From: Thermoanaerobaculum sp.
Lineage (GTDB): Bacteria > Acidobacteriota > Thermoanaerobaculia > Multivoradales > UBA5704
DNA length: 45,947 nucleotides
Assembly: GCA_021154885.1 (NCBI GenBank)
Contig: JAJKHS010000036.1
Coordinates: forward strand, 1-45,947
Direction: 5' to 3'
Each line of letters starts with the position of its first letter. The stretch's first letter is position 1. The position numbers and the translations under genes are program-made. The notes under the pieces are model-generated. The model was not told the DNA's origin. It searched no databases and saw only the letters and a list, made by a program, of their open reading frames with translations. Below are positions 1 to 45,947 of the stretch, in pieces.

Positions 1-1
1 C

Positions 2-334
2 GCGCGGGCGGGGAAGCTGGTGCCGATGGGCTGGCGACGGTGCGCCGTCTTCTCCGTCCGACTCCCCGACCGAGAGGAGATGGCAACGGTCCGCGGTTGG
101 GTCTCCCATCCCTTCGCCTTCTACCGTGGCACGAACGCGGGGCCGGACCGCCGGAGCAGCTTCTATACCCTGGTCTACTTCCCTTCCGGGCGGATCATCG
201 CAACCCTCCGATCCGCCGCCCAGACCCGTTCTCTCGCTTCCGAGCTGGCGCGCCTCTGGGTGCGTTGGGGTGGGAGCGAGCCCATCGAAGATCCCCGGCC
301 GGCCATCGACCGGGCACAGCGGGAAGACGTGTAG
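2..334 (+). CDS. Hypothetical protein, 3' part only
   Basis: The reading frame is open from the first bases of the window to the TAG at 332-334, so the real start probably lies outside the window. An internal ATG at 20 could also serve but has no clear ribosome binding site. The visible 110 residues are soluble and mixed in composition, with an aromatic stretch (SSFYTLVYFPSGR, about residues 52-64) that looks like two beta strands, then a helical, Arg-rich end. I do not recognise a family. No partner is visible downstream, where 227 bases precede the next likely gene. Confidence 0.45.
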   Translation, partial: ARAGKLVPMGWRRCAVFSVRLPDREEMATVRGWVSHPFAFYRGTNAGPDRRSSFYTLVYFPSGRIIATLRSAAQTRSLASELARLWVRWGGSEPIEDPRPAIDRAQREDV

Positions 335-386
335 AGAGTCATCGGGGCGGTCCCATCCGGGGCCGTCCTGTGTTATCATCTCCCCT

Positions 387-503
387 ATGTCGCTTGACCA
401 CGCCGTCACGGCGGTCTCGCTGGTGCTCGCCTGCTGGGGTCTCTACTTGACTCGGCTCCAGGTCTTTCCCCGTTTTAAAAAATTTTCTGAAATCTGCATT
501 TGA
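387..503 (+). CDS. Possible 38-residue membrane peptide
   Basis: A short frame with an N-terminal hydrophobic segment (about residues 6-23, rich in Val, Leu, Ala) followed by a basic, aromatic tail. There is no good Shine-Dalgarno before the ATG and the base composition changes abruptly to AT-rich near 470, so it may be the 5' remnant of a longer gene whose end was replaced. Real expression is uncertain. Confidence 0.2.
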   Translation: MSLDHAVTAVSLVLACWGLYLTRLQVFPRFKKFSEICI

Positions 504-561
504 CCATTGGCTGGTCGGTGGCTCAGCCTGCTTCGAGCTCAAGGTGTGCTACCCTGGGGGC

Positions 562-816
562 ATGCAGAACCGCTCAAGCAAGCCCAAACGGCCCCGAGAC
601 TTCAACTCCCGCGCCTTTGACTCCGTTGCTCGGCTGACGGGGACGGCCCCGCCAGAGCCCGAACCGGAGCCTGAGGACCCGATTAAGGCCGCTGCCGCTC
701 TCCTGGGGCGAAGGGGGGGCCTAAAGGGCGGGAAGGCGAGATCGGAGAAACTGTCTCCGGAGCGTCGTGCAGAGATAGCTCGAAAGGCTGCTCTCGCGCG
801 ATGGCCTCAGAACTAA
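562..816 (+). CDS. Small basic protein with Gly-Gly-Lys/Arg-Ala motif
   Basis: An 84-residue protein starting at the ATG at 562, which sits 1 base after a GGGGG run; a GTG 18 bases upstream is the alternative. A Pro/Glu-rich acidic linker (about residues 35-48) leads into a conserved-looking C-terminal block, GRRGGLKGGKARSEKLS followed by PERRAEIARKAALARW. This tail is common in small bacterial proteins of unknown function and resembles KGG-type stress repeats only loosely. Its stop overlaps the stop of the convergent doc gene by 4 bases. A DNA- or RNA-binding role is possible from the charge but is inference. Confidence 0.55.
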   Translation: MQNRSSKPKRPRDFNSRAFDSVARLTGTAPPEPEPEPEDPIKAAAALLGRRGGLKGGKARSEKLSPERRAEIARKAALARWPQN

Positions 817-1244
817 TTTACCGGCTCTTCGGTCGCTTCCAATCTTTCGGCAAACCATACCGCTACGGCGGAAGCATTGGTTGACGATCCCTCAGAAACT
901 TCAAGCATAAAAGCGTATGCATCATCCGGAGATGCGTTTATGGTCACGTGAAGGTTCTTGAAAATCTCAATTGCTGCAAGCCAAGCAACCCGTTTATTAC
1001 CGTCAACAAAGCAGTGATCTTTAGCAAGGTAGACGAGAAGGTAGGAAGCCAAGATCAGTCCCCAGTCTTCATCGCCTTCAACGCAATATGCGGCAGCGTT
1101 GACGGCCGAACCGATACGACCGTCTACGCATTCGACGTCCGTTCTGCGCTGCGTTGAGTCACCGCCGTAACGAGCGGCACCCTCGCGATGCAAAGCAAGT
1201 ATTCTGTCAGGCGTTATTAAGCCTGCCCATTGATCGGGAGTCAC
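813..1244 (-). CDS. doc: Doc-type toxin of the Fic/Doc superfamily
   Basis: The 143-residue product carries the Doc signature HCFVDGNKR at residues 77-85, matching H-x-F-x-D-G-N-K-R, which holds the catalytic His and the nucleotide-binding Asn/Lys/Arg. Length fits Doc (about 125-145 residues). Characterised Doc phosphorylates EF-Tu and stops translation. Its start overlaps the stop of the upstream 273-residue gene as ATGA (1241-1244), so the two are probably translationally coupled. No small Phd-like antitoxin is seen; the partner gene is far too long for Phd. The region is noticeably richer in A+T than the rest of the window, in keeping with horizontal transfer. Confidence 0.85.
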   Translation of the reverse strand: MTPDQWAGLITPDRILALHREGAARYGGDSTQRRTDVECVDGRIGSAVNAAAYCVEGDEDWGLILASYLLVYLAKDHCFVDGNKRVAWLAAIEIFKNLHVTINASPDDAYAFMLEVSEGSSTNASAVAVWFAERLEATEEPVN

Positions 1245-2062
1245 TTGGCTAATCTCCGCAGGAGTTCATCCCACTTGCCAAAGATCAAATAGTCCTCCTG
1301 CTCTGGGCTCATGGGCGGCAGATCTTCTCCGGCCCTTCGCAGCCGCAACAAGCGAGCCTTTCGACCCTGTCTTACAATCAAGGCATTGACCGAGCCGAAC
1401 CGAAGTTCAAGCGCCTTACCTACTTGTTCGATTGTTGCCTCGCATTGCACAGTCTCATCGATCCCCTTGAGGCGAACATAGCTCTCGCCCGGAGCAAAGC
1501 CAACGGCCACGATTGCATACAGTCGTTCGTGAATAACAGGCATTTCCGGAGGACCCTCCGGAAGCTCCATAGAGCCGATCGTGACTTCCTTGCTGTGGCC
1601 GTTCTCAGAATAGGTGTACTTCTGCCCCGTAAGACCTTCCGGTAGTGCTCGCAAATAATTGCGGACGGCGGCATTGCGAGCATGTCCGTTAGCCTCAGCC
1701 TCGATGTCTGCAAGAAGAGCGGTAGCTGCCCGCCCCGCCAATGAATCGAAGAGGCCGGCTTCAAATAGTTTCTGCTGAAAGATGTCCTCGTTCTCAATAA
1801 TTCCATAAATTCCGCTAGTTATGCAGGCGGCAGATATACCGCTAGACCCTTCCTTGATCTCTATCAGTTCAAGGTCAATTGCCTTGGCAAAAGACCGCAG
1901 GCGCCCCGTGTCACTGGTCGCTTGGGCGAGTAGATTGTTCGCTATCCGCCGGTAGGCAACCAGTAGCAAGCTTAGCGCTTGGCCAAAGGCATCAAGGCTG
2001 AGGCGGTGCTCGGCAAGCCCTGGGACGCGACCGTCCCAGAATATCTCTAGCCTTTTGTCCAT
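1241..2062 (-). CDS. Unknown 273-residue protein coupled to Doc
   Basis: A soluble protein without signal peptide or membrane segment, starting with MDKRLEIFWDGR. It mixes helical stretches (DAFGQALSLLLVAYRRIANN, about residues 25-44) with beta-like segments in the C-terminal half (SYVRLKGIDETVQCEATIEQ). I do not recognise a family. It is the first gene of a two-gene operon with doc, joined by a 4-base ATGA overlap. That arrangement is typical of toxin-antitoxin or guard/effector pairs, so an antitoxin or sensor role is possible, but nothing in the sequence proves it. Base composition matches doc, not the rest of the window. Confidence 0.75.
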   Translation of the reverse strand: MDKRLEIFWDGRVPGLAEHRLSLDAFGQALSLLLVAYRRIANNLLAQATSDTGRLRSFAKAIDLELIEIKEGSSGISAACITSGIYGIIENEDIFQQKLFEAGLFDSLAGRAATALLADIEAEANGHARNAAVRNYLRALPEGLTGQKYTYSENGHSKEVTIGSMELPEGPPEMPVIHERLYAIVAVGFAPGESYVRLKGIDETVQCEATIEQVGKALELRFGSVNALIVRQGRKARLLRLRRAGEDLPPMSPEQEDYLIFGKWDELLRRLAK

Positions 2063-2074
2063 GGCAGGGTCTCC

Positions 2075-3040
2075 GGACGAGAGTAGCCTACTACTTTCAG
2101 CCTTGCAACATACCGCTTGACTTTCCTTCTCCGGTCAAGCATGATGCTCAGTATGGCAAACGTCCTCAGCAACGCCGACCGTACCGCCGTAGTCGCCGCC
2201 CTGGTAGAGGGTTGCAGCATCCGCGCCACCGCCCGCATGACCGGTGCAGCCCGCAACACGGTTACGAAGCTCTTGCTTGATCTCGCGAATGTTTGCGCGG
2301 CATACTCGGATGAGAAGTTGACGTGCCTGCCATGCAAGAGGCTGCAAATTGACGAAATCTGGGAATTTTGCTACGCGAAAGCTAAGAACGTGCCTCCCGC
2401 GAAGCAGGGCATCTTCGGCTACGGCGACGTGTGGACCTTCGTGGCGATCGACGCGGATACGAAGCTCGTGCCGTCCTGGCTCGTGGGCTCGCGGGACATC
2501 GGCTCGGCCACGGAGTTGATGCAGGACTTGGCGGCCCGGCTGGTCTCCCGCGTGCAAATCACGACCGACGGCCTCAAGGCGTACGTCTCCGCGGTAGAGG
2601 ACGCTTTCGGCGGTGACGTGGACTTCGCCCAGCTCCAGAAGATCTACGGCAACGCCCCGAGCGGCCCAGAGACGCGGTACAGCCCGGCGGAGTGCATCGG
2701 GTGTGAGAAGCGGGCGGTGACCGGCAACCCGGATGAGCGGCACGTCTCCACATCCTACATCGAACGTCAGAACCTCACGATGCGGATGTCCATGCGGCGG
2801 TTTACGCGGCTCACCAACGGCCACAGCAAGAAGGTGGAGAACCACGCCGCCGCCGTGGCCGTCCACTTCGCCCACTACAATTTCTGTCGGGTTCATATGA
2901 GCCTGGGGAAGGGCCTGGACGGCAAGGGCCGGGCGCCCGCGATGGCGGCCGGAATCCAGACGCGGAAGCTCGAAATCGCGGACCTGATCGCCATGCTCCC
3001 GGACGCCGAAGTTAAGCCGGTGTCAAAATGAGCCAGTACC
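2075..3040 (+). mobile_element. IS1-like insertion sequence, ends approximate
   Basis: The right end is placed near 3040 because the leftward regulator gene keeps homology to its paralog up to its GRLLIKKGY segment (about 3041-3067) and then reads into foreign sequence containing GGTACTGGCTCATTTTGACA (reverse strand). The left end lies between the start of the Doc-partner gene (2062) and the transposase start; 2075 is only a placeholder. I could not align convincing terminal inverted repeats or a target duplication by eye. Confidence 0.45.
2153..3031 (+). CDS. IS1-like family DDE transposase
   Basis: The product (292 residues from the ATG at 2153; an upstream in-frame ATG at 2117 gives 304) opens with a helix-turn-helix region (AALVEGCSIRATARMTGAAR, roughly residues 14-33), then a catalytic DDE core: Asp in LQIDEIWEF, Asp in ITTDGLKAY, and Glu in SYIERQNLTMRM. 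This pattern and the ERQNLTMRM block are typical of transposases annotated as IS1 family in GC-rich bacteria. The frame is uninterrupted, so it may still be active. It lies between the Doc island and the truncated regulator, which it appears to have cut. Confidence 0.85.
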   Translation: MANVLSNADRTAVVAALVEGCSIRATARMTGAARNTVTKLLLDLANVCAAYSDEKLTCLPCKRLQIDEIWEFCYAKAKNVPPAKQGIFGYGDVWTFVAIDADTKLVPSWLVGSRDIGSATELMQDLAARLVSRVQITTDGLKAYVSAVEDAFGGDVDFAQLQKIYGNAPSGPETRYSPAECIGCEKRAVTGNPDERHVSTSYIERQNLTMRMSMRRFTRLTNGHSKKVENHAAAVAVHFAHYNFCRVHMSLGKGLDGKGRAPAMAAGIQTRKLEIADLIAMLPDAEVKPVSK

Positions 3041-3782
3041 CCTTCTTGATCAAGAGCCGGCCGGTCTGCCCACTGTTCCCTACCTGATCTATCTCGAGGG
3101 CCCGGTCGATGAGTGCCAGGGCTGAGGGCAGGCGCCGCTGGCTTCTCCGGAGAGACGCCTTGAGGTCAAGCAGGCGCGCCTCGTATCCAAGGACGTTCCC
3201 CATGCTCGCGGCCGCCCCCCACCATTCGTCGGACTTGGCGAAGGCATCCTCGGCGCTCCGCAGCTCCCCCAACACCCGCCGGGCGTTGCTGAGGTGAGCC
3301 CAGGCGTAGGCGCGAAGCTGGAAAAGCCAGAGCTTTTCCGCCGGTTCGTGCTCCTTGAGCCGCCCGCTGCCGAGGACTGCCAGTTCCGCCGCCTGCACGG
3401 CCTTCGTCGCATCGCAGGCGGCCAGCCGCTCGCTTTCGTGGCACAGAAACTCGCAGAGGCCCCAGGAGCGGAATCGCTTCACGTCTCTCATCAGGCCCTT
3501 CTGTTTGTCGAAGGAGAATCCTTTGAGCTTCTCCCACAGGACTGGAGCCTCGGCCCGGGAGAGCTCCAGATCCACGTCCAGGGAGCTGAATTCGCTGTGG
3601 AGGAGCCCGGTCTCGAAGAGCTCGAGGAGCGGCCCTCCCGCAGGCCGGCAGCCAGGGCAGACCGAGATCAGGTGGAGGAGGATCTCGTTCTCCTCTTGCA
3701 GGCTGTGGTGTTTTTCCAGGAAGCGGCGCAGCTTCCGGCGGGTGAGGTGCTGGTCTTTCACGGGGATCGGGTTGTCTTGCAT
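3012..3782 (-). pseudogene. Zinc-finger/TPR regulator truncated by the IS
   Basis: The start at 3782 has an AGGAGG 8 bases upstream. The N-terminus carries HLISVCPGC, an H-x3-C-x2-C motif like anti-sigma zinc-binding domains, followed by TPR-like helices (RLKEHEPAEKLWLFQLRAYA, LSNARRVLGELRSAEDAF, RSQRRLPSALALIDRALEI). It is a paralog of the intact gene at 7574-8923: the last shared block is GRLLIKKGY here against GRLLVKMST there. After that point the frame runs into the IS end and stops within about 12 codons, so roughly the last 190 residues are missing and are not found to the left of the IS. It is divergent from the secreted peptide genes that start at 4006. Confidence 0.7.
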
Positions 3783-4005
3783 GCGGAGAGCCTCCTCTAT
3801 TATGGAAAATGGGAAATCGTCCTGCAAGAGTGAGTGCTCTCCACCTCTCCGCACGCGCCAATCGGCTCGCCAGGAGAGAATCGAGCCATGCCGCTTGGCT
3901 ATGAATGGAACTTTTCTCGGTGGCGGGCGACACTACCTCTCCATAGAGGCGGTGCCCCGCGGCCAGGCCGGCCCGGTGAGCGACCGCCTCCAGGGAGATT
4001 TCGCT

Positions 4006-4311
4006 ATGACTCGCTCCGCTGTGCGCCGGACCGTCGCCTCCTTCCTCTTCCTCCTCCTCAGCCTGACCGCCCTGGCCGCTGCCGCGCCTCTCCGGTCCGC
4101 CGCTGGCCCGAAGGCGCGGCCCACCAAGAATCAGTCTGTCGTGACCTTCCTTTGGAATACCCTGGTTCACGTCTGGGAAAAGGAAGGTAGCTCGCTGGAC
4201 CCTTCAGGCAAGCCGCAGCCGAACCCGACACCCAATGCGGGGAGCAGCCTGGACCCGAGCGGGGCACTGTCTGATAACGGGAGCTCACTCGATCCCAGCG
4301 GCGCGAAGTAA
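4006..4311 (+). CDS. Secreted SLDP-repeat peptide, copy 1
   Basis: A 101-residue precursor. The AGGGAG at 3991-3996 places the start at the ATG at 4006, far inside a longer open frame. Residues 1-27 are a clear signal peptide (MTRSAVRR, a Leu/Ala core, then AAAAP). The mature part has a basic linker, a short amphipathic segment FLWNTLVHVWEKE, and three copies of GSSLDPSG separated by short Pro/Asn-rich spacers, ending in Gly-Ala-Lys. It is the first of three tandem paralogs with a repeat spacing of about 417 bp, facing away from the truncated zinc-finger/TPR gene. The function is unknown; no cysteine is present, so it is not a disulfide peptide. Confidence 0.75.
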   Translation: MTRSAVRRTVASFLFLLLSLTALAAAAPLRSAAGPKARPTKNQSVVTFLWNTLVHVWEKEGSSLDPSGKPQPNPTPNAGSSLDPSGALSDNGSSLDPSGAK

Positions 4312-4425
4312 GCGGCGCTTACACTGCCTCCTCTCTGTACGCGGGAGAGGGGGCCAAATCAAGGACAGGCGGTGCCCCGCGACCAAGTCGGCCCGGTGCG
4401 CGACCGCCTTCAGGGAGATTTCGCC

Positions 4426-4731
4426 ATGACTCGCTCCGCTTTGCGCCGGACCGTCGTCTCCTTCCTCTTCCCTCTCCTCAGCCTGGCCGCCCTGGCCACT
4501 GCCGCGCCCACCTGGTCTGCCACTGGCCCGAAGGCGCGGCCCTCCAAGAGCCAGTCCATCGTGTCCTTCATTTGGAACCACCTGATTGGCCTCTGGGAGA
4601 AAGAAGGCGGCTCGCTGGACCCTGACGGCAAGCCCTTGACGAACCCGACACCCAATTCGGGGAGCAGCCTAGACCCGAGCGGGGCACTGTCTGACAGCGG
4701 GGGCTCACTCGATCCAAACGGCGCGAAGTAA
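4426..4731 (+). CDS. Secreted SLDP-repeat peptide, copy 2
   Basis: Again 101 residues, with signal peptide (MTRSALRR, hydrophobic core, TAAP), linker ending in the segment FIWNHLIGLWEKE, and three D-P repeats that vary slightly: GGSLDPDGK, GSSLDPSGA, GGSLDPNGA. The start has AGGGAGAT 7 bases upstream. The 60 bases before the ATG are almost the same as in copy 1, including the GGCGGT...ACCGCC pair. Conserved: Trp-Asn, Trp-Glu-Lys-Glu, and the three Leu-Asp-Pro-x-Gly units. Variable: the residue before Leu and after Pro. This pattern suggests selection on the protein rather than a decaying duplicate. Confidence 0.75.
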   Translation: MTRSALRRTVVSFLFPLLSLAALATAAPTWSATGPKARPSKSQSIVSFIWNHLIGLWEKEGGSLDPDGKPLTNPTPNSGSSLDPSGALSDSGGSLDPNGAK

Positions 4732-4839
4732 GCGGCACTTACCCGGCCTCCTCTCGTACGCGGGAAAGGGGGCCAATTCAAGGACAGGCGGTGCCACGCG
4801 GCCAGGCCGGCGCGCGACCGCCTTCAAGGAGATTTCGCC

Positions 4840-5145
4840 ATGACCCGCTCCGCTTTGCGCAGGACCGTCGCAACCTTCCTCTTCCTTCTCCTCAGCCTAA
4901 CCGCTCTGGCTGCCGCCGCACCCCCTCGGCTCGCCGCCGGTCCGAAGGCAGGACCTTCCAAGAGCCAGCCTGTCGTGTCCTTACTATGGAACACCCTGGT
5001 TCACTTCTGGGAGAAGGAGGGTAGCTCGCTGGACCCCAACGGCAAGCCCTTGACGAATCCGGCGCCCAACGGTGGGAGCAGCCTGGACCCGAACGGGGCA
5101 CTGTCTGACAGCGGGGGCTCTCTCGACCCGGACGGCGCGAAGTAA
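4840..5145 (+). CDS. Secreted SLDP-repeat peptide, copy 3
   Basis: Third tandem paralog, 101 residues, with AAGGAGAT 7 bases before the ATG. Signal peptide ends near residue 27 (LAAAAPP); the mature part has LLWNTLVHFWEKE and the repeats GSSLDPNGK, GSSLDPNGA and GGSLDPDGA. It keeps the same length as copies 1 and 2 although the DNA has diverged. The short hairpin that follows the stop in copies 1 and 2 is lost here. Downstream comes a palindromic repeat element and then the HTH/AbrB genes, so the peptide cluster appears to end here. Confidence 0.75.
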   Translation: MTRSALRRTVATFLFLLLSLTALAAAAPPRLAAGPKAGPSKSQPVVSLLWNTLVHFWEKEGSSLDPNGKPLTNPAPNGGSSLDPNGALSDSGGSLDPDGAK

Positions 5146-5179
5146 GCGGCGCTCTTTGTCAGCTTGCGTAGTCGGCGGA

Positions 5180-5299
5180 TAGTCAGGGACAGCAGGGACG
5201 GCAGGGACAAAGAAAGAGTCGAGACTGGGACCGGTCTCGTCTCTGCTGTCCCTGGAGTCCCTGCTGTCCGTGTTTCGGCTTTCTGCCGCGCAGGCTCCT
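5180..5299 (+). repeat. Palindromic element with 9-bp GGGACNNCA units
   Basis: The left half has three 9-bp units (CAGGGACAG CAGGGACGG CAGGGACAA, 5184-5210) and the right half their reverse-complement type (CTGCTGTCCCTG...). It ends in TTCTGCCGCGCAGGCTCCT (5281-5299), which is also the end of the element at 7386-7570. It is intergenic between the last peptide gene and the HTH gene. The left terminal repeat is not preserved here. Confidence 0.65.
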
Positions 5300-5400
5300 G
5301 CCAAGGGAGACCGCCATCCCGATGCGGCCTGGCGCAAAGCGGTTTCGCTCCCGCGAGGCCACGCTGGCCTGGACGCCCTTCCTTGTCTAAGGTAAGCGGC

Positions 5401-5826
5401 ATGCCGAAACGAGAAAAGACGCGGGCAGCCGACACGCTCCAGGCTCCCGACAGCGGCAACCCTGCGATGGAGCCGGCTCCGGAGGGTCCGACGTACTCGC
5501 TGGGCGAGCTGGCCGAGATCACGGAGATCCCCTACGGCACGCTCACCGCGTACCTGAGAGCTCACCCCGGGCGCGTCCCAGCTCAGGGCGTGGGAAAAAG
5601 GCGGCGCTTCCCGGCCGCGGCAGTCGGCATCCTCCAACAGATTCGCAAGGAGAACCACGAGAGGATCGGACAGCACTGGCGCAAGCGGTCCCGCCCGATG
5701 GCTCGCTGGGAGGAGCAGAGAAAGCTCGCCCACCTGATCGAAAAAAAGGCCGCGGAGCTGAATGGGCTGATTCGAGAGCTGCAGGCCACGGTCGAGCGGT
5801 CGCGGCCAGAGGGAGGGGAGGCGTGA
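5401..5826 (+). CDS. HTH DNA-binding protein (MerR-like fold)
   Basis: The 141-residue product has an unstructured N-terminus (about 1-30), then a helix-turn-helix region, YSLGELAEITEIPYGTLTAY with an Arg/Phe wing (GVGKRRRFPAAAV), and a basic helical C-terminus that could be a coiled coil (LAHLIEKKAAELNGLIRELQ). The layout resembles single-domain MerR-like or excisionase-type DNA-binding proteins. The start at 5401 follows AAGG; the frame is open further upstream but through the repeat element. Its stop overlaps the GTG start of the next gene (GTGA), so the two are likely made together and may work together as a regulator pair. Confidence 0.7.
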   Translation: MPKREKTRAADTLQAPDSGNPAMEPAPEGPTYSLGELAEITEIPYGTLTAYLRAHPGRVPAQGVGKRRRFPAAAVGILQQIRKENHERIGQHWRKRSRPMARWEEQRKLAHLIEKKAAELNGLIRELQATVERSRPEGGEA

Positions 5827-6602
5827 GCGCGAGGTCCGAGAGCCCTCCCCTCTTTGCCGCGGAGAGCCCGGTCACCGCGATGCGCGCGGTGTTCCCTCTC
5901 ACCGTGGGCGGGGACGGAATGGCCATCCTCCCCGGCGAGGTCCGCTGGGCGCTGGGGCTCAATCCGGGGGACCTGCTGTTCGCCGAGTGGGACGAGGAGA
6001 GCCGCTCTCAGCTCACGTTCCGGAGCTATTCGGAGAGGCTGCGGAGCGCCGTCGATACCTTCGACGTGCCATGGCCCTGGGTGGAGGAGGTGCTCGAGAG
6101 GCCGATGGCGGCCGTGGCTCCCGGGGGAGGTCTGATGCTGCCCAGGGCCGGTGCCGTCCTCCTGGGAGACCAGCCCGGGATCCGGCAGACGCTGCGGGCG
6201 TGGGTGGAAAGGGGGCAGCGCTGGTTCACCGTGAACCAGGCGGACGAGCGCCAGGTCCCGGAGGAGGTCTTTCTGGAGGCCCGCCATACCCCTGTCGTCG
6301 AGCCCGGGCTCCGGGTGACCCTGCCGGCGGACGTGCTCTGGGCGTTGTCGCTGAAGGATGGCGACGCCCTGGCTTGCGAAACCCGGCTGGCCACGGCCGT
6401 GCTCCGGGTGGAGAGGCGCGCGGGCGACCGGCTGGTGGAGGTCGAGCCGGGCGGGAAGCTGACGCTGCCGGATGCGATCTGTTTCCCCGCGCTCTCGAAG
6501 CCGGGTGCGCGGATTACTCTGGAGGTGATCCTCTCGCCGGCCGAAGCGAGCCTGCGTCTGGACTCGCGCCTCAGCCTGGCTCTCGCGCTCGTGGCAGACT
6601 GA
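5823..6602 (+). CDS. Protein with repeated AbrB-like swapped-hairpin segments
   Basis: A 259-residue soluble protein starting at a GTG that overlaps the upstream stop. Four related segments can be seen, each with a Gly-rich turn then a short strand and Pro: GGDGMAILPGEVRWALGLNPGD (near residues 29-50), PGGGLMLP (near 101-108), EPGLRVTLPADVLWALSLKDGD (near 160-181), and EPGGKLTLPDAI (near 208-219). This is the pattern of SpoVT/AbrB-type beta-hairpins, which normally occur once per chain and dimerise. Here one chain could build two complete units. It is coupled to the HTH gene before it and lies 4 bases from the SGNH gene after it. Whether it binds DNA is unproven. Confidence 0.6.
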   Translation: MSARSESPPLFAAESPVTAMRAVFPLTVGGDGMAILPGEVRWALGLNPGDLLFAEWDEESRSQLTFRSYSERLRSAVDTFDVPWPWVEEVLERPMAAVAPGGGLMLPRAGAVLLGDQPGIRQTLRAWVERGQRWFTVNQADERQVPEEVFLEARHTPVVEPGLRVTLPADVLWALSLKDGDALACETRLATAVLRVERRAGDRLVEVEPGGKLTLPDAICFPALSKPGARITLEVILSPAEASLRLDSRLSLALALVAD

Positions 6603-6606
6603 ACAC

Positions 6607-7389
6607 GTGACCGATCGCGCGCCCGCCCTGCGGGCCGTCCTCCTGGGTGCCAGCAATCTGCGGGTGGCGTTGCCGCTCGTCGTCGACCTCCTGCGGCGGC
6701 GAGCCGGCGGACCCGTCGAGGCGCTGGCCGCCTGCGGTCATGGCCGGTCCTACGGCACCTGGAGCCGGTTCCTGTTCGTCCGCCGCCTGCCGGGGATCGC
6801 CGGTTGCGGTCTCTGGCCGGCTCTGGAAGCTCGGCCTCCACTCCCCACGCTCGCCCTCCTCACCGACGTCGGCAACGATCTGGTCTACGGCGCGGACGTC
6901 GACGCGATCGCCCGCTGGGTGGAGGTCTGTCTCGACCGGCTGGCGCGGCAGCAGGCCCGGGTCGTCCTCACCCTTCTGCCCCTCGCCCGTCTGGAGAGGC
7001 TCGCGCCCTGGGAGGTCCGGCTGGCCGTCTCGTTGCTGTTCCCCGGCCGCCAGGCTCCCTGGCCGGCGCTGCTGGAGCGCGCCCGCGAGCTCGACGAGCG
7101 GCTGCGCCGGCTGGGCGAGGAGCGCGGCGCCCTGCTGGTGGAGCCGGAGGCCTCCTGGTATGGGATCGATCCCATCCACCTGCGCCGGAGCCGTCGCCGG
7201 GAGGTCTGGGAACGTCTGGCCAGCGTTGCGGGATCGCCTGGATCGCCGGCGGCCGATCCCGTCGCTCCCGCTGGGGGAATCCGGCTCCCCCTGCTCGGTG
7301 CCGAGGAGCTGCGGCTGGCGGGCAGGACCCTCCGCACGCCTCAGCCCGCCGCGCGCCTCGCCGACGGAACAACCGTGGCGCTGTACTAG
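6607..7389 (+). CDS. SGNH/GDSL-family hydrolase-like protein
   Basis: The 260-residue product shows the SGNH blocks in order: LLGASNLRVALP near residues 12-23 (Ser block), GHGRSYGTW near 44-52 (Gly block), LTDVGNDLVYG near 84-94 (Asn block, G-x-N-D), and DPIHLRRS near 183-190 (D-x-x-H). Ser, Asp and His needed for an esterase are therefore present. There is no signal peptide, so it acts in the cytoplasm. The natural substrate is unknown. It starts at GTG 6607, four bases after the AbrB-like gene, and its TAG stop lies inside the terminal inverted repeat of the element that follows. Confidence 0.75.
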   Translation: MTDRAPALRAVLLGASNLRVALPLVVDLLRRRAGGPVEALAACGHGRSYGTWSRFLFVRRLPGIAGCGLWPALEARPPLPTLALLTDVGNDLVYGADVDAIARWVEVCLDRLARQQARVVLTLLPLARLERLAPWEVRLAVSLLFPGRQAPWPALLERARELDERLRRLGEERGALLVEPEASWYGIDPIHLRRSRRREVWERLASVAGSPGSPAADPVAPAGGIRLPLLGAEELRLAGRTLRTPQPAARLADGTTVALY

Positions 7390-7570
7390 GAGCCTGCGCG
7401 GCAGAAAAGCTCGTAGGCAGCGTTGGTGCAGGACAGCAAGGACTTCAGGGACAACAGGGACAACAGGGACAACAGGGACATGAAATTAGTCGAACCGGAG
7501 ATTTTTCTCCCTGCTGTCTCTGGTGTCCCTGCTGTCCCTGTCTTCGGTTTTCTGCCGCGCAGGCTCCTAG
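7386..7570 (+). repeat. 185-bp palindromic element with 23-bp perfect ends
   Basis: The ends are exact inverted repeats: CTAGGAGCCTGCGCGGCAGA plus AAA at 7386-7408, and its complement at 7548-7570. Inside lie direct 9-bp units (CAGGGACAA repeated, about 7445-7480) and their reverse complement (CCCTGCTGT, about 7508-7540), so almost the whole element can fold into one long hairpin. It carries no gene, overlaps the stop codon of the SGNH gene and ends 3 bases before the stop of the TPR gene. It looks like a miniature, non-autonomous element or a large extragenic palindrome. Confidence 0.75.
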
Positions 7571-7573
7571 CTC

Positions 7574-8923
7574 TCAGCTCTCTTTCTGCCGGGGCGCGAG
7601 CTGGAGCCGCTTGAGGAAGGAGGTCACCCGGAAGACCAGCTCGGGGCTCACCCGCTCCTCCGCGGCGGCCTGCCGCAGAAAGGCCAGGGCCGCCAGGGCC
7701 TCGCGCTCGATCTGGCGGGACGAGAAGATGGGCAGCATCTCCTCCGCCAGCCGCTTGAGGTCCGCCGTCCGTCCCTGCCCGGCGTAGAGCGCCGCGAGCT
7801 CGAGGCAGACCAGGGCCGCGTCGAAGGCCACGCCCTCGGCGGCGAAGCCGTCCCGGGCGGCCCGCAGGTGGAGCTCGGCCTCCTGGAGCTGCCCGAGCCC
7901 CTGCGCGATCCGGCCCTCCACCCAGGCGCGGCGGTACCGGGTCCAGCCGTCGGTGAACTGGGCGTAGAGGGGCCGGGCTTGGATGAGCAGACCCTGCGCC
8001 TCCATGAAACGGCCCGTCTCCGCCAGGCTGGCGATGAGGTTGTGATGGGCCGCCAAGTGGGCCCGCGGCTCCTTCCCGGCGTCGAGCAGCTCCAGAGCTT
8101 CGTAGAGCAGGGGGATCTCCCGCTCCGGCGCTCCGGAGTGCTCGTGCAGGGTCGACATCTTGACCAGCAGCCGGCCGGCCCGGTGGGTCTCGCCGAGGTC
8201 GCGATAGATGCGCAGGGCGCGGGTCATCAGGCGCCGGGCGGCGTCGAAGCGCCGCTGATCGCGCCGCAGGGAGGCCTGAATGTCGAGGACGACGGCGCGC
8301 TCCAAGAGGTCCCCGCTCCCCCGTTTCAGGTGACGCAGCGACGCGGCGAACGCCCTTTCCGCTCCGTCGAGGTCCGACCGCAGCCGGCGCGCGTTGCCGA
8401 GATAGGCCCAGAGGCGGGCCCGGACGTCGTCGATGCGGTCAGGGCCGTAAAGCCCGGGGTCGAGCTGGTCCGCCAGGGAGAGGCCGAGGCGCGCCAGCTC
8501 TTCGCCGGCCCGCGGATCGTCGAAAGCCCGCTCGCGGCCGTGCTCCGCCAGACGCTCCAGGAGACCCCAGGTCTGAAAGCGGGGGTGGTTGCGCATCAGC
8601 ATCCCCCGCCGCTCAGGCGTCTGCTCCAGCAGCTCGGCGAGTCGCGCCGGAGCCTCTGCCCGCTCCGCGGCGAGGGTGTGAGCGTGGCTCAGCAGCCCCT
8701 GCCGGACCGCGCCCAGGGCGCGGTCGTACTCGGGCTCGGTCGCCGGCCAGGGGAGGACGTCGGCGAGCCGGGCCGTCAGGGGGCCGGCGCGCTGGGTCCG
8801 CCGGGCGGCGAGTCGCTCGCGGCAGCTCTCGCACCCGGCCAGGTGCTGCAGCAGGTCCAAGTGCTCGCCGGGCAGCGCCGCGGCGAGCTCTTCCAGCAGG
8901 AAGTCGTGGGGATGGACCTTCAT
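7574..8923 (-). CDS. Zinc-finger/TPR regulator (intact paralog)
   Basis: A 449-residue cytoplasmic protein with GGAGG 7 bases before its ATG. Near residues 26-33 is HLAGCESC, the H-x3-C-x2-C motif of anti-sigma-type zinc-binding domains. The rest is a helical array with TPR-like spacing (for example LWAYLGNARRLRSDLDGAER, FDAARRLMTRALRIYRDLGE, APEREIPLLYEALELLDAG, LQEAELHLRAARDGF). No membrane segment. It is the full-length version of the gene truncated at 3012-3782 and lies directly downstream of a short secreted peptide gene (8992-9264) on the same strand. It probably senses or binds a protein partner. Anti-sigma function is only suggested by the zinc motif; no sigma gene is adjacent. Confidence 0.7.
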   Translation of the reverse strand: MKVHPHDFLLEELAAALPGEHLDLLQHLAGCESCRERLAARRTQRAGPLTARLADVLPWPATEPEYDRALGAVRQGLLSHAHTLAAERAEAPARLAELLEQTPERRGMLMRNHPRFQTWGLLERLAEHGRERAFDDPRAGEELARLGLSLADQLDPGLYGPDRIDDVRARLWAYLGNARRLRSDLDGAERAFAASLRHLKRGSGDLLERAVVLDIQASLRRDQRRFDAARRLMTRALRIYRDLGETHRAGRLLVKMSTLHEHSGAPEREIPLLYEALELLDAGKEPRAHLAAHHNLIASLAETGRFMEAQGLLIQARPLYAQFTDGWTRYRRAWVEGRIAQGLGQLQEAELHLRAARDGFAAEGVAFDAALVCLELAALYAGQGRTADLKRLAEEMLPIFSSRQIEREALAALAFLRQAAAEERVSPELVFRVTSFLKRLQLAPRQKES

Positions 8924-8991
8924 CAGTGTGCCTCCGGCTTCATGGCCGCTTCATGATACCCCTCCTCGGCAAGAAAGCAGGCCGGGAAAAC

Positions 8992-9264
8992 CTACTTCGG
9001 CGGGCAGGGCACCGCCTTGCCATCCGGATCCATGCCGCACCCCGCCTTCGGCGGTATGCCCCGTCTCGCCGCCGGGGTTGCGGGCGGGGCCGCCCGCCGC
9101 GAGACGAGGGAGTCCAGCCAGTCCCAGGCCGCCGAGAGCAGCGGCTCGCTCGCCGGAACGGTGTGCGGCGGGTGGGCGGACGAGGCCGGGCGGGCCTGCG
9201 CGGCGCCGGCGGCCAGGAGGGCGAGGACGATCGCGACAGCGGTCCAGCGGGGGATACGAATCAT
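8992..9264 (-). CDS. Small secreted peptide with GMDPDG motif
   Basis: A 90-residue precursor starting at the ATG at 9264, which has GGAG 9 bases upstream (an ATG at 9273 is too close to it). Residues 1-24 form a signal peptide (MIRIPRW, Ala/Leu/Val core, GAAQA). The mature part has a short helix with Trp (LLSAAWDWLDSLVSRR), a Pro/Ala linker and the end GCGMDPDGKAVPCPPK. The Met-Asp-Pro-Asp-Gly-Lys block matches the Leu-Asp-Pro-x-Gly-Lys repeat of the three tandem peptides, here once and flanked by two Cys that could form a disulfide. It precedes the intact zinc-finger/TPR gene by 68 bases. Confidence 0.6.
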   Translation of the reverse strand: MIRIPRWTAVAIVLALLAAGAAQARPASSAHPPHTVPASEPLLSAAWDWLDSLVSRRAAPPATPAARRGIPPKAGCGMDPDGKAVPCPPK

Positions 9265-9450
9265 GACTCTCATCTCCTCTCCGATGGGGTCCCCGCCAGC
9301 AGTCTCCATGACCGCCGGAGGAGACCCAGAGAGGAAAAGAGTGGCACGGACCCCGGGAAAAAGTGCGCAATCGGCCTTAGAGGTTCTAGGGGTTGCAAGA
9401 TCGGACCCGGTTTTTCCGTCTATAGGGGGCAGGAGGATGAAAAAAGACCT

Positions 9451-10152
9451 ATGGACGAGAGACACGAATCTGGATACCGGCTTCTCTTTTCGCAACCCCG
9501 AATGGTGCGGGACCTGCTGCGCGGCTTCCTGCACGAGGAGTGGATCGGCTGGCTCGACCCCGGCACCCTGGAGCGGCGGGCGGTCCCCGCGGCGGAGACC
9601 CCGCCGGACCCGCTCGCCGAGACCCTTCTCTGGCGCCTGCGCTGGCAGGGTGGATCGGCGGCGGTCTACCTGCTCCTCCGGCCGCTGGCGGCGGACGATC
9701 GCTTCGCCGCCGTGCGCCTGTGGGCCGACCGCGGCCTGCTCTATCAGCACCTCCTCCATTACCGTGAGGACAATCGCGAGGCGCGCCGGGGGAGGCCGCT
9801 GCCGCTGGTGCTGCCGGTGGTCCTCTACGGCGGCGGCTCGCCCTGGAGCGCGCCCCGCGACGCCTTCGAGCTCTTCCAGCCGATCCCCGGCCCGCTCCAG
9901 CGCCACCTGCCCCGGATCCCCTATCTGGTCTTCGACGCCGCCCACGACGCGCTGCCGCCGGCGGCCGGCGAGGACAACCTGGTCGCCCTCCTCTGCCGCC
10001 TGGAGCGCAGCCGCTCGCCGCAGACCCTGGACCCGCTGCTCGACCGGCTCGACCGGCTCCTGGATGCGGCGGGCGACGAGGCGCTGTGGCGGGCCTGGAG
10101 CGGGTTCATCGCGCACCGCTTCCCCGACGGCACAGAGACGGCGCCGTGTTGA
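9451..10152 (+). CDS. Rpn/YhgA-like nuclease-related protein
   Basis: The 233-residue product resembles the YhgA-like/Rpn family (recombination-promoting nucleases of the PD-(D/E)XK superfamily): an N-terminal YRLLFSQPRMVRDLLRGFL, then LLWRLRWQGGSAAVYLLLRP, where Val-Tyr-Leu-Leu stands in the core strand, and LPLVLPVVLYGGGSPWSAPR, a strong family block. It is shorter than typical members (about 290-320), mainly in the C-terminal part. The catalytic acidic residues are not clearly conserved: the usual Glu before the hydrophobic strand is not obvious, so activity is doubtful. The ATG at 9451 lies 14 bases after AGGAGG, longer than ideal. It is divergent from the secreted peptide gene. Confidence 0.65.
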   Translation: MDERHESGYRLLFSQPRMVRDLLRGFLHEEWIGWLDPGTLERRAVPAAETPPDPLAETLLWRLRWQGGSAAVYLLLRPLAADDRFAAVRLWADRGLLYQHLLHYREDNREARRGRPLPLVLPVVLYGGGSPWSAPRDAFELFQPIPGPLQRHLPRIPYLVFDAAHDALPPAAGEDNLVALLCRLERSRSPQTLDPLLDRLDRLLDAAGDEALWRAWSGFIAHRFPDGTETAPC

Positions 10153-10184
10153 CGCTCCCCCTCCCCCCCGGTAAGCTCTGCCGG

Positions 10185-11030
10185 ATGAGCGCCGCGACGG
10201 CCGAGCCCTTCCGGCTGACCGGATTGACCGGAGGGGCCGGACGGGCCGCGATCGGCGCTGGCGAGGGCGGCCACCGCTTCGTCGTCGAGATCCCCACGGC
10301 GAGCCCCCTCTTCGCTGGACATTTCCCCGGCCGCCCCATCCTTCCCGGCATCGCCCACCTCGCCCTGGCCCAGCGGGCCTTGGAGGACATCACCGGCCGG
10401 GAGGTCGCTCTCGCCGCCGTCCGCTCCCTCAAGCTGCGCCGGCCCCTGACCCCGGGCGACCGTCTGGAGCTGCGGATCGGCCCCCCTGGAGAGGACGGCG
10501 AGGCGCGGTTCGAGGTGCGCTGCGACGGCGCGGCGGCGAGCCAGGGTGTGGTCGAGGTCTGGAGCGGTCCGCGGCCGGCGGACGGCGACTCCGGCGCGGT
10601 GGATCTTCCGGCGGCGGGCTTCCTCCTGCCGGAGGCCCTCCTCCCTCACCGCCCCCCGGCCCTCCTCCTGCGCGCTATCGCCGAGGTCTCGGAGGGCGCC
10701 ACGATCGCGGTTGCCGCCATCGCCGAGGTCTCCCCGAGCCATCCCCTGGTGGCGGACGGCCGGTTCCCCACCTTTCTCGTCCTGGAGGCCGCGGCCCAGG
10801 CCGCCGCGGCGCTGGAGGCGCTCGGCCGGCGCGAGTCCCCGGGCCCCCGGATCGGCTACCTGGTGGGGATCCGCGACGCCCGTTTCACCGTGCCGTGGCT
10901 GCCGGCGGGGCGCCCCTTGCGCGTCGCCACCCGGCTGGAGGGCGGCGCCTTCCCCCTGTCCATGTATGCGGTGACTGCCGGCGAGGTCGCGTCCGGCACA
11001 CTCAGCACGTTCCTGCTGGCGGATCGGTAG
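10185..11030 (+). CDS. Double-hotdog 3-hydroxyacyl-ACP dehydratase-like protein
   Basis: A 281-residue protein made of two hotdog domains. Domain 1 (about residues 20-130) has FAGHFPGRPILPGIAHLALA, the FabZ/FabA-type motif with its catalytic His, as in ApeI-like dehydratases. Domain 2 (about 145-281) has LLPHRPPALLLRAI and VLEAAAQAAAAL, as in ApeP-like dehydratases. In aryl polyene clusters ApeI and ApeP are separate proteins, so this looks like a fusion. Domain 1 lacks the acidic residue usually found one helix turn after the His motif. It lies about 3 kb from the polyketide-type locus and probably supplies its dehydration step. A GTG at 10146 is a possible earlier start. Confidence 0.7.
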   Translation: MSAATAEPFRLTGLTGGAGRAAIGAGEGGHRFVVEIPTASPLFAGHFPGRPILPGIAHLALAQRALEDITGREVALAAVRSLKLRRPLTPGDRLELRIGPPGEDGEARFEVRCDGAAASQGVVEVWSGPRPADGDSGAVDLPAAGFLLPEALLPHRPPALLLRAIAEVSEGATIAVAAIAEVSPSHPLVADGRFPTFLVLEAAAQAAAALEALGRRESPGPRIGYLVGIRDARFTVPWLPAGRPLRVATRLEGGAFPLSMYAVTAGEVASGTLSTFLLADR

Positions 11031-11045
11031 GGGGACGGGGACGCC

Positions 11046-13535
11046 CTACTCGTGGCGGATCACCGCCATGGGATCGACCCGGGTGGCGGAGTACGCGGGC
11101 AGCGAGCTGGCGGCGAGCCCGACCAGGGCCAGCAGCACGGCGACGGAGATGAAGACGGCCGGATCCGTGGGCGTCACTCCGAAGAGGAGGCTCGAGAACA
11201 CGCTGGTCGCCCACGCCGCACCCATGAGACCGAGGATCAGGCCGGTCAGGGTGAGAGCCAGGCCCCGGCGGATCACCAGGGCCATGATCTCCGAGGACCG
11301 GGCGCCGAGCGCCATGCGGATGCCGAGCTCGCGGGTGCGGCGGCTGACGGCAAAGGCCAGGGTGCCATAGAGACCGATGGCGGTGACCAGCATCGCCACC
11401 AGGCTGAAGCTGCCGAGCAGCCACGAGAAGAGTCGGGGCTGAGCCAGCGTGGCCTGGACTTCGGCGTCCAGCCGGCTCGCCTCGACGGCCAGGTTGGAGT
11501 CGAGCCGGTGGAGGATGGCACGGATCGGACCGACCAGCCGCATCGGGTCGCCGCCCGCCGCCTGCACCTGGAGAGCCATATCCGACTGAGAGCGTTGTGC
11601 CAGGGGGAGATAGAAGTACGGCTGCGCCGTCTCCCGGTTGCGGACCCTGACGTTGCGGGCCACGCCCACCACTTCCCAGGGCTCATTCGCCGGCGTCAGG
11701 ACGACGCGCTCGCCGAGAGGGTTCCTGCCGGGCCAGAGGGTGCCTGCCAGCTCCTCGTCCACGATGGTCACGCCCGGCGCGCCGCGACGATCGGCGGCGG
11801 TGAAGTCGCGGCCGCGGAGCAGCGGGATGCCCAGGGTATGAAAGAAGCCGGGGGAGACGACGGAGTACTCCGCCGTCAACATCTTCCGAGCGGCCTCGCC
11901 GGCGGGCCGCAGATCGGCGAGGCCCCCCCTGCCGTTGGTCTGAGAGAGGGGTACGGTCAGCGTCAGCGCCGCCGATTGGACGCCGGGCAGCTTCTGGACC
12001 TGCTTCAGGAGCTGATCGTAGAGGGCGGCGCTCCTGGCCTCGGAATACCCCGGCCCCAGGAGGTCGATGCGCAGGTCGGCCACTCCGCCCGCGTCGAAGC
12101 CCGGATCGATGGACTGCAGGTTGAAGAGCGTCCGCACGAAAAGCCCCGTGCTGATGAGGAGCACCAGGGAGATCGTGATCTGGCCCACGACGAAGATTTC
12201 CTGCAGGCGGGTGCGACCGCGGTCGAGGACGCCGGCGCCCGCTCCCGGTCGCAGGAGTGGAACCAGCTCGCGCCGGGTGGCCCACAATGCCGGGACGAGG
12301 CCGAAGAGCACCCCCGCGGCGAGCGAGACACCGAGAGTGAACGCCACCACCCGGCCATCCACCTTCAGGTTGTCGATCTTGGGGAGATACTGTCCCAACG
12401 GCAGGCCATGGATGGAATCGATGGCGAAGAGGGCCAGAACGAAACCGGCGGTCCCGCCCAGCAGGGCGAGGACCAGGCTCTCGGTCAGGAGTTGCCGGAC
12501 GAGCCGGCCGCGGGTGACGCCGAGCGCCAGCCGCACGCCGATCTCCTCCTGACGCGCCGCCGCCTTGACCAGCAGGAGACCACCGAGGTTGGCGCAGACC
12601 ACCAGCATCAGGAGTCCCACCAGGACTGAGGCCAGCATCAGCGGGCGGGCCAGCTCGTCCAGGCCGCCCGGCCAGACGCCGAGGCCCGGGTAGACCTGGA
12701 GCCCGGACGGTTTTTCCGCCGCGGGCACCCCCTGGCCCAGCCGGCTCTCCAGCAGGTCCAATTCGGTCTGGGCCCGCTCCGCATCCACTCCGGGAGCCAG
12801 CCGCCCGAAGAACCACAACAGCCAGCCAGGTTTCGGTTTGTAGAGCGATTCCGGCGTCACCGTCGACAAGACCTGGGGCGCCGCCTCGACCGGCAGCCAG
12901 ACATCCGCGGGATCGCTGTACAGCGTGCCCCGGAAACCCTCCGGCGCCACGCCGACGATGGCGAACACGCCGCCGTTCAGCCGCACGGCCCCCCCCACCA
13001 CGGTACGCCGGAGGCCGAAGGTCCGCTGCCAGAGATCGTGGCTGATGACGGCCGGCATCCCCGCCGCCCGCGCTCCCTCTCCCGGCACCAGCAGCCGGCC
13101 CGCTGCGGGACGCAGCCCGAGGACGCTGAAGTAGTTGTCGGTGACCACCTGGCCCCGCACCCGGACCGGCTCTTCCCCGGCCAGCAGGTTCAGGGGCAGC
13201 GGCTGGTAGGCCGCGAGCCCGGAGAAGACGTGACTGGCTCCCCGGTAGTGCTGGAAGCTCGGATAGGAGAGGCCCAGGTTGAGACCCTCGGGAAATCCGT
13301 CGACGGGGGTTGGCTTGGTCCCCAGAGAGACGATCCGGCCCTGCTCCACCACCCCCGGCAGAGGCCGCAGCAACAGGGAGTCGACGACGCTGAACACGGT
13401 GATGCTGGCGCAGATCCCCAGGGCGAGACAGATCACGGCCACCGCCGTGAAACCGGCGTTGTTGTTCATCTTCCGCAAGCCGTAGCGCAGATCGCGAGGC
13501 ATGCGAACGCTCACGCTCGAGAACGGTTGCTCCAT
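11046..13535 (-). CDS. Duplicated orphan ABC permease (ADOP/MacB-type)
   Basis: An 829-residue membrane protein with the layout of the acidobacterial duplicated orphan permeases: a first hydrophobic helix in GFTAVAVICLALGICASITV (near residues 29-48), a large extracytoplasmic MacB-PCD-like domain (VSLGTKPTPVDGFPE to about 290), a three-helix FtsX domain (LMLASVLVGLLMLVVCANLG, SLVLALLGGTAGFVLALFAI, FTLGVSLAAGVLFGLVPALW), then a second periplasmic domain and a second FtsX domain (LLGSFSLVAMLVTAIGLYGT to the end). No ATPase gene is adjacent, as usual for this family. It ends 16 bases from the convergent hotdog gene. The exact start (13535 or the Met at residue 12) is uncertain. Confidence 0.9.
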   Translation of the reverse strand: MEQPFSSVSVRMPRDLRYGLRKMNNNAGFTAVAVICLALGICASITVFSVVDSLLLRPLPGVVEQGRIVSLGTKPTPVDGFPEGLNLGLSYPSFQHYRGASHVFSGLAAYQPLPLNLLAGEEPVRVRGQVVTDNYFSVLGLRPAAGRLLVPGEGARAAGMPAVISHDLWQRTFGLRRTVVGGAVRLNGGVFAIVGVAPEGFRGTLYSDPADVWLPVEAAPQVLSTVTPESLYKPKPGWLLWFFGRLAPGVDAERAQTELDLLESRLGQGVPAAEKPSGLQVYPGLGVWPGGLDELARPLMLASVLVGLLMLVVCANLGGLLLVKAAARQEEIGVRLALGVTRGRLVRQLLTESLVLALLGGTAGFVLALFAIDSIHGLPLGQYLPKIDNLKVDGRVVAFTLGVSLAAGVLFGLVPALWATRRELVPLLRPGAGAGVLDRGRTRLQEIFVVGQITISLVLLISTGLFVRTLFNLQSIDPGFDAGGVADLRIDLLGPGYSEARSAALYDQLLKQVQKLPGVQSAALTLTVPLSQTNGRGGLADLRPAGEAARKMLTAEYSVVSPGFFHTLGIPLLRGRDFTAADRRGAPGVTIVDEELAGTLWPGRNPLGERVVLTPANEPWEVVGVARNVRVRNRETAQPYFYLPLAQRSQSDMALQVQAAGGDPMRLVGPIRAILHRLDSNLAVEASRLDAEVQATLAQPRLFSWLLGSFSLVAMLVTAIGLYGTLAFAVSRRTRELGIRMALGARSSEIMALVIRRGLALTLTGLILGLMGAAWATSVFSSLLFGVTPTDPAVFISVAVLLALVGLAASSLPAYSATRVDPMAVIRHE

Positions 13536-13625
13536 AGGCTGAAGGATCGCCTCTCTTTGAGCCCGGACAACGCGAAGATTAGCATCTCCGCATGGCCATG
13601 AAAACTGGACTTCGCGGCGGCCGCG

Positions 13626-14114
13626 TTACTGCGGCTTCGCCGGTGTCACGCGCAGGTGCAGGCGAACGTCCCGGATCTGCAGGGTGCGGCCGTCCTCCAA
13701 TGTCAGCGTGTCGGAGATCGACAGCCCCCGGCTGTCGTCGTTGTCCTTCCACTCTCTGGAGGTGTGGACCTTGCCCTCGTGCGGATACACCTCGACCCAG
13801 CTCTGCCCCTCCAGGTTGGCCTTCGTCTCACCCAGGAGCTCCAGGATCGCCCCCGAATCCAGATGGTAGCCGGGCCCCAGCCAGTCGATGACGTACGGCT
13901 GGTCGTTGAGCTTCAGCGTCCCCCCGACGCTCGCGGCAGACACCGCGGTGACGTGGAACGTGTCGCAGGTCGACAAGCGGTGGCCCGTGTCGCAAGTGCT
14001 CAGCGCGGTGGCGCCGGGCTCCAACTCCAGGGTCATCTGCTGGGAGCGCGAGGCAGTCGGGCTGAGCAGGAAGGCCAGGGCCAGAAAGAAAGCGGGGTGA
14101 CGGTGGGAAGACAT
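13626..14114 (-). CDS. Secreted protein of unknown function
   Basis: A 162-residue protein with a signal peptide (FFLALAFLLSPTASRSQQ, cleavage near residue 25). The mature part is mostly beta: FHVTAVSAASVGGTLKLN, QPYVIDWLGPGYHLDS, QSWVEVYPHEGKVHTSREW, LTLEDGRTLQIRDVRLHLRV. A small internal duplication, LSTCDTGHR then LSTCDTFHV (about residues 38-55), brings two Cys that could form a disulfide. No family is recognised. It lies 87 bases downstream of the acyltransferase gene on the same strand and may be read through from the polyene-type operon. Confidence 0.65.
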   Translation of the reverse strand: MSSHRHPAFFLALAFLLSPTASRSQQMTLELEPGATALSTCDTGHRLSTCDTFHVTAVSAASVGGTLKLNDQPYVIDWLGPGYHLDSGAILELLGETKANLEGQSWVEVYPHEGKVHTSREWKDNDDSRGLSISDTLTLEDGRTLQIRDVRLHLRVTPAKPQ

Positions 14115-14201
14115 GGTTTCACTCCTTTCATAGGTTGAGATCGTCCGGATCGCCCGTCCGCGCGACGACCTGCCCCTACACCGGCCTCCACCATCAAGAC
14201 G

Positions 14202-15188
14202 TCAAAGGAATGGGTCCATCTCGTATTGTACCTCTGTTTTCCTGTTCCAGAGCTTGCGGAAACAGAACCACTGATGGGGATCGTGCCGGATGGCCGCCTC
14301 CAGGTCGGCGGCGAAGCGCTCCAGGGCCGCCTCGAGGTCCCGCTGGCGGTCGGCCGTGTGGGCGACGCGGATGGCGGGCCGGATGACGCAGCGGTAGCGC
14401 CGCCGGCCCTGGCGGAAGACGAAGACGGGGACCAGGGGCGCGCTGGCCGCGCGGGCGAGGGCGGCGGGGCCGATGGGGAGAGTATAGGGACGGCCGAACA
14501 GCCGCACCGCCGCCGTTCGCCCGCCGGAGCGCGGACGATCACCCTGGAGGGCCACCACCTCGCCGTGCCGCAGGGCGTCGAGCAGGGTCATGCCGAGCTG
14601 GGGGTCCTCGGCGAAGTGAGTGACGTAAAGGTCGCCGCCGCAGCGGCGGATCAGGTCCTGGATGAACCGCTGCGCCCGCGGATCGGCCTCCGCTTCGCGG
14701 ACCACGTGGATCCGCCGACGCTCCTGCGAGGCCGGGAGCATCGAGCCCACCTCCCAGTTCCCGAGGTGGGCGGTAACCAGGAGGAAGCCCTCTCCCGAGG
14801 CCGTGAGATCCCGCCAGTCGTCGAGCCCCTCGCCTCCCACCTTGAAGGTCCGGCGGGTGCTCAGGCGCTCGTAGCGCTCGGAGAGGCACCAGGCGAAGGT
14901 CCAGAAGGTGCGGTAGATCCGGACCTGGCGTTGCCACCAGCCGCAGGGGCCGAGCACCGCTTCGAGGTTGCCGGCAATGGCGTCGCGGATCCGCCGCAGG
15001 ACCACCCAGAAGAAGGTGGTGAACAGGCTCACCTCCACCCAGAGCGTCCATCCGGGCAGGAGCTTCACCCCGAGCTGGTGGAAGCGGTACCAGAACACGC
15101 CGGTGACGTAGAACGGCCCCAGCAGCCGGCGGGCCCAGCCGGCCTCCGGCGCATGCGGCGGGGGCTCGCGAGGGACGGCAACGCTCAT
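14202..15188 (-). CDS. LpxL/HtrB-like lipid acyltransferase
   Basis: The 328-residue product has the catalytic H-x4-E motif in VTAHLGNWEVGS (near residues 140-151) and the later blocks LQGDRPRSGGR and LFGRPYTLPIGPAALARA, as in lysophospholipid/lipid A acyltransferases of the LpxL type. An N-terminal hydrophobic segment (WTLWVEVSLFTTFFWVVLRR) anchors it to the inner membrane. Its start overlaps the stop of the exporter gene (ATGA, 15185-15188). In aryl polyene clusters a GT2 domain and this kind of acyltransferase are fused in one protein (ApeJ); here they are separate genes in the same operon. Likely role: moving the finished acyl chain onto a lipid. Confidence 0.85.
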   Translation of the reverse strand: MSVAVPREPPPHAPEAGWARRLLGPFYVTGVFWYRFHQLGVKLLPGWTLWVEVSLFTTFFWVVLRRIRDAIAGNLEAVLGPCGWWQRQVRIYRTFWTFAWCLSERYERLSTRRTFKVGGEGLDDWRDLTASGEGFLLVTAHLGNWEVGSMLPASQERRRIHVVREAEADPRAQRFIQDLIRRCGGDLYVTHFAEDPQLGMTLLDALRHGEVVALQGDRPRSGGRTAAVRLFGRPYTLPIGPAALARAASAPLVPVFVFRQGRRRYRCVIRPAIRVAHTADRQRDLEAALERFAADLEAAIRHDPHQWFCFRKLWNRKTEVQYEMDPFL

Positions 15189-17737
15189 GGCGGAGAGCTC
15201 TCGTCCGCTCGCTTTTCCCACGCTCGGGTCCGCGACTGCCGGAGCCGTACGAGGAACGCCTCCAGGGCCGGCAGCACCAGGACGGTGGCCAGCAGACAGG
15301 CGGAGAGCCCCAGGGCAACGAGAATGCCGGCGTGGCGCAGCCCCGGCACTCGTGAGCCGGCGAGGCTGCCGAATCCGATCACCGTCGTCAGCGTCGCCAG
15401 GGTGAGCCCCAGGCCGATGTCCGTGGCCACCCCCTTGAGCCCCCGCTCCGGATGCAGGCGCCGCCAGTGCACGGCGTTCGCCCCCAGGGTCGTGCCGGTG
15501 CCCAGGAGCAGGGGGACGGTGAAGGCACACAGCAGGTCCAGGGGCAGGCCCAGGGCGCCCCAGAGCCCGAACGTCCAGAGGCACCCCAGGGTCAGGGGGA
15601 GGGCCGCGAGCAGGGCGTCCCGCACCCGTCCGTGAAAGGAGAAGAGCACCACCGCGCCGACGAGGATCAGGGCCAGGCCGCTCGACCGCGCGAGGTCCGA
15701 CAGGGCGATGTCCCGCAGCTCCGCCCCGACCCAGGAGATGGAGGCCAGGGCGATGTCGCCGCGACGACCGGGAGCGAGGCGCGCGAGATCCCGGGACAGG
15801 GCTGCCGGATCGACCCTGGCCCCTGTTCCGAGGGGGAGCCGCACGTGTACGGCGACCACGGCTCCCGCAGGAGTCAGCCGCACCAGCTCCGACATCCAGC
15901 GCGGCCACTGGGCGGTGGACGGCGCGCCCGGGTCCTCCCCCCGGCCCAGGGCCCGCAGGTTGGCCAGGGCGGCGGCGAAGGGCTCAAGCTTGAAGCCCGC
16001 CGCGGTCAACTCGCGCTGGAAGTCGTCCGCCGCCCGCTCCAGGGGGAGCCCGCGCAGCTCCGCCAGGCGCTGCCGGAGCCGGCCCCCCAGCACCAGCCAG
16101 TCCGCGGGAGAGGTGATCTCCGCCCGCGGTCCCAGCCGCGCCGCCAGGACCTGCCGCGCCGCCGCGGCCCGGTCCAGGGCACTTCCCAGGTCGCGCCCGC
16201 GCAGCACCACGGAGAAGGTGTCGAGCCCGAGGGAGAACTTCTCCACCAGCAGCCGCTCGGCCGCCGCCGATGGGGCATCGGCCGGCCGCAGGGCCCGCAG
16301 GTCGGTCGACAGCTCCAGGCGCGAGATCCCCCAGGCGGCCAGCGCCGTGACCAGGACCGTCAAGGCCAGGCAGGCGCGCCACCGGCGGGCGGACAGCCCG
16401 GCGATGCCGCTGAGCACCGGCTGGCCGAACCGGGGCCACAGCCGCAGCGGGCGGAAGCGGGCGGAGCCGAGAGGGAAGCCCGCGAGCAGAGCGGCGCACA
16501 GGGTGGCGGTCGCGATCAGCGTCGCGATCACGCCCACGGACAGCACCTGCCCCAGCTCCCGCAGCAGCCGGAAATGGGCCACGCTCAACGCGGCGAGGCC
16601 CGCCGCCGTGGTGATGGCCGTGGTGGCGATCCCCGGCCCGGTCTCCCGAAAGGCCGCGGCCAGCGCCGGGGCGACCCCTTCGCCGCGCAGCCGCCGCTCC
16701 CGGAACCGGGACGAGCCGAGGATGCCGTAGTCGACCCCCATCCCCAGGAGGGCGGCGGTGAAGCCCACCCCCACCACGCTGATGCTGCCGAGCTCCAGCG
16801 AGGCCCCGGCCACCATCCAGACCGTTCCCGCGGTCACGGCCGCGAGGATGGCCGCGGGCAGGAAGAGCCCCTCGAAGCCGAGGACCATCACCAGGGCCAG
16901 CCCCACGACGGTGCCCGACGCCGTCTTCTCGAGATCGGCGCGGAAGATGGCCTCGTCCTGGGCGGCGTAGATCGGCCCCCCCACGGCCTGGAAGTCGAGG
17001 GGCACACCCGCCGACTTGCGCACCGCGCCGTAGGCCCCCTGGAGCGCGGCGAGGAGGGCCCTCCCCCCCTCGGGGTCCACCTCGGCCCGCGCCGGCGTGA
17101 GGATCACCAGGGCCGCCTCCCCGTCCGGGGAGATGAAGGCGCCGCTCAGGGGATCGATGGGCAGCGACGCCGCGGCGGCCGCCAGCAGACCCTCCGAGAG
17201 CCCCAGGGGATCGGCGGCGTAGAGCGGCGCGGCGATGGCGCCCGTCGGGCTGCGCAGAGCCTGCCGCATCTGAGCCACCCGAGCGTGGATCGCCTGCGGC
17301 TGCAGCCGGCGGGCCAGATCCTCCCGCCAGCCCGGCGTGTGGACGAGGAGCGGCATACGGGGGGCGACGTGGGTGAAGAAGAAACGCTCGTCCTCCTCGG
17401 TGAGGCCGGAGCGCGCGTCGGCCACCAGGGGGCTCTCCCGCATGCGGTCGGCCAGCTCGCCGGCGGCGTTGACCAGGGTCTCCGCATCAGCTCGTTGCCC
17501 GTTGGGGGCCCGCACCAGGACGAAGACCTTCTCGAATCCACCGAACGTGCGCAGGAACGTGCGGTAGCCCTCCGACGCCGGCGCCCCCTCCGGCAGCAGG
17601 GCCTCGAGCCGGGTCTCGATGCGGAAGCGGGAGGCCGGGACGACGGACGCCAGGGTCAGGAGGAAAGCGATCGCCAGCACGAGCCGGGGCCGGCGGGCGA
17701 TGAATGCGGCGAGGGCGGATGAGAAGCGGGACAGCAT
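15185..17737 (-). CDS. MMPL/RND-superfamily lipid exporter
   Basis: An 850-residue polytopic protein with the MMPL layout: one helix near the N-terminus (PRLVLAIAFLLTLASVVPAS), a periplasmic domain, five helices beginning at VVGLALVMVLGFEGLFLPAA and including the family block GVGFTAALLGMGVDYGILGS (the G-x-x-x-D-Y motif of RND proton relay), then the same arrangement again (ACLALTVLVTALAAWGISRL, LILVGAVVLFSFHGRVRDAL, GLTLATLTTVIGFGSLAGSR). It corresponds to the exporter of aryl polyene and similar lipid clusters. The start at 17737 is 23 bases after the ketoreductase stop. It probably moves the acyl product across the inner membrane. Confidence 0.85.
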   Translation of the reverse strand: MLSRFSSALAAFIARRPRLVLAIAFLLTLASVVPASRFRIETRLEALLPEGAPASEGYRTFLRTFGGFEKVFVLVRAPNGQRADAETLVNAAGELADRMRESPLVADARSGLTEEDERFFFTHVAPRMPLLVHTPGWREDLARRLQPQAIHARVAQMRQALRSPTGAIAAPLYAADPLGLSEGLLAAAAASLPIDPLSGAFISPDGEAALVILTPARAEVDPEGGRALLAALQGAYGAVRKSAGVPLDFQAVGGPIYAAQDEAIFRADLEKTASGTVVGLALVMVLGFEGLFLPAAILAAVTAGTVWMVAGASLELGSISVVGVGFTAALLGMGVDYGILGSSRFRERRLRGEGVAPALAAAFRETGPGIATTAITTAAGLAALSVAHFRLLRELGQVLSVGVIATLIATATLCAALLAGFPLGSARFRPLRLWPRFGQPVLSGIAGLSARRWRACLALTVLVTALAAWGISRLELSTDLRALRPADAPSAAAERLLVEKFSLGLDTFSVVLRGRDLGSALDRAAAARQVLAARLGPRAEITSPADWLVLGGRLRQRLAELRGLPLERAADDFQRELTAAGFKLEPFAAALANLRALGRGEDPGAPSTAQWPRWMSELVRLTPAGAVVAVHVRLPLGTGARVDPAALSRDLARLAPGRRGDIALASISWVGAELRDIALSDLARSSGLALILVGAVVLFSFHGRVRDALLAALPLTLGCLWTFGLWGALGLPLDLLCAFTVPLLLGTGTTLGANAVHWRRLHPERGLKGVATDIGLGLTLATLTTVIGFGSLAGSRVPGLRHAGILVALGLSACLLATVLVLPALEAFLVRLRQSRTRAWEKRADESSPP

Positions 17738-17760
17738 GGCTCGCCTACGGGGACGCCGGC

Positions 17761-18480
17761 TCAGGCGGAGGCTCCGGCGTCCACCACCAGGGATTGGCCG
17801 GTAATGCCCGCGGCGCGGTCCGAAAGCAGGAACAGCACGGCCTGGGCCACGTCTTCCGGCTGCACGCCGCGCGCCAGGCACTCGCCAGCGCGGAGGTGGG
17901 CGACGGCCGCCGCGGGCAGGCCGGCGGTCAGATCGGTGGCCACGAAGCCGGGCACCACGGCGTTGACCCGCACGCCCCGCCTGCCCGCCTCGCGGGCGAG
18001 CGAGCGGGTGAGCCCCAGAATGCCGGCCTTGGCCGCGGCATAGGCCCCCTGGCCGGCCACGCCGTGGAGGGCGGAAAGGGAGGAGACGTTGACGATCGAC
18101 CCCCGCCGCCGCACCATCAGCCCCCGCAGCACGGCCCGGCTGCAGCGGAAGAGCCCCCCCAGGTTGGCGTCCACCACCGCGTCCCAGTCCTCGTCCGAGG
18201 TCAGGGCCAGGAGCGACTCGCGGCGCAGACCGGCATTGTTGACCAGGCCGTCGAGGGGGCCGAGGGCGGCCTCCACCTCGGCCACCAGGTCGTCCGCGCG
18301 GGTGCGGTCGCGCAGCTCGAAAGGGAAGGCGCGGGCGCCGGTGGCCGCCTCCACCTCGCGGGCCGCGGCCTCGTTCGTGCTGAAGGTGAAGGCCACGCGA
18401 GCCCCGGGCTCGGCGGCGAGGGCCGCGACGATCGCCCGTCCCAGCCCGCGGCTGCCGCCGGTTACGAGGACCGGGCCCAA
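17761..18480 (-). CDS. 3-oxoacyl-ACP reductase, FabG-like SDR
   Basis: The 239-residue short-chain dehydrogenase has the cofactor motif TGGSRGLG at residues 7-14, NNAG near 84-87, and the catalytic Ser, Tyr and Lys in SSLSALHGVAGQGAYAAAKAG. The C-terminal VVDAGASA is normal for FabG. It starts at TTG 18480 with GGAG 8 bases upstream and overlaps the end of the glycosyltransferase gene by 19 bases. It would reduce the beta-keto group after each condensation by the neighbouring ketosynthase, like ApeQ in aryl polyene synthesis. Confidence 0.9.
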   Translation of the reverse strand: MGPVLVTGGSRGLGRAIVAALAAEPGARVAFTFSTNEAAAREVEAATGARAFPFELRDRTRADDLVAEVEAALGPLDGLVNNAGLRRESLLALTSDEDWDAVVDANLGGLFRCSRAVLRGLMVRRRGSIVNVSSLSALHGVAGQGAYAAAKAGILGLTRSLAREAGRRGVRVNAVVPGFVATDLTAGLPAAAVAHLRAGECLARGVQPEDVAQAVLFLLSDRAAGITGQSLVVDAGASA

Positions 18481-19172
18481 CCCAGCATCTCCAGGCGGGC
18501 GCGGGCGACCGCGCCGGCGATCCGCAGGCTGTCGAGCAGCGGCCGGTAGTGGCTCGTCGTCCGCCCGTCGGCGAAGCCCAGGTGCACGGGCACCGTCACC
18601 ACCTTGAAACCGCGCCGGGCGGCCCGCACCACCACGGCGCTCTCGGCCTCGAAGCGGGCCTCGGGAAAGCCCACTGTCTGGATGAGCCGGCGGGAGTAGA
18701 AGCGGAACCCGGTCTGGATGTCGGCGAGGGGCTGCCCGGCAAAGAAGGAGATGGCCTTGGAGGACAGCCGGTTGCTCGCCCGCCGCACGCCGCTCATCTT
18801 GCCGAAGAGGTGGTCGCGGATGCCCAGCACCAGATCACCCCCGGTCTCTTCGGCGGCCTGGAGGAGCCTGGGGATCTCCTCCGGCAGGTGCTGGCCGTCG
18901 GCGTCGAGGGTGATGACCGCGTCCACGGCGTCGAAGCCGCCGCGGCCGAACAGGTCGGCGAAGGCGGCGGCGAGGGCCGCCCCCTTGCCGCGGTTGCGGG
19001 TAAAGGAGATCACCCGCGCCCCGGCCCGCCGCGCCTCCTCGGCCGTGGCGTCCGTGGAGCCGTCGTCCACCACCAACACCTCGGGGATCAGGCGCAGGGT
19101 GCCGCGCACGACCTCTCCCACGGACGGCGCGGCCTGATAGGCCGGGATCACGGCGGCGATCCGCAGGCTCAA
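18462..19172 (-). CDS. GT2 family glycosyltransferase (dolichyl-P-mannose synthase-like)
   Basis: A 236-residue GT-A fold enzyme: VIPAYQAAPSVGEVV at the N-terminus, VVDDGSTDAT for nucleotide binding, and DADGQHLPEEIP with the metal-binding D-x-D near residues 92-103, then GIRDHLFGKMSGVRRASN. There is no membrane segment. This subtype usually transfers a hexose to a lipid phosphate or lipid acceptor. The start is TTG 19172 with GGAG 5 bases upstream. It stands between the KS-like gene and the ketoreductase in the same operon, which fits the GT2 half of ApeJ. Confidence 0.85.
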   Translation of the reverse strand: MSLRIAAVIPAYQAAPSVGEVVRGTLRLIPEVLVVDDGSTDATAEEARRAGARVISFTRNRGKGAALAAAFADLFGRGGFDAVDAVITLDADGQHLPEEIPRLLQAAEETGGDLVLGIRDHLFGKMSGVRRASNRLSSKAISFFAGQPLADIQTGFRFYSRRLIQTVGFPEARFEAESAVVVRAARRGFKVVTVPVHLGFADGRTTSHYRPLLDSLRIAGAVARARLEMLGWARSS

Positions 19173-19246
19173 AGCGACTCCTTCTCCAGAAGATGCAGTT
19201 TTCCGGGGCGCACGCCTCCGGGTGGCGGGATTCTAGCCGACTTCTC

Positions 19247-20677
19247 TCATGGCTTGCCCAGCACCACCCACGCCCCCGCCCCACCCGCCGCGAGGCTGGT
19301 GGCGAGGACGACGGAGGGAGGCTCGGAACGCCCCCTCCCAAGACCCTCATCACCCCGGCCCTCTTCTCCCGCCCCCTCCCCACCCCCCTCCCCGGGAGAA
19401 GAGGGGGAAAGGCAAGAAACCTCCAGCCGGGTTCCCCTCTCCCGGGGAGGGGGGTGGGAGGGGGCGGGAGAGGGGACAGGGGTGAGGGCCTCCGGGTGGG
19501 GGCGATCAGCGCCTTTGGGCTCCCGAGGCGAGCCGCCGAGGGGACCGAGGGGAATGACACCAAGCTCCGGATCGGGCTCCCCGAAGCCGGGGGTGGGCCC
19601 CATTGGCGCGCCGGCGGCGGCCAGCACGGCCGCGGCGAGGAGGCCGCCGCCGTACTCCCCCGTCACCGCCTTGGGCGCGGCCACGGGCGGCAGGGGCGTC
19701 CCCTCCCAAACCGCACGGAGGACCTCCGCCTCCAGCCGGTCTCCGTCCCGGGCGCCCGAGGCGCCGGAGACGACGAGGTCCACGTCCGAGGGCCTGAGAC
19801 CGGCGCGCTCCAGGGTGCGCCGCAGGCTCCGGGCCAGGGACCGGTGCCCCCGCCCCCAGCCCGACGGCGGCGCCGTGGGATCGAAGCCGCTCCCCCAGGC
19901 GAGGAGGTTTGCCAGGGCTCGGCCGCCTCGGGCGGCGAGGCCCGATTGACTTTCAAGGACCACCACGGCCGCTCCCTCCCCGGCCAGGAAACCGCTGCGC
20001 CGCCGGTCGAAGGGACGCGCGACCTCCTCGCGGGTCAAGGCGCCGAAGCGGTCGAGGATGGCGTGGAGCAGCGGGATCATCTCGTCCACGGCGCCCGCCA
20101 GCACCCGCCGGGCCCGGCCGGCGCGCCCGGAGGCAATTTCGCGGGCACCCAGGCCCAGAGCCAGGAGCGGCCCGGCCTCGCGCTGGCACACCGTAACGCT
20201 CGATCCGCGCGCCTTCAGAGCGATGGCGATCTGCGCCGCCGGGGCGTTGGCCACGCTCTCCATGAACAGGGACGGGGACGCGGACTCGGGCCCCTCCAGG
20301 AGGATCTGCTTCAGCAGCACCTCCGTGTGGGTGGAGGGGCCGAAGGCGGTCGCGATCACCACGGCCGCTTCCTCGACCTCGGCGCTGGTCAGGCCCGCGC
20401 AGCGCAGGGCCATGCGCGAGGCCGCCACCGCGAGCTTCGAAGGCGGGCTCATGCGGCGGGACTCAGCCGGAGCCAGCCAGCCGGTGAGCTGGCCCGGAGG
20501 CACCAGGCAGGCGCGGCGCGCGCTACAGGGGAGGTGATAGCCGGCCGAGCGGTCGACGTCAGAGGTGAGGGGAGCGCCCGCGGCCAGGGCCTGGGCCAGG
20601 CGGTCGGAGCCGCTCCCCCAGCCCCCCAGAGTGCCCAGGCCGGTGACGACGATCGGCTCGCCCGAGCGGCTGCTCAA
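19247..20677 (-). CDS. Ketosynthase-like protein lacking all catalytic residues
   Basis: A 476-residue FabF-fold protein (EPIVVTGLGTLGGWGSG at the start, AGEGAAVVVLE in the middle, SVVLATSLAAGGAGAW at the end). The catalytic triad is gone: the active-site Cys position reads Glu in SVTVCQREAG, the first His position reads Gly in VVSGASGA, and the second His position reads Glu in KAVTGEYGGG. It is therefore probably a chain-length-factor-like partner of the active ketosynthase encoded just upstream, as ApeC-type proteins are thought to be. A C-terminal stretch of about 50 residues (roughly 394-446) comes from an in-frame palindromic repeat and interrupts the fold before its last strand. Start TTG 20677 overlaps the upstream stop; GTG 20692 is an alternative. 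Confidence 0.85.
   Translation of the reverse strand: MSSRSGEPIVVTGLGTLGGWGSGSDRLAQALAAGAPLTSDVDRSAGYHLPCSARRACLVPPGQLTGWLAPAESRRMSPPSKLAVAASRMALRCAGLTSAEVEEAAVVIATAFGPSTHTEVLLKQILLEGPESASPSLFMESVANAPAAQIAIALKARGSSVTVCQREAGPLLALGLGAREIASGRAGRARRVLAGAVDEMIPLLHAILDRFGALTREEVARPFDRRRSGFLAGEGAAVVVLESQSGLAARGGRALANLLAWGSGFDPTAPPSGWGRGHRSLARSLRRTLERAGLRPSDVDLVVSGASGARDGDRLEAEVLRAVWEGTPLPPVAAPKAVTGEYGGGLLAAAVLAAAGAPMGPTPGFGEPDPELGVIPLGPLGGSPREPKGADRPHPEALTPVPSPAPSHPPPRERGTRLEVSCLSPSSPGEGGGEGAGEEGRGDEGLGRGRSEPPSVVLATSLAAGGAGAWVVLGKP
19344..19490 (-). repeat. GC-rich palindrome inserted in frame in the KS-like gene
   Basis: The left arm (about 19344-19398) and right arm (about 19438-19490) are near-perfect inverted repeats made of runs of C and G with the core CCCCTCCCCGGGAGA. 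The sequence type (CCCTCACCCC...CTCTCCC...GGGAG) belongs to a class of extragenic palindromes often seen between genes. Here it is translated as a Pro/Gly/Glu/Arg-rich, low-complexity segment (for example LTPVPSPAPSHPPPRERG) and the frame stays open, with the conserved ketosynthase C-terminus following it. Confidence 0.75.
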
Positions 20678-21948
20678 GCCTGGCCCGTCCACCGCGAGAA
20701 GACGAGCGCGGCATTGGACCCACCGAACGCGAGGCTGGTGGAGACCGCCGTCCGCGCGCCGGGCAGGCGGAGGGGCTCGTCGAGGACCAGCGAGACCGGC
20801 AGCTCCGGGTCCGCCTCCCCATCCCTGCGCACCGGGTGCAGCTCGCCGTGATGAAGGCACAGCACCGTCGCCACCGCCTCGATCGCGCCGGAGCAGCCCA
20901 GGAGATGGCCGATCAGCGCCTTGGTGGCCACCAGCGGCAGCTCCCCGGCCCGGTTGCCGAAGACGCGCTGCAGCGCCTGCCACTCGGCGGCGTCGTTGAG
21001 CGGCGTGCCCGTGCCGTGGACGTTGACGAAGTCCACGACCTCTGGCGCGACACCCGCGTCCGCCAGCGCCGCCGCGACGGCCGCCGCCGCGCCCGCGCCG
21101 GTCGGGTCCGGCGCCGTCATGTGGTGGGCGTCGCAGGAGGAGCCGGCGCCGGCGAGCACCGCCAGCGGCTCGGCTCCCCGCGCCAAGGCCCGCGCCAAAG
21201 GCTCCAGCACCAGGACGGCCGCTCCCTCGCCGAACGACATGCCGGCGCGGCCGGCCCGGAACGGCCGGCAGGGGACCTCGTCCACCGAGCGCAAAGCGTT
21301 GAACCCCGCATAGGTGAGCTGGCACAGGGAGTCGGAGCCGCCCGCGATGGCCACCTCCACCTCCCCCGAGCGCACCGCCTCCAGGGCCGCGCCGAGGGCC
21401 AGCGCCCCGGAGGCGCACGCCGAGGAGAAGGTCACCACCGGCCCGGTCACCCCAAGCTGACGGGCCACGGCGTCGCCGGGGGCGTTCACCTGTTGAGAGA
21501 CCAGAGAGGAGAGGCGCGCCCGCCGCGGCTCGCGCAGGAAGTCGGCGAAGAAGAGCTCGCTCTCATATATGCCGCCCGTGCTGGAGCCGAAGTAGACCCC
21601 CACCTCCAGGTCTTCATCCCTGCTGTCCCTGAAGTCCCTGTCGTCCCTGAAGTCCTTCGCCAGCCCCGCCTGCCCCAGAGCCTCCACAGCCGCAAAGAGG
21701 GCAAAGCGATCCGCGATCGACAGCCGGCGCCCGCCCGGCCCCACGCCGGCGAGGGCCTCCGCCTCGGGCGCCTCGGCAGCCAGGTGAGTGCGGTGCCGGG
21801 AATGGTCAAAGCGGTGGAAGGGGCCGATCCCCGGCCGGCCGGACCGCAGCCCGTCCCACAGGGCGGCGGCGCCCCAGCCCAGGCCACAGACGGCACCGAC
21901 CCCGGTGACGGCCACCCGCCGCCCCTCTCCCGGGTCCTCTCGCTGCAT
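20674..21948 (-). CDS. Active FabF-like 3-oxoacyl-ACP synthase
   Basis: The 424-residue ketosynthase keeps the full triad: Cys178 in FSSACASGALAL, His in VHGTGTPLND, and His in KALIGHLLGCSGA, with the C-terminal TSLAFGGSNAALVF. It condenses malonyl-ACP with the growing chain. Start at ATG 21948 with GGGAG 5 bases upstream; stop shared as TTGA with the next gene. Residues 98-111 (KDFRDDRDFRDSRD) are an insertion made of 9-bp repeat units, each coding three residues, placed between the AGLA helix and the VGVYFGSSTGG strand, a surface position. It is the second gene of the operon after the acyl carrier protein. Confidence 0.9.
   Translation of the reverse strand: MQREDPGEGRRVAVTGVGAVCGLGWGAAALWDGLRSGRPGIGPFHRFDHSRHRTHLAAEAPEAEALAGVGPGGRRLSIADRFALFAAVEALGQAGLAKDFRDDRDFRDSRDEDLEVGVYFGSSTGGIYESELFFADFLREPRRARLSSLVSQQVNAPGDAVARQLGVTGPVVTFSSACASGALALGAALEAVRSGEVEVAIAGGSDSLCQLTYAGFNALRSVDEVPCRPFRAGRAGMSFGEGAAVLVLEPLARALARGAEPLAVLAGAGSSCDAHHMTAPDPTGAGAAAAVAAALADAGVAPEVVDFVNVHGTGTPLNDAAEWQALQRVFGNRAGELPLVATKALIGHLLGCSGAIEAVATVLCLHHGELHPVRRDGEADPELPVSLVLDEPLRLPGARTAVSTSLAFGGSNAALVFSRWTGQA
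21616..21657 (-). repeat. In-frame 9-bp repeat units inside the ketosynthase gene
   Basis: On the coding strand the units read GGACTTCAG GGACGACAG GGACTTCAG GGACAGCAG GGATGAA. They are the same GGGAC-NN-CA 9-mers that build the intergenic elements at 5180-5299 and 7386-7570. Because a unit is three codons long it adds Asp/Phe/Arg or Asp/Asp/Arg triplets without shifting the frame. The inverted half and terminal repeats of the complete elements are absent. Confidence 0.75.
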
Positions 21949-21979
21949 GGGAGCTCCCAGAGGTGCCACCTCTCGGGTC

Positions 21980-22240
21980 TTACGTCCGGCCCTCGATGAA
22001 CTCGGAGAGCGTGGAGACCGAGGAGAAGACCTCCCGGCCGATCTCCTGGCTCTTGATCTTGATGCCGAACTCCTTCTCGAGCGCCACCACCAGCTCCAGG
22101 GCATCGACCGAATCCAGGCCCAGCCCCTCGCCGAACAGCGGCGCCTCGTCCTCGATCATCTCCGGCCTCATCCCCTCCAGGTTGAGGCTCTCGACGATCA
22201 GACGCTTGATGCGGTCCGAGGTGGTGGCGACTTCCGACAT
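21980..22240 (-). CDS. Acyl carrier protein
   Basis: An 86-residue ACP with the phosphopantetheine site Ser in GLGLDSVDALELVVALEKEF (about residues 40-60) and acidic flanking helices. The ATG at 22240 follows AGAGG by 8 bases; the frame is open further upstream but without a better start. It is the first gene of the leftward operon and is read from the promoter at 22320-22348. It would hold the primer supplied by the AMP ligase across the divergent promoter region and the chain built by the two ketosynthase-fold proteins. Confidence 0.9.
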   Translation of the reverse strand: MSEVATTSDRIKRLIVESLNLEGMRPEMIEDEAPLFGEGLGLDSVDALELVVALEKEFGIKIKSQEIGREVFSSVSTLSEFIEGRT

Positions 22241-22319
22241 TCTGCAAACCTCTGATGTCCGGCGGGCTTCAGTCCACCGTGCGGTCATCTCCGCAGGCTC
22301 TTTATGCACCGGTTCCTCC

Positions 22320-22348
22320 ATGCTAGCAGTGCGACGAGGGGCTGGCAA
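22320..22348 (-). promoter_or_regulatory. Candidate promoter of the ACP-KS-exporter operon
   Basis: On the reverse strand, TTGCCA (22343-22348) and TAGCAT (22320-22325) are separated by exactly 17 bases, close to the sigma-70 consensus. It gives a leader of about 75 bases before the ACP start. It lies in the 225-base gap between the two divergent operons, the expected place. Confidence 0.45.
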
Positions 22349-22465
22349 TCCCAACCCTTTCTTCATCAAGTCCTTACGGATGGACACTCCACTCTGCCGG
22401 ACCGTCCTCTAGTATGATCTCGGCCCCCTCCGGGGGAGCCATGGAGAGGAGCAGAGCTGCACGCC

Positions 22466-23944
22466 TTGACGCCCCAGGACCCCATACTCCACGCGTTCGA
22501 GCGCATCGTCCGCCGCGACCCGCTGGCGCCGCTCGTGGTCTCGCCCGAGCGACGGGCCACCGTGGAGGACGTGGACGCCCTGTCGCGGGCCGCCGGCGCC
22601 GTCCTCGCCGTCTGCAAGGGCCGTGCCTTTGTGCCCGGCACCGCCGTGGGCCTCGCCGCCGCCAACGGCCCGGGCTTCCTCGCCTCGGTGCTCGCCCTGC
22701 GCCGGGCCGGGTTCGCCGTCCTGCTGCTGGACGCCCGGACACCCGAGACCGAGGCCCTGCGCATCCTCGGCTCCCTCGGCGCCCCGGCTCTCCTCCGCTG
22801 CCCGGCCGGCTGGCCCGCCGGACCGGCGGACTGGACCCTCACCACGACAGCCCCGACCACCCCGGGAGACGGAGATCTGGGGATTGAGGGCTCCGGCTTC
22901 ATCAAGCTGACCTCGGGCTCGACCGGCACTCCCCGCGGCATCGCCACCCCCTCCGAGGCCCTGATGGCGGACGACGCCGCCCTCGCAGCCTCCATGGAGC
23001 TCGGGCCTGAGGACCGCCTGCTCGCCACCATCCCCCTCTCCCACTCCTATGGGCTCTCCAGCCTGGCCATGCCCGCCCTGGTCCGCGGCACCCGGCTCGT
23101 GATCCCCGAGGAGGGGAGCGTCTATGATCCGTTCGTCACCGCCGCGCGCCTGGGAGCGACCTTCTACCCCACCGTTCCCGCCTACGTGGACGCCCTGGTG
23201 CGCACCTCCGATCCGCCGCCCCGGCCAGACTGCCTGCGCCTGGTGATCACCGCCGGCGCTCCCCTCGCCGCCGCCACCTCGGCCCGCTTCCGCGAGCGGT
23301 TCGGCGTCCCCATCCACGTCTTCTACGGCTCCAGCGAGTGCGGCGGCATCTGCTACGACCGCGAAGGCGGCGCCGCCGAGCGGGGGACCGTGGGCTCCCC
23401 CCTCGAAGGAGTCAGCATCACTCTGGCGCCCATCGACCCCGAGAATGGCGAGGTGAACGGCGAGGGCGGCGAGGACGAAAGTGGGATCGGGATTGTCACG
23501 GTCGAGTCCCCCGCGGTCTCCCTCGGCTACCTCCCGAAGCCGGACGAGCGCCTCGGCGGCGGCCGGTTCCGGGCCGGCGACCTCGCCGCCTGGCGGGACG
23601 GCGAGCTGATGCTGCGGGGCCGGCTGGACGACGTGGTCAACATCAAGGGGAAGAAGGTCGACCCGCGGGAGGTCGAAGACGTCCTCGCCCAGCTCACGGG
23701 GGTCGACGAGGCCGCCGTGCTGGGGGTGTCCGCCGCCGGGCGCAACGGCGACGTGCTGCGGGCCGTGGTCGCCTGCCGGTCCGGCCGGCTCACCGCCGAG
23801 GACGTGGTGGCCTGGTGCCGCTCCCACCTCTCGGCCCACAAGGTGCCGCGCAGCGTCATCCTCGTCGCGGCCCTGCCGCGCAACGCCCGGGGGAAGCTGG
23901 ACCGCTCCGCCCTCCTCTCGCTGGGAATCGATTCCCGTGTCTGA
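22466..23944 (+). CDS. AMP-dependent acyl ligase
   Basis: The 492-residue adenylate-forming enzyme shows the P-loop-like A3 motif FIKLTSGSTGTPRGI (near residues 149-163), FYGSSECGG (A5, near 290-298), FRAGDLAAWRDGELMLRGRLDD (A7/A8, near 370-391) and the catalytic Lys in NARGKLDRSALL (A10, near 474-485). It activates a carboxylic acid, probably an aryl or short acyl primer, and loads it onto the ACP, like ApeH. It heads the rightward operon. Start at TTG 22466 is 15 bases after GAGAGGAG; a CTG at 22457, six bases from the AGGAG, is an unusual alternative. Its end overlaps the next gene by 8 bases. Confidence 0.85.
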   Translation: MTPQDPILHAFERIVRRDPLAPLVVSPERRATVEDVDALSRAAGAVLAVCKGRAFVPGTAVGLAAANGPGFLASVLALRRAGFAVLLLDARTPETEALRILGSLGAPALLRCPAGWPAGPADWTLTTTAPTTPGDGDLGIEGSGFIKLTSGSTGTPRGIATPSEALMADDAALAASMELGPEDRLLATIPLSHSYGLSSLAMPALVRGTRLVIPEEGSVYDPFVTAARLGATFYPTVPAYVDALVRTSDPPPRPDCLRLVITAGAPLAAATSARFRERFGVPIHVFYGSSECGGICYDREGGAAERGTVGSPLEGVSITLAPIDPENGEVNGEGGEDESGIGIVTVESPAVSLGYLPKPDERLGGGRFRAGDLAAWRDGELMLRGRLDDVVNIKGKKVDPREVEDVLAQLTGVDEAAVLGVSAAGRNGDVLRAVVACRSGRLTAEDVVAWCRSHLSAHKVPRSVILVAALPRNARGKLDRSALLSLGIDSRV

Positions 23945-24764
23945 CGGTCGCGGCTATCGCCCGCCGCCACTCCTTGCCGGCTCCCTCGCCCTCCACGCCG
24001 CCGGCGCCCTGGCCCTGGCCGTGGCTCCCCGGCACTGGCGGATCGTGGCCGGCGCTCTCATGGCGGACCACCTCGTGCTCGCCGCCGCCAGCCTCTGGCC
24101 GCGCAGCTCCTGGGTGGGCGCCAATCTCAGCGCCCTGCCCGCGGCCGCCGCCCGCCGCAGGGAGGTGGCCCTGACCTTCGACGACGGCCCCGATCCGGAC
24201 GTCACCCCGCGGGTCCTGGACCTCCTCGACCGCCACGGCGCCCGCGCCACCTTCTTCTGCATCGGCGAGCGGGTGCGGGCCCATCCGGAGATCGCGGCCG
24301 AGATCGCCCGCCGCGGGCACCGGGTGGAGAACCACACCCAGACCCATCCCCACCTCTTCGCCTGCTACCCGGCGCCGGCCCTGCGGCGGGAGGTCGAGGG
24401 CGCGCAGGAGGCCATCGCCCGCGCCGCCGGCAGAGCCCCCCGGCTCTTCCGCGCCCCGGCCGGCCTGCGCAACCCTCTCCTCGACCGGGTGCTCTGCCGC
24501 GCCGGCCTGCGCCTCGTCTCCTGGACCCGGCGCGGCTTCGACGCTCTGGAGAAAGATCCGGACCGGATCGCCCGGCGCCTCCTCGCCGGCCTCGCCGCAG
24601 GAGACGTCCTCCTCCTCCACGACGGCGCCGTCACCCGCGGCCACGGCGGCAATCCCGTGGTCCTGGAGGTCCTCCCCCGGCTGCTGGACGAGCTGGCGGC
24701 GCGGGGACTGCGGTCCGTGGTGATCGCGGCGACCCCGGCGGACATACCGGAGGCCGCGGAGTGA
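23937..24764 (+). CDS. Polysaccharide deacetylase (CE4/NodB domain)
   Basis: A 275-residue protein with two N-terminal hydrophobic stretches (LLAGSLALHAAGALALAVAP and the following VAGALMADHLVLAAASLW) and then a NodB domain: TFDDGPDPD (motif 1 with catalytic Asp and metal Asp), HTQTHPHL (motif 2, metal His pair), FRAPAGLRNP (motif 3), and LLLHDG (motif 5). All metal ligands appear present, so it should be an active metal-dependent N-deacetylase, membrane anchored. In this locus it may remove an acetyl group from the sugar added by the glycosyltransferase. It overlaps the ligase gene before it and the next gene (GTGA) after it. Confidence 0.85.
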   Translation: MSDGRGYRPPPLLAGSLALHAAGALALAVAPRHWRIVAGALMADHLVLAAASLWPRSSWVGANLSALPAAAARRREVALTFDDGPDPDVTPRVLDLLDRHGARATFFCIGERVRAHPEIAAEIARRGHRVENHTQTHPHLFACYPAPALRREVEGAQEAIARAAGRAPRLFRAPAGLRNPLLDRVLCRAGLRLVSWTRRGFDALEKDPDRIARRLLAGLAAGDVLLLHDGAVTRGHGGNPVVLEVLPRLLDELAARGLRSVVIAATPADIPEAAE

Positions 24765-25918
24765 GGTGGAAGAAGGAGCAGCTCACCAAGGGGCTGCGCG
24801 ACCTCCTCTACCGGCTGCGCACGGAGGGGACCTCGCCGCGGCAGCAGGCGATCGCGGTGGCGCTGGGGGCGTTCATCGGCTGCTCCCCCCTCTACGGGCT
24901 CCACCTGGGCCTGTGCATCGTCTTCGCCCGGCTGTTCCGGGTGAACCCGGCCCTCGCCTACCTCGCCTCCCACGTGAGCCTGCCCGGGGTCTGGCCGTTC
25001 CTCATGATGGCCGAGCTGGAGATCGGGCGCCGGATGCGCGGCGAAAGCTACCTGCGAATTCACCTCCATAACCTCCGGGAGCTCGGCTGGAGACAGGCGG
25101 GGATCGACCTCACGCTGGGCACCCTGGTGGTCGGGGGGGGGGTGGCGGCGATCCTGGGCTTCTTCACCCTGTGGGCGGCGCGCAAGCGGCAGTTGAACCC
25201 CGAGCTCGCGGCCCTGCTCGAGGAGGCGGCCCGCCGCTACCTGGACACCGGCCTCCTCCACTGGGAGTTCGTGCGCGGCAAGCTCCGGCACGACCCTCTC
25301 TACTTCAATCTCCTGCGCCAGGGCTTCCTGCCTCCCGAGGGCCTGCTGCTGGACCTGGGCTGCGGGCGGGGGATCGCCTTCTCCCTGATCCTCGCCGGCC
25401 GGGACCTCCACCGCCGCGGGGCCTATCCTCCAGGCTGGCCGCCCCCGCCGCCACACCTCACCTTCTACGGCATCGAAGGCCGTCCCAAAACGGCCGCCGC
25501 CGCCCGCCACGCCATGGCGGACGAAGCGGACGCAGCGCAGATCGAGACGGCGGACCTGCGCACCGCCGAGCTCCCCAGGGCGGCCGCCATCCTGATCCTC
25601 GACGTCCTCCATTACCTCCCTCCCGCCGACCAGGAGGCCCTCCTCTCCAGGGCGGCCGCGGCCCTCGCCCCTGGCGGCGTCCTCCTCGTGCGCGACGCCG
25701 ATGCCGCCGCCGGCTGGCGTTTCGCCGCCACCCGCCTCCAGGAGCGCTTCTCCTCCCTCCTCCGCGGCCACCTGCGCCCACGCTTCCACTACCGCAGCGC
25801 CGCCGAGTGGCAGCAGAGGCTCGCCGGGCTTGGCCTCGCCGTGGACGTCCAGCCCATGGGGATGGGCACCCCCTATGCCAACGTGCTGCTGGCAGCGCGG
25901 CGAGGGATGCCGCCTTGA
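24761..25918 (+). CDS. DUF2062-methyltransferase fusion protein
   Basis: The first 140 residues are a DUF2062 domain: SPRQQAIAVALGAFIGCSPLYG, then membrane segments (LGLCIVFARLFRVNPALAYL, LTLGTLVVGGGVAAILGFFT). After a linker (residues 145-190) comes a class I SAM-dependent methyltransferase with motif I LLLDLGCGRGIAF and the acidic strand ILILDVLHYLPP, ending with ANVLLAARR. DUF2062 proteins are often found in lipid and cell-envelope loci; the fusion would hold the methyltransferase at the membrane. It starts at GTG 24761 overlapping the deacetylase stop and ends in TTGA shared with the next gene. The substrate is unknown; a lipid-linked intermediate is the reasonable guess. Confidence 0.8.
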   Translation: MRWKKEQLTKGLRDLLYRLRTEGTSPRQQAIAVALGAFIGCSPLYGLHLGLCIVFARLFRVNPALAYLASHVSLPGVWPFLMMAELEIGRRMRGESYLRIHLHNLRELGWRQAGIDLTLGTLVVGGGVAAILGFFTLWAARKRQLNPELAALLEEAARRYLDTGLLHWEFVRGKLRHDPLYFNLLRQGFLPPEGLLLDLGCGRGIAFSLILAGRDLHRRGAYPPGWPPPPPHLTFYGIEGRPKTAAAARHAMADEADAAQIETADLRTAELPRAAAILILDVLHYLPPADQEALLSRAAAALAPGGVLLVRDADAAAGWRFAATRLQERFSSLLRGHLRPRFHYRSAAEWQQRLAGLGLAVDVQPMGMGTPYANVLLAARRGMPP

Positions 25919-27558
25919 ATCTGATCTGGGGAGTGGCGACCGTCGCTCTCGCCACCCTCCTGCTCTCTCTGGCCTGGCGCGCCCACCGCGGCGGCGACGA
26001 CCGGCGGGCGATCCTCGCCATCCTGGCGGCCGGCCTGGTGCTGCGCCTTTACGCCGGCGCCGATCTCTTCCTCCACACCTGGGACGAGCGCTACCACGCC
26101 CTGGTCGCCAGGCACCTGCTGGCCCATCCGGCGACCCCGACGCTCTACGAGCAGCCCGTGCTGCCTTACGACTACCGTGACTGGCGGTCGAATCACATCT
26201 GGCTGCACAAGCCGCCGCTCGCTCTGTGGTTGATGGCGGCGGGCCTGTGGCTGGGGAGAGCCGTGGTGGGGATGCAAGGCGGGGAGCTTGCGATGCGGCT
26301 GCCGGGCCTGCTCCTGTCCGTCGCCGCGATCTATTTCACCTACCGCATCGGCGCCCATCTCTGCGACCGGCGAGTCGGGCTGCTCGCGGCGTTCTTCCAC
26401 GCCACCAACGGCTACCTGTTGCAGCTCCCCGGCGGCCGGGCGCCGGTCGACCACGTCGACAACGACCTCATCTTCTTCGTCGAGCTGGGGATCTTCCTGT
26501 CGGTGCTGTACCTCGAATCCGGCCGGCGCTCTCTGCTGCCGGCGGTGCCGGCGATCGGCGCCTCCGTCGGGCTCGCCGTGCTCACCAAGTGGCTGCCCGG
26601 GCTGCTTGCCGTGCCCGTTTTCGCGGCCCTCGCCTGGGGGCGGGAGCGGCCGCGGCGGATCGCCCTGGACCTCGCCGTGATCTGCCTCGCCGGCGCGGCC
26701 CTGGCGCTCCCCTGGCAGATCTACACCCGTCTGGCCTTCCCGCGCGAGGCGGTCTGGGAGTCGGCCTACAATCTGCGACATCTATTCGTGCCGGTCGAAG
26801 GGTTGGGCGGCTCCCCTCTCTTCTACTTCGATCACATGGCGCGCTACTTCGGCGAGCTCGTCTATCTCCCCCTCGCCTGGTTCCTGGTGAAGCTGGTGCG
26901 GGAGCGGCAGCCCATCCTGCTGCGGCTGGGTGTGTGGCTGCTCCTGCCGTATGCCGCCTTCTCACTGGCGGCGACCAAGATGGCCGGCTATGTCATGCCC
27001 GCCGCGCCGGCCCTCTTCCTGGTCGAAGCGCTCTTCTGGCTGTGGCTCCTGGACCAGGATCCGCTGCCGTGGCCCCCGTGGCGGCGGGGGCTGCGCTGGG
27101 CCGCCCTGGCGCTCCTCGTCGTGCTGCCGCTGCGCTACACCGTCGAACGGCTGAAGCTCTCGCCGGGTTACGACCGGAATCCCCCCTGGGTCCGGGCGAT
27201 GCGGCAGCTCCCGTCCCGCCTCGGACCGGGCAAGGTGGTGCTGCTCAACGTCGACCGGCCCCTCGAAGTGATGTTCTACACGCCCTATATCGCCTACCGG
27301 AAACTGGCCACGCCGGAGCAGATCGCGCGCCTGCGGCGCGACGGCTTCCGCGTCATCGCCTTCGACGATGGCCACTTGCCGCCCGGGCTGCGGACGATTC
27401 CCGGCCTGGAGGTCATGCCGGGCCCGATCCCGCCCTCGCCCCTGAACGACGGCACGGGCCCACGCCTGCCGAAGCCCGACGGCTCGGACTCGCCGCTGGC
27501 CGGCATGACACACGATTTTACGGGTGCAGCTTCTCCTTCCTCTTCAACATCGCAATGA
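25915..27558 (+). CDS. GT39/ArnT-like membrane glycosyltransferase
   Basis: A 547-residue integral membrane protein with about 10-12 helices. The first loop has Asp-Glu in HTWDERYHALVARHLL (residues 54-69), the catalytic acidic pair of GT-C enzymes such as ArnT and PMT, followed by HKPPLALWLMA, the family's K-P-P block. DHVDNDLIFFVELGIF is a second conserved loop. Such enzymes transfer a sugar from a polyprenyl phosphate to a lipid or protein on the outer side of the inner membrane. The last 40 residues (from PIPPSPLNDG) are Pro/Gly/Asp-rich, not membrane-like, and may come from inserted repeat DNA. Starts at TTG 25915. The 3' end overlaps the convergent gene by 41 bases. Confidence 0.8.
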   Translation: MNLIWGVATVALATLLLSLAWRAHRGGDDRRAILAILAAGLVLRLYAGADLFLHTWDERYHALVARHLLAHPATPTLYEQPVLPYDYRDWRSNHIWLHKPPLALWLMAAGLWLGRAVVGMQGGELAMRLPGLLLSVAAIYFTYRIGAHLCDRRVGLLAAFFHATNGYLLQLPGGRAPVDHVDNDLIFFVELGIFLSVLYLESGRRSLLPAVPAIGASVGLAVLTKWLPGLLAVPVFAALAWGRERPRRIALDLAVICLAGAALALPWQIYTRLAFPREAVWESAYNLRHLFVPVEGLGGSPLFYFDHMARYFGELVYLPLAWFLVKLVRERQPILLRLGVWLLLPYAAFSLAATKMAGYVMPAAPALFLVEALFWLWLLDQDPLPWPPWRRGLRWAALALLVVLPLRYTVERLKLSPGYDRNPPWVRAMRQLPSRLGPGKVVLLNVDRPLEVMFYTPYIAYRKLATPEQIARLRRDGFRVIAFDDGHLPPGLRTIPGLEVMPGPIPPSPLNDGTGPRLPKPDGSDSPLAGMTHDFTGAASPSSSTSQ

Positions 27559-28111
27559 ACTCGCGGATGCGCTTCGCCCGGGTTTCCGCCTTCTTCACCG
27601 TCTGGATCCTGAAGAGAATGGCATATCGATTCTGACTGTTCAGAGTGGCGAAGAAATCTTTCGCGTCTTGGTTCTTGTCCAGCTCCGCCTGAAGATCGGG
27701 CGGCACGGTCGCACGGCTTTGGGCGTCGTAGGCGGCATCCCACTGTCCGCCCTGCTTGGCGCGCTCGACCGCCTGCAAGCCCGCCGGCCTCATGCGGCCG
27801 CTGGCGGTGAGCTTCGCCACCTTCTCTCGATTGACCTTCGACCAGATGCTCCTCGGCCCGCGAGGCGTGAACTTCTGCAGCCACGTCTTCTCATCGTGAC
27901 TTTTCTTCTGGCCGTCGATCCAGCCAAAACAGAGAGCCGTCTCCAGCGCTTCGTCATAGGAGACCGACGGAATACCCGATCCTTTCTTCGCCAGCCGCAG
28001 CCACCCGCCGGGTGAAGTGGCGTGATTTTCTTCGAGCCAGTCAGCCCAATCAGACGGCTGCTTGAATTCGAGGACCGGCAGATCGCGGGGAGAGCCCGGG
28101 ATTGGTTTCAT
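27518..28111 (-). CDS. YdeI/OmpD-associated family protein
   Basis: A 197-residue soluble protein with family blocks WADWLEENHATSPGGWLRLA, VSYDEALETALCFGWIDGQK, TPRGPRSIWSKVNREKVAKL and, at the C-terminus, LNSQNRYAILFRIQTVKKAE with the Lys/Arg-rich end of YdeI-like proteins. Members are linked to envelope stress or bacteriocin protection, but the molecular activity is not known. Start at ATG 28111 with a weak ribosome site; the frame is open further upstream. It is convergent with the GT39 gene. Confidence 0.8.
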   Translation of the reverse strand: MKPIPGSPRDLPVLEFKQPSDWADWLEENHATSPGGWLRLAKKGSGIPSVSYDEALETALCFGWIDGQKKSHDEKTWLQKFTPRGPRSIWSKVNREKVAKLTASGRMRPAGLQAVERAKQGGQWDAAYDAQSRATVPPDLQAELDKNQDAKDFFATLNSQNRYAILFRIQTVKKAETRAKRIREFIAMLKRKEKLHP

Positions 28112-28161
28112 CGGCGACTCTGTCCAAGGGCGAAGTGTGCAGTACGTATCTTGTCGTGCCT

Positions 28162-30174
28162 TCACTCCGCCGCCGTCACCGCTGCCGGGGGCGGCGTCGG
28201 CACCGGACGGCGGCGGGGACGGTACGGGAAGTACCACACGAAATAGAGAAGCAGTACCAGCAAGCTCAAGACAGGGATAAGGCCACCGCTGAGCTCCACA
28301 ATGGTGCCTATCGAGATCGTGATCGAAAAGAGAATCCACGCTCCCCATAAGAATCTGTTCCAACCGAGCAATTCCTCCACGGTGTAGCCGGTCACCTCGC
28401 TCAGGTCGGGCCGGGTCAGGCCGGAGAGCTCCTCCGGCAGATCCCGGGCGCCCTCTCCCGAGCGCCACCAGGCCGCGAGCGCCTTGGCAAGCCGTCTGGT
28501 GGACAGGCTCGCCGTGAAAACGGACCGCCCGCTCGCCTTGAAGAACAGCGTCCGCAGCCGGCCGTCGCCGTCGCGCCAATCGACGTAGAGGTTGGGCATC
28601 GGCGTCCAGGAGGGCAGTCCGCGGCCGAGCCGCACTCCGGCGATCTCTTCCCGGCGAAGACGGAATCTCGTCTGGTCGCCAGTGTAGGCCATGGCGTCCG
28701 GCCCGAGAAAAAGGAAGCCCACGTCCCAGACTCCGTGCGACTCGTAGAGGCGCGGAGCGCCGTGTGGGCCTAACCCCACGAAGCGGCCACCCGCTCTGTC
28801 GGGAGCGAGCCCTTCGCCCGCCAGCCGCGCCGCGAGCCGCCGCGCCAATCCCCCGTAGCCGGTGAACGAGAGGAGCTGGGCGGCTAGCGTCATCGCCAGG
28901 AGGGTCCCACCGAACGCGACGGCGCACAGCCCCAGCCAGGCCGGTCCCGTCGGGCCGACACGCCCGGCCCAGAGCAACACCGTCGTGGGGCCCGCGACCA
29001 TGAGCAGGATCAGGGTCACGTAGATGAGGGCGGTCGTCGCCTCCTTGAACGCGGCCGTGAACACCCGCTCGGGCTTCTCGACGACCGGGGGCAGCTCGTA
29101 GTGCCCTTCGTCGATCGCCTGCTCGCCCAACCTCGCGGGGTGGATCGAGAGCGACTCCTCGAACGTCGAGCGCACGAGGCGGCGCGGGAGGACGGAGGCC
29201 AGCCACAGACCGGCCAGCACGAGCAGGGGAATGGGATCGAGCGGGATATCGCTCCCCGCCATGTCCCTCCCGAACCAGACGGCGACCGCGCCGCACCCGA
29301 CACCCACCATCAGCAGCAGCTCGAGACGTACGGGACGGCGGCGGGCGAGCTCGCGGGTCAGCTCGGCGTCCACCTCCCGCTTCGACAGGTGGCGCAGCAG
29401 GAAATCGCTGATCAGGAGGTCGTTGCCGCTCGTCGCGATGACCTGGGCGAAATGGCTCCGCTTGGCGGGGAGCACGTAGACCTCGTTCAACTTGACGCCG
29501 ATCCGGCGGGCGAGGTCGAAGGCCCGCTCCCGCAGAGGACCCGGGGGCACAGTCTGGGAGAGCCTGCGGGTGACCCACCGGCGGAACAGCGGCGTCCACG
29601 GCAGGAGGACAAGGGACGCGCCGAGCCAGGCGCCGCCCAGGAGCAGGTCGTCGCGCGCGATCACCAGTCCGAGGAGAAGGAGGGAGACCGAAAGAACCGG
29701 GAGGGAGATCGTGAACAGCAGGTCCCGGAACAGCGCGCCGGGCCAGAGGCCGATTTTCTCGAGGCGCTCGAACTCGTGAGCTGAAATGACCTGGCACGTC
29801 AGGGTGACCAGCGCCGGGGGCGCCACCAGGAGCGCGAGCAGGACGATCGATCGGCCGAAGCTGAAGGACGGGAAGAGGAAGCCGAGGTAAGACTCGAGGC
29901 GCAGGGTGTAGAAGGCGGCGAGCCAGAGGATCCAGACGAGTAGGAGGAGGCCCTGGTGGAATCGCCAATAGCGAAACCAGGCCGCCGCGCGCTCCTCTCC
30001 AGGCGCCGCTGCCAGAAGCTTGCGCCGCCGGATCAGGAGGAAGCAGACAGGAAGGGCGAGCACGGCGAGCAGGACCGCGGCGCGCCAGAGGAGGAGCACC
30101 TGGGCCGTACCAAGGGAGGATAGGGCGAGCGGCAACAACAGCGCGCAACACAATCTGGATGAAGGGAGGCGCAT
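28162..30174 (-). CDS. M48-like membrane protein with degenerate zinc motif
   Basis: A 670-residue protein starting at ATG 30174 (AGGAGGT 9 bases upstream) with a signal-like first helix and about ten further hydrophobic segments. The middle resembles membrane-bound M48 peptidases: VYVLPAKRSHFAQVIATSGN, LLISDFLLRHLSKREVDAEL. Where M48 enzymes have H-E-x-x-H, this protein reads TRELAR, so both zinc His are missing and it should be inactive as a metalloprotease. The C-terminal third (LYVDWRDGDGRLRTLFFKAS, VTGYTVEELLGWNRFLW) is unlike M48 and looks cytoplasmic, possibly PH-like. It may be a regulatory or chaperone-like derivative. No obvious partner gene. Confidence 0.7.
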   Translation of the reverse strand: MRLPSSRLCCALLLPLALSSLGTAQVLLLWRAAVLLAVLALPVCFLLIRRRKLLAAAPGEERAAAWFRYWRFHQGLLLLVWILWLAAFYTLRLESYLGFLFPSFSFGRSIVLLALLVAPPALVTLTCQVISAHEFERLEKIGLWPGALFRDLLFTISLPVLSVSLLLLGLVIARDDLLLGGAWLGASLVLLPWTPLFRRWVTRRLSQTVPPGPLRERAFDLARRIGVKLNEVYVLPAKRSHFAQVIATSGNDLLISDFLLRHLSKREVDAELTRELARRRPVRLELLLMVGVGCGAVAVWFGRDMAGSDIPLDPIPLLVLAGLWLASVLPRRLVRSTFEESLSIHPARLGEQAIDEGHYELPPVVEKPERVFTAAFKEATTALIYVTLILLMVAGPTTVLLWAGRVGPTGPAWLGLCAVAFGGTLLAMTLAAQLLSFTGYGGLARRLAARLAGEGLAPDRAGGRFVGLGPHGAPRLYESHGVWDVGFLFLGPDAMAYTGDQTRFRLRREEIAGVRLGRGLPSWTPMPNLYVDWRDGDGRLRTLFFKASGRSVFTASLSTRRLAKALAAWWRSGEGARDLPEELSGLTRPDLSEVTGYTVEELLGWNRFLWGAWILFSITISIGTIVELSGGLIPVLSLLVLLLYFVWYFPYRPRRRPVPTPPPAAVTAAE

Positions 30175-30283
30175 AGGCGTTATACCTCCTGCAACGATTA
30201 TAATCCAGATCCTTGCTGCGCGCGCTGTTGAACGGCGAGACGTCAAGCCGGACTGCCGCTGGAGCTCAAGGAGGATGGGATTA

Positions 30284-30314
30284 CCACGGGCTACGGGACC
30301 AGGAGCGGCGACAC
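30284..30314 (+). repeat. 31-bp dispersed repeat, copy A
   Basis: CCACGGGCTACGGGACCAGG followed by AGCGGCGACAC. A second copy lies at 38372-38402 with two mismatches. Both are intergenic and in the same orientation. The 195-base gap here also holds a Shine-Dalgarno for the glycosidase gene and nothing else I can name. Confidence 0.55.
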
Positions 30315-30370
30315 CCCCTTCTATAGAGGCCGGGATCCGCCCGGTCTGCCAGTCCTCGCAAGGAGCTGCC

Positions 30371-32038
30371 ATGTCCATGATTCCTGCTCTCCTCCGCCGT
30401 CTGCCTCGCAGACTTGAGGTCCTCGCTTCCCTCGTCGCGCTGTCATGGGCGCAGGCGGCAACCGCCGCCACGCTGACCTCCATCACCATGACGCCCGCCA
30501 ATACCTTTATCGATGCGGGCATCGGGCAGCAATTCACCGCGACCGGGCACTACAATGATGGGACCGCGAAAAACATCACATCCTCGGCCACGTGGTCCTC
30601 CTCCGCGGCTCCGGTCGCCACCATCACCAGCGCGGGCCTCGCGACCGGCAACGGCGGAGGAGTGACGACGATCGCGGCCACGCTCGGCACCGTGACGGGG
30701 AGCACGCCGCTGAACGTTCAGATTCCCGCGAGCTTCTTCAGCCTCTCGATCAATCAGATCAACGAGGCCTGGCCGACCACTCAGAACGTACAGTTCACGA
30801 CCTTGCGTACGCTGGGCGGCTCCATCAAGTGGGCCGACCTCGAAACCTGCGAGGGGGGACCTCTTCCCACCAACCCCTGCTACGACTGGAGCCGCCTGGA
30901 CACCTGGTTCGACAAGTTGCAGCCGGGGCAGGACGTGTTGTTCACGCTCTATGCGACGCCGAGCTGGGCGTCGTCGCGTGGCAACACCTGCCCGGGCGCG
31001 ACCGGCTGCACGGGCAATCCCGACACCAACTGCGCCTTCCAGTCCCAGAACGGCCCCGGCATCTGCGATCCGCCCAAGGGGCTCAACGCGAACGGCACCG
31101 GCGACGATCACCTGTGGACCGATTTCATCAACGCGCTCTACACCCATGTCCTGGACCGCTACGGGGTGCAGAAGATCAAGGTCTGGGAAGTCTGGAACGA
31201 GCCGAACATCAGCACGGAGTGGAACCCGACCGATCCGGTCAACCACAAATACGACCAGCTCGTGACCATGGCGCGGGACGCCTACAACGTCATCAAGCCG
31301 CTGAGCTCGCAGCTTCTGGTCACGACGCCCGCGGTGGCGAACGCGACGCAGGCGGTCACCAATTGGCTGCAGCCCTACTTGAACGCCGGGGGCGGCAATG
31401 TCGCCGACGTCATCGCCGTTCACGGCTACATCCAGAACGGCGCGTGCCCCGCCAACTGTCCGGTCGCCGAAAACGTGGGCACCCTGATCGACAATGCCCG
31501 CTCCGTCATGGCCGCCACGGGCCAGCAGAACAAGCCGCTCCAGGATACCGAGGGAAGTTGGGGCTGTGCCGGCAAAGACCAGAACGGCGCCTGCATCTCC
31601 AGCATCCCCGATCCAGACCAGCAGGCGGCCTTTACCGCCAAGTACTACGCCGTCCAGGTGAGCAAGTCCATGGCCAAATTCGCGTGGTACGGCTACGACT
31701 TCAACGGCACCGGCGAATTCTGGGCTCCCACGAATGGACCGTTGACCCTGGCGGGAGTCGCCTACCAGCAGCTTCACCAATGGCTGGTCGGCGCCGTGCC
31801 CCTGGCGGCTTGCTCCGCGACCGGAACGGTCTGGACCTGCGACTACAAACGAGCCGCCGGCCAGGCGCACAACAAGGAGCGTCTCGTCTGGGACTCCTCC
31901 TGCAGCGACGTGACCTGCCACACGGCCTACTCCGTTCCCAGCATGTTCACGCAGTGCGTCAAACTGGATGGCACGGCCTGTTCGATCACCGGCGGAACCG
32001 CTCAAATCGGGCTCAAGCCGGTTCTGCTCGAAAACTGA
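30371..32038 (+). CDS. Secreted GH-A clan glycoside hydrolase with BIG2-like domain
   Basis: A 555-residue exported protein. GGAG stands 5 bases before the ATG. Signal peptide residues 1-33 (VLASLVALSWAQAATAA); a bacterial Ig-like domain (TLTSITMTPANTFIDAGIGQ, ATWSSSAAPVATITSAGLAT) to about 120; then a (beta/alpha)8 catalytic domain with KVWEVWNEPNIS near residues 270-281, where Glu is the acid/base, and LQDTEGSWGCAG near 390, whose Glu is the likely nucleophile. The motifs are closest in style to GH39 or GH5-like enzymes; the family cannot be fixed by eye. Several Cys pairs suit an extracellular enzyme. Probably acts on plant or microbial polysaccharide. Confidence 0.8.
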   Translation: MSMIPALLRRLPRRLEVLASLVALSWAQAATAATLTSITMTPANTFIDAGIGQQFTATGHYNDGTAKNITSSATWSSSAAPVATITSAGLATGNGGGVTTIAATLGTVTGSTPLNVQIPASFFSLSINQINEAWPTTQNVQFTTLRTLGGSIKWADLETCEGGPLPTNPCYDWSRLDTWFDKLQPGQDVLFTLYATPSWASSRGNTCPGATGCTGNPDTNCAFQSQNGPGICDPPKGLNANGTGDDHLWTDFINALYTHVLDRYGVQKIKVWEVWNEPNISTEWNPTDPVNHKYDQLVTMARDAYNVIKPLSSQLLVTTPAVANATQAVTNWLQPYLNAGGGNVADVIAVHGYIQNGACPANCPVAENVGTLIDNARSVMAATGQQNKPLQDTEGSWGCAGKDQNGACISSIPDPDQQAAFTAKYYAVQVSKSMAKFAWYGYDFNGTGEFWAPTNGPLTLAGVAYQQLHQWLVGAVPLAACSATGTVWTCDYKRAAGQAHNKERLVWDSSCSDVTCHTAYSVPSMFTQCVKLDGTACSITGGTAQIGLKPVLLEN

Positions 32039-32051
32039 GGGATGGACGCAG

Positions 32052-32109
32052 AGCCGGGCACGTTTCGGGTAGCTCCCCCGCGTCGGCCCGGGGTGGTCGG
32101 CGAGCACCC
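32052..32109 (+). repeat. Relic sharing two blocks with the S9 peptidase locus
   Basis: Bases 32052-32089 match 44073-44112, the leader of the S9 peptidase gene, with only two single-base gaps. Bases 32094-32109 (TGGTCGGCGAGCACCC) match 44707-44722 inside that gene, in the same order and orientation. It looks like a deleted copy of a related gene, joined from its leader to its middle. It carries no coding frame. Confidence 0.5.
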
Positions 32110-32123
32110 GCCTCAGGCCCGGC

Positions 32124-32288
32124 TCACCTTTTCGCGTTCATATCGCAGCACTCCGGACTGCACGTGCTCAAGACCGTACACCCCGGACTGCTGATGCTCC
32201 CCGTTATCGTTACCGGCCCCGCTGTGCCAACGTGTTGAAGAGTCTCGGAGCTGAGTCGCAGCTTCTTGGCAGTCTTCGGTTGCAGCAT
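32124..32288 (-). CDS. Lanthipeptide-like RiPP precursor peptide
   Basis: A 54-residue frame with an ideal ribosome site (AAAGGAGG, 8 bases before the ATG at 32288). The N-terminal half is leader-like: Lys-rich with KKLRLSSETLQHV at residues 8-20, resembling the K-x-L-x-L-x-x-E-T-L pattern of many predicted class I lanthipeptide leaders. A Gly-Thr-Ala-Gly stretch follows and may be the cleavage region. The C-terminal core is rich in Ser/Thr and ends with four Cys in CTVLSTCSPECC (residues 37-48), then DMNAKR. The candidate extended -10 box lies 34 bases upstream. No LanB, LanC, protease or transporter gene is in the window, so maturation would need enzymes elsewhere. It is divergent from the sigma factor gene. 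Confidence 0.65.
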   Translation of the reverse strand: MLQPKTAKKLRLSSETLQHVGTAGPVTITGSISSPGCTVLSTCSPECCDMNAKR

Positions 32289-32321
32289 CGAAGGATCCTC
32301 CTTTCATTAGATTACGCAGAC

Positions 32322-32330
32322 ATTGTACCA
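32322..32330 (-). promoter_or_regulatory. Extended -10 promoter element of the precursor gene
   Basis: On the reverse strand TGGTACAAT gives a TG-N-TACAAT extended -10 box, 33 bases before the precursor ATG at 32288. No good -35 hexamer is seen 16-18 bases upstream, which is acceptable for an extended -10 promoter. Confidence 0.4.
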
Positions 32331-32446
32331 TGCAGGTGCGGGTGACCGCCTGTCTTTGACCTCGCGCTTCCCATGCGGCACACTGGTAGTCTCTGAAGCG
32401 GATTACCAACGCGCCGATCGCCGGTCGGCAGGGAGAGCCCGAATTC

Positions 32447-33058
32447 GTGTCTCAGACCAGGAGGCCAGGCCCCTCATCGAGCCGGATCACTCAGCTTCTC
32501 GTGGAGTGGCGCGGCGGCGACGAGCGCGCTCTCGAGGAGCTGGCACCTCTGGTCTACGGCGAGCTGAACCGGCTCGCGCGGCTCTACTTCAACCGCGAGC
32601 GAAAACGGCCGACGCTGGAGACGCGCGACCTGGTTCACGACGCCTTCGTGAGGCTGTGCGATCTCCAGACCGTCGACTGGCAGAGCCGCGTCCATTTCTT
32701 CGCGGTCGCCGCCCGCATCATGCGGCGGATCCTCATCGATCGCGCGCGGAAGCGTCAGAGCTCGAAACAGGGTGGCGATCTCGTCCTGCTGAGACTCGAC
32801 GAGATTCCCGAGCTGGCGGTGGAGAGGAGCGCTGACCTGGTGGCGCTGGACGATGCCCTGACGGAGCTCGAGGCCGTGGACGAGACTCTCGCCAGAATCG
32901 TCGAGCTGCGGTTCTTCGGTGGCCTGGGCCATGATGAGATCGCCGCCGTCCTGGGCCTCTCCAATCCCACGGTGCGCCGGCACTGGCGGCTCGCCAAGAG
33001 CTGGCTTCATCGCCGGCTCAGTGGCGCCGTCACGGGAGAGATCCATGGCGGAGGCTGA
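32447..33058 (+). CDS. ECF-type RNA polymerase sigma factor
   Basis: The 203-residue product has sigma region 2 (ALEELAPLVYGELNRLARLY, then TRDLVHDAFVRLCDL and VHFFAVAARIMRRILIDRAR) and region 4 with a helix-turn-helix (LRFFGGLGHDEIAAVLGLSN followed by PTVRRHWRLAKSWLHRRL). It is of the ECF subgroup common in Acidobacteriota and Planctomycetota, which is usually linked to Ser/Thr kinases rather than anti-sigma factors. Start GTG 32447 has GGGAG 10 bases upstream. Its end overlaps the kinase gene by 14 bases, so both are made together and the kinase probably controls it by phosphorylation or binding. Confidence 0.9.
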   Translation: MSQTRRPGPSSSRITQLLVEWRGGDERALEELAPLVYGELNRLARLYFNRERKRPTLETRDLVHDAFVRLCDLQTVDWQSRVHFFAVAARIMRRILIDRARKRQSSKQGGDLVLLRLDEIPELAVERSADLVALDDALTELEAVDETLARIVELRFFGGLGHDEIAAVLGLSNPTVRRHWRLAKSWLHRRLSGAVTGEIHGGG

Positions 33059-35768
33059 ACGCTTTCGCCGTCTGAGGGCGATCTTCGACGTCGTCGCCGA
33101 GACGCCACCCGGCGAACGGCAGCGTGCCTTGGAGGAGCTCTGTCGCGGCGAGCCGGATCTCCAGTCGGAGGCTGAGGCCCTCCTGGCAGCCGAGGCCGAT
33201 GCCAGCGCTTTCCTGGCGGACCTTTCCCAGGCGGCCGGCGTCGCGCTGCCCTCTCTGCTCGGCCGTCAGCTTGGGCCCTACCGCATCGAGCGGAAGCTCG
33301 GCGAGGGAGGCATGAGCACCGTCTATGTGGCCGTGCGCGCCGATCTCGCCTATCAGCAACGGGTGGCGATCAAGATCTTCGGCTTCAGTCCGGATCGCGC
33401 GGACCTTCTTCTCCGTTTCCAGGCGGAGCGGCAGATCCTGGCCTCGCTGCGCCACCCGGCCATCGCGCGCCTGCTGGATGGCGGAGCCACCGAGGAGGGG
33501 CTCCCTTACCTGGTCATGGAGCTCATCGAGGGCGTGCCCATCGACCAGTATTGCGAGGAGCACCGGCTGACGACCGGCGAGCGCATCGACCTCTTCCTCA
33601 GGATCTGCGAGGCGGTGGCCTATGCGCACCGCAACCTCGTCGTCCACCGCGACCTCAAGCCCGCGAACATCCTGGTAGACGCGGAAGGTGCCCCGAAGCT
33701 GCTCGACTTCGGGATCGCCAAGCTCCTCGCCGGAGCACCGTTGCCGCTCGGACCGCAGGAGACGCAGACCGGCCAGCGCCTGATGACGCCCCAGTATGCG
33801 AGCCCGGAGCAGGTGATGGGAGGGCCCATCACGACGGCCACGGACGTCTATGCCCTCGGGGTCCTGCTCTACGTCCTGCTGACCGGCTGCCTGCCTTACC
33901 GGGTCGCCGCCGAGCGGCCGGGAGAGCTCGAACGGGTGATCGCCGAGCGGCCGCCGGAGCCTCCGAGCCAGGTGGCGCCGCCTGCGCTGCGGCGGGCTCT
34001 CAAGGGCGACCTCGACAACATCGTGCTCACCGCTCTGCGCAAGGAGGCGCCGCAGCGCTACCCGGCGGTCGACTCCCTGGCCGAGGACCTGCGCCGCCAT
34101 CGGCAGGGCCTGCCCGTTTCGGCGCTGCCCGCCACCCTCGGCTATCGCCTGCGTAAATTCGTCGGACGGTACCCCCTGGCCGTCGCCGCCTGGAGCGCGA
34201 CCTTCCTGGTGATCCTGGGGCTCGCCATCTCCATGACTTTCCAATCGGTCCGCCTGCGGCGTGAGCGGGACCGGGCCGTTCAGGTGACCGGCTTTCTGGA
34301 AGACATCTTCAAGAGCTCGGATGCCGAGGAGGCGCGAGGCAGGGAGCTCACGGCCCGCGAGTTGCTCGATCGCGGCGGGGCGAAGGTCCTGGCGGAGCTC
34401 AAAGGCCAGCCGGAGACGGAGGCCGCCCTCGCGCTCACCATCGGCAAGGCCTACCGCAGCCTCGGCCTTTACGACAGCGCCGCGCCCCTGCTCGAGCGCT
34501 CTCTGGCGCTGCGGCGGCAGCGGTGGGGAGAGACTCACCCCGAGGTGGCCGAGTGCCTCGACAACCTGGCCGACCTCTACCTGCGGCGCGACGAGATCTC
34601 CAGGGCCGAGGAGGCCGCGCGCCGGGCGCTCGCCATCCGCCGGGCGAGGGGAGGAGAGAGCGACCCGGCGATCCTGGAAAGTCTCAACGGGCTTGGCATG
34701 GTCCTGCTCACCAAGGCCGACTTCGCCGGCGCCGAGCCCCTGTTCCGCGAGGCTCTGCGGATCGATCGCCAGCATTTCGGCCGCGCGCACAAGGAGAGCG
34801 TGCCGATCCTCGCCAACCTGGCCGTCCTCGAGAAACAGAAAGGTGATCTCGCCGCCGCCGAGGGCTTGTACCGGGAGGCCCTTGCCATCGCGCGCCGCCA
34901 GTACGGCCCGGCGCATCCCTGGACTTCGATTCTGCTCGGCAACCTCGCCGTGCTGTTGACCCGCCGGGGGGATCTGGCCGCTGCCGAGGCGACCTACCGG
35001 GAGGCCTTGGCCGTGGCTCACCGCGCTTACGGGGCGGAGCATCCATCGATCGCCTTGCAGCTCAACAACCTCGGTTCCGTGCTCGTCGACCGCGGCCGAG
35101 GGGCGGAGGCCGAATCGCTGTATCGCCAGGCGCTGGCGATGCAGAGAAAGCTCCTCGGCAACGATCGGGTCCACGTTTCGTTGACCCTCAACAACCTGGC
35201 CGATCTGCTGTCGATGAAAGGAGACCGGAAGGCGGCGCGGCCGCTTTATGAAGAGTCCCTGCGGATCGTCAGAAAACTCTTCGGCGAAGAGCATCCGCGG
35301 GTTGCCGATCAGCTCGCCAACCTGGCCGTCTTCCTCGTCGGAGAGGGCGACTCCAGGGCCGCCGAACCCCTCGCCCGGGAGGCCCTGGCGATCCGTCGCA
35401 AAGTCTTCGGCGAGACCCATCCGTCCTATGCCGCATCGCTCGTCATCCTGGGCAACCTCCGCCTGGCCGAGGGCTCCCCGGCCGAGGCCGAGCCCCTGCT
35501 GCGCCAGGGCCTCGCCATTCTCCGGAAAAAGCTGCCGGCAAATCACCAGGACACCGCTGCGGCCGAGAGCCAATTGGGGAGCTGCCTGGCTGCCCGCGGT
35601 CGGTCCGCCGAAGCCGAGCCCCTCCTGGTCTCGGGGTACCAGACCCTGAAGAGCACGCTCGGACCCTCCCATCCTCGCACCACCGCCGCCCTGCAGCGCC
35701 TGAACGCCTTCTACGAGTCCACCGGCAAGGCCGGACGATCCATCCATCCAGCGCAGACCGGCCGGTGA
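33045..35768 (+). CDS. Membrane Ser/Thr kinase with C-terminal TPR array
   Basis: A 907-residue protein: an N-terminal helical region (1-75), then a Hanks-type kinase domain with the Gly loop LGEGGMSTVY, Lys in VAIKIF, catalytic VVHRDLKPANILVD (Asp near 202), LLDFGIAK and TPQYASPEQ, then a membrane helix (YPLAVAAWSATFLVILGLAI, about 374-394) and about ten TPRs of the 42-residue tetratricopeptide TPR_12 type (for example PEVAECLDNLADLYLRRDEI, HPSIALQLNNLGSVLVDRGR) to residue 890. All kinase residues are present. The ATG at 33045 has GGGAG 6 bases upstream. The TPR part lies outside the membrane and probably senses a protein or peptide ligand. Confidence 0.92.
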   Translation: MAEAERFRRLRAIFDVVAETPPGERQRALEELCRGEPDLQSEAEALLAAEADASAFLADLSQAAGVALPSLLGRQLGPYRIERKLGEGGMSTVYVAVRADLAYQQRVAIKIFGFSPDRADLLLRFQAERQILASLRHPAIARLLDGGATEEGLPYLVMELIEGVPIDQYCEEHRLTTGERIDLFLRICEAVAYAHRNLVVHRDLKPANILVDAEGAPKLLDFGIAKLLAGAPLPLGPQETQTGQRLMTPQYASPEQVMGGPITTATDVYALGVLLYVLLTGCLPYRVAAERPGELERVIAERPPEPPSQVAPPALRRALKGDLDNIVLTALRKEAPQRYPAVDSLAEDLRRHRQGLPVSALPATLGYRLRKFVGRYPLAVAAWSATFLVILGLAISMTFQSVRLRRERDRAVQVTGFLEDIFKSSDAEEARGRELTARELLDRGGAKVLAELKGQPETEAALALTIGKAYRSLGLYDSAAPLLERSLALRRQRWGETHPEVAECLDNLADLYLRRDEISRAEEAARRALAIRRARGGESDPAILESLNGLGMVLLTKADFAGAEPLFREALRIDRQHFGRAHKESVPILANLAVLEKQKGDLAAAEGLYREALAIARRQYGPAHPWTSILLGNLAVLLTRRGDLAAAEATYREALAVAHRAYGAEHPSIALQLNNLGSVLVDRGRGAEAESLYRQALAMQRKLLGNDRVHVSLTLNNLADLLSMKGDRKAARPLYEESLRIVRKLFGEEHPRVADQLANLAVFLVGEGDSRAAEPLAREALAIRRKVFGETHPSYAASLVILGNLRLAEGSPAEAEPLLRQGLAILRKKLPANHQDTAAAESQLGSCLAARGRSAEAEPLLVSGYQTLKSTLGPSHPRTTAALQRLNAFYESTGKAGRSIHPAQTGR

Positions 35769-35904
35769 TCGCTTTCTCCCCCCTTTCTCGCTTCTAGGGA
35801 GTGTGCCGCCGGCACGCGCCGGCAATCGACGGCTCCCGTGCTCGACGTGTCGCTGCCGCGGGAGAAACGAAAACTTCCAGAGTCACTCTGGCGGGAGGTT
35901 CCCC

Positions 35905-37059
35905 ATGGCGTTGCCCAGGTTGCGGCCGGTCGTCGTTGTTTCCCTTCTGTTCCTGTTCTCCTCCGGCGGGATGCAATCCGTCTACGGCTACGATGGCTGC
36001 TCGGTCCTGCCGCAAAGCTTTCCGGGCAGGGAGGTCCTGCAGGAGTCGCTGGATGCCATTCTCGGAGGGGCCTGTGGACGTCACGATACGTGCTACAGCA
36101 CCTGCCTTGGAGGGGCTTTCCTGCAAAGTCGCAAGCATACGTGCGATCTTGTATTCTTGCTGGAGCTCGAGGATTGGTGCAACGACTCTTCGACCAGACA
36201 AGAGGTTGCCGCTCTCGGGATTTCTCCCGACGAGTTCGTGAGGGATTGCGAAGCGGCGATGCTGGCTGGCTACGCTGCGCTTCAGACCCCAATCGCGCAG
36301 GCGGCGTATGACGCCGCCCAGACTGCGTGTGATAACTGTGTGCGGAGCGGCGGGACCTGGGATCCCACGAACGACCTCTGCATCCCGTTCAACTTTGGCG
36401 ACGGTGACGGCGGCAGGGGTGGCCTCGGCCGTTGTCCCGACGTCGATCCTGCGACGATCGCCAACTGTGAGCTGGGCGGGTGGTGGGAGGCCACCCTCTG
36501 TCTGTGTCTGGGGGACGGCGCCAGCCCCATCATCGTGGATTTGAGCGGCAACGGGTTCCGTCTCACGGGAGCCGGCAACGGCGTGGATTTCGATATCGAT
36601 GGCGACGGCGTGAAGGAGCGGCTCGGCTGGACCCGGGCAGGTTTCGACGAGGCTTTCCTCGTGCTCGATCGCAACCAGAACGGGAAGATCGACGACGGCA
36701 CCGAGCTGTTCGGCAATTTCACGGTCCAACCCGCTTCCCGGACGCGCAACGGCTTCCGGGCCCTGGCGATGTTCGATCAGCCGGACATGGGAGGCAATGG
36801 CGATGGCAAGCTGACGGCCGCGGATCTCATCTTCCCCGAGCTCGGGCTCTGGACCGATCTCAACCACGACGGCGTCGTGGGCCCCTTGGAGATGTGGTCC
36901 CTCGCGGACTGGGGCGTGGTCGAAATCGATCTCAAGTACAAGCGGGAACGGCGCCAGGACCAGTACGGCAACCAGTTCCGCTACAAGGCCGGCGTCACCT
37001 TCGCCGACCACCGCCGGAGCTTCGCCTATGACGTCTTCCTGGTGGAGGGCAACCGATAG
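35905..37059 (+). CDS. Secreted phospholipase A2-like protein with Ca-binding repeats
   Basis: A 384-residue exported protein. GGGAGG lies 6 bases before the ATG. The signal peptide covers residues 1-28 (VVVVSLLFLFSSGG). ACGRHDTCYSTC at residues 56-67 matches the phospholipase A2 active-site motif C-x-x-H-D-x-C-Y, with His60 and Asp61; a later Asp in EFVRDCEAAML may be the second catalytic Asp. Seven to nine Cys in this domain suit disulfides. The C-terminal half has three EF-hand/dockerin-like loops: DIDGDGVKERLG, DRNQNGKIDDGTELFG and DLNHDGVVG, in a context (NGFRLTG, GWTRAGFDEAFLVLD) known from Ca-binding secreted proteins. A Ca-dependent extracellular lipase is the likely role. No chaperone or immunity gene is seen. 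Confidence 0.7.
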   Translation: MALPRLRPVVVVSLLFLFSSGGMQSVYGYDGCSVLPQSFPGREVLQESLDAILGGACGRHDTCYSTCLGGAFLQSRKHTCDLVFLLELEDWCNDSSTRQEVAALGISPDEFVRDCEAAMLAGYAALQTPIAQAAYDAAQTACDNCVRSGGTWDPTNDLCIPFNFGDGDGGRGGLGRCPDVDPATIANCELGGWWEATLCLCLGDGASPIIVDLSGNGFRLTGAGNGVDFDIDGDGVKERLGWTRAGFDEAFLVLDRNQNGKIDDGTELFGNFTVQPASRTRNGFRALAMFDQPDMGGNGDGKLTAADLIFPELGLWTDLNHDGVVGPLEMWSLADWGVVEIDLKYKRERRQDQYGNQFRYKAGVTFADHRRSFAYDVFLVEGNR

Positions 37060-37089
37060 CGGGCGGGCAGCGAAATCCGTCGCTCGGCT

Positions 37090-37129
37090 GGGGTTGACCC
37101 TTCTCACAAGCTCGGACCGGGTCAACCCC
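37090..37129 (+). terminator. 11-bp perfect inverted repeat after the PLA2-like gene
   Basis: GGGGTTGACCC at 37090-37100 and GGGTCAACCCC at 37119-37129 can form an 11-bp stem with an 18-base loop, about 30 bases after the stop codon. No T-run follows, so it may be an operator or extragenic palindrome rather than an intrinsic terminator. The rest of the gap to 37253 shows nothing definite. Confidence 0.4.
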
Positions 37130-37253
37130 GCCATCTCATGTCCCTCCTATCCCGGTCGGCCTGCTCGGGGAACCGCCGGTAGTCACCTCTGGGCATCTCC
37201 CGGGCATCTGGCACGCATGGACGTTACAGGGGGACTCGTGGTATCCTTCCAGC

Positions 37254-37433
37254 ATGACTATCAAAGCCCGAGTTCACAATGGCCGATTCGTGGTGGAAGA
37301 GCCGGCCTCGTCTAGCGGCCAATTATTCCTTCTCGATGGCTTTACGGCCCTGTGCCGCTCCAACCCAACGTGTGTGTTACCAGCCTGTCGTGCTCGTCGA
37401 AATAGAATCTCATCATCAAGCTCCATTCGATAA
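37254..37433 (+). pseudogene. Truncated DUF104/AF2212-like antitoxin remnant
   Basis: The first 18 codons (MTIKARVHNGRFVVEEPA) look like the start of the small beta-type antitoxins of the DUF104/AF2212 group. After about 37308 the frame becomes low-quality, Ser/Arg-rich sequence lying over the 3' part of the opposite-strand gene, so only the 5' end of the antitoxin gene seems to have survived a rearrangement. No toxin gene follows. Confidence 0.35.
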
Positions 37434-37803
37434 CCCCCTCGTGCTCGGCATTGCGTACTCTGGCGGGGATGAAGCTCTTTAGGGTCTGGTCTTTGCCAGG
37501 AAAGCGCAGCTTCTCGAAATCGGAGTCCCGTTTGAACGCCGCAGGCCCCCTGTAAAGCGATCCATGCTCGATCTGATGAGTGGTGAGGAACTTTTCCACC
37601 TGCGTCACGCTCGAGCCCATGGGGACCTCGCTTTGAATGAGCCGCTCGTATTCGGCGAGTTTGGCCGCAAACGAGCCAGGATTTGGATGATGACCGTCGC
37701 TTAAAGGGCTGTCGCGGAATTGCCAGAAGACGTACGCGACGAATCCGACCGCCCCCGTGAGCAGTATGGCAGAGACGATCAGGAAAAGGTGGCGCAGGTT
37801 CAT
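37342..37803 (-). CDS. Membrane-anchored hypothetical protein
   Basis: A 153-residue protein with one N-terminal membrane helix (HLFLIVSAILLTGAVGFVAY, about residues 5-24) and a soluble domain outside. The soluble part has VPMGSSVTQVEKFLTTHQI, which resembles the start of small periplasmic BamE/OmlA-like or SmpA-like folds (a turn followed by a helix), and ends with WSLMMRFYFDEHDRLVTHTL, two strands. The similarity is only by pattern. Base composition is lower in GC than the surroundings. No operon partner; on its 5' side about 320 bases without a convincing gene follow. Confidence 0.6.
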   Translation of the reverse strand: MNLRHLFLIVSAILLTGAVGFVAYVFWQFRDSPLSDGHHPNPGSFAAKLAEYERLIQSEVPMGSSVTQVEKFLTTHQIEHGSLYRGPAAFKRDSDFEKLRFPGKDQTLKSFIPARVRNAEHEGVIEWSLMMRFYFDEHDRLVTHTLGWSGTGP

Positions 37804-38125
37804 AGATTAGACGTTTTCAGAAACACTCGGCACCCGCTCTTCATCCGAAAGACTCCGTACTTTAGTGCCATCAGTTGAGCGGCCGCGTTAGCAGTCCGCT
37901 CGAGCCGCTGTGTTACCCCCGCTTCGGGCCAGCTGCGCCTCCGCTATTCCGCGCGCTCAGGTATGCAGATATCTATGGCACGAACCGGTCGGCCTGTCAA
38001 GAGGCCTCTTGACATTTCCCGGCCCTATGCACGACTATGCCTTGGCTGGGGGGCGCATGACAGCGAGAAACACCGCGAAGCACACTCCCGGTCCGCTGCG
38101 CTTGCGTATAAGGAACGAGTCGCGT

Positions 38126-38335
38126 ATGACCTCATTCGAGTTGCAGGTCACCTCATCCGCGGGGCGAATGACCTCATCCGCGTTGCAGGTCATCTCATTC
38201 GCGGGGCAAGTGACCTCATCCGAGTTGCGGATCATCTCATCCGCGGATTGAGTGATCTCATCCGAGTTGCGGATCACCTCATCCACGGATTGAGTGATCT
38301 CATCCGAGTTGCAGATGACCTGACTCGCGGGGCCG
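38126..38335 (+). repeat. Five tandem 42-bp repeats (ten 21-bp half units)
   Basis: Units start at 38126, 38168, 38210, 38252 and 38294 and share ATGACCTCATCCGAGTTGCA with the second half GTCACCTCATCCGCGGGGCA. Since 21 and 42 are multiples of three, several frames stay open: the plus frame from 37963 to 38595 reads DLIRVAG/HLIRGAN heptads, and the minus frame 38035-38286 reads NSDEVT/NADEM-like repeats. Neither has a convincing start site, so I annotate only the repeat. Bases 37804-38125 before it hold no gene I can support. Confidence 0.75.
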
Positions 38336-38371
38336 CCGCCACGCTACTCGAACGCGGCAGGCCTATGCCGG

Positions 38372-38402
38372 CCACGGGCTACGGGACAAAGAGCGGCGAC
38401 AC
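38372..38402 (+). repeat. 31-bp dispersed repeat, copy B
   Basis: CCACGGGCTACGGGACAAAG followed by AGCGGCGACAC, two mismatches from copy A at 30284-30314. It lies just past the tandem repeat and ends 3 bases before the stop codon of the leftward gene. Confidence 0.55.
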
Positions 38403-38404
38403 GA

Positions 38405-39130
38405 TCATTCCTCGTACTCGTCCGACCCCTGAACCCAGAGGAACGATTGGATGTCGATCATGTCTCGCGGCCGTAAGTCGCGCAAGTCGCGCCGCACGAC
38501 TGCGGCAAATTCGAGGAGGCTCGTATAGGTCTCCCACGAGGGCCGGGATTTGTATTGAAGATCGAAGCCGTATTCGCGCGCTGCGGTGCGAGTGACGGTC
38601 GGTTTGAAGAAGATGTGCGTGTCCGGCTGCGCGATGAAGCCGAAGACCGTCACCACCGGCCACGTGAGGACTCGCGTCTGCTTGCGTGGCAAGGCCCCGA
38701 CCGTCTCGCACCAGCGCTCAAACCTGCGTTCCGTGTTCCCTGCACCGAAAAGAAAGCCATATAGCCCCTCGGCAAACAACCGCGCTCCCTCCGGCGGCTT
38801 CACAGCGTCGCGCAATGCCATTTTCTCGAAAGAGAAGAGGAGATTCGTCCGCGACTCGATCCGCACGGCGCGCGCCGCGATCTCGGTAAACTCTCCCTCC
38901 CGCAGCAACGAACGAAAAGCAGCGCGTCCGAGCAACTCGTTCCACTGCTCGTGCGCCTTCCACTTGTAATTCCGTTCCCAATCCAGGTAGATCTCATCCC
39001 GGAACCCCTGAGGAAAAAACCGGAGGAACTTGCGGCGACACTTTGCGGCCCCTGAGGAGGCGTGACGACGTTCCCGGAGGGGGGAGTCAATGCTCTCGGT
39101 GCCGAGCTTGCTGGCTTCCACGGTTCGCAT
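38405..39130 (-). CDS. Conserved-looking hypothetical protein, start uncertain
   Basis: A soluble 241-residue protein rich in aromatic and charged residues: FRDEIYLDWERNYKWKAHEQ (about 45-64), LREGEFTEIAARAVRIESRT, NLLFSFEKMALRDAV, VLTWPVVTVFGFIAQPDTHI, RDMIDIQSFLWVQGSDEYEE at the end. It looks well conserved but I cannot name the family. The ATG at 39130 has CGGAG touching it and no proper spacing. The frame remains open and coding-like upstream to about 39309 (including GLDRTWIKVCKDSSG) but without ATG, GTG or TTG, so the true start may have been lost by rearrangement next to the divergent gene at 39310. Confidence 0.6.
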   Translation of the reverse strand: MRTVEASKLGTESIDSPLRERRHASSGAAKCRRKFLRFFPQGFRDEIYLDWERNYKWKAHEQWNELLGRAAFRSLLREGEFTEIAARAVRIESRTNLLFSFEKMALRDAVKPPEGARLFAEGLYGFLFGAGNTERRFERWCETVGALPRKQTRVLTWPVVTVFGFIAQPDTHIFFKPTVTRTAAREYGFDLQYKSRPSWETYTSLLEFAAVVRRDLRDLRPRDMIDIQSFLWVQGSDEYEE

Positions 39131-39309
39131 CTCCGCTTCAGCGCCGAATACCGTCTGCTTCCGCGGTGTCGGCGTACCCGAGCTGTCCTTGCAAACCTTG
39201 ATCCAGGTTCGGTCCAGCCCTCTTCCGGGATATGTCGTAACGAAATCGGCCGAGACCGCGCCTATTCGATCGTACAGAGGCGATTCCGCCTCGGAAAAGG
39301 AGTTGGATC

Positions 39310-39600
39310 ATGGCCGTGACAGTGCCTCAGCTTACACGCAACGCTATCTTTGTCTTCGTCTCGCCCGGAGTGCTGGTGGACGGAGGCGGTTTCTACGTCG
39401 ATGCCAACGGGCACATTCATCGTATTCCCCCATGGGACCCGCAGGTGCGGGCGGCGCTCGACGCCGCGTCCGCACTCTTCGCCCATGCCAGCCTCGTGAG
39501 AGACCCCGAGATCGGTAAGCAGCTCTCGGCCCTGGGGGAGAGCATCGTCCAAAAGACCGTCCCCCAACTCGGTAAGATTGCTGGCGGAGGCGCCGGCTAG
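39310..39600 (+). CDS. Small hypothetical protein
   Basis: A 96-residue protein with AAGGAG 7 bases before the ATG. The N-terminus is beta-like (IFVFVSPGVLVDGGGFYVDA), then HIHRIPPWDPQVRAALDAAS and a helical end (DPEIGKQLSALGESIVQKTV). It is soluble, Gly-rich at the end and not recognised. It lies alone between two leftward genes. Confidence 0.6.
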   Translation: MAVTVPQLTRNAIFVFVSPGVLVDGGGFYVDANGHIHRIPPWDPQVRAALDAASALFAHASLVRDPEIGKQLSALGESIVQKTVPQLGKIAGGGAG

Positions 39601-39622
39601 GATCGACCCCACGAGCCGGAGC

Positions 39623-40612
39623 TCAATTCGGCGGTTTCTCCGGACGGCGCGGCTCTGGCTGCGGACTGGGAGCTGCCGCCGGCCGAGCGGTGGGAATGGG
39701 AGCCGGGACTCCCGCCTGGGCAAGGAAATCGAGCACGTCCGGACCCCAGATGGCGATGCCCTCTTCCCAGCAGGCGAAACCGGCATGCCCTTCCTGGTTG
39801 GTGGTGCCGAACGCCGGGTAGACCTTGGCCCGGTTCAAGAAGCCCTGGGCGCGGATCACCGGGCCCAGGACTTCACTCGGGCCCAGGTTGTAGTCGTTTT
39901 CAGCCTGAATGAGGAAGACCGGCGCTTTGGCGGCGTGGACCGCCGTGAGCAGACGGTTCCGGAGCTCGACGTTGGCCCACGACATCGCGCCCGGCGCGAA
40001 GGAGACGAAGGCGCTGACCCCCAGGTTTTGCTCGGCCGTCAGGAGGGTCTGGATACCGCCGTAGGAACAGCCCGTCACGACGATGTGCTTGCGGTCGACG
40101 AACGGTTGCTCTTGGATCCATCGGATCGCCGCCACGACGTCCTCGTTGTAGACGTCCTGGAGCTCGACCACCTTCTTTTGAAACGACGTTCTGTCGTGAG
40201 CTTGGGATTGATATCGATCGATCACGTCTTGAATGTACTCCCCGGGCGACGGCTTGTGGCCATGGCGGACGGGGAGGAAGAGGACGAATCCATGACTCGT
40301 GTAGAACTTTCCCAGGTCCGGGTGCGCGGTCGGCTCCTCCTCGCTGCCGTGATTCCAGACGACGGCAGGGAAGGGGCCCGTTCCCTGTGGCTTGTAGATC
40401 CAGCCGTGCAACATCAGCCCATTGCTCGGAAATTGAACCGGGATGGCCGTCTTGCGGAATTCCCGGAGCTCTGCGGACAGCTCCAACCGCGGCTTGACCG
40501 GCGCTACTTTGGCCGGCTCCGGTTTCCCGGCTGGCTGTGGAGCGGGCTGGGCGGCGAGAAGACTCGCCGCCAGAGCGGAGGACACGGCGAACAGCAACAG
40601 GTTCAGGCGCAT
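39623..40612 (-). CDS. Secreted alpha/beta hydrolase (dienelactone hydrolase-like)
   Basis: A 329-residue exported protein with GGGAGG 6 bases before the ATG at 40612. Signal peptide residues 1-22 (LLLFAVSSALAASLLAA), a Pro/Ala/Lys linker, then the hydrolase fold: VVWNHGSEEEP (oxyanion strand), nucleophile Ser in VTGCSYGGIQTLL, Asp in FLIQAENDYNLGPS, and His in NQEGHAGFACWEEG. The C-terminal 30 residues are Pro-rich (from AGVPAPIPTARP). The order and spacing suit peptidase S9/dienelactone-hydrolase relatives. Substrate unknown. Divergent from the solenoid gene, with 223 bases between. Confidence 0.8.
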   Translation of the reverse strand: MRLNLLLFAVSSALAASLLAAQPAPQPAGKPEPAKVAPVKPRLELSAELREFRKTAIPVQFPSNGLMLHGWIYKPQGTGPFPAVVWNHGSEEEPTAHPDLGKFYTSHGFVLFLPVRHGHKPSPGEYIQDVIDRYQSQAHDRTSFQKKVVELQDVYNEDVVAAIRWIQEQPFVDRKHIVVTGCSYGGIQTLLTAEQNLGVSAFVSFAPGAMSWANVELRNRLLTAVHAAKAPVFLIQAENDYNLGPSEVLGPVIRAQGFLNRAKVYPAFGTTNQEGHAGFACWEEGIAIWGPDVLDFLAQAGVPAPIPTARPAAAPSPQPEPRRPEKPPN

Positions 40613-40835
40613 GGAGGGCCTCCCATTCAAGGTTTCGCCGGAGAGCATACCAGAAGGGACCAGGGACTAGCACTAGCGGGCGCCCCGCGACACCCTGGCG
40701 CTGGCCGATGTCTCCCCGGCAGGGCACCTCTGGCTGGACGTATGAGCGGCCAACCTAGACGCCCTCAGGAGATAGACCAGTAAGCTGTTGTAACGTACTA
40801 CAGGAAACGGCTTCTAATATCTAGGAGGTAGAGCC

Positions 40836-41975
40836 ATGTCATCCGACAATCAATACACCGCTTTAGGCCCGGCGATCATTGGATTTCAGACCGACGCTAC
40901 AAGAATAGATCGTGGTGCCGACATATTTGGGAACGAATTCGGGATTCGGGGAGCCAGCGCCAATGGAGCCGGAGTCATAGGAGAGTCTGAAAATCAAGTG
41001 GGGGTGGAAGGAAGGGGAGAAACTGGGATCGTAGGACACGGTCTTAGAGGCCCCGGCGTAGAAGGCATCGGCGGCAATTTTTTTGGCCGCGAACCTGAGG
41101 CGGGCATTATCGGGCAGGGAGGCAGAAGGCGGCCTGATAGGCCTGAAGAGGCCCGGAGTCTACACGGGCCCGGGGTGGTTGGCTTGGGAGGAAGCCGTTC
41201 TCGAGAACTATCGGATGCCGATGAAATTGCCGGAAGCGTCGGAGTTTTTGGCCAAGGAGCGGAAGGCGAGGCGGAGAGAAGACCGGGAGCGGGGGTCGTC
41301 GGCAGAGGAGGAGCCATCAGCGGAGGTGCTGTCGCGCCGGGAGTTGTCGGCCTCACGCGCAGCGCACTCGATCTCGGGGTCATGGAACCCCGCGATACTG
41401 GTGTGTTTGGCCGGGGCGCGACCGGAGTGACTGGACAAGGTACCACCGGCCCTGGCGTTCACGGTGTGGGCGGACCGGGCGGCCTGGTCGGGGAAGCGAG
41501 CCCGGAAACTCTCCAGGCGGGTGTCGTCGGCGAGAGTGGATCAGCACTGGCCCCGGGTAACGGTGGGATCATCCACGGCGCAGGCGTGATTGGTCTCGCA
41601 GGCGACCTACGCCCTCTCTCCTTCGCCGAGACTGGCGAAACCGGTGTTTATGGCGCGGGCAAGACCGGCGTGAAAGGTGTCGGCTCTGAGGGGCGCGGTG
41701 GGGTATTCGTGTCCGAACGTTCGGCGCAGGTTCAACTCATTCCCACGCGGGGGCCTCGAATCGTTGAGCAAGCGACGTTCATTCCTACCGTGGCGACAGA
41801 ACCCGGTCGTTTGGGTCCCCCGCTGCCGCGGGCAGGGCGTGGCGGAGATCTGATGACGATTAGCGATGACCAGGGACAGTGCACCCTATGGTTCTGTGTG
41901 CATGACGGTACCGGGAACAGCCCAGCACGTTGGACCCAGGTATTGCTCGGCCCTGCATTCGACGGAAGGGGTTAA
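40836..41975 (+). CDS. Glycine-rich repeat protein, probable beta-solenoid
   Basis: A 379-residue protein with AGGAGGT 6 bases before the ATG. Nearly all of residues 35-300 is made of short units such as GVIGESENQVGVEGRGETGI and TGVFGRGATGVTGQGTTGPG, where G-V-x-G recurs about every 6-9 residues, with longer insertions rich in Arg and Glu. The C-terminal end, LMTISDDQGQCTLWFCVHDG followed by ARWTQVLLG, matches the tail of similar repeat proteins. There is no signal peptide. The units probably stack into a beta-solenoid or collagen-like shaft, as in fibres. GC content and codon use are less extreme than for the core genes. Confidence 0.7.
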   Translation: MSSDNQYTALGPAIIGFQTDATRIDRGADIFGNEFGIRGASANGAGVIGESENQVGVEGRGETGIVGHGLRGPGVEGIGGNFFGREPEAGIIGQGGRRRPDRPEEARSLHGPGVVGLGGSRSRELSDADEIAGSVGVFGQGAEGEAERRPGAGVVGRGGAISGGAVAPGVVGLTRSALDLGVMEPRDTGVFGRGATGVTGQGTTGPGVHGVGGPGGLVGEASPETLQAGVVGESGSALAPGNGGIIHGAGVIGLAGDLRPLSFAETGETGVYGAGKTGVKGVGSEGRGGVFVSERSAQVQLIPTRGPRIVEQATFIPTVATEPGRLGPPLPRAGRGGDLMTISDDQGQCTLWFCVHDGTGNSPARWTQVLLGPAFDGRG

Positions 41976-42106
41976 CGGATCATCGTCACTACGCCCAACA
42001 CGGGGCTGTAATGGGGCGGATACGGGTGGCAGCCTCACCCGGCCTCCTCTGGCAGATCAGAGCCTGGTGCCTACATGCTAGTATCGCAAAGGTTGTTCCG
42101 TGAGGG

Positions 42107-42215
42107 CAGCCGGGTCGATGAAGAATCGGCCTTTGAGGTGCTTGAGCCGTATGCGGGGAAACTCGTACGTACGGTTCTTAGAGGGGCTGGGGGCTCGTAA
42201 GGGCCCCCAGCCTAC
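42107..42215 (+). ncRNA. 3' end of a group II intron (domains V and VI)
   Basis: Bases 42144-42177 are a canonical 34-nt domain V: GAGCCGTATGCGG at the 5' side with the AGC triad, a GGAAAC-type loop, and CGTACGTACGGTTC closing the stem. Domain VI follows at about 42181-42212 with GGCTGGGGGC paired to GCCCCCAGCC and then TACTC near the 3' splice site. The start at 42107 is arbitrary, within the domain IV-like part. No reverse transcriptase or domains I-III are found upstream, where the solenoid gene lies. It is therefore a 5'-deleted remnant. The 3' boundary is close to the next gene's ribosome site. Confidence 0.7.
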
Positions 42216-42247
42216 TCGGCGGCTGCATAGAAAGGAGGCGCGAAGCA

Positions 42248-43201
42248 GTGCTCAAGCGACTCATCAGCGTGTTCGCCGTCTTGATTGTGGTGCTAATCGC
42301 AGCGGCGGCGTATTTTCTCTACGCGCCCAAGCCGGCGCTGCCATCAGGCCCGGCTGAGGCGTCGACCGTGGAAGTTGGGGGCCGTCAACGGCACTACCTC
42401 GTTATTACGCCCGCACGTCTTCAGGCTGGCGCCAGCGTTCTTCTTGTCTTTCACCCCTCGCTAAGTAGCGGCGAAGACATGCGTCGCATGGTGGGCAGCG
42501 CGCTTGAAGGCATCGCGCAGAGGGAAAACGTCGTTGTCGTCTATCCAGACGGATATGAAGGTCACTTCAACGATTGCCGCCGCGTGGCTTCTTTCAGTGC
42601 CCGCAAGCTCAACATAGACGATGTAGGTTTTAGTAAGCGCATCATCGAACGGCTCGCTGCGGAGAAGAAGATCGATCCAGAGCGTGTCTATGCCATGGGA
42701 GTCTCCAATGGCGGTCATATGGCGTTACGGTTGGCGCTTGAAGCCCCTGAGTTGGTCAAGGGTGTAGCAGCTATCGCTGCCAATCTTCCTGCCCCGGATA
42801 ACATGGACTGCAAGGTCGCTCCCTCCCCCTCGCGCTTCATCGAATTTGTGGAGGGCACGAAGGATCCCATCAATCCCTACGGAGGAGGCCAGGTCACGCT
42901 GTTCGGTTTCGGAAATCGGGGCAATGTGCTCTCTGCGCAGGAAAGTGCGCAATGGTTCGCCCATCGCTTGGGTCTCGCCGCGACCGAGCCCCAGACTCTG
43001 GGGAAGGAGGTGTCCGGTATCTCGGCGCACCAGCAGGATTGGCGCTCAGCCAACGGGCATGTTCGCCTCGTCACCATCGAGGGAGGTGGACACACCGTTC
43101 CGCAGGCTAGTTATCGCTCCATGCGCATTCTTGGCGCTACGTTTCAGAGTGATTCAGTGTTGGAGTCTATGTGGCAACTGCTTGCAGAAAATAATCACTG
43201 A
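42248..43201 (+). CDS. LpqC/PHB-depolymerase-like esterase
   Basis: A 317-residue membrane-anchored or exported protein: signal anchor RLISVFAVLIVVLIAAAAYF (residues 4-23), then an alpha/beta hydrolase related to feruloyl esterase and poly-hydroxybutyrate depolymerase. Blocks: VLLVFHPSLSSGEDMRRM, VVYPDGYEGHFNDCR, the nucleophile in VYAMGVSNGGHMALRLA, Asp in VEGTKDPINPYGGG, and His in VTIEGGGHTVPQ. All three catalytic residues are present. The start is GTG 42248 with AGGAGG 9 bases upstream. It follows directly after the group II intron remnant. Lower GC than the core genes suggests recent acquisition. Confidence 0.8.
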   Translation: MLKRLISVFAVLIVVLIAAAAYFLYAPKPALPSGPAEASTVEVGGRQRHYLVITPARLQAGASVLLVFHPSLSSGEDMRRMVGSALEGIAQRENVVVVYPDGYEGHFNDCRRVASFSARKLNIDDVGFSKRIIERLAAEKKIDPERVYAMGVSNGGHMALRLALEAPELVKGVAAIAANLPAPDNMDCKVAPSPSRFIEFVEGTKDPINPYGGGQVTLFGFGNRGNVLSAQESAQWFAHRLGLAATEPQTLGKEVSGISAHQQDWRSANGHVRLVTIEGGGHTVPQASYRSMRILGATFQSDSVLESMWQLLAENNH

Positions 43202-43429
43202 CCGCGCCAGGGCGACGACGAGCGCGTCGACCGCGGAGCCTCGCCGTGCCAGCCTCCGCAACAGCGCAGCTCGCCGCGCCAGCGGTTCGGCGACCTCCTC
43301 CATGATGTCGCATGTTTTGAGACACTCGACGCCTGCATGCAAGCCGGTGAAGACCACGCGACCCGCAGTCTTGCGCATCTCATCGAGGATCTCATGGACC
43401 GGGCGTCCGAGGCGGAGCGTCGCCCACAC
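43154..43429 (-). pseudogene. Possible gene fragment opposite the higB leader
   Basis: The reverse frame reads a protein-like segment (VHEILDEMRKTAGRVVFTGL, then DIMEEVAEPLARRAALLRRL) and then runs over the 3' end of the esterase gene. The pattern of strand and helix is weakly like a STAS domain. It has no clear start site. It fills most of the 287 bases between the esterase and the toxin gene; the opposite frames look like non-coding shadows. Confidence 0.25.
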
Positions 43430-43488
43430 CCGGCTCTGTGGCGCGCAAGGGTCTTGTCACCTGTGTAGAGACGGGTTACACTGCCGAG

Positions 43489-43770
43489 GTGGCGATCCGC
43501 GGCTTCCGGCACAAGGGATTGGAGCTGTTCTTCACCGCCGGCAAGACTTCCAAGATCCAGGCCCAGCACGCGGAAAGGCTTCGGCTCATCTTGGGCCGTC
43601 TGAACGTGGCCACAGAACCGCGGGACATGAACCTGCCGGGACTTTACCTGCATCCGCTCAAAGGAGATCGCCACGGCACGTGGGCGGTCCGGTTGAGCGG
43701 CAACTGGCGGGTGACCTTCGTCTTTGTAGGGAAGGACGTCGATCGCGTCGACTACGAGGACTACCACTGA
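43489..43770 (+). CDS. higB: HigB-type RelE-superfamily toxin
   Basis: A 93-residue protein, the normal length for HigB, starting at GTG 43489 ([15 protein letters not shown]). Family blocks: [40 protein letters not shown] (the loop before the active site) and [20 protein letters not shown] with Arg in NWRVTF, ending with VDYEDYH. HigB toxins cut mRNA on the ribosome. Toxin-first order with the antitoxin 10 bases downstream is typical of higBA. A start further upstream (43438) is less likely because the family begins near here. Confidence 0.88.
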
Positions 43771-43780
43771 GGCTCAAACG

Positions 43781-44068
43781 ATGAAAATGCACAATCCACC
43801 TCATCCGGGCGAAGTGCTGAAGTCTCTGTGCCTGGAACCGCTCGCTCTGACGATCACCGATGCGGCCAAGGCGCTGGGCGTCAGCCGCAAGACGCTGTCG
43901 GGCATCGTCAACGGACGTGCGGGAATCAGCCCAGAGATGGCCATACGCCTTTCACTGGCCTTCGACACCTCGGCGGAGAGCTGGCTCAACCAGCAGCTTC
44001 AGCACGACCTCTGGCAGGCCGAGAAGATGCGCGCTGCACTGAGAGTGAAGCGGCTCTCGGCCGCTTAG
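43781..44068 (+). CDS. higA: HigA-type antitoxin, XRE-family DNA-binding protein
   Basis: The 95-residue protein begins with the HigA block [20 protein letters not shown] and has an XRE helix-turn-helix, [20 protein letters not shown] (about residues 25-44), followed by [20 protein letters not shown] and the conserved [15 protein letters not shown]. It binds HigB and represses the pair's promoter. Ten bases separate it from higB. It carries all parts expected for function. Confidence 0.92.
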
Positions 44069-44072
44069 ATAT

Positions 44073-44112
44073 AGCCGGGCACGTTTTCGGGTAAGCTCCC
44101 CCGCGTCGGCCC
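44073..44112 (+). repeat. Leader sequence shared with the relic at 32052
   Basis: AGCCGGGCACGTTTTCGGGT and the following 20 bases match 32052-32089 with two one-base gaps. It stands directly after higA and about 20 bases before the S9 peptidase start, so it is either the promoter/leader of that gene or a dispersed element. Confidence 0.5.
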
Positions 44113-44131
44113 AATTCGGAGGGAGAGAACC

Positions 44132-45947
44132 ATGGCGAGCCCGCGCGTAGCAACGTTCGGATGTCTCCTGGTAACGGCGAGCGCACTGCCAGCGGCAGCC
44201 CAGGCCGCTCCGCCGCCCATCGAGCAGGTGCTCGACACCGTCACGGCCGCCGAGACCTTCCGCGGCGTGGCCCTCTCCCCCGACGGCGCGCGGGTGGCCT
44301 GGATCGAGGCGGTCCGCGACAAGGACGGACGGCCGACTCAAGCGAGCGCCGTCTTCATAGCCGACCTCACGCCGGCCGGAGGGGGCGCAGGGAGCTCCCC
44401 GCGCCAAGTCACCGCCCATGCCGCCAATCCCGCTGATACCGCCGCAAACCTGCGGATCGCCGAGAGCGACCCCGCCTGGTCCCCGGAGGGCCGGCGACTC
44501 GCCTTCGTCTCCGATGCCGTGGGCGGCGAGGAGCAGATCTTCATCGTCGACTTCTCCCAGCCCGAGCCGAAGCCCCGGCAGGTCACCCAGCTCCACGGTC
44601 ACCTCTCCACCCCGCGCTTTTCGCCCGACGGCCGCTCCGTCGCCTTCCTCTATATCGAAGGACGCAAGGGGCCGGCCGGCCCCCTCCAGGCCACCGCCCG
44701 GGACGCTGGTCGGCGAGCACCCCGAGGAGCAGCGCCTGGCCGTCGCGGATCTCGCGAGCGGTGACGTCCGCACCCTCTCCCCCGCCGACCTCTACGTCTT
44801 CGAGTACGACTGGGCCCCGGACGGCCGGAGCTTCGCCGCCACCGCCGCCCACGGCTCGGGGGACGACAACTGGTACGTCGCCGAGCTCTACTCCCTCAAC
44901 CGGGAGAGCGGCGAGATGCGCTCGCTCTGGAAGCCCCCGATCGACGTCCAGATCGCCGTCCCCCGGGTCTCTCCCGACGGCCGTTCCATCGCCCTGATCG
45001 GCGGCATCATGAGCGACGAGGGGGTGACCGGGGGCGACGTCTTCCTCGTGCCGGCCTCCGGCGGTGAGGCCCGGAACCTGACCCCGGGCCGACCGGCGTC
45101 CCCGGCCTGGCTCGCCTGGACCTCCCCCACTCGCATCCTCGTCGTCGAGCTCGCCGACCAGGACACGGCTCTCACCGCCCTGGACCTGCCGGACGGCAAG
45201 GCCTCGGCCCTCTGGCACGGCCCCGAGTCGCTCTCGGACGGCCAGGGCCTGGGGATCTCGCTCGGCCGCGACGGCCGGACCTCGGCGGCCATTCGCCACG
45301 ACTTCGGCCACGCGCCCGAGGTGTGGGCCGGGCCGATCGGCGCCTGGAGGCAGGTGTCGCGCTCGAACGCCCGCTTCGCCCCGGCGTGGGGCGAGGCCCG
45401 GAGCCTCCACTGGACGACGGATGCCGGGAAGGTCCAGGGGTGGCTCCTCGCCCCGCCGCGGGTCGAGCCGGGGAAGCGCTACCCGCTCGCCGTCGTCGTC
45501 CATGGCGGGCCGGCCTCGGCCCACCGCTCCGGCTGGCCGGTCTCCTCCGGGGTCCTCGCGAGCCAGGGCTACTACGTCTTCCTCCCCAACCCGCGCGGCA
45601 GCTACGGCCAGGGCGAGGCCTTCACCCGGGGGAATATCAAGGACTTCGGCTACGGCGACCTGCGCGACATCCTCGCCGGTGTGGAGGCCGCCGTCCGCTC
45701 GGGGGCGCCTGTCGACTCAGGGAGGGTGGGGCTTTACGGCTGGAGCTACGGCGGCTACATGGCCATGTGGACGGTCACCCAGACCGACCGCTTCCGCGCC
45801 GTCGTGGCCGGGGCCGGGATCGTCAACTGGCAGAGCTACTACGGGCAGAACCGCATCGACCAGTGGATGATCCCCTACTTCGGCGCCTCGGTGTACGCCG
45901 ACCCGCTCATCTACGCCAGGAGCTCCCCCATCACCTTCATCACCCGC
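44132..45947 (+). pseudogene. Secreted S9-family peptidase, frameshifted and cut by window end
   Basis: GGAGGGAG lies before the ATG. The product starts with a signal peptide (residues 1-26, LLVTASALPAAAQA) and beta-propeller repeats (VALSPDGARVAWIEA, DPAWSPEGRRLAFVSD, FSPDGRSVAFLY). Near 44704-44708 the frame shifts: the first frame goes on to a stop at 44762, while homology continues one base over as LVGEHPEEQRLAVADLASGD to the window end with no stop. The second part has VSPDGRSIALIGG, VVVHGGPASAHRSG and the nucleophile block GLYGWSYGGYMAMW; Asp and His lie beyond the window. It is either a pseudogene or a gene with one sequencing error. The intact protein would be a periplasmic prolyl oligopeptidase relative. 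Confidence 0.75.

Follow-up and report, generated by a model that had tools for sequence, protein, structure and literature searches.

The window analyzed here, a stretch of 45,947 bases, comprises bases 1-45947 of contig C36 in a genome of 8.2 Mb assembled into 161 contigs. At 32124..32288 lies an intact reading frame of 54 codons plus stop, the position and length that the initial annotation had given; it is on the minus strand, with the ATG at 32288-32286 and the stop codon at 32126-32124. The 54-residue product reads MLQPKTAKKLRLSSETLQHVGTAGPVTITGSISSPGCTVLSTCSPECCDMNAKR; it does not end at CTVLSTCSPECC, as had been claimed, since DMNAKR comes after this motif. The frame is preceded by the perfect Shine-Dalgarno sequence described earlier (aaaggagg, 32304-32297, minus strand), 8 nt upstream of the ATG, and strong Shine-Dalgarno sequences are found upstream of 36 of the 53 members of the peptide family discussed below versus 20 of 371 background windows. 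The extended -10-like box TGGTACAAT (32330-32322, minus strand) is likewise present, though as a promoter signal it is at best weakly suggestive: among the 53 family members, 4 carry TGnTAnnnT in the 150 bp upstream, where 2.3 are expected from shuffled sequences, and on the same count we rejected an extended -10 as a feature common to the family. Scans of 31900-32600 on both strands returned no sigma-70 promoter and no terminator. Other mechanical reading frames overlap the gene, including a same-strand frame of 98 aa at 32113-32409.

The neighbors are those named in the initial annotation, a glycosidase and a sigma factor. A plus-strand gene at 30020-32038, convergent with the orphan gene, encodes a protein that matches Big_2 and, weakly, GH39, and a plus-strand gene for an ECF sigma factor (32447-33058) is divergent from it; a gene for a Ser/Thr kinase-TPR protein comes next. 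The absence of a maturation enzyme from the window was confirmed inasmuch as contig C36 contains no match to PF04738 (LanB), PF05147 (LanC-like) or PF13575 (LanM). The congener G001 has an orthologous sigma-kinase locus, recognizable at 80% nucleotide identity, and its contig extends for 434 bp beyond the matching part on the upstream side. Inspection by eye of those 434 bp revealed no leader gene and a repeat instead, from which it follows that the orphan gene was either acquired in the present genome or, in G001, lost or relocated. The sister locus L185 is filled from about 1 to 300 with a gagcagacctg-like repeat (by eye). The window has a degenerate repeat ORF of its own at 38035-38343 on the minus strand (SDEITQSVDEVIRNSDE...), which resembles one at C75:33644-34402 and differs from the L185 repeat.

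Alignment of the product with 13 relatives divides it, at a predicted boundary, into a leader of 31 residues containing KKLRLSSETLQHV (32196..32288, minus strand) and a core of residues 32-54, ISSPGCTVLSTCSPECCDMNAKR (32127..32195, minus strand). The core is Ser/Thr/Cys-rich, as had been observed, with four Cys and six Ser/Thr, a composition suited to ring formation; all four Cys lie there and none in the leader. Within the 14-ORF alignment the columns of E15, T16, G30 and C48 are invariant, and those of K9, L10, L12 and V20 (Leu in nearly all others) are nearly so. The family consensus is MKKxxKKLxLxRETLRxL...GG, from which the window leader diverges by S-S-E-T for x-R-E-T, L-Q-H-V for L-R-x-L, and GS for GG. 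Its G30-S31 aligns with the GG of the relatives, most of which carry GG, AG or GA. Passages of one account count G-S, along with GG and GA, as a double-glycine-like site for C39 peptidases and place hydrophobic residues at positions -4, -7 and -12 (PMC10885120); measured against this rule, G30-S31 has I28 at -4 and V20 at -12, but P25 at -7. An automatic site picker placed the cut at A23-G24, one of its 14 AG sites. This was set aside as a matter of judgement in favor of G30-S31, because the alignment places G30 in the invariant Gly column. We put cleavage after G30-S31 at slightly below an even chance.

Since the first profile of the family contained the window row, the profile was rebuilt from the 13 relatives without it. 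The search space of this leave-one-out test was 13,292 ORFs from 46 partly overlapping regions (877,584 bp), comprising the window, the regions of LanB and of the C45 LanM, and those picked out by the first genome-wide search; it gives no independent family count, and five of its 53 matches are among the 13 rows of the model. The orphan gene scored 32.9 bits (E 4.4e-8) and ranked 39 of 53. Scores fell from 25.0 bits for the 53rd family ORF to 11.1 bits for the ORF ranked after it. Because of this score and the wide gap to the next ORF, chance is for practical purposes excluded as the source of the match. As a query on its own the peptide is less informative: against its own genome and two congeners it gave weak matches, many of them small ORFs with the same leader, and at E≤0.003 it recovered only itself from its own genome and those of the order, with no ortholog in any of the order's 71 other genomes. 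Scanning the peptide against NCBIfam and Pfam at E≤10, with HMMER filters that drop most weak matches, returned no family. Of the 14 aligned members, 13 have a match to the NCBIfam model NF038153 ('class I lanthipeptide') at E≤10, with 1.6e-7 as the lowest value. The window gene is the sole member without a match; it lies below the lant_leader_L1a cut-off of NF038153 and is not filed under that model. We are nonetheless highly confident that it is a real precursor gene of this leader family.

A genome-wide search with the 14-row alignment, window included, found at least 53 ORFs at E≤1e-3. This number is a lower bound, the own-genome searches having scored the best 150 of 239 and the best 104 of 171 first-look candidates. 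Further copies of the leader, which the initial annotation had proposed to look for, are thus plentiful, at 53 or more here and 46 and 33 in two congeners. The 53 members are spread over 44 places on 33 contigs. Their leaders are similar, with a median pairwise identity of 0.48 (0.26 when shuffled), versus 0.32 for the cores (0.30 when shuffled). Cys makes up 16.3% of the family cores, 0.1% of the leaders and 1.2% of neighboring genes, and 52 of the 53 cores have at least three Cys and at least three Ser/Thr. Conservation of the Cys pattern among relatives, which had been named as a check, was not found: richness in Cys alone is common to the paralogs, and its spacing is private to each. To judge from the sequences, this is what a library of constant leaders and variable cores would show. 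Two tandem pairs display the same tendency at close range, with leaders 90% alike and cores 57% on C66, and 86% and 55% on C46. One family member, at C88:14961-15170 (L080), has a hydrophobic core without Cys (GGTLPLTVTLVPLATALAIETGILVYHAYKNVTG) and cannot form lanthionine rings. The N-termini of several members are uncertain: GTG starts were used at C143:124258, C1:85515, C53:110085 and C69:38617, the first codon is CTC in the C13 and C34 members, and an in-frame ATG lies a few codons upstream (by eye) of the C108 and C41:61412 members. The leader alignment A2 takes in 48 of the 53 leaders and leaves out five.

Four of the 44 places have a LanB, LanC or LanM match within 10 kb, a count in which neighbors may be missed where contigs are short. 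The precursor at C75:2276 is about 0.35 kb from a LanC match and 3.4 kb from a LanB match; that at C1:110765 is 0.4 kb from a LanC match; that at C1:32671 is 8.4 kb from LanC and 9.7 kb from LanB; and that at C143:50465 is about 3-3.5 kb from a LanM, on the opposite strand. Clustering 288 genes located within 3 kb of members, with 290 genes from beyond 5 kb as the comparison, led us to reject a common neighbor as the explanation of the scatter, the largest near cluster covering only 5 of the 44 places. Three of its five members, those that were scanned, are sensor histidine kinases of differing architecture, and because of that difference we regard the cluster as a generic family. A cluster of LanC/LanM neighbors and one other each cover 3 of the 44 places, and the largest far clusters likewise reach 3.

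The genome contains the LanB and LanC enzymes whose presence elsewhere the initial annotation had made a test of its reading. There are three matches to PF04738. Two are full-length LanB proteins carrying both PF04738 and PF14028, on C75 and C1; they share 31% identity over 1072 aa, and each adjoins a LanC. These LanC proteins retain WCYG and CHG, which we take to be the zinc-site motifs. In the named collection, Thermoanaerobaculia and Acidobacteria gp7 genomes are among those with the most similar LanB proteins (75-77% identity), by which the window genome would belong to Acidobacteriota. The third LanB, on C83, is split, with PF14028 on a separate protein. At that locus (L007, about 9017-13319) the PF14028 protein is followed by the PF04738 protein and both are preceded by two similar small ORFs, one of which reads KALNLEVESLETYCNPGCGSSSTDPRCTCPIS; a C39 peptidase match lies about 7 kb from the split LanB. 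The C83 locus is a RiPP cluster of another kind. C39 peptidases (PF03412), a family that also matches in 8 of 14 control genomes, have three matches in this one, on C81, C83 and C45. Besides LanB there are six PF13575 (LanM) matches and 16 LanC-like matches, 10 of the latter inside open frames of at least 700 aa, and the genome looks lanthipeptide-rich. Directly upstream of the C143 LanM (C143 52485-53395, L064) are three class II-type precursor-like ORFs with the leader MNKIDVIRAWKDPxYR.

Of 72 genomes of the order, 8 have the leader family: the three of the genus, with 53, 46 and 33 matches, one of the sister genus, with 11, and four others, with 7, 3, 2 and 1. All eight have a PF04738 match at E<1e-100, compared with 1 of the 64 genomes without the leader; the Fisher p of 7.5e-10 overstates this association, since the threshold was chosen after viewing the data and the genomes are related. 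A PF04738 match of any strength is present in 8 of 8 and 9 of 64, respectively. The strong LanB match of G001 is broken into two pieces, and G070 has a strong LanB match and no leader match. In four of the genomes that have fewer copies, the nearest leader gene is within 2 kb of a strong LanB match, at five places (G068 C255, G068 C240, G009 C44, G007 C35 and G071 C101). Homologs with a conserved leader, which had also been sought, extend beyond the phylum: a search of named genomes with the C75 LanB yielded 80 LanB loci, and in 25 of them the leave-one-out profile found a leader-family ORF at E<1e-3; these 25 span Acidobacteriota, Paenibacillus, Myxococcota and others. No such ORF was found at that threshold in the other 55, some of which are short contigs. 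The leave-one-out profile detected no leader-family ORF in the C45 LanM region (L083). Because the leader follows strong LanB from genome to genome within the order and is also present at LanB loci in other phyla, it is taken, on its sequence associations, to be a LanB-class leader. In a sample of the phylum in which 18 candidates were scored per genome, 12 of 396 genomes had a leader match, with at least 18 in the present genome and at most 3 elsewhere; G001, G002, G007, G068 and G071 are absent from the 12 and were apparently not drawn.

With the gene, its family, the presence of the enzymes and the association of leader and LanB established, the best overall explanation is probably that the orphan gene specifies a class I lanthipeptide-type precursor and belongs to a set of about 53, each of which combines the common leader with a private core. 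The initial annotation's reading of it as such is thereby supported, by the leader family, by LanB and LanC in the genome and by the leader-LanB association. By the same evidence the peptide is likely to be modified in trans by LanB and LanC. The leader, with its KKLRLSSETLQHV, would be bound by a LanB encoded elsewhere, perhaps the C75 or the C1 enzyme, which would dehydrate Ser and Thr of the core using glutamyl-tRNA; a LanC would then add the four Cys, giving up to four (methyl)lanthionine rings in ISSPGCTVLSTCSPECCDMNAKR. Cleavage of the leader would follow near G30-S31, with the three C39-matching proteins as candidate peptidases, and the mature peptide would presumably be exported. As to its role, our guess is defense against, or signaling to, neighbors.

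A real precursor could instead be modified by a different enzyme, such as one of the six LanM proteins or a kinase-cyclase, and the genome offers ample candidates in its six PF13575 and 16 LanC-like matches, 10 of these in frames of at least 700 aa. One family precursor, at C143:50465, is moreover about 3 kb from a LanM. That LanM, however, is accompanied by its own three precursor-like ORFs, which have an unrelated leader and lie on the same strand directly upstream, whereas the family precursor is on the strand opposite to it, and the C45 LanM region has no leader-family ORF. The tracking of the leader with strong LanB across the order and its presence in LanB loci of other phyla also speak against such an enzyme, which we consider improbable. 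We give a marginally higher, still low, probability to decay or loss of function of the window gene, as a copy that no longer has the GG site or the strict leader and has ceased to be matured. Its divergent leader, the missing GG, the silence of the NCBIfam and Pfam models, the lack of an ortholog and the lack of a visible counterpart at the orthologous G001 locus would all fit decay. The frame is nevertheless intact and has its perfect Shine-Dalgarno sequence, and the division between a leader without Cys and a core with four has been kept. G-S is, in the same passages on C39 sites, counted as double-glycine-like (PMC10885120), and leaders of this type without GG are found within 2 kb of LanB in Corallococcus and Myxococcus-type loci, with a match at E 7.8e-6 in L116 and only weak ones in L111, L114 and L117 (E 0.004-0.024).

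That the ORF is a chance reading frame unrelated to lanthipeptides is the least probable reading, and very improbable in our judgement. It would account for the shortness of the ORF, the silence of the curated models, the missing ortholog and the overlap with other mechanical frames, among them the 98 aa frame at 32113-32409 on the same strand; against it stand the leave-one-out E of 4.4e-8 with its gap to the next ORF, the Shine-Dalgarno sequence, and a Cys-rich C-terminus that aligns with those of 13 relatives. We retain, as probable, the reading of a class I precursor served in trans. As a single gene it is a modest find, and the genus-wide class I library is of more interest. We lean, by a narrow margin over even, toward the view that a class I equivalent of the prochlorosins arose in the genus, in which one or two LanB/LanC sets would serve 33-53 scattered precursors in trans and the cores would be rapidly replaced, the window gene being a recent gain with an altered cleavage site.

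In the open-licence literature we found no report of a scattered class I lanthipeptide repertoire. Acidobacteriota class II and III lanthipeptide clusters appear in part of a coral study (PMC13083261), and scattered, trans-served libraries are described, in passages of one source, for class II enzymes of picocyanobacteria (PMC10783134). If the view given above is true, LanB enzymes can likewise serve dozens of unlinked substrates, the genus would be a source of natural broad-range class I enzymes, and it would reveal lone peptides that cluster-based miners overlook because the precursors sit alone.

Among class I systems the nearest comparison is with the LxLxKx5L leaders, many of them ending in GG, that are described in sections of a survey of Bacteroidetes precursors (Walker et al. 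2020, PMC7268733). Like these, the family has a leader with spaced Leu and, in most paralogs, a GG, AG or GA end, a core rich in Cys and Ser/Thr, and an association with fused LanB and with LanC. Unlike them, the window gene is an unclustered orphan with no NF038153 match and with GS in place of GG. Those sections single out one class I cluster with ten distinct precursors as exceptional (PMC7268733), whereas about 53 are present here, scattered in one genome.

The closest parallel in number and arrangement is the class II prochlorosin/SyncA group, for which excerpts of a published account give 29 precursors for ProcM and 83 and 79 in two Synechococcus strains, state that the genes may be scattered singly over the genome, and report the modification of many substrates by one enzyme in the ProcM/SyncM systems of Prochlorococcus and Synechococcus (PMC10783134). 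The present family is similar in its dozens of scattered precursors with a constant leader, a GG site and variable cores. It differs in its leader family and presumed phylum, in its probable use of LanB and LanC, where the cyanobacterial systems use LanM, and in possessing two full-length LanB proteins; service of many substrates is reported for those systems and can be proposed here by analogy. Filing the family as prochlorosin was rejected, the leader being associated with LanB and the C143 LanM having other precursor-like ORFs. By that analogy, we infer that the expansion in this genus, with 53, 46 and 33 precursors, may be to class I what the scattered prochlorosin/SyncA repertoires are to class II.
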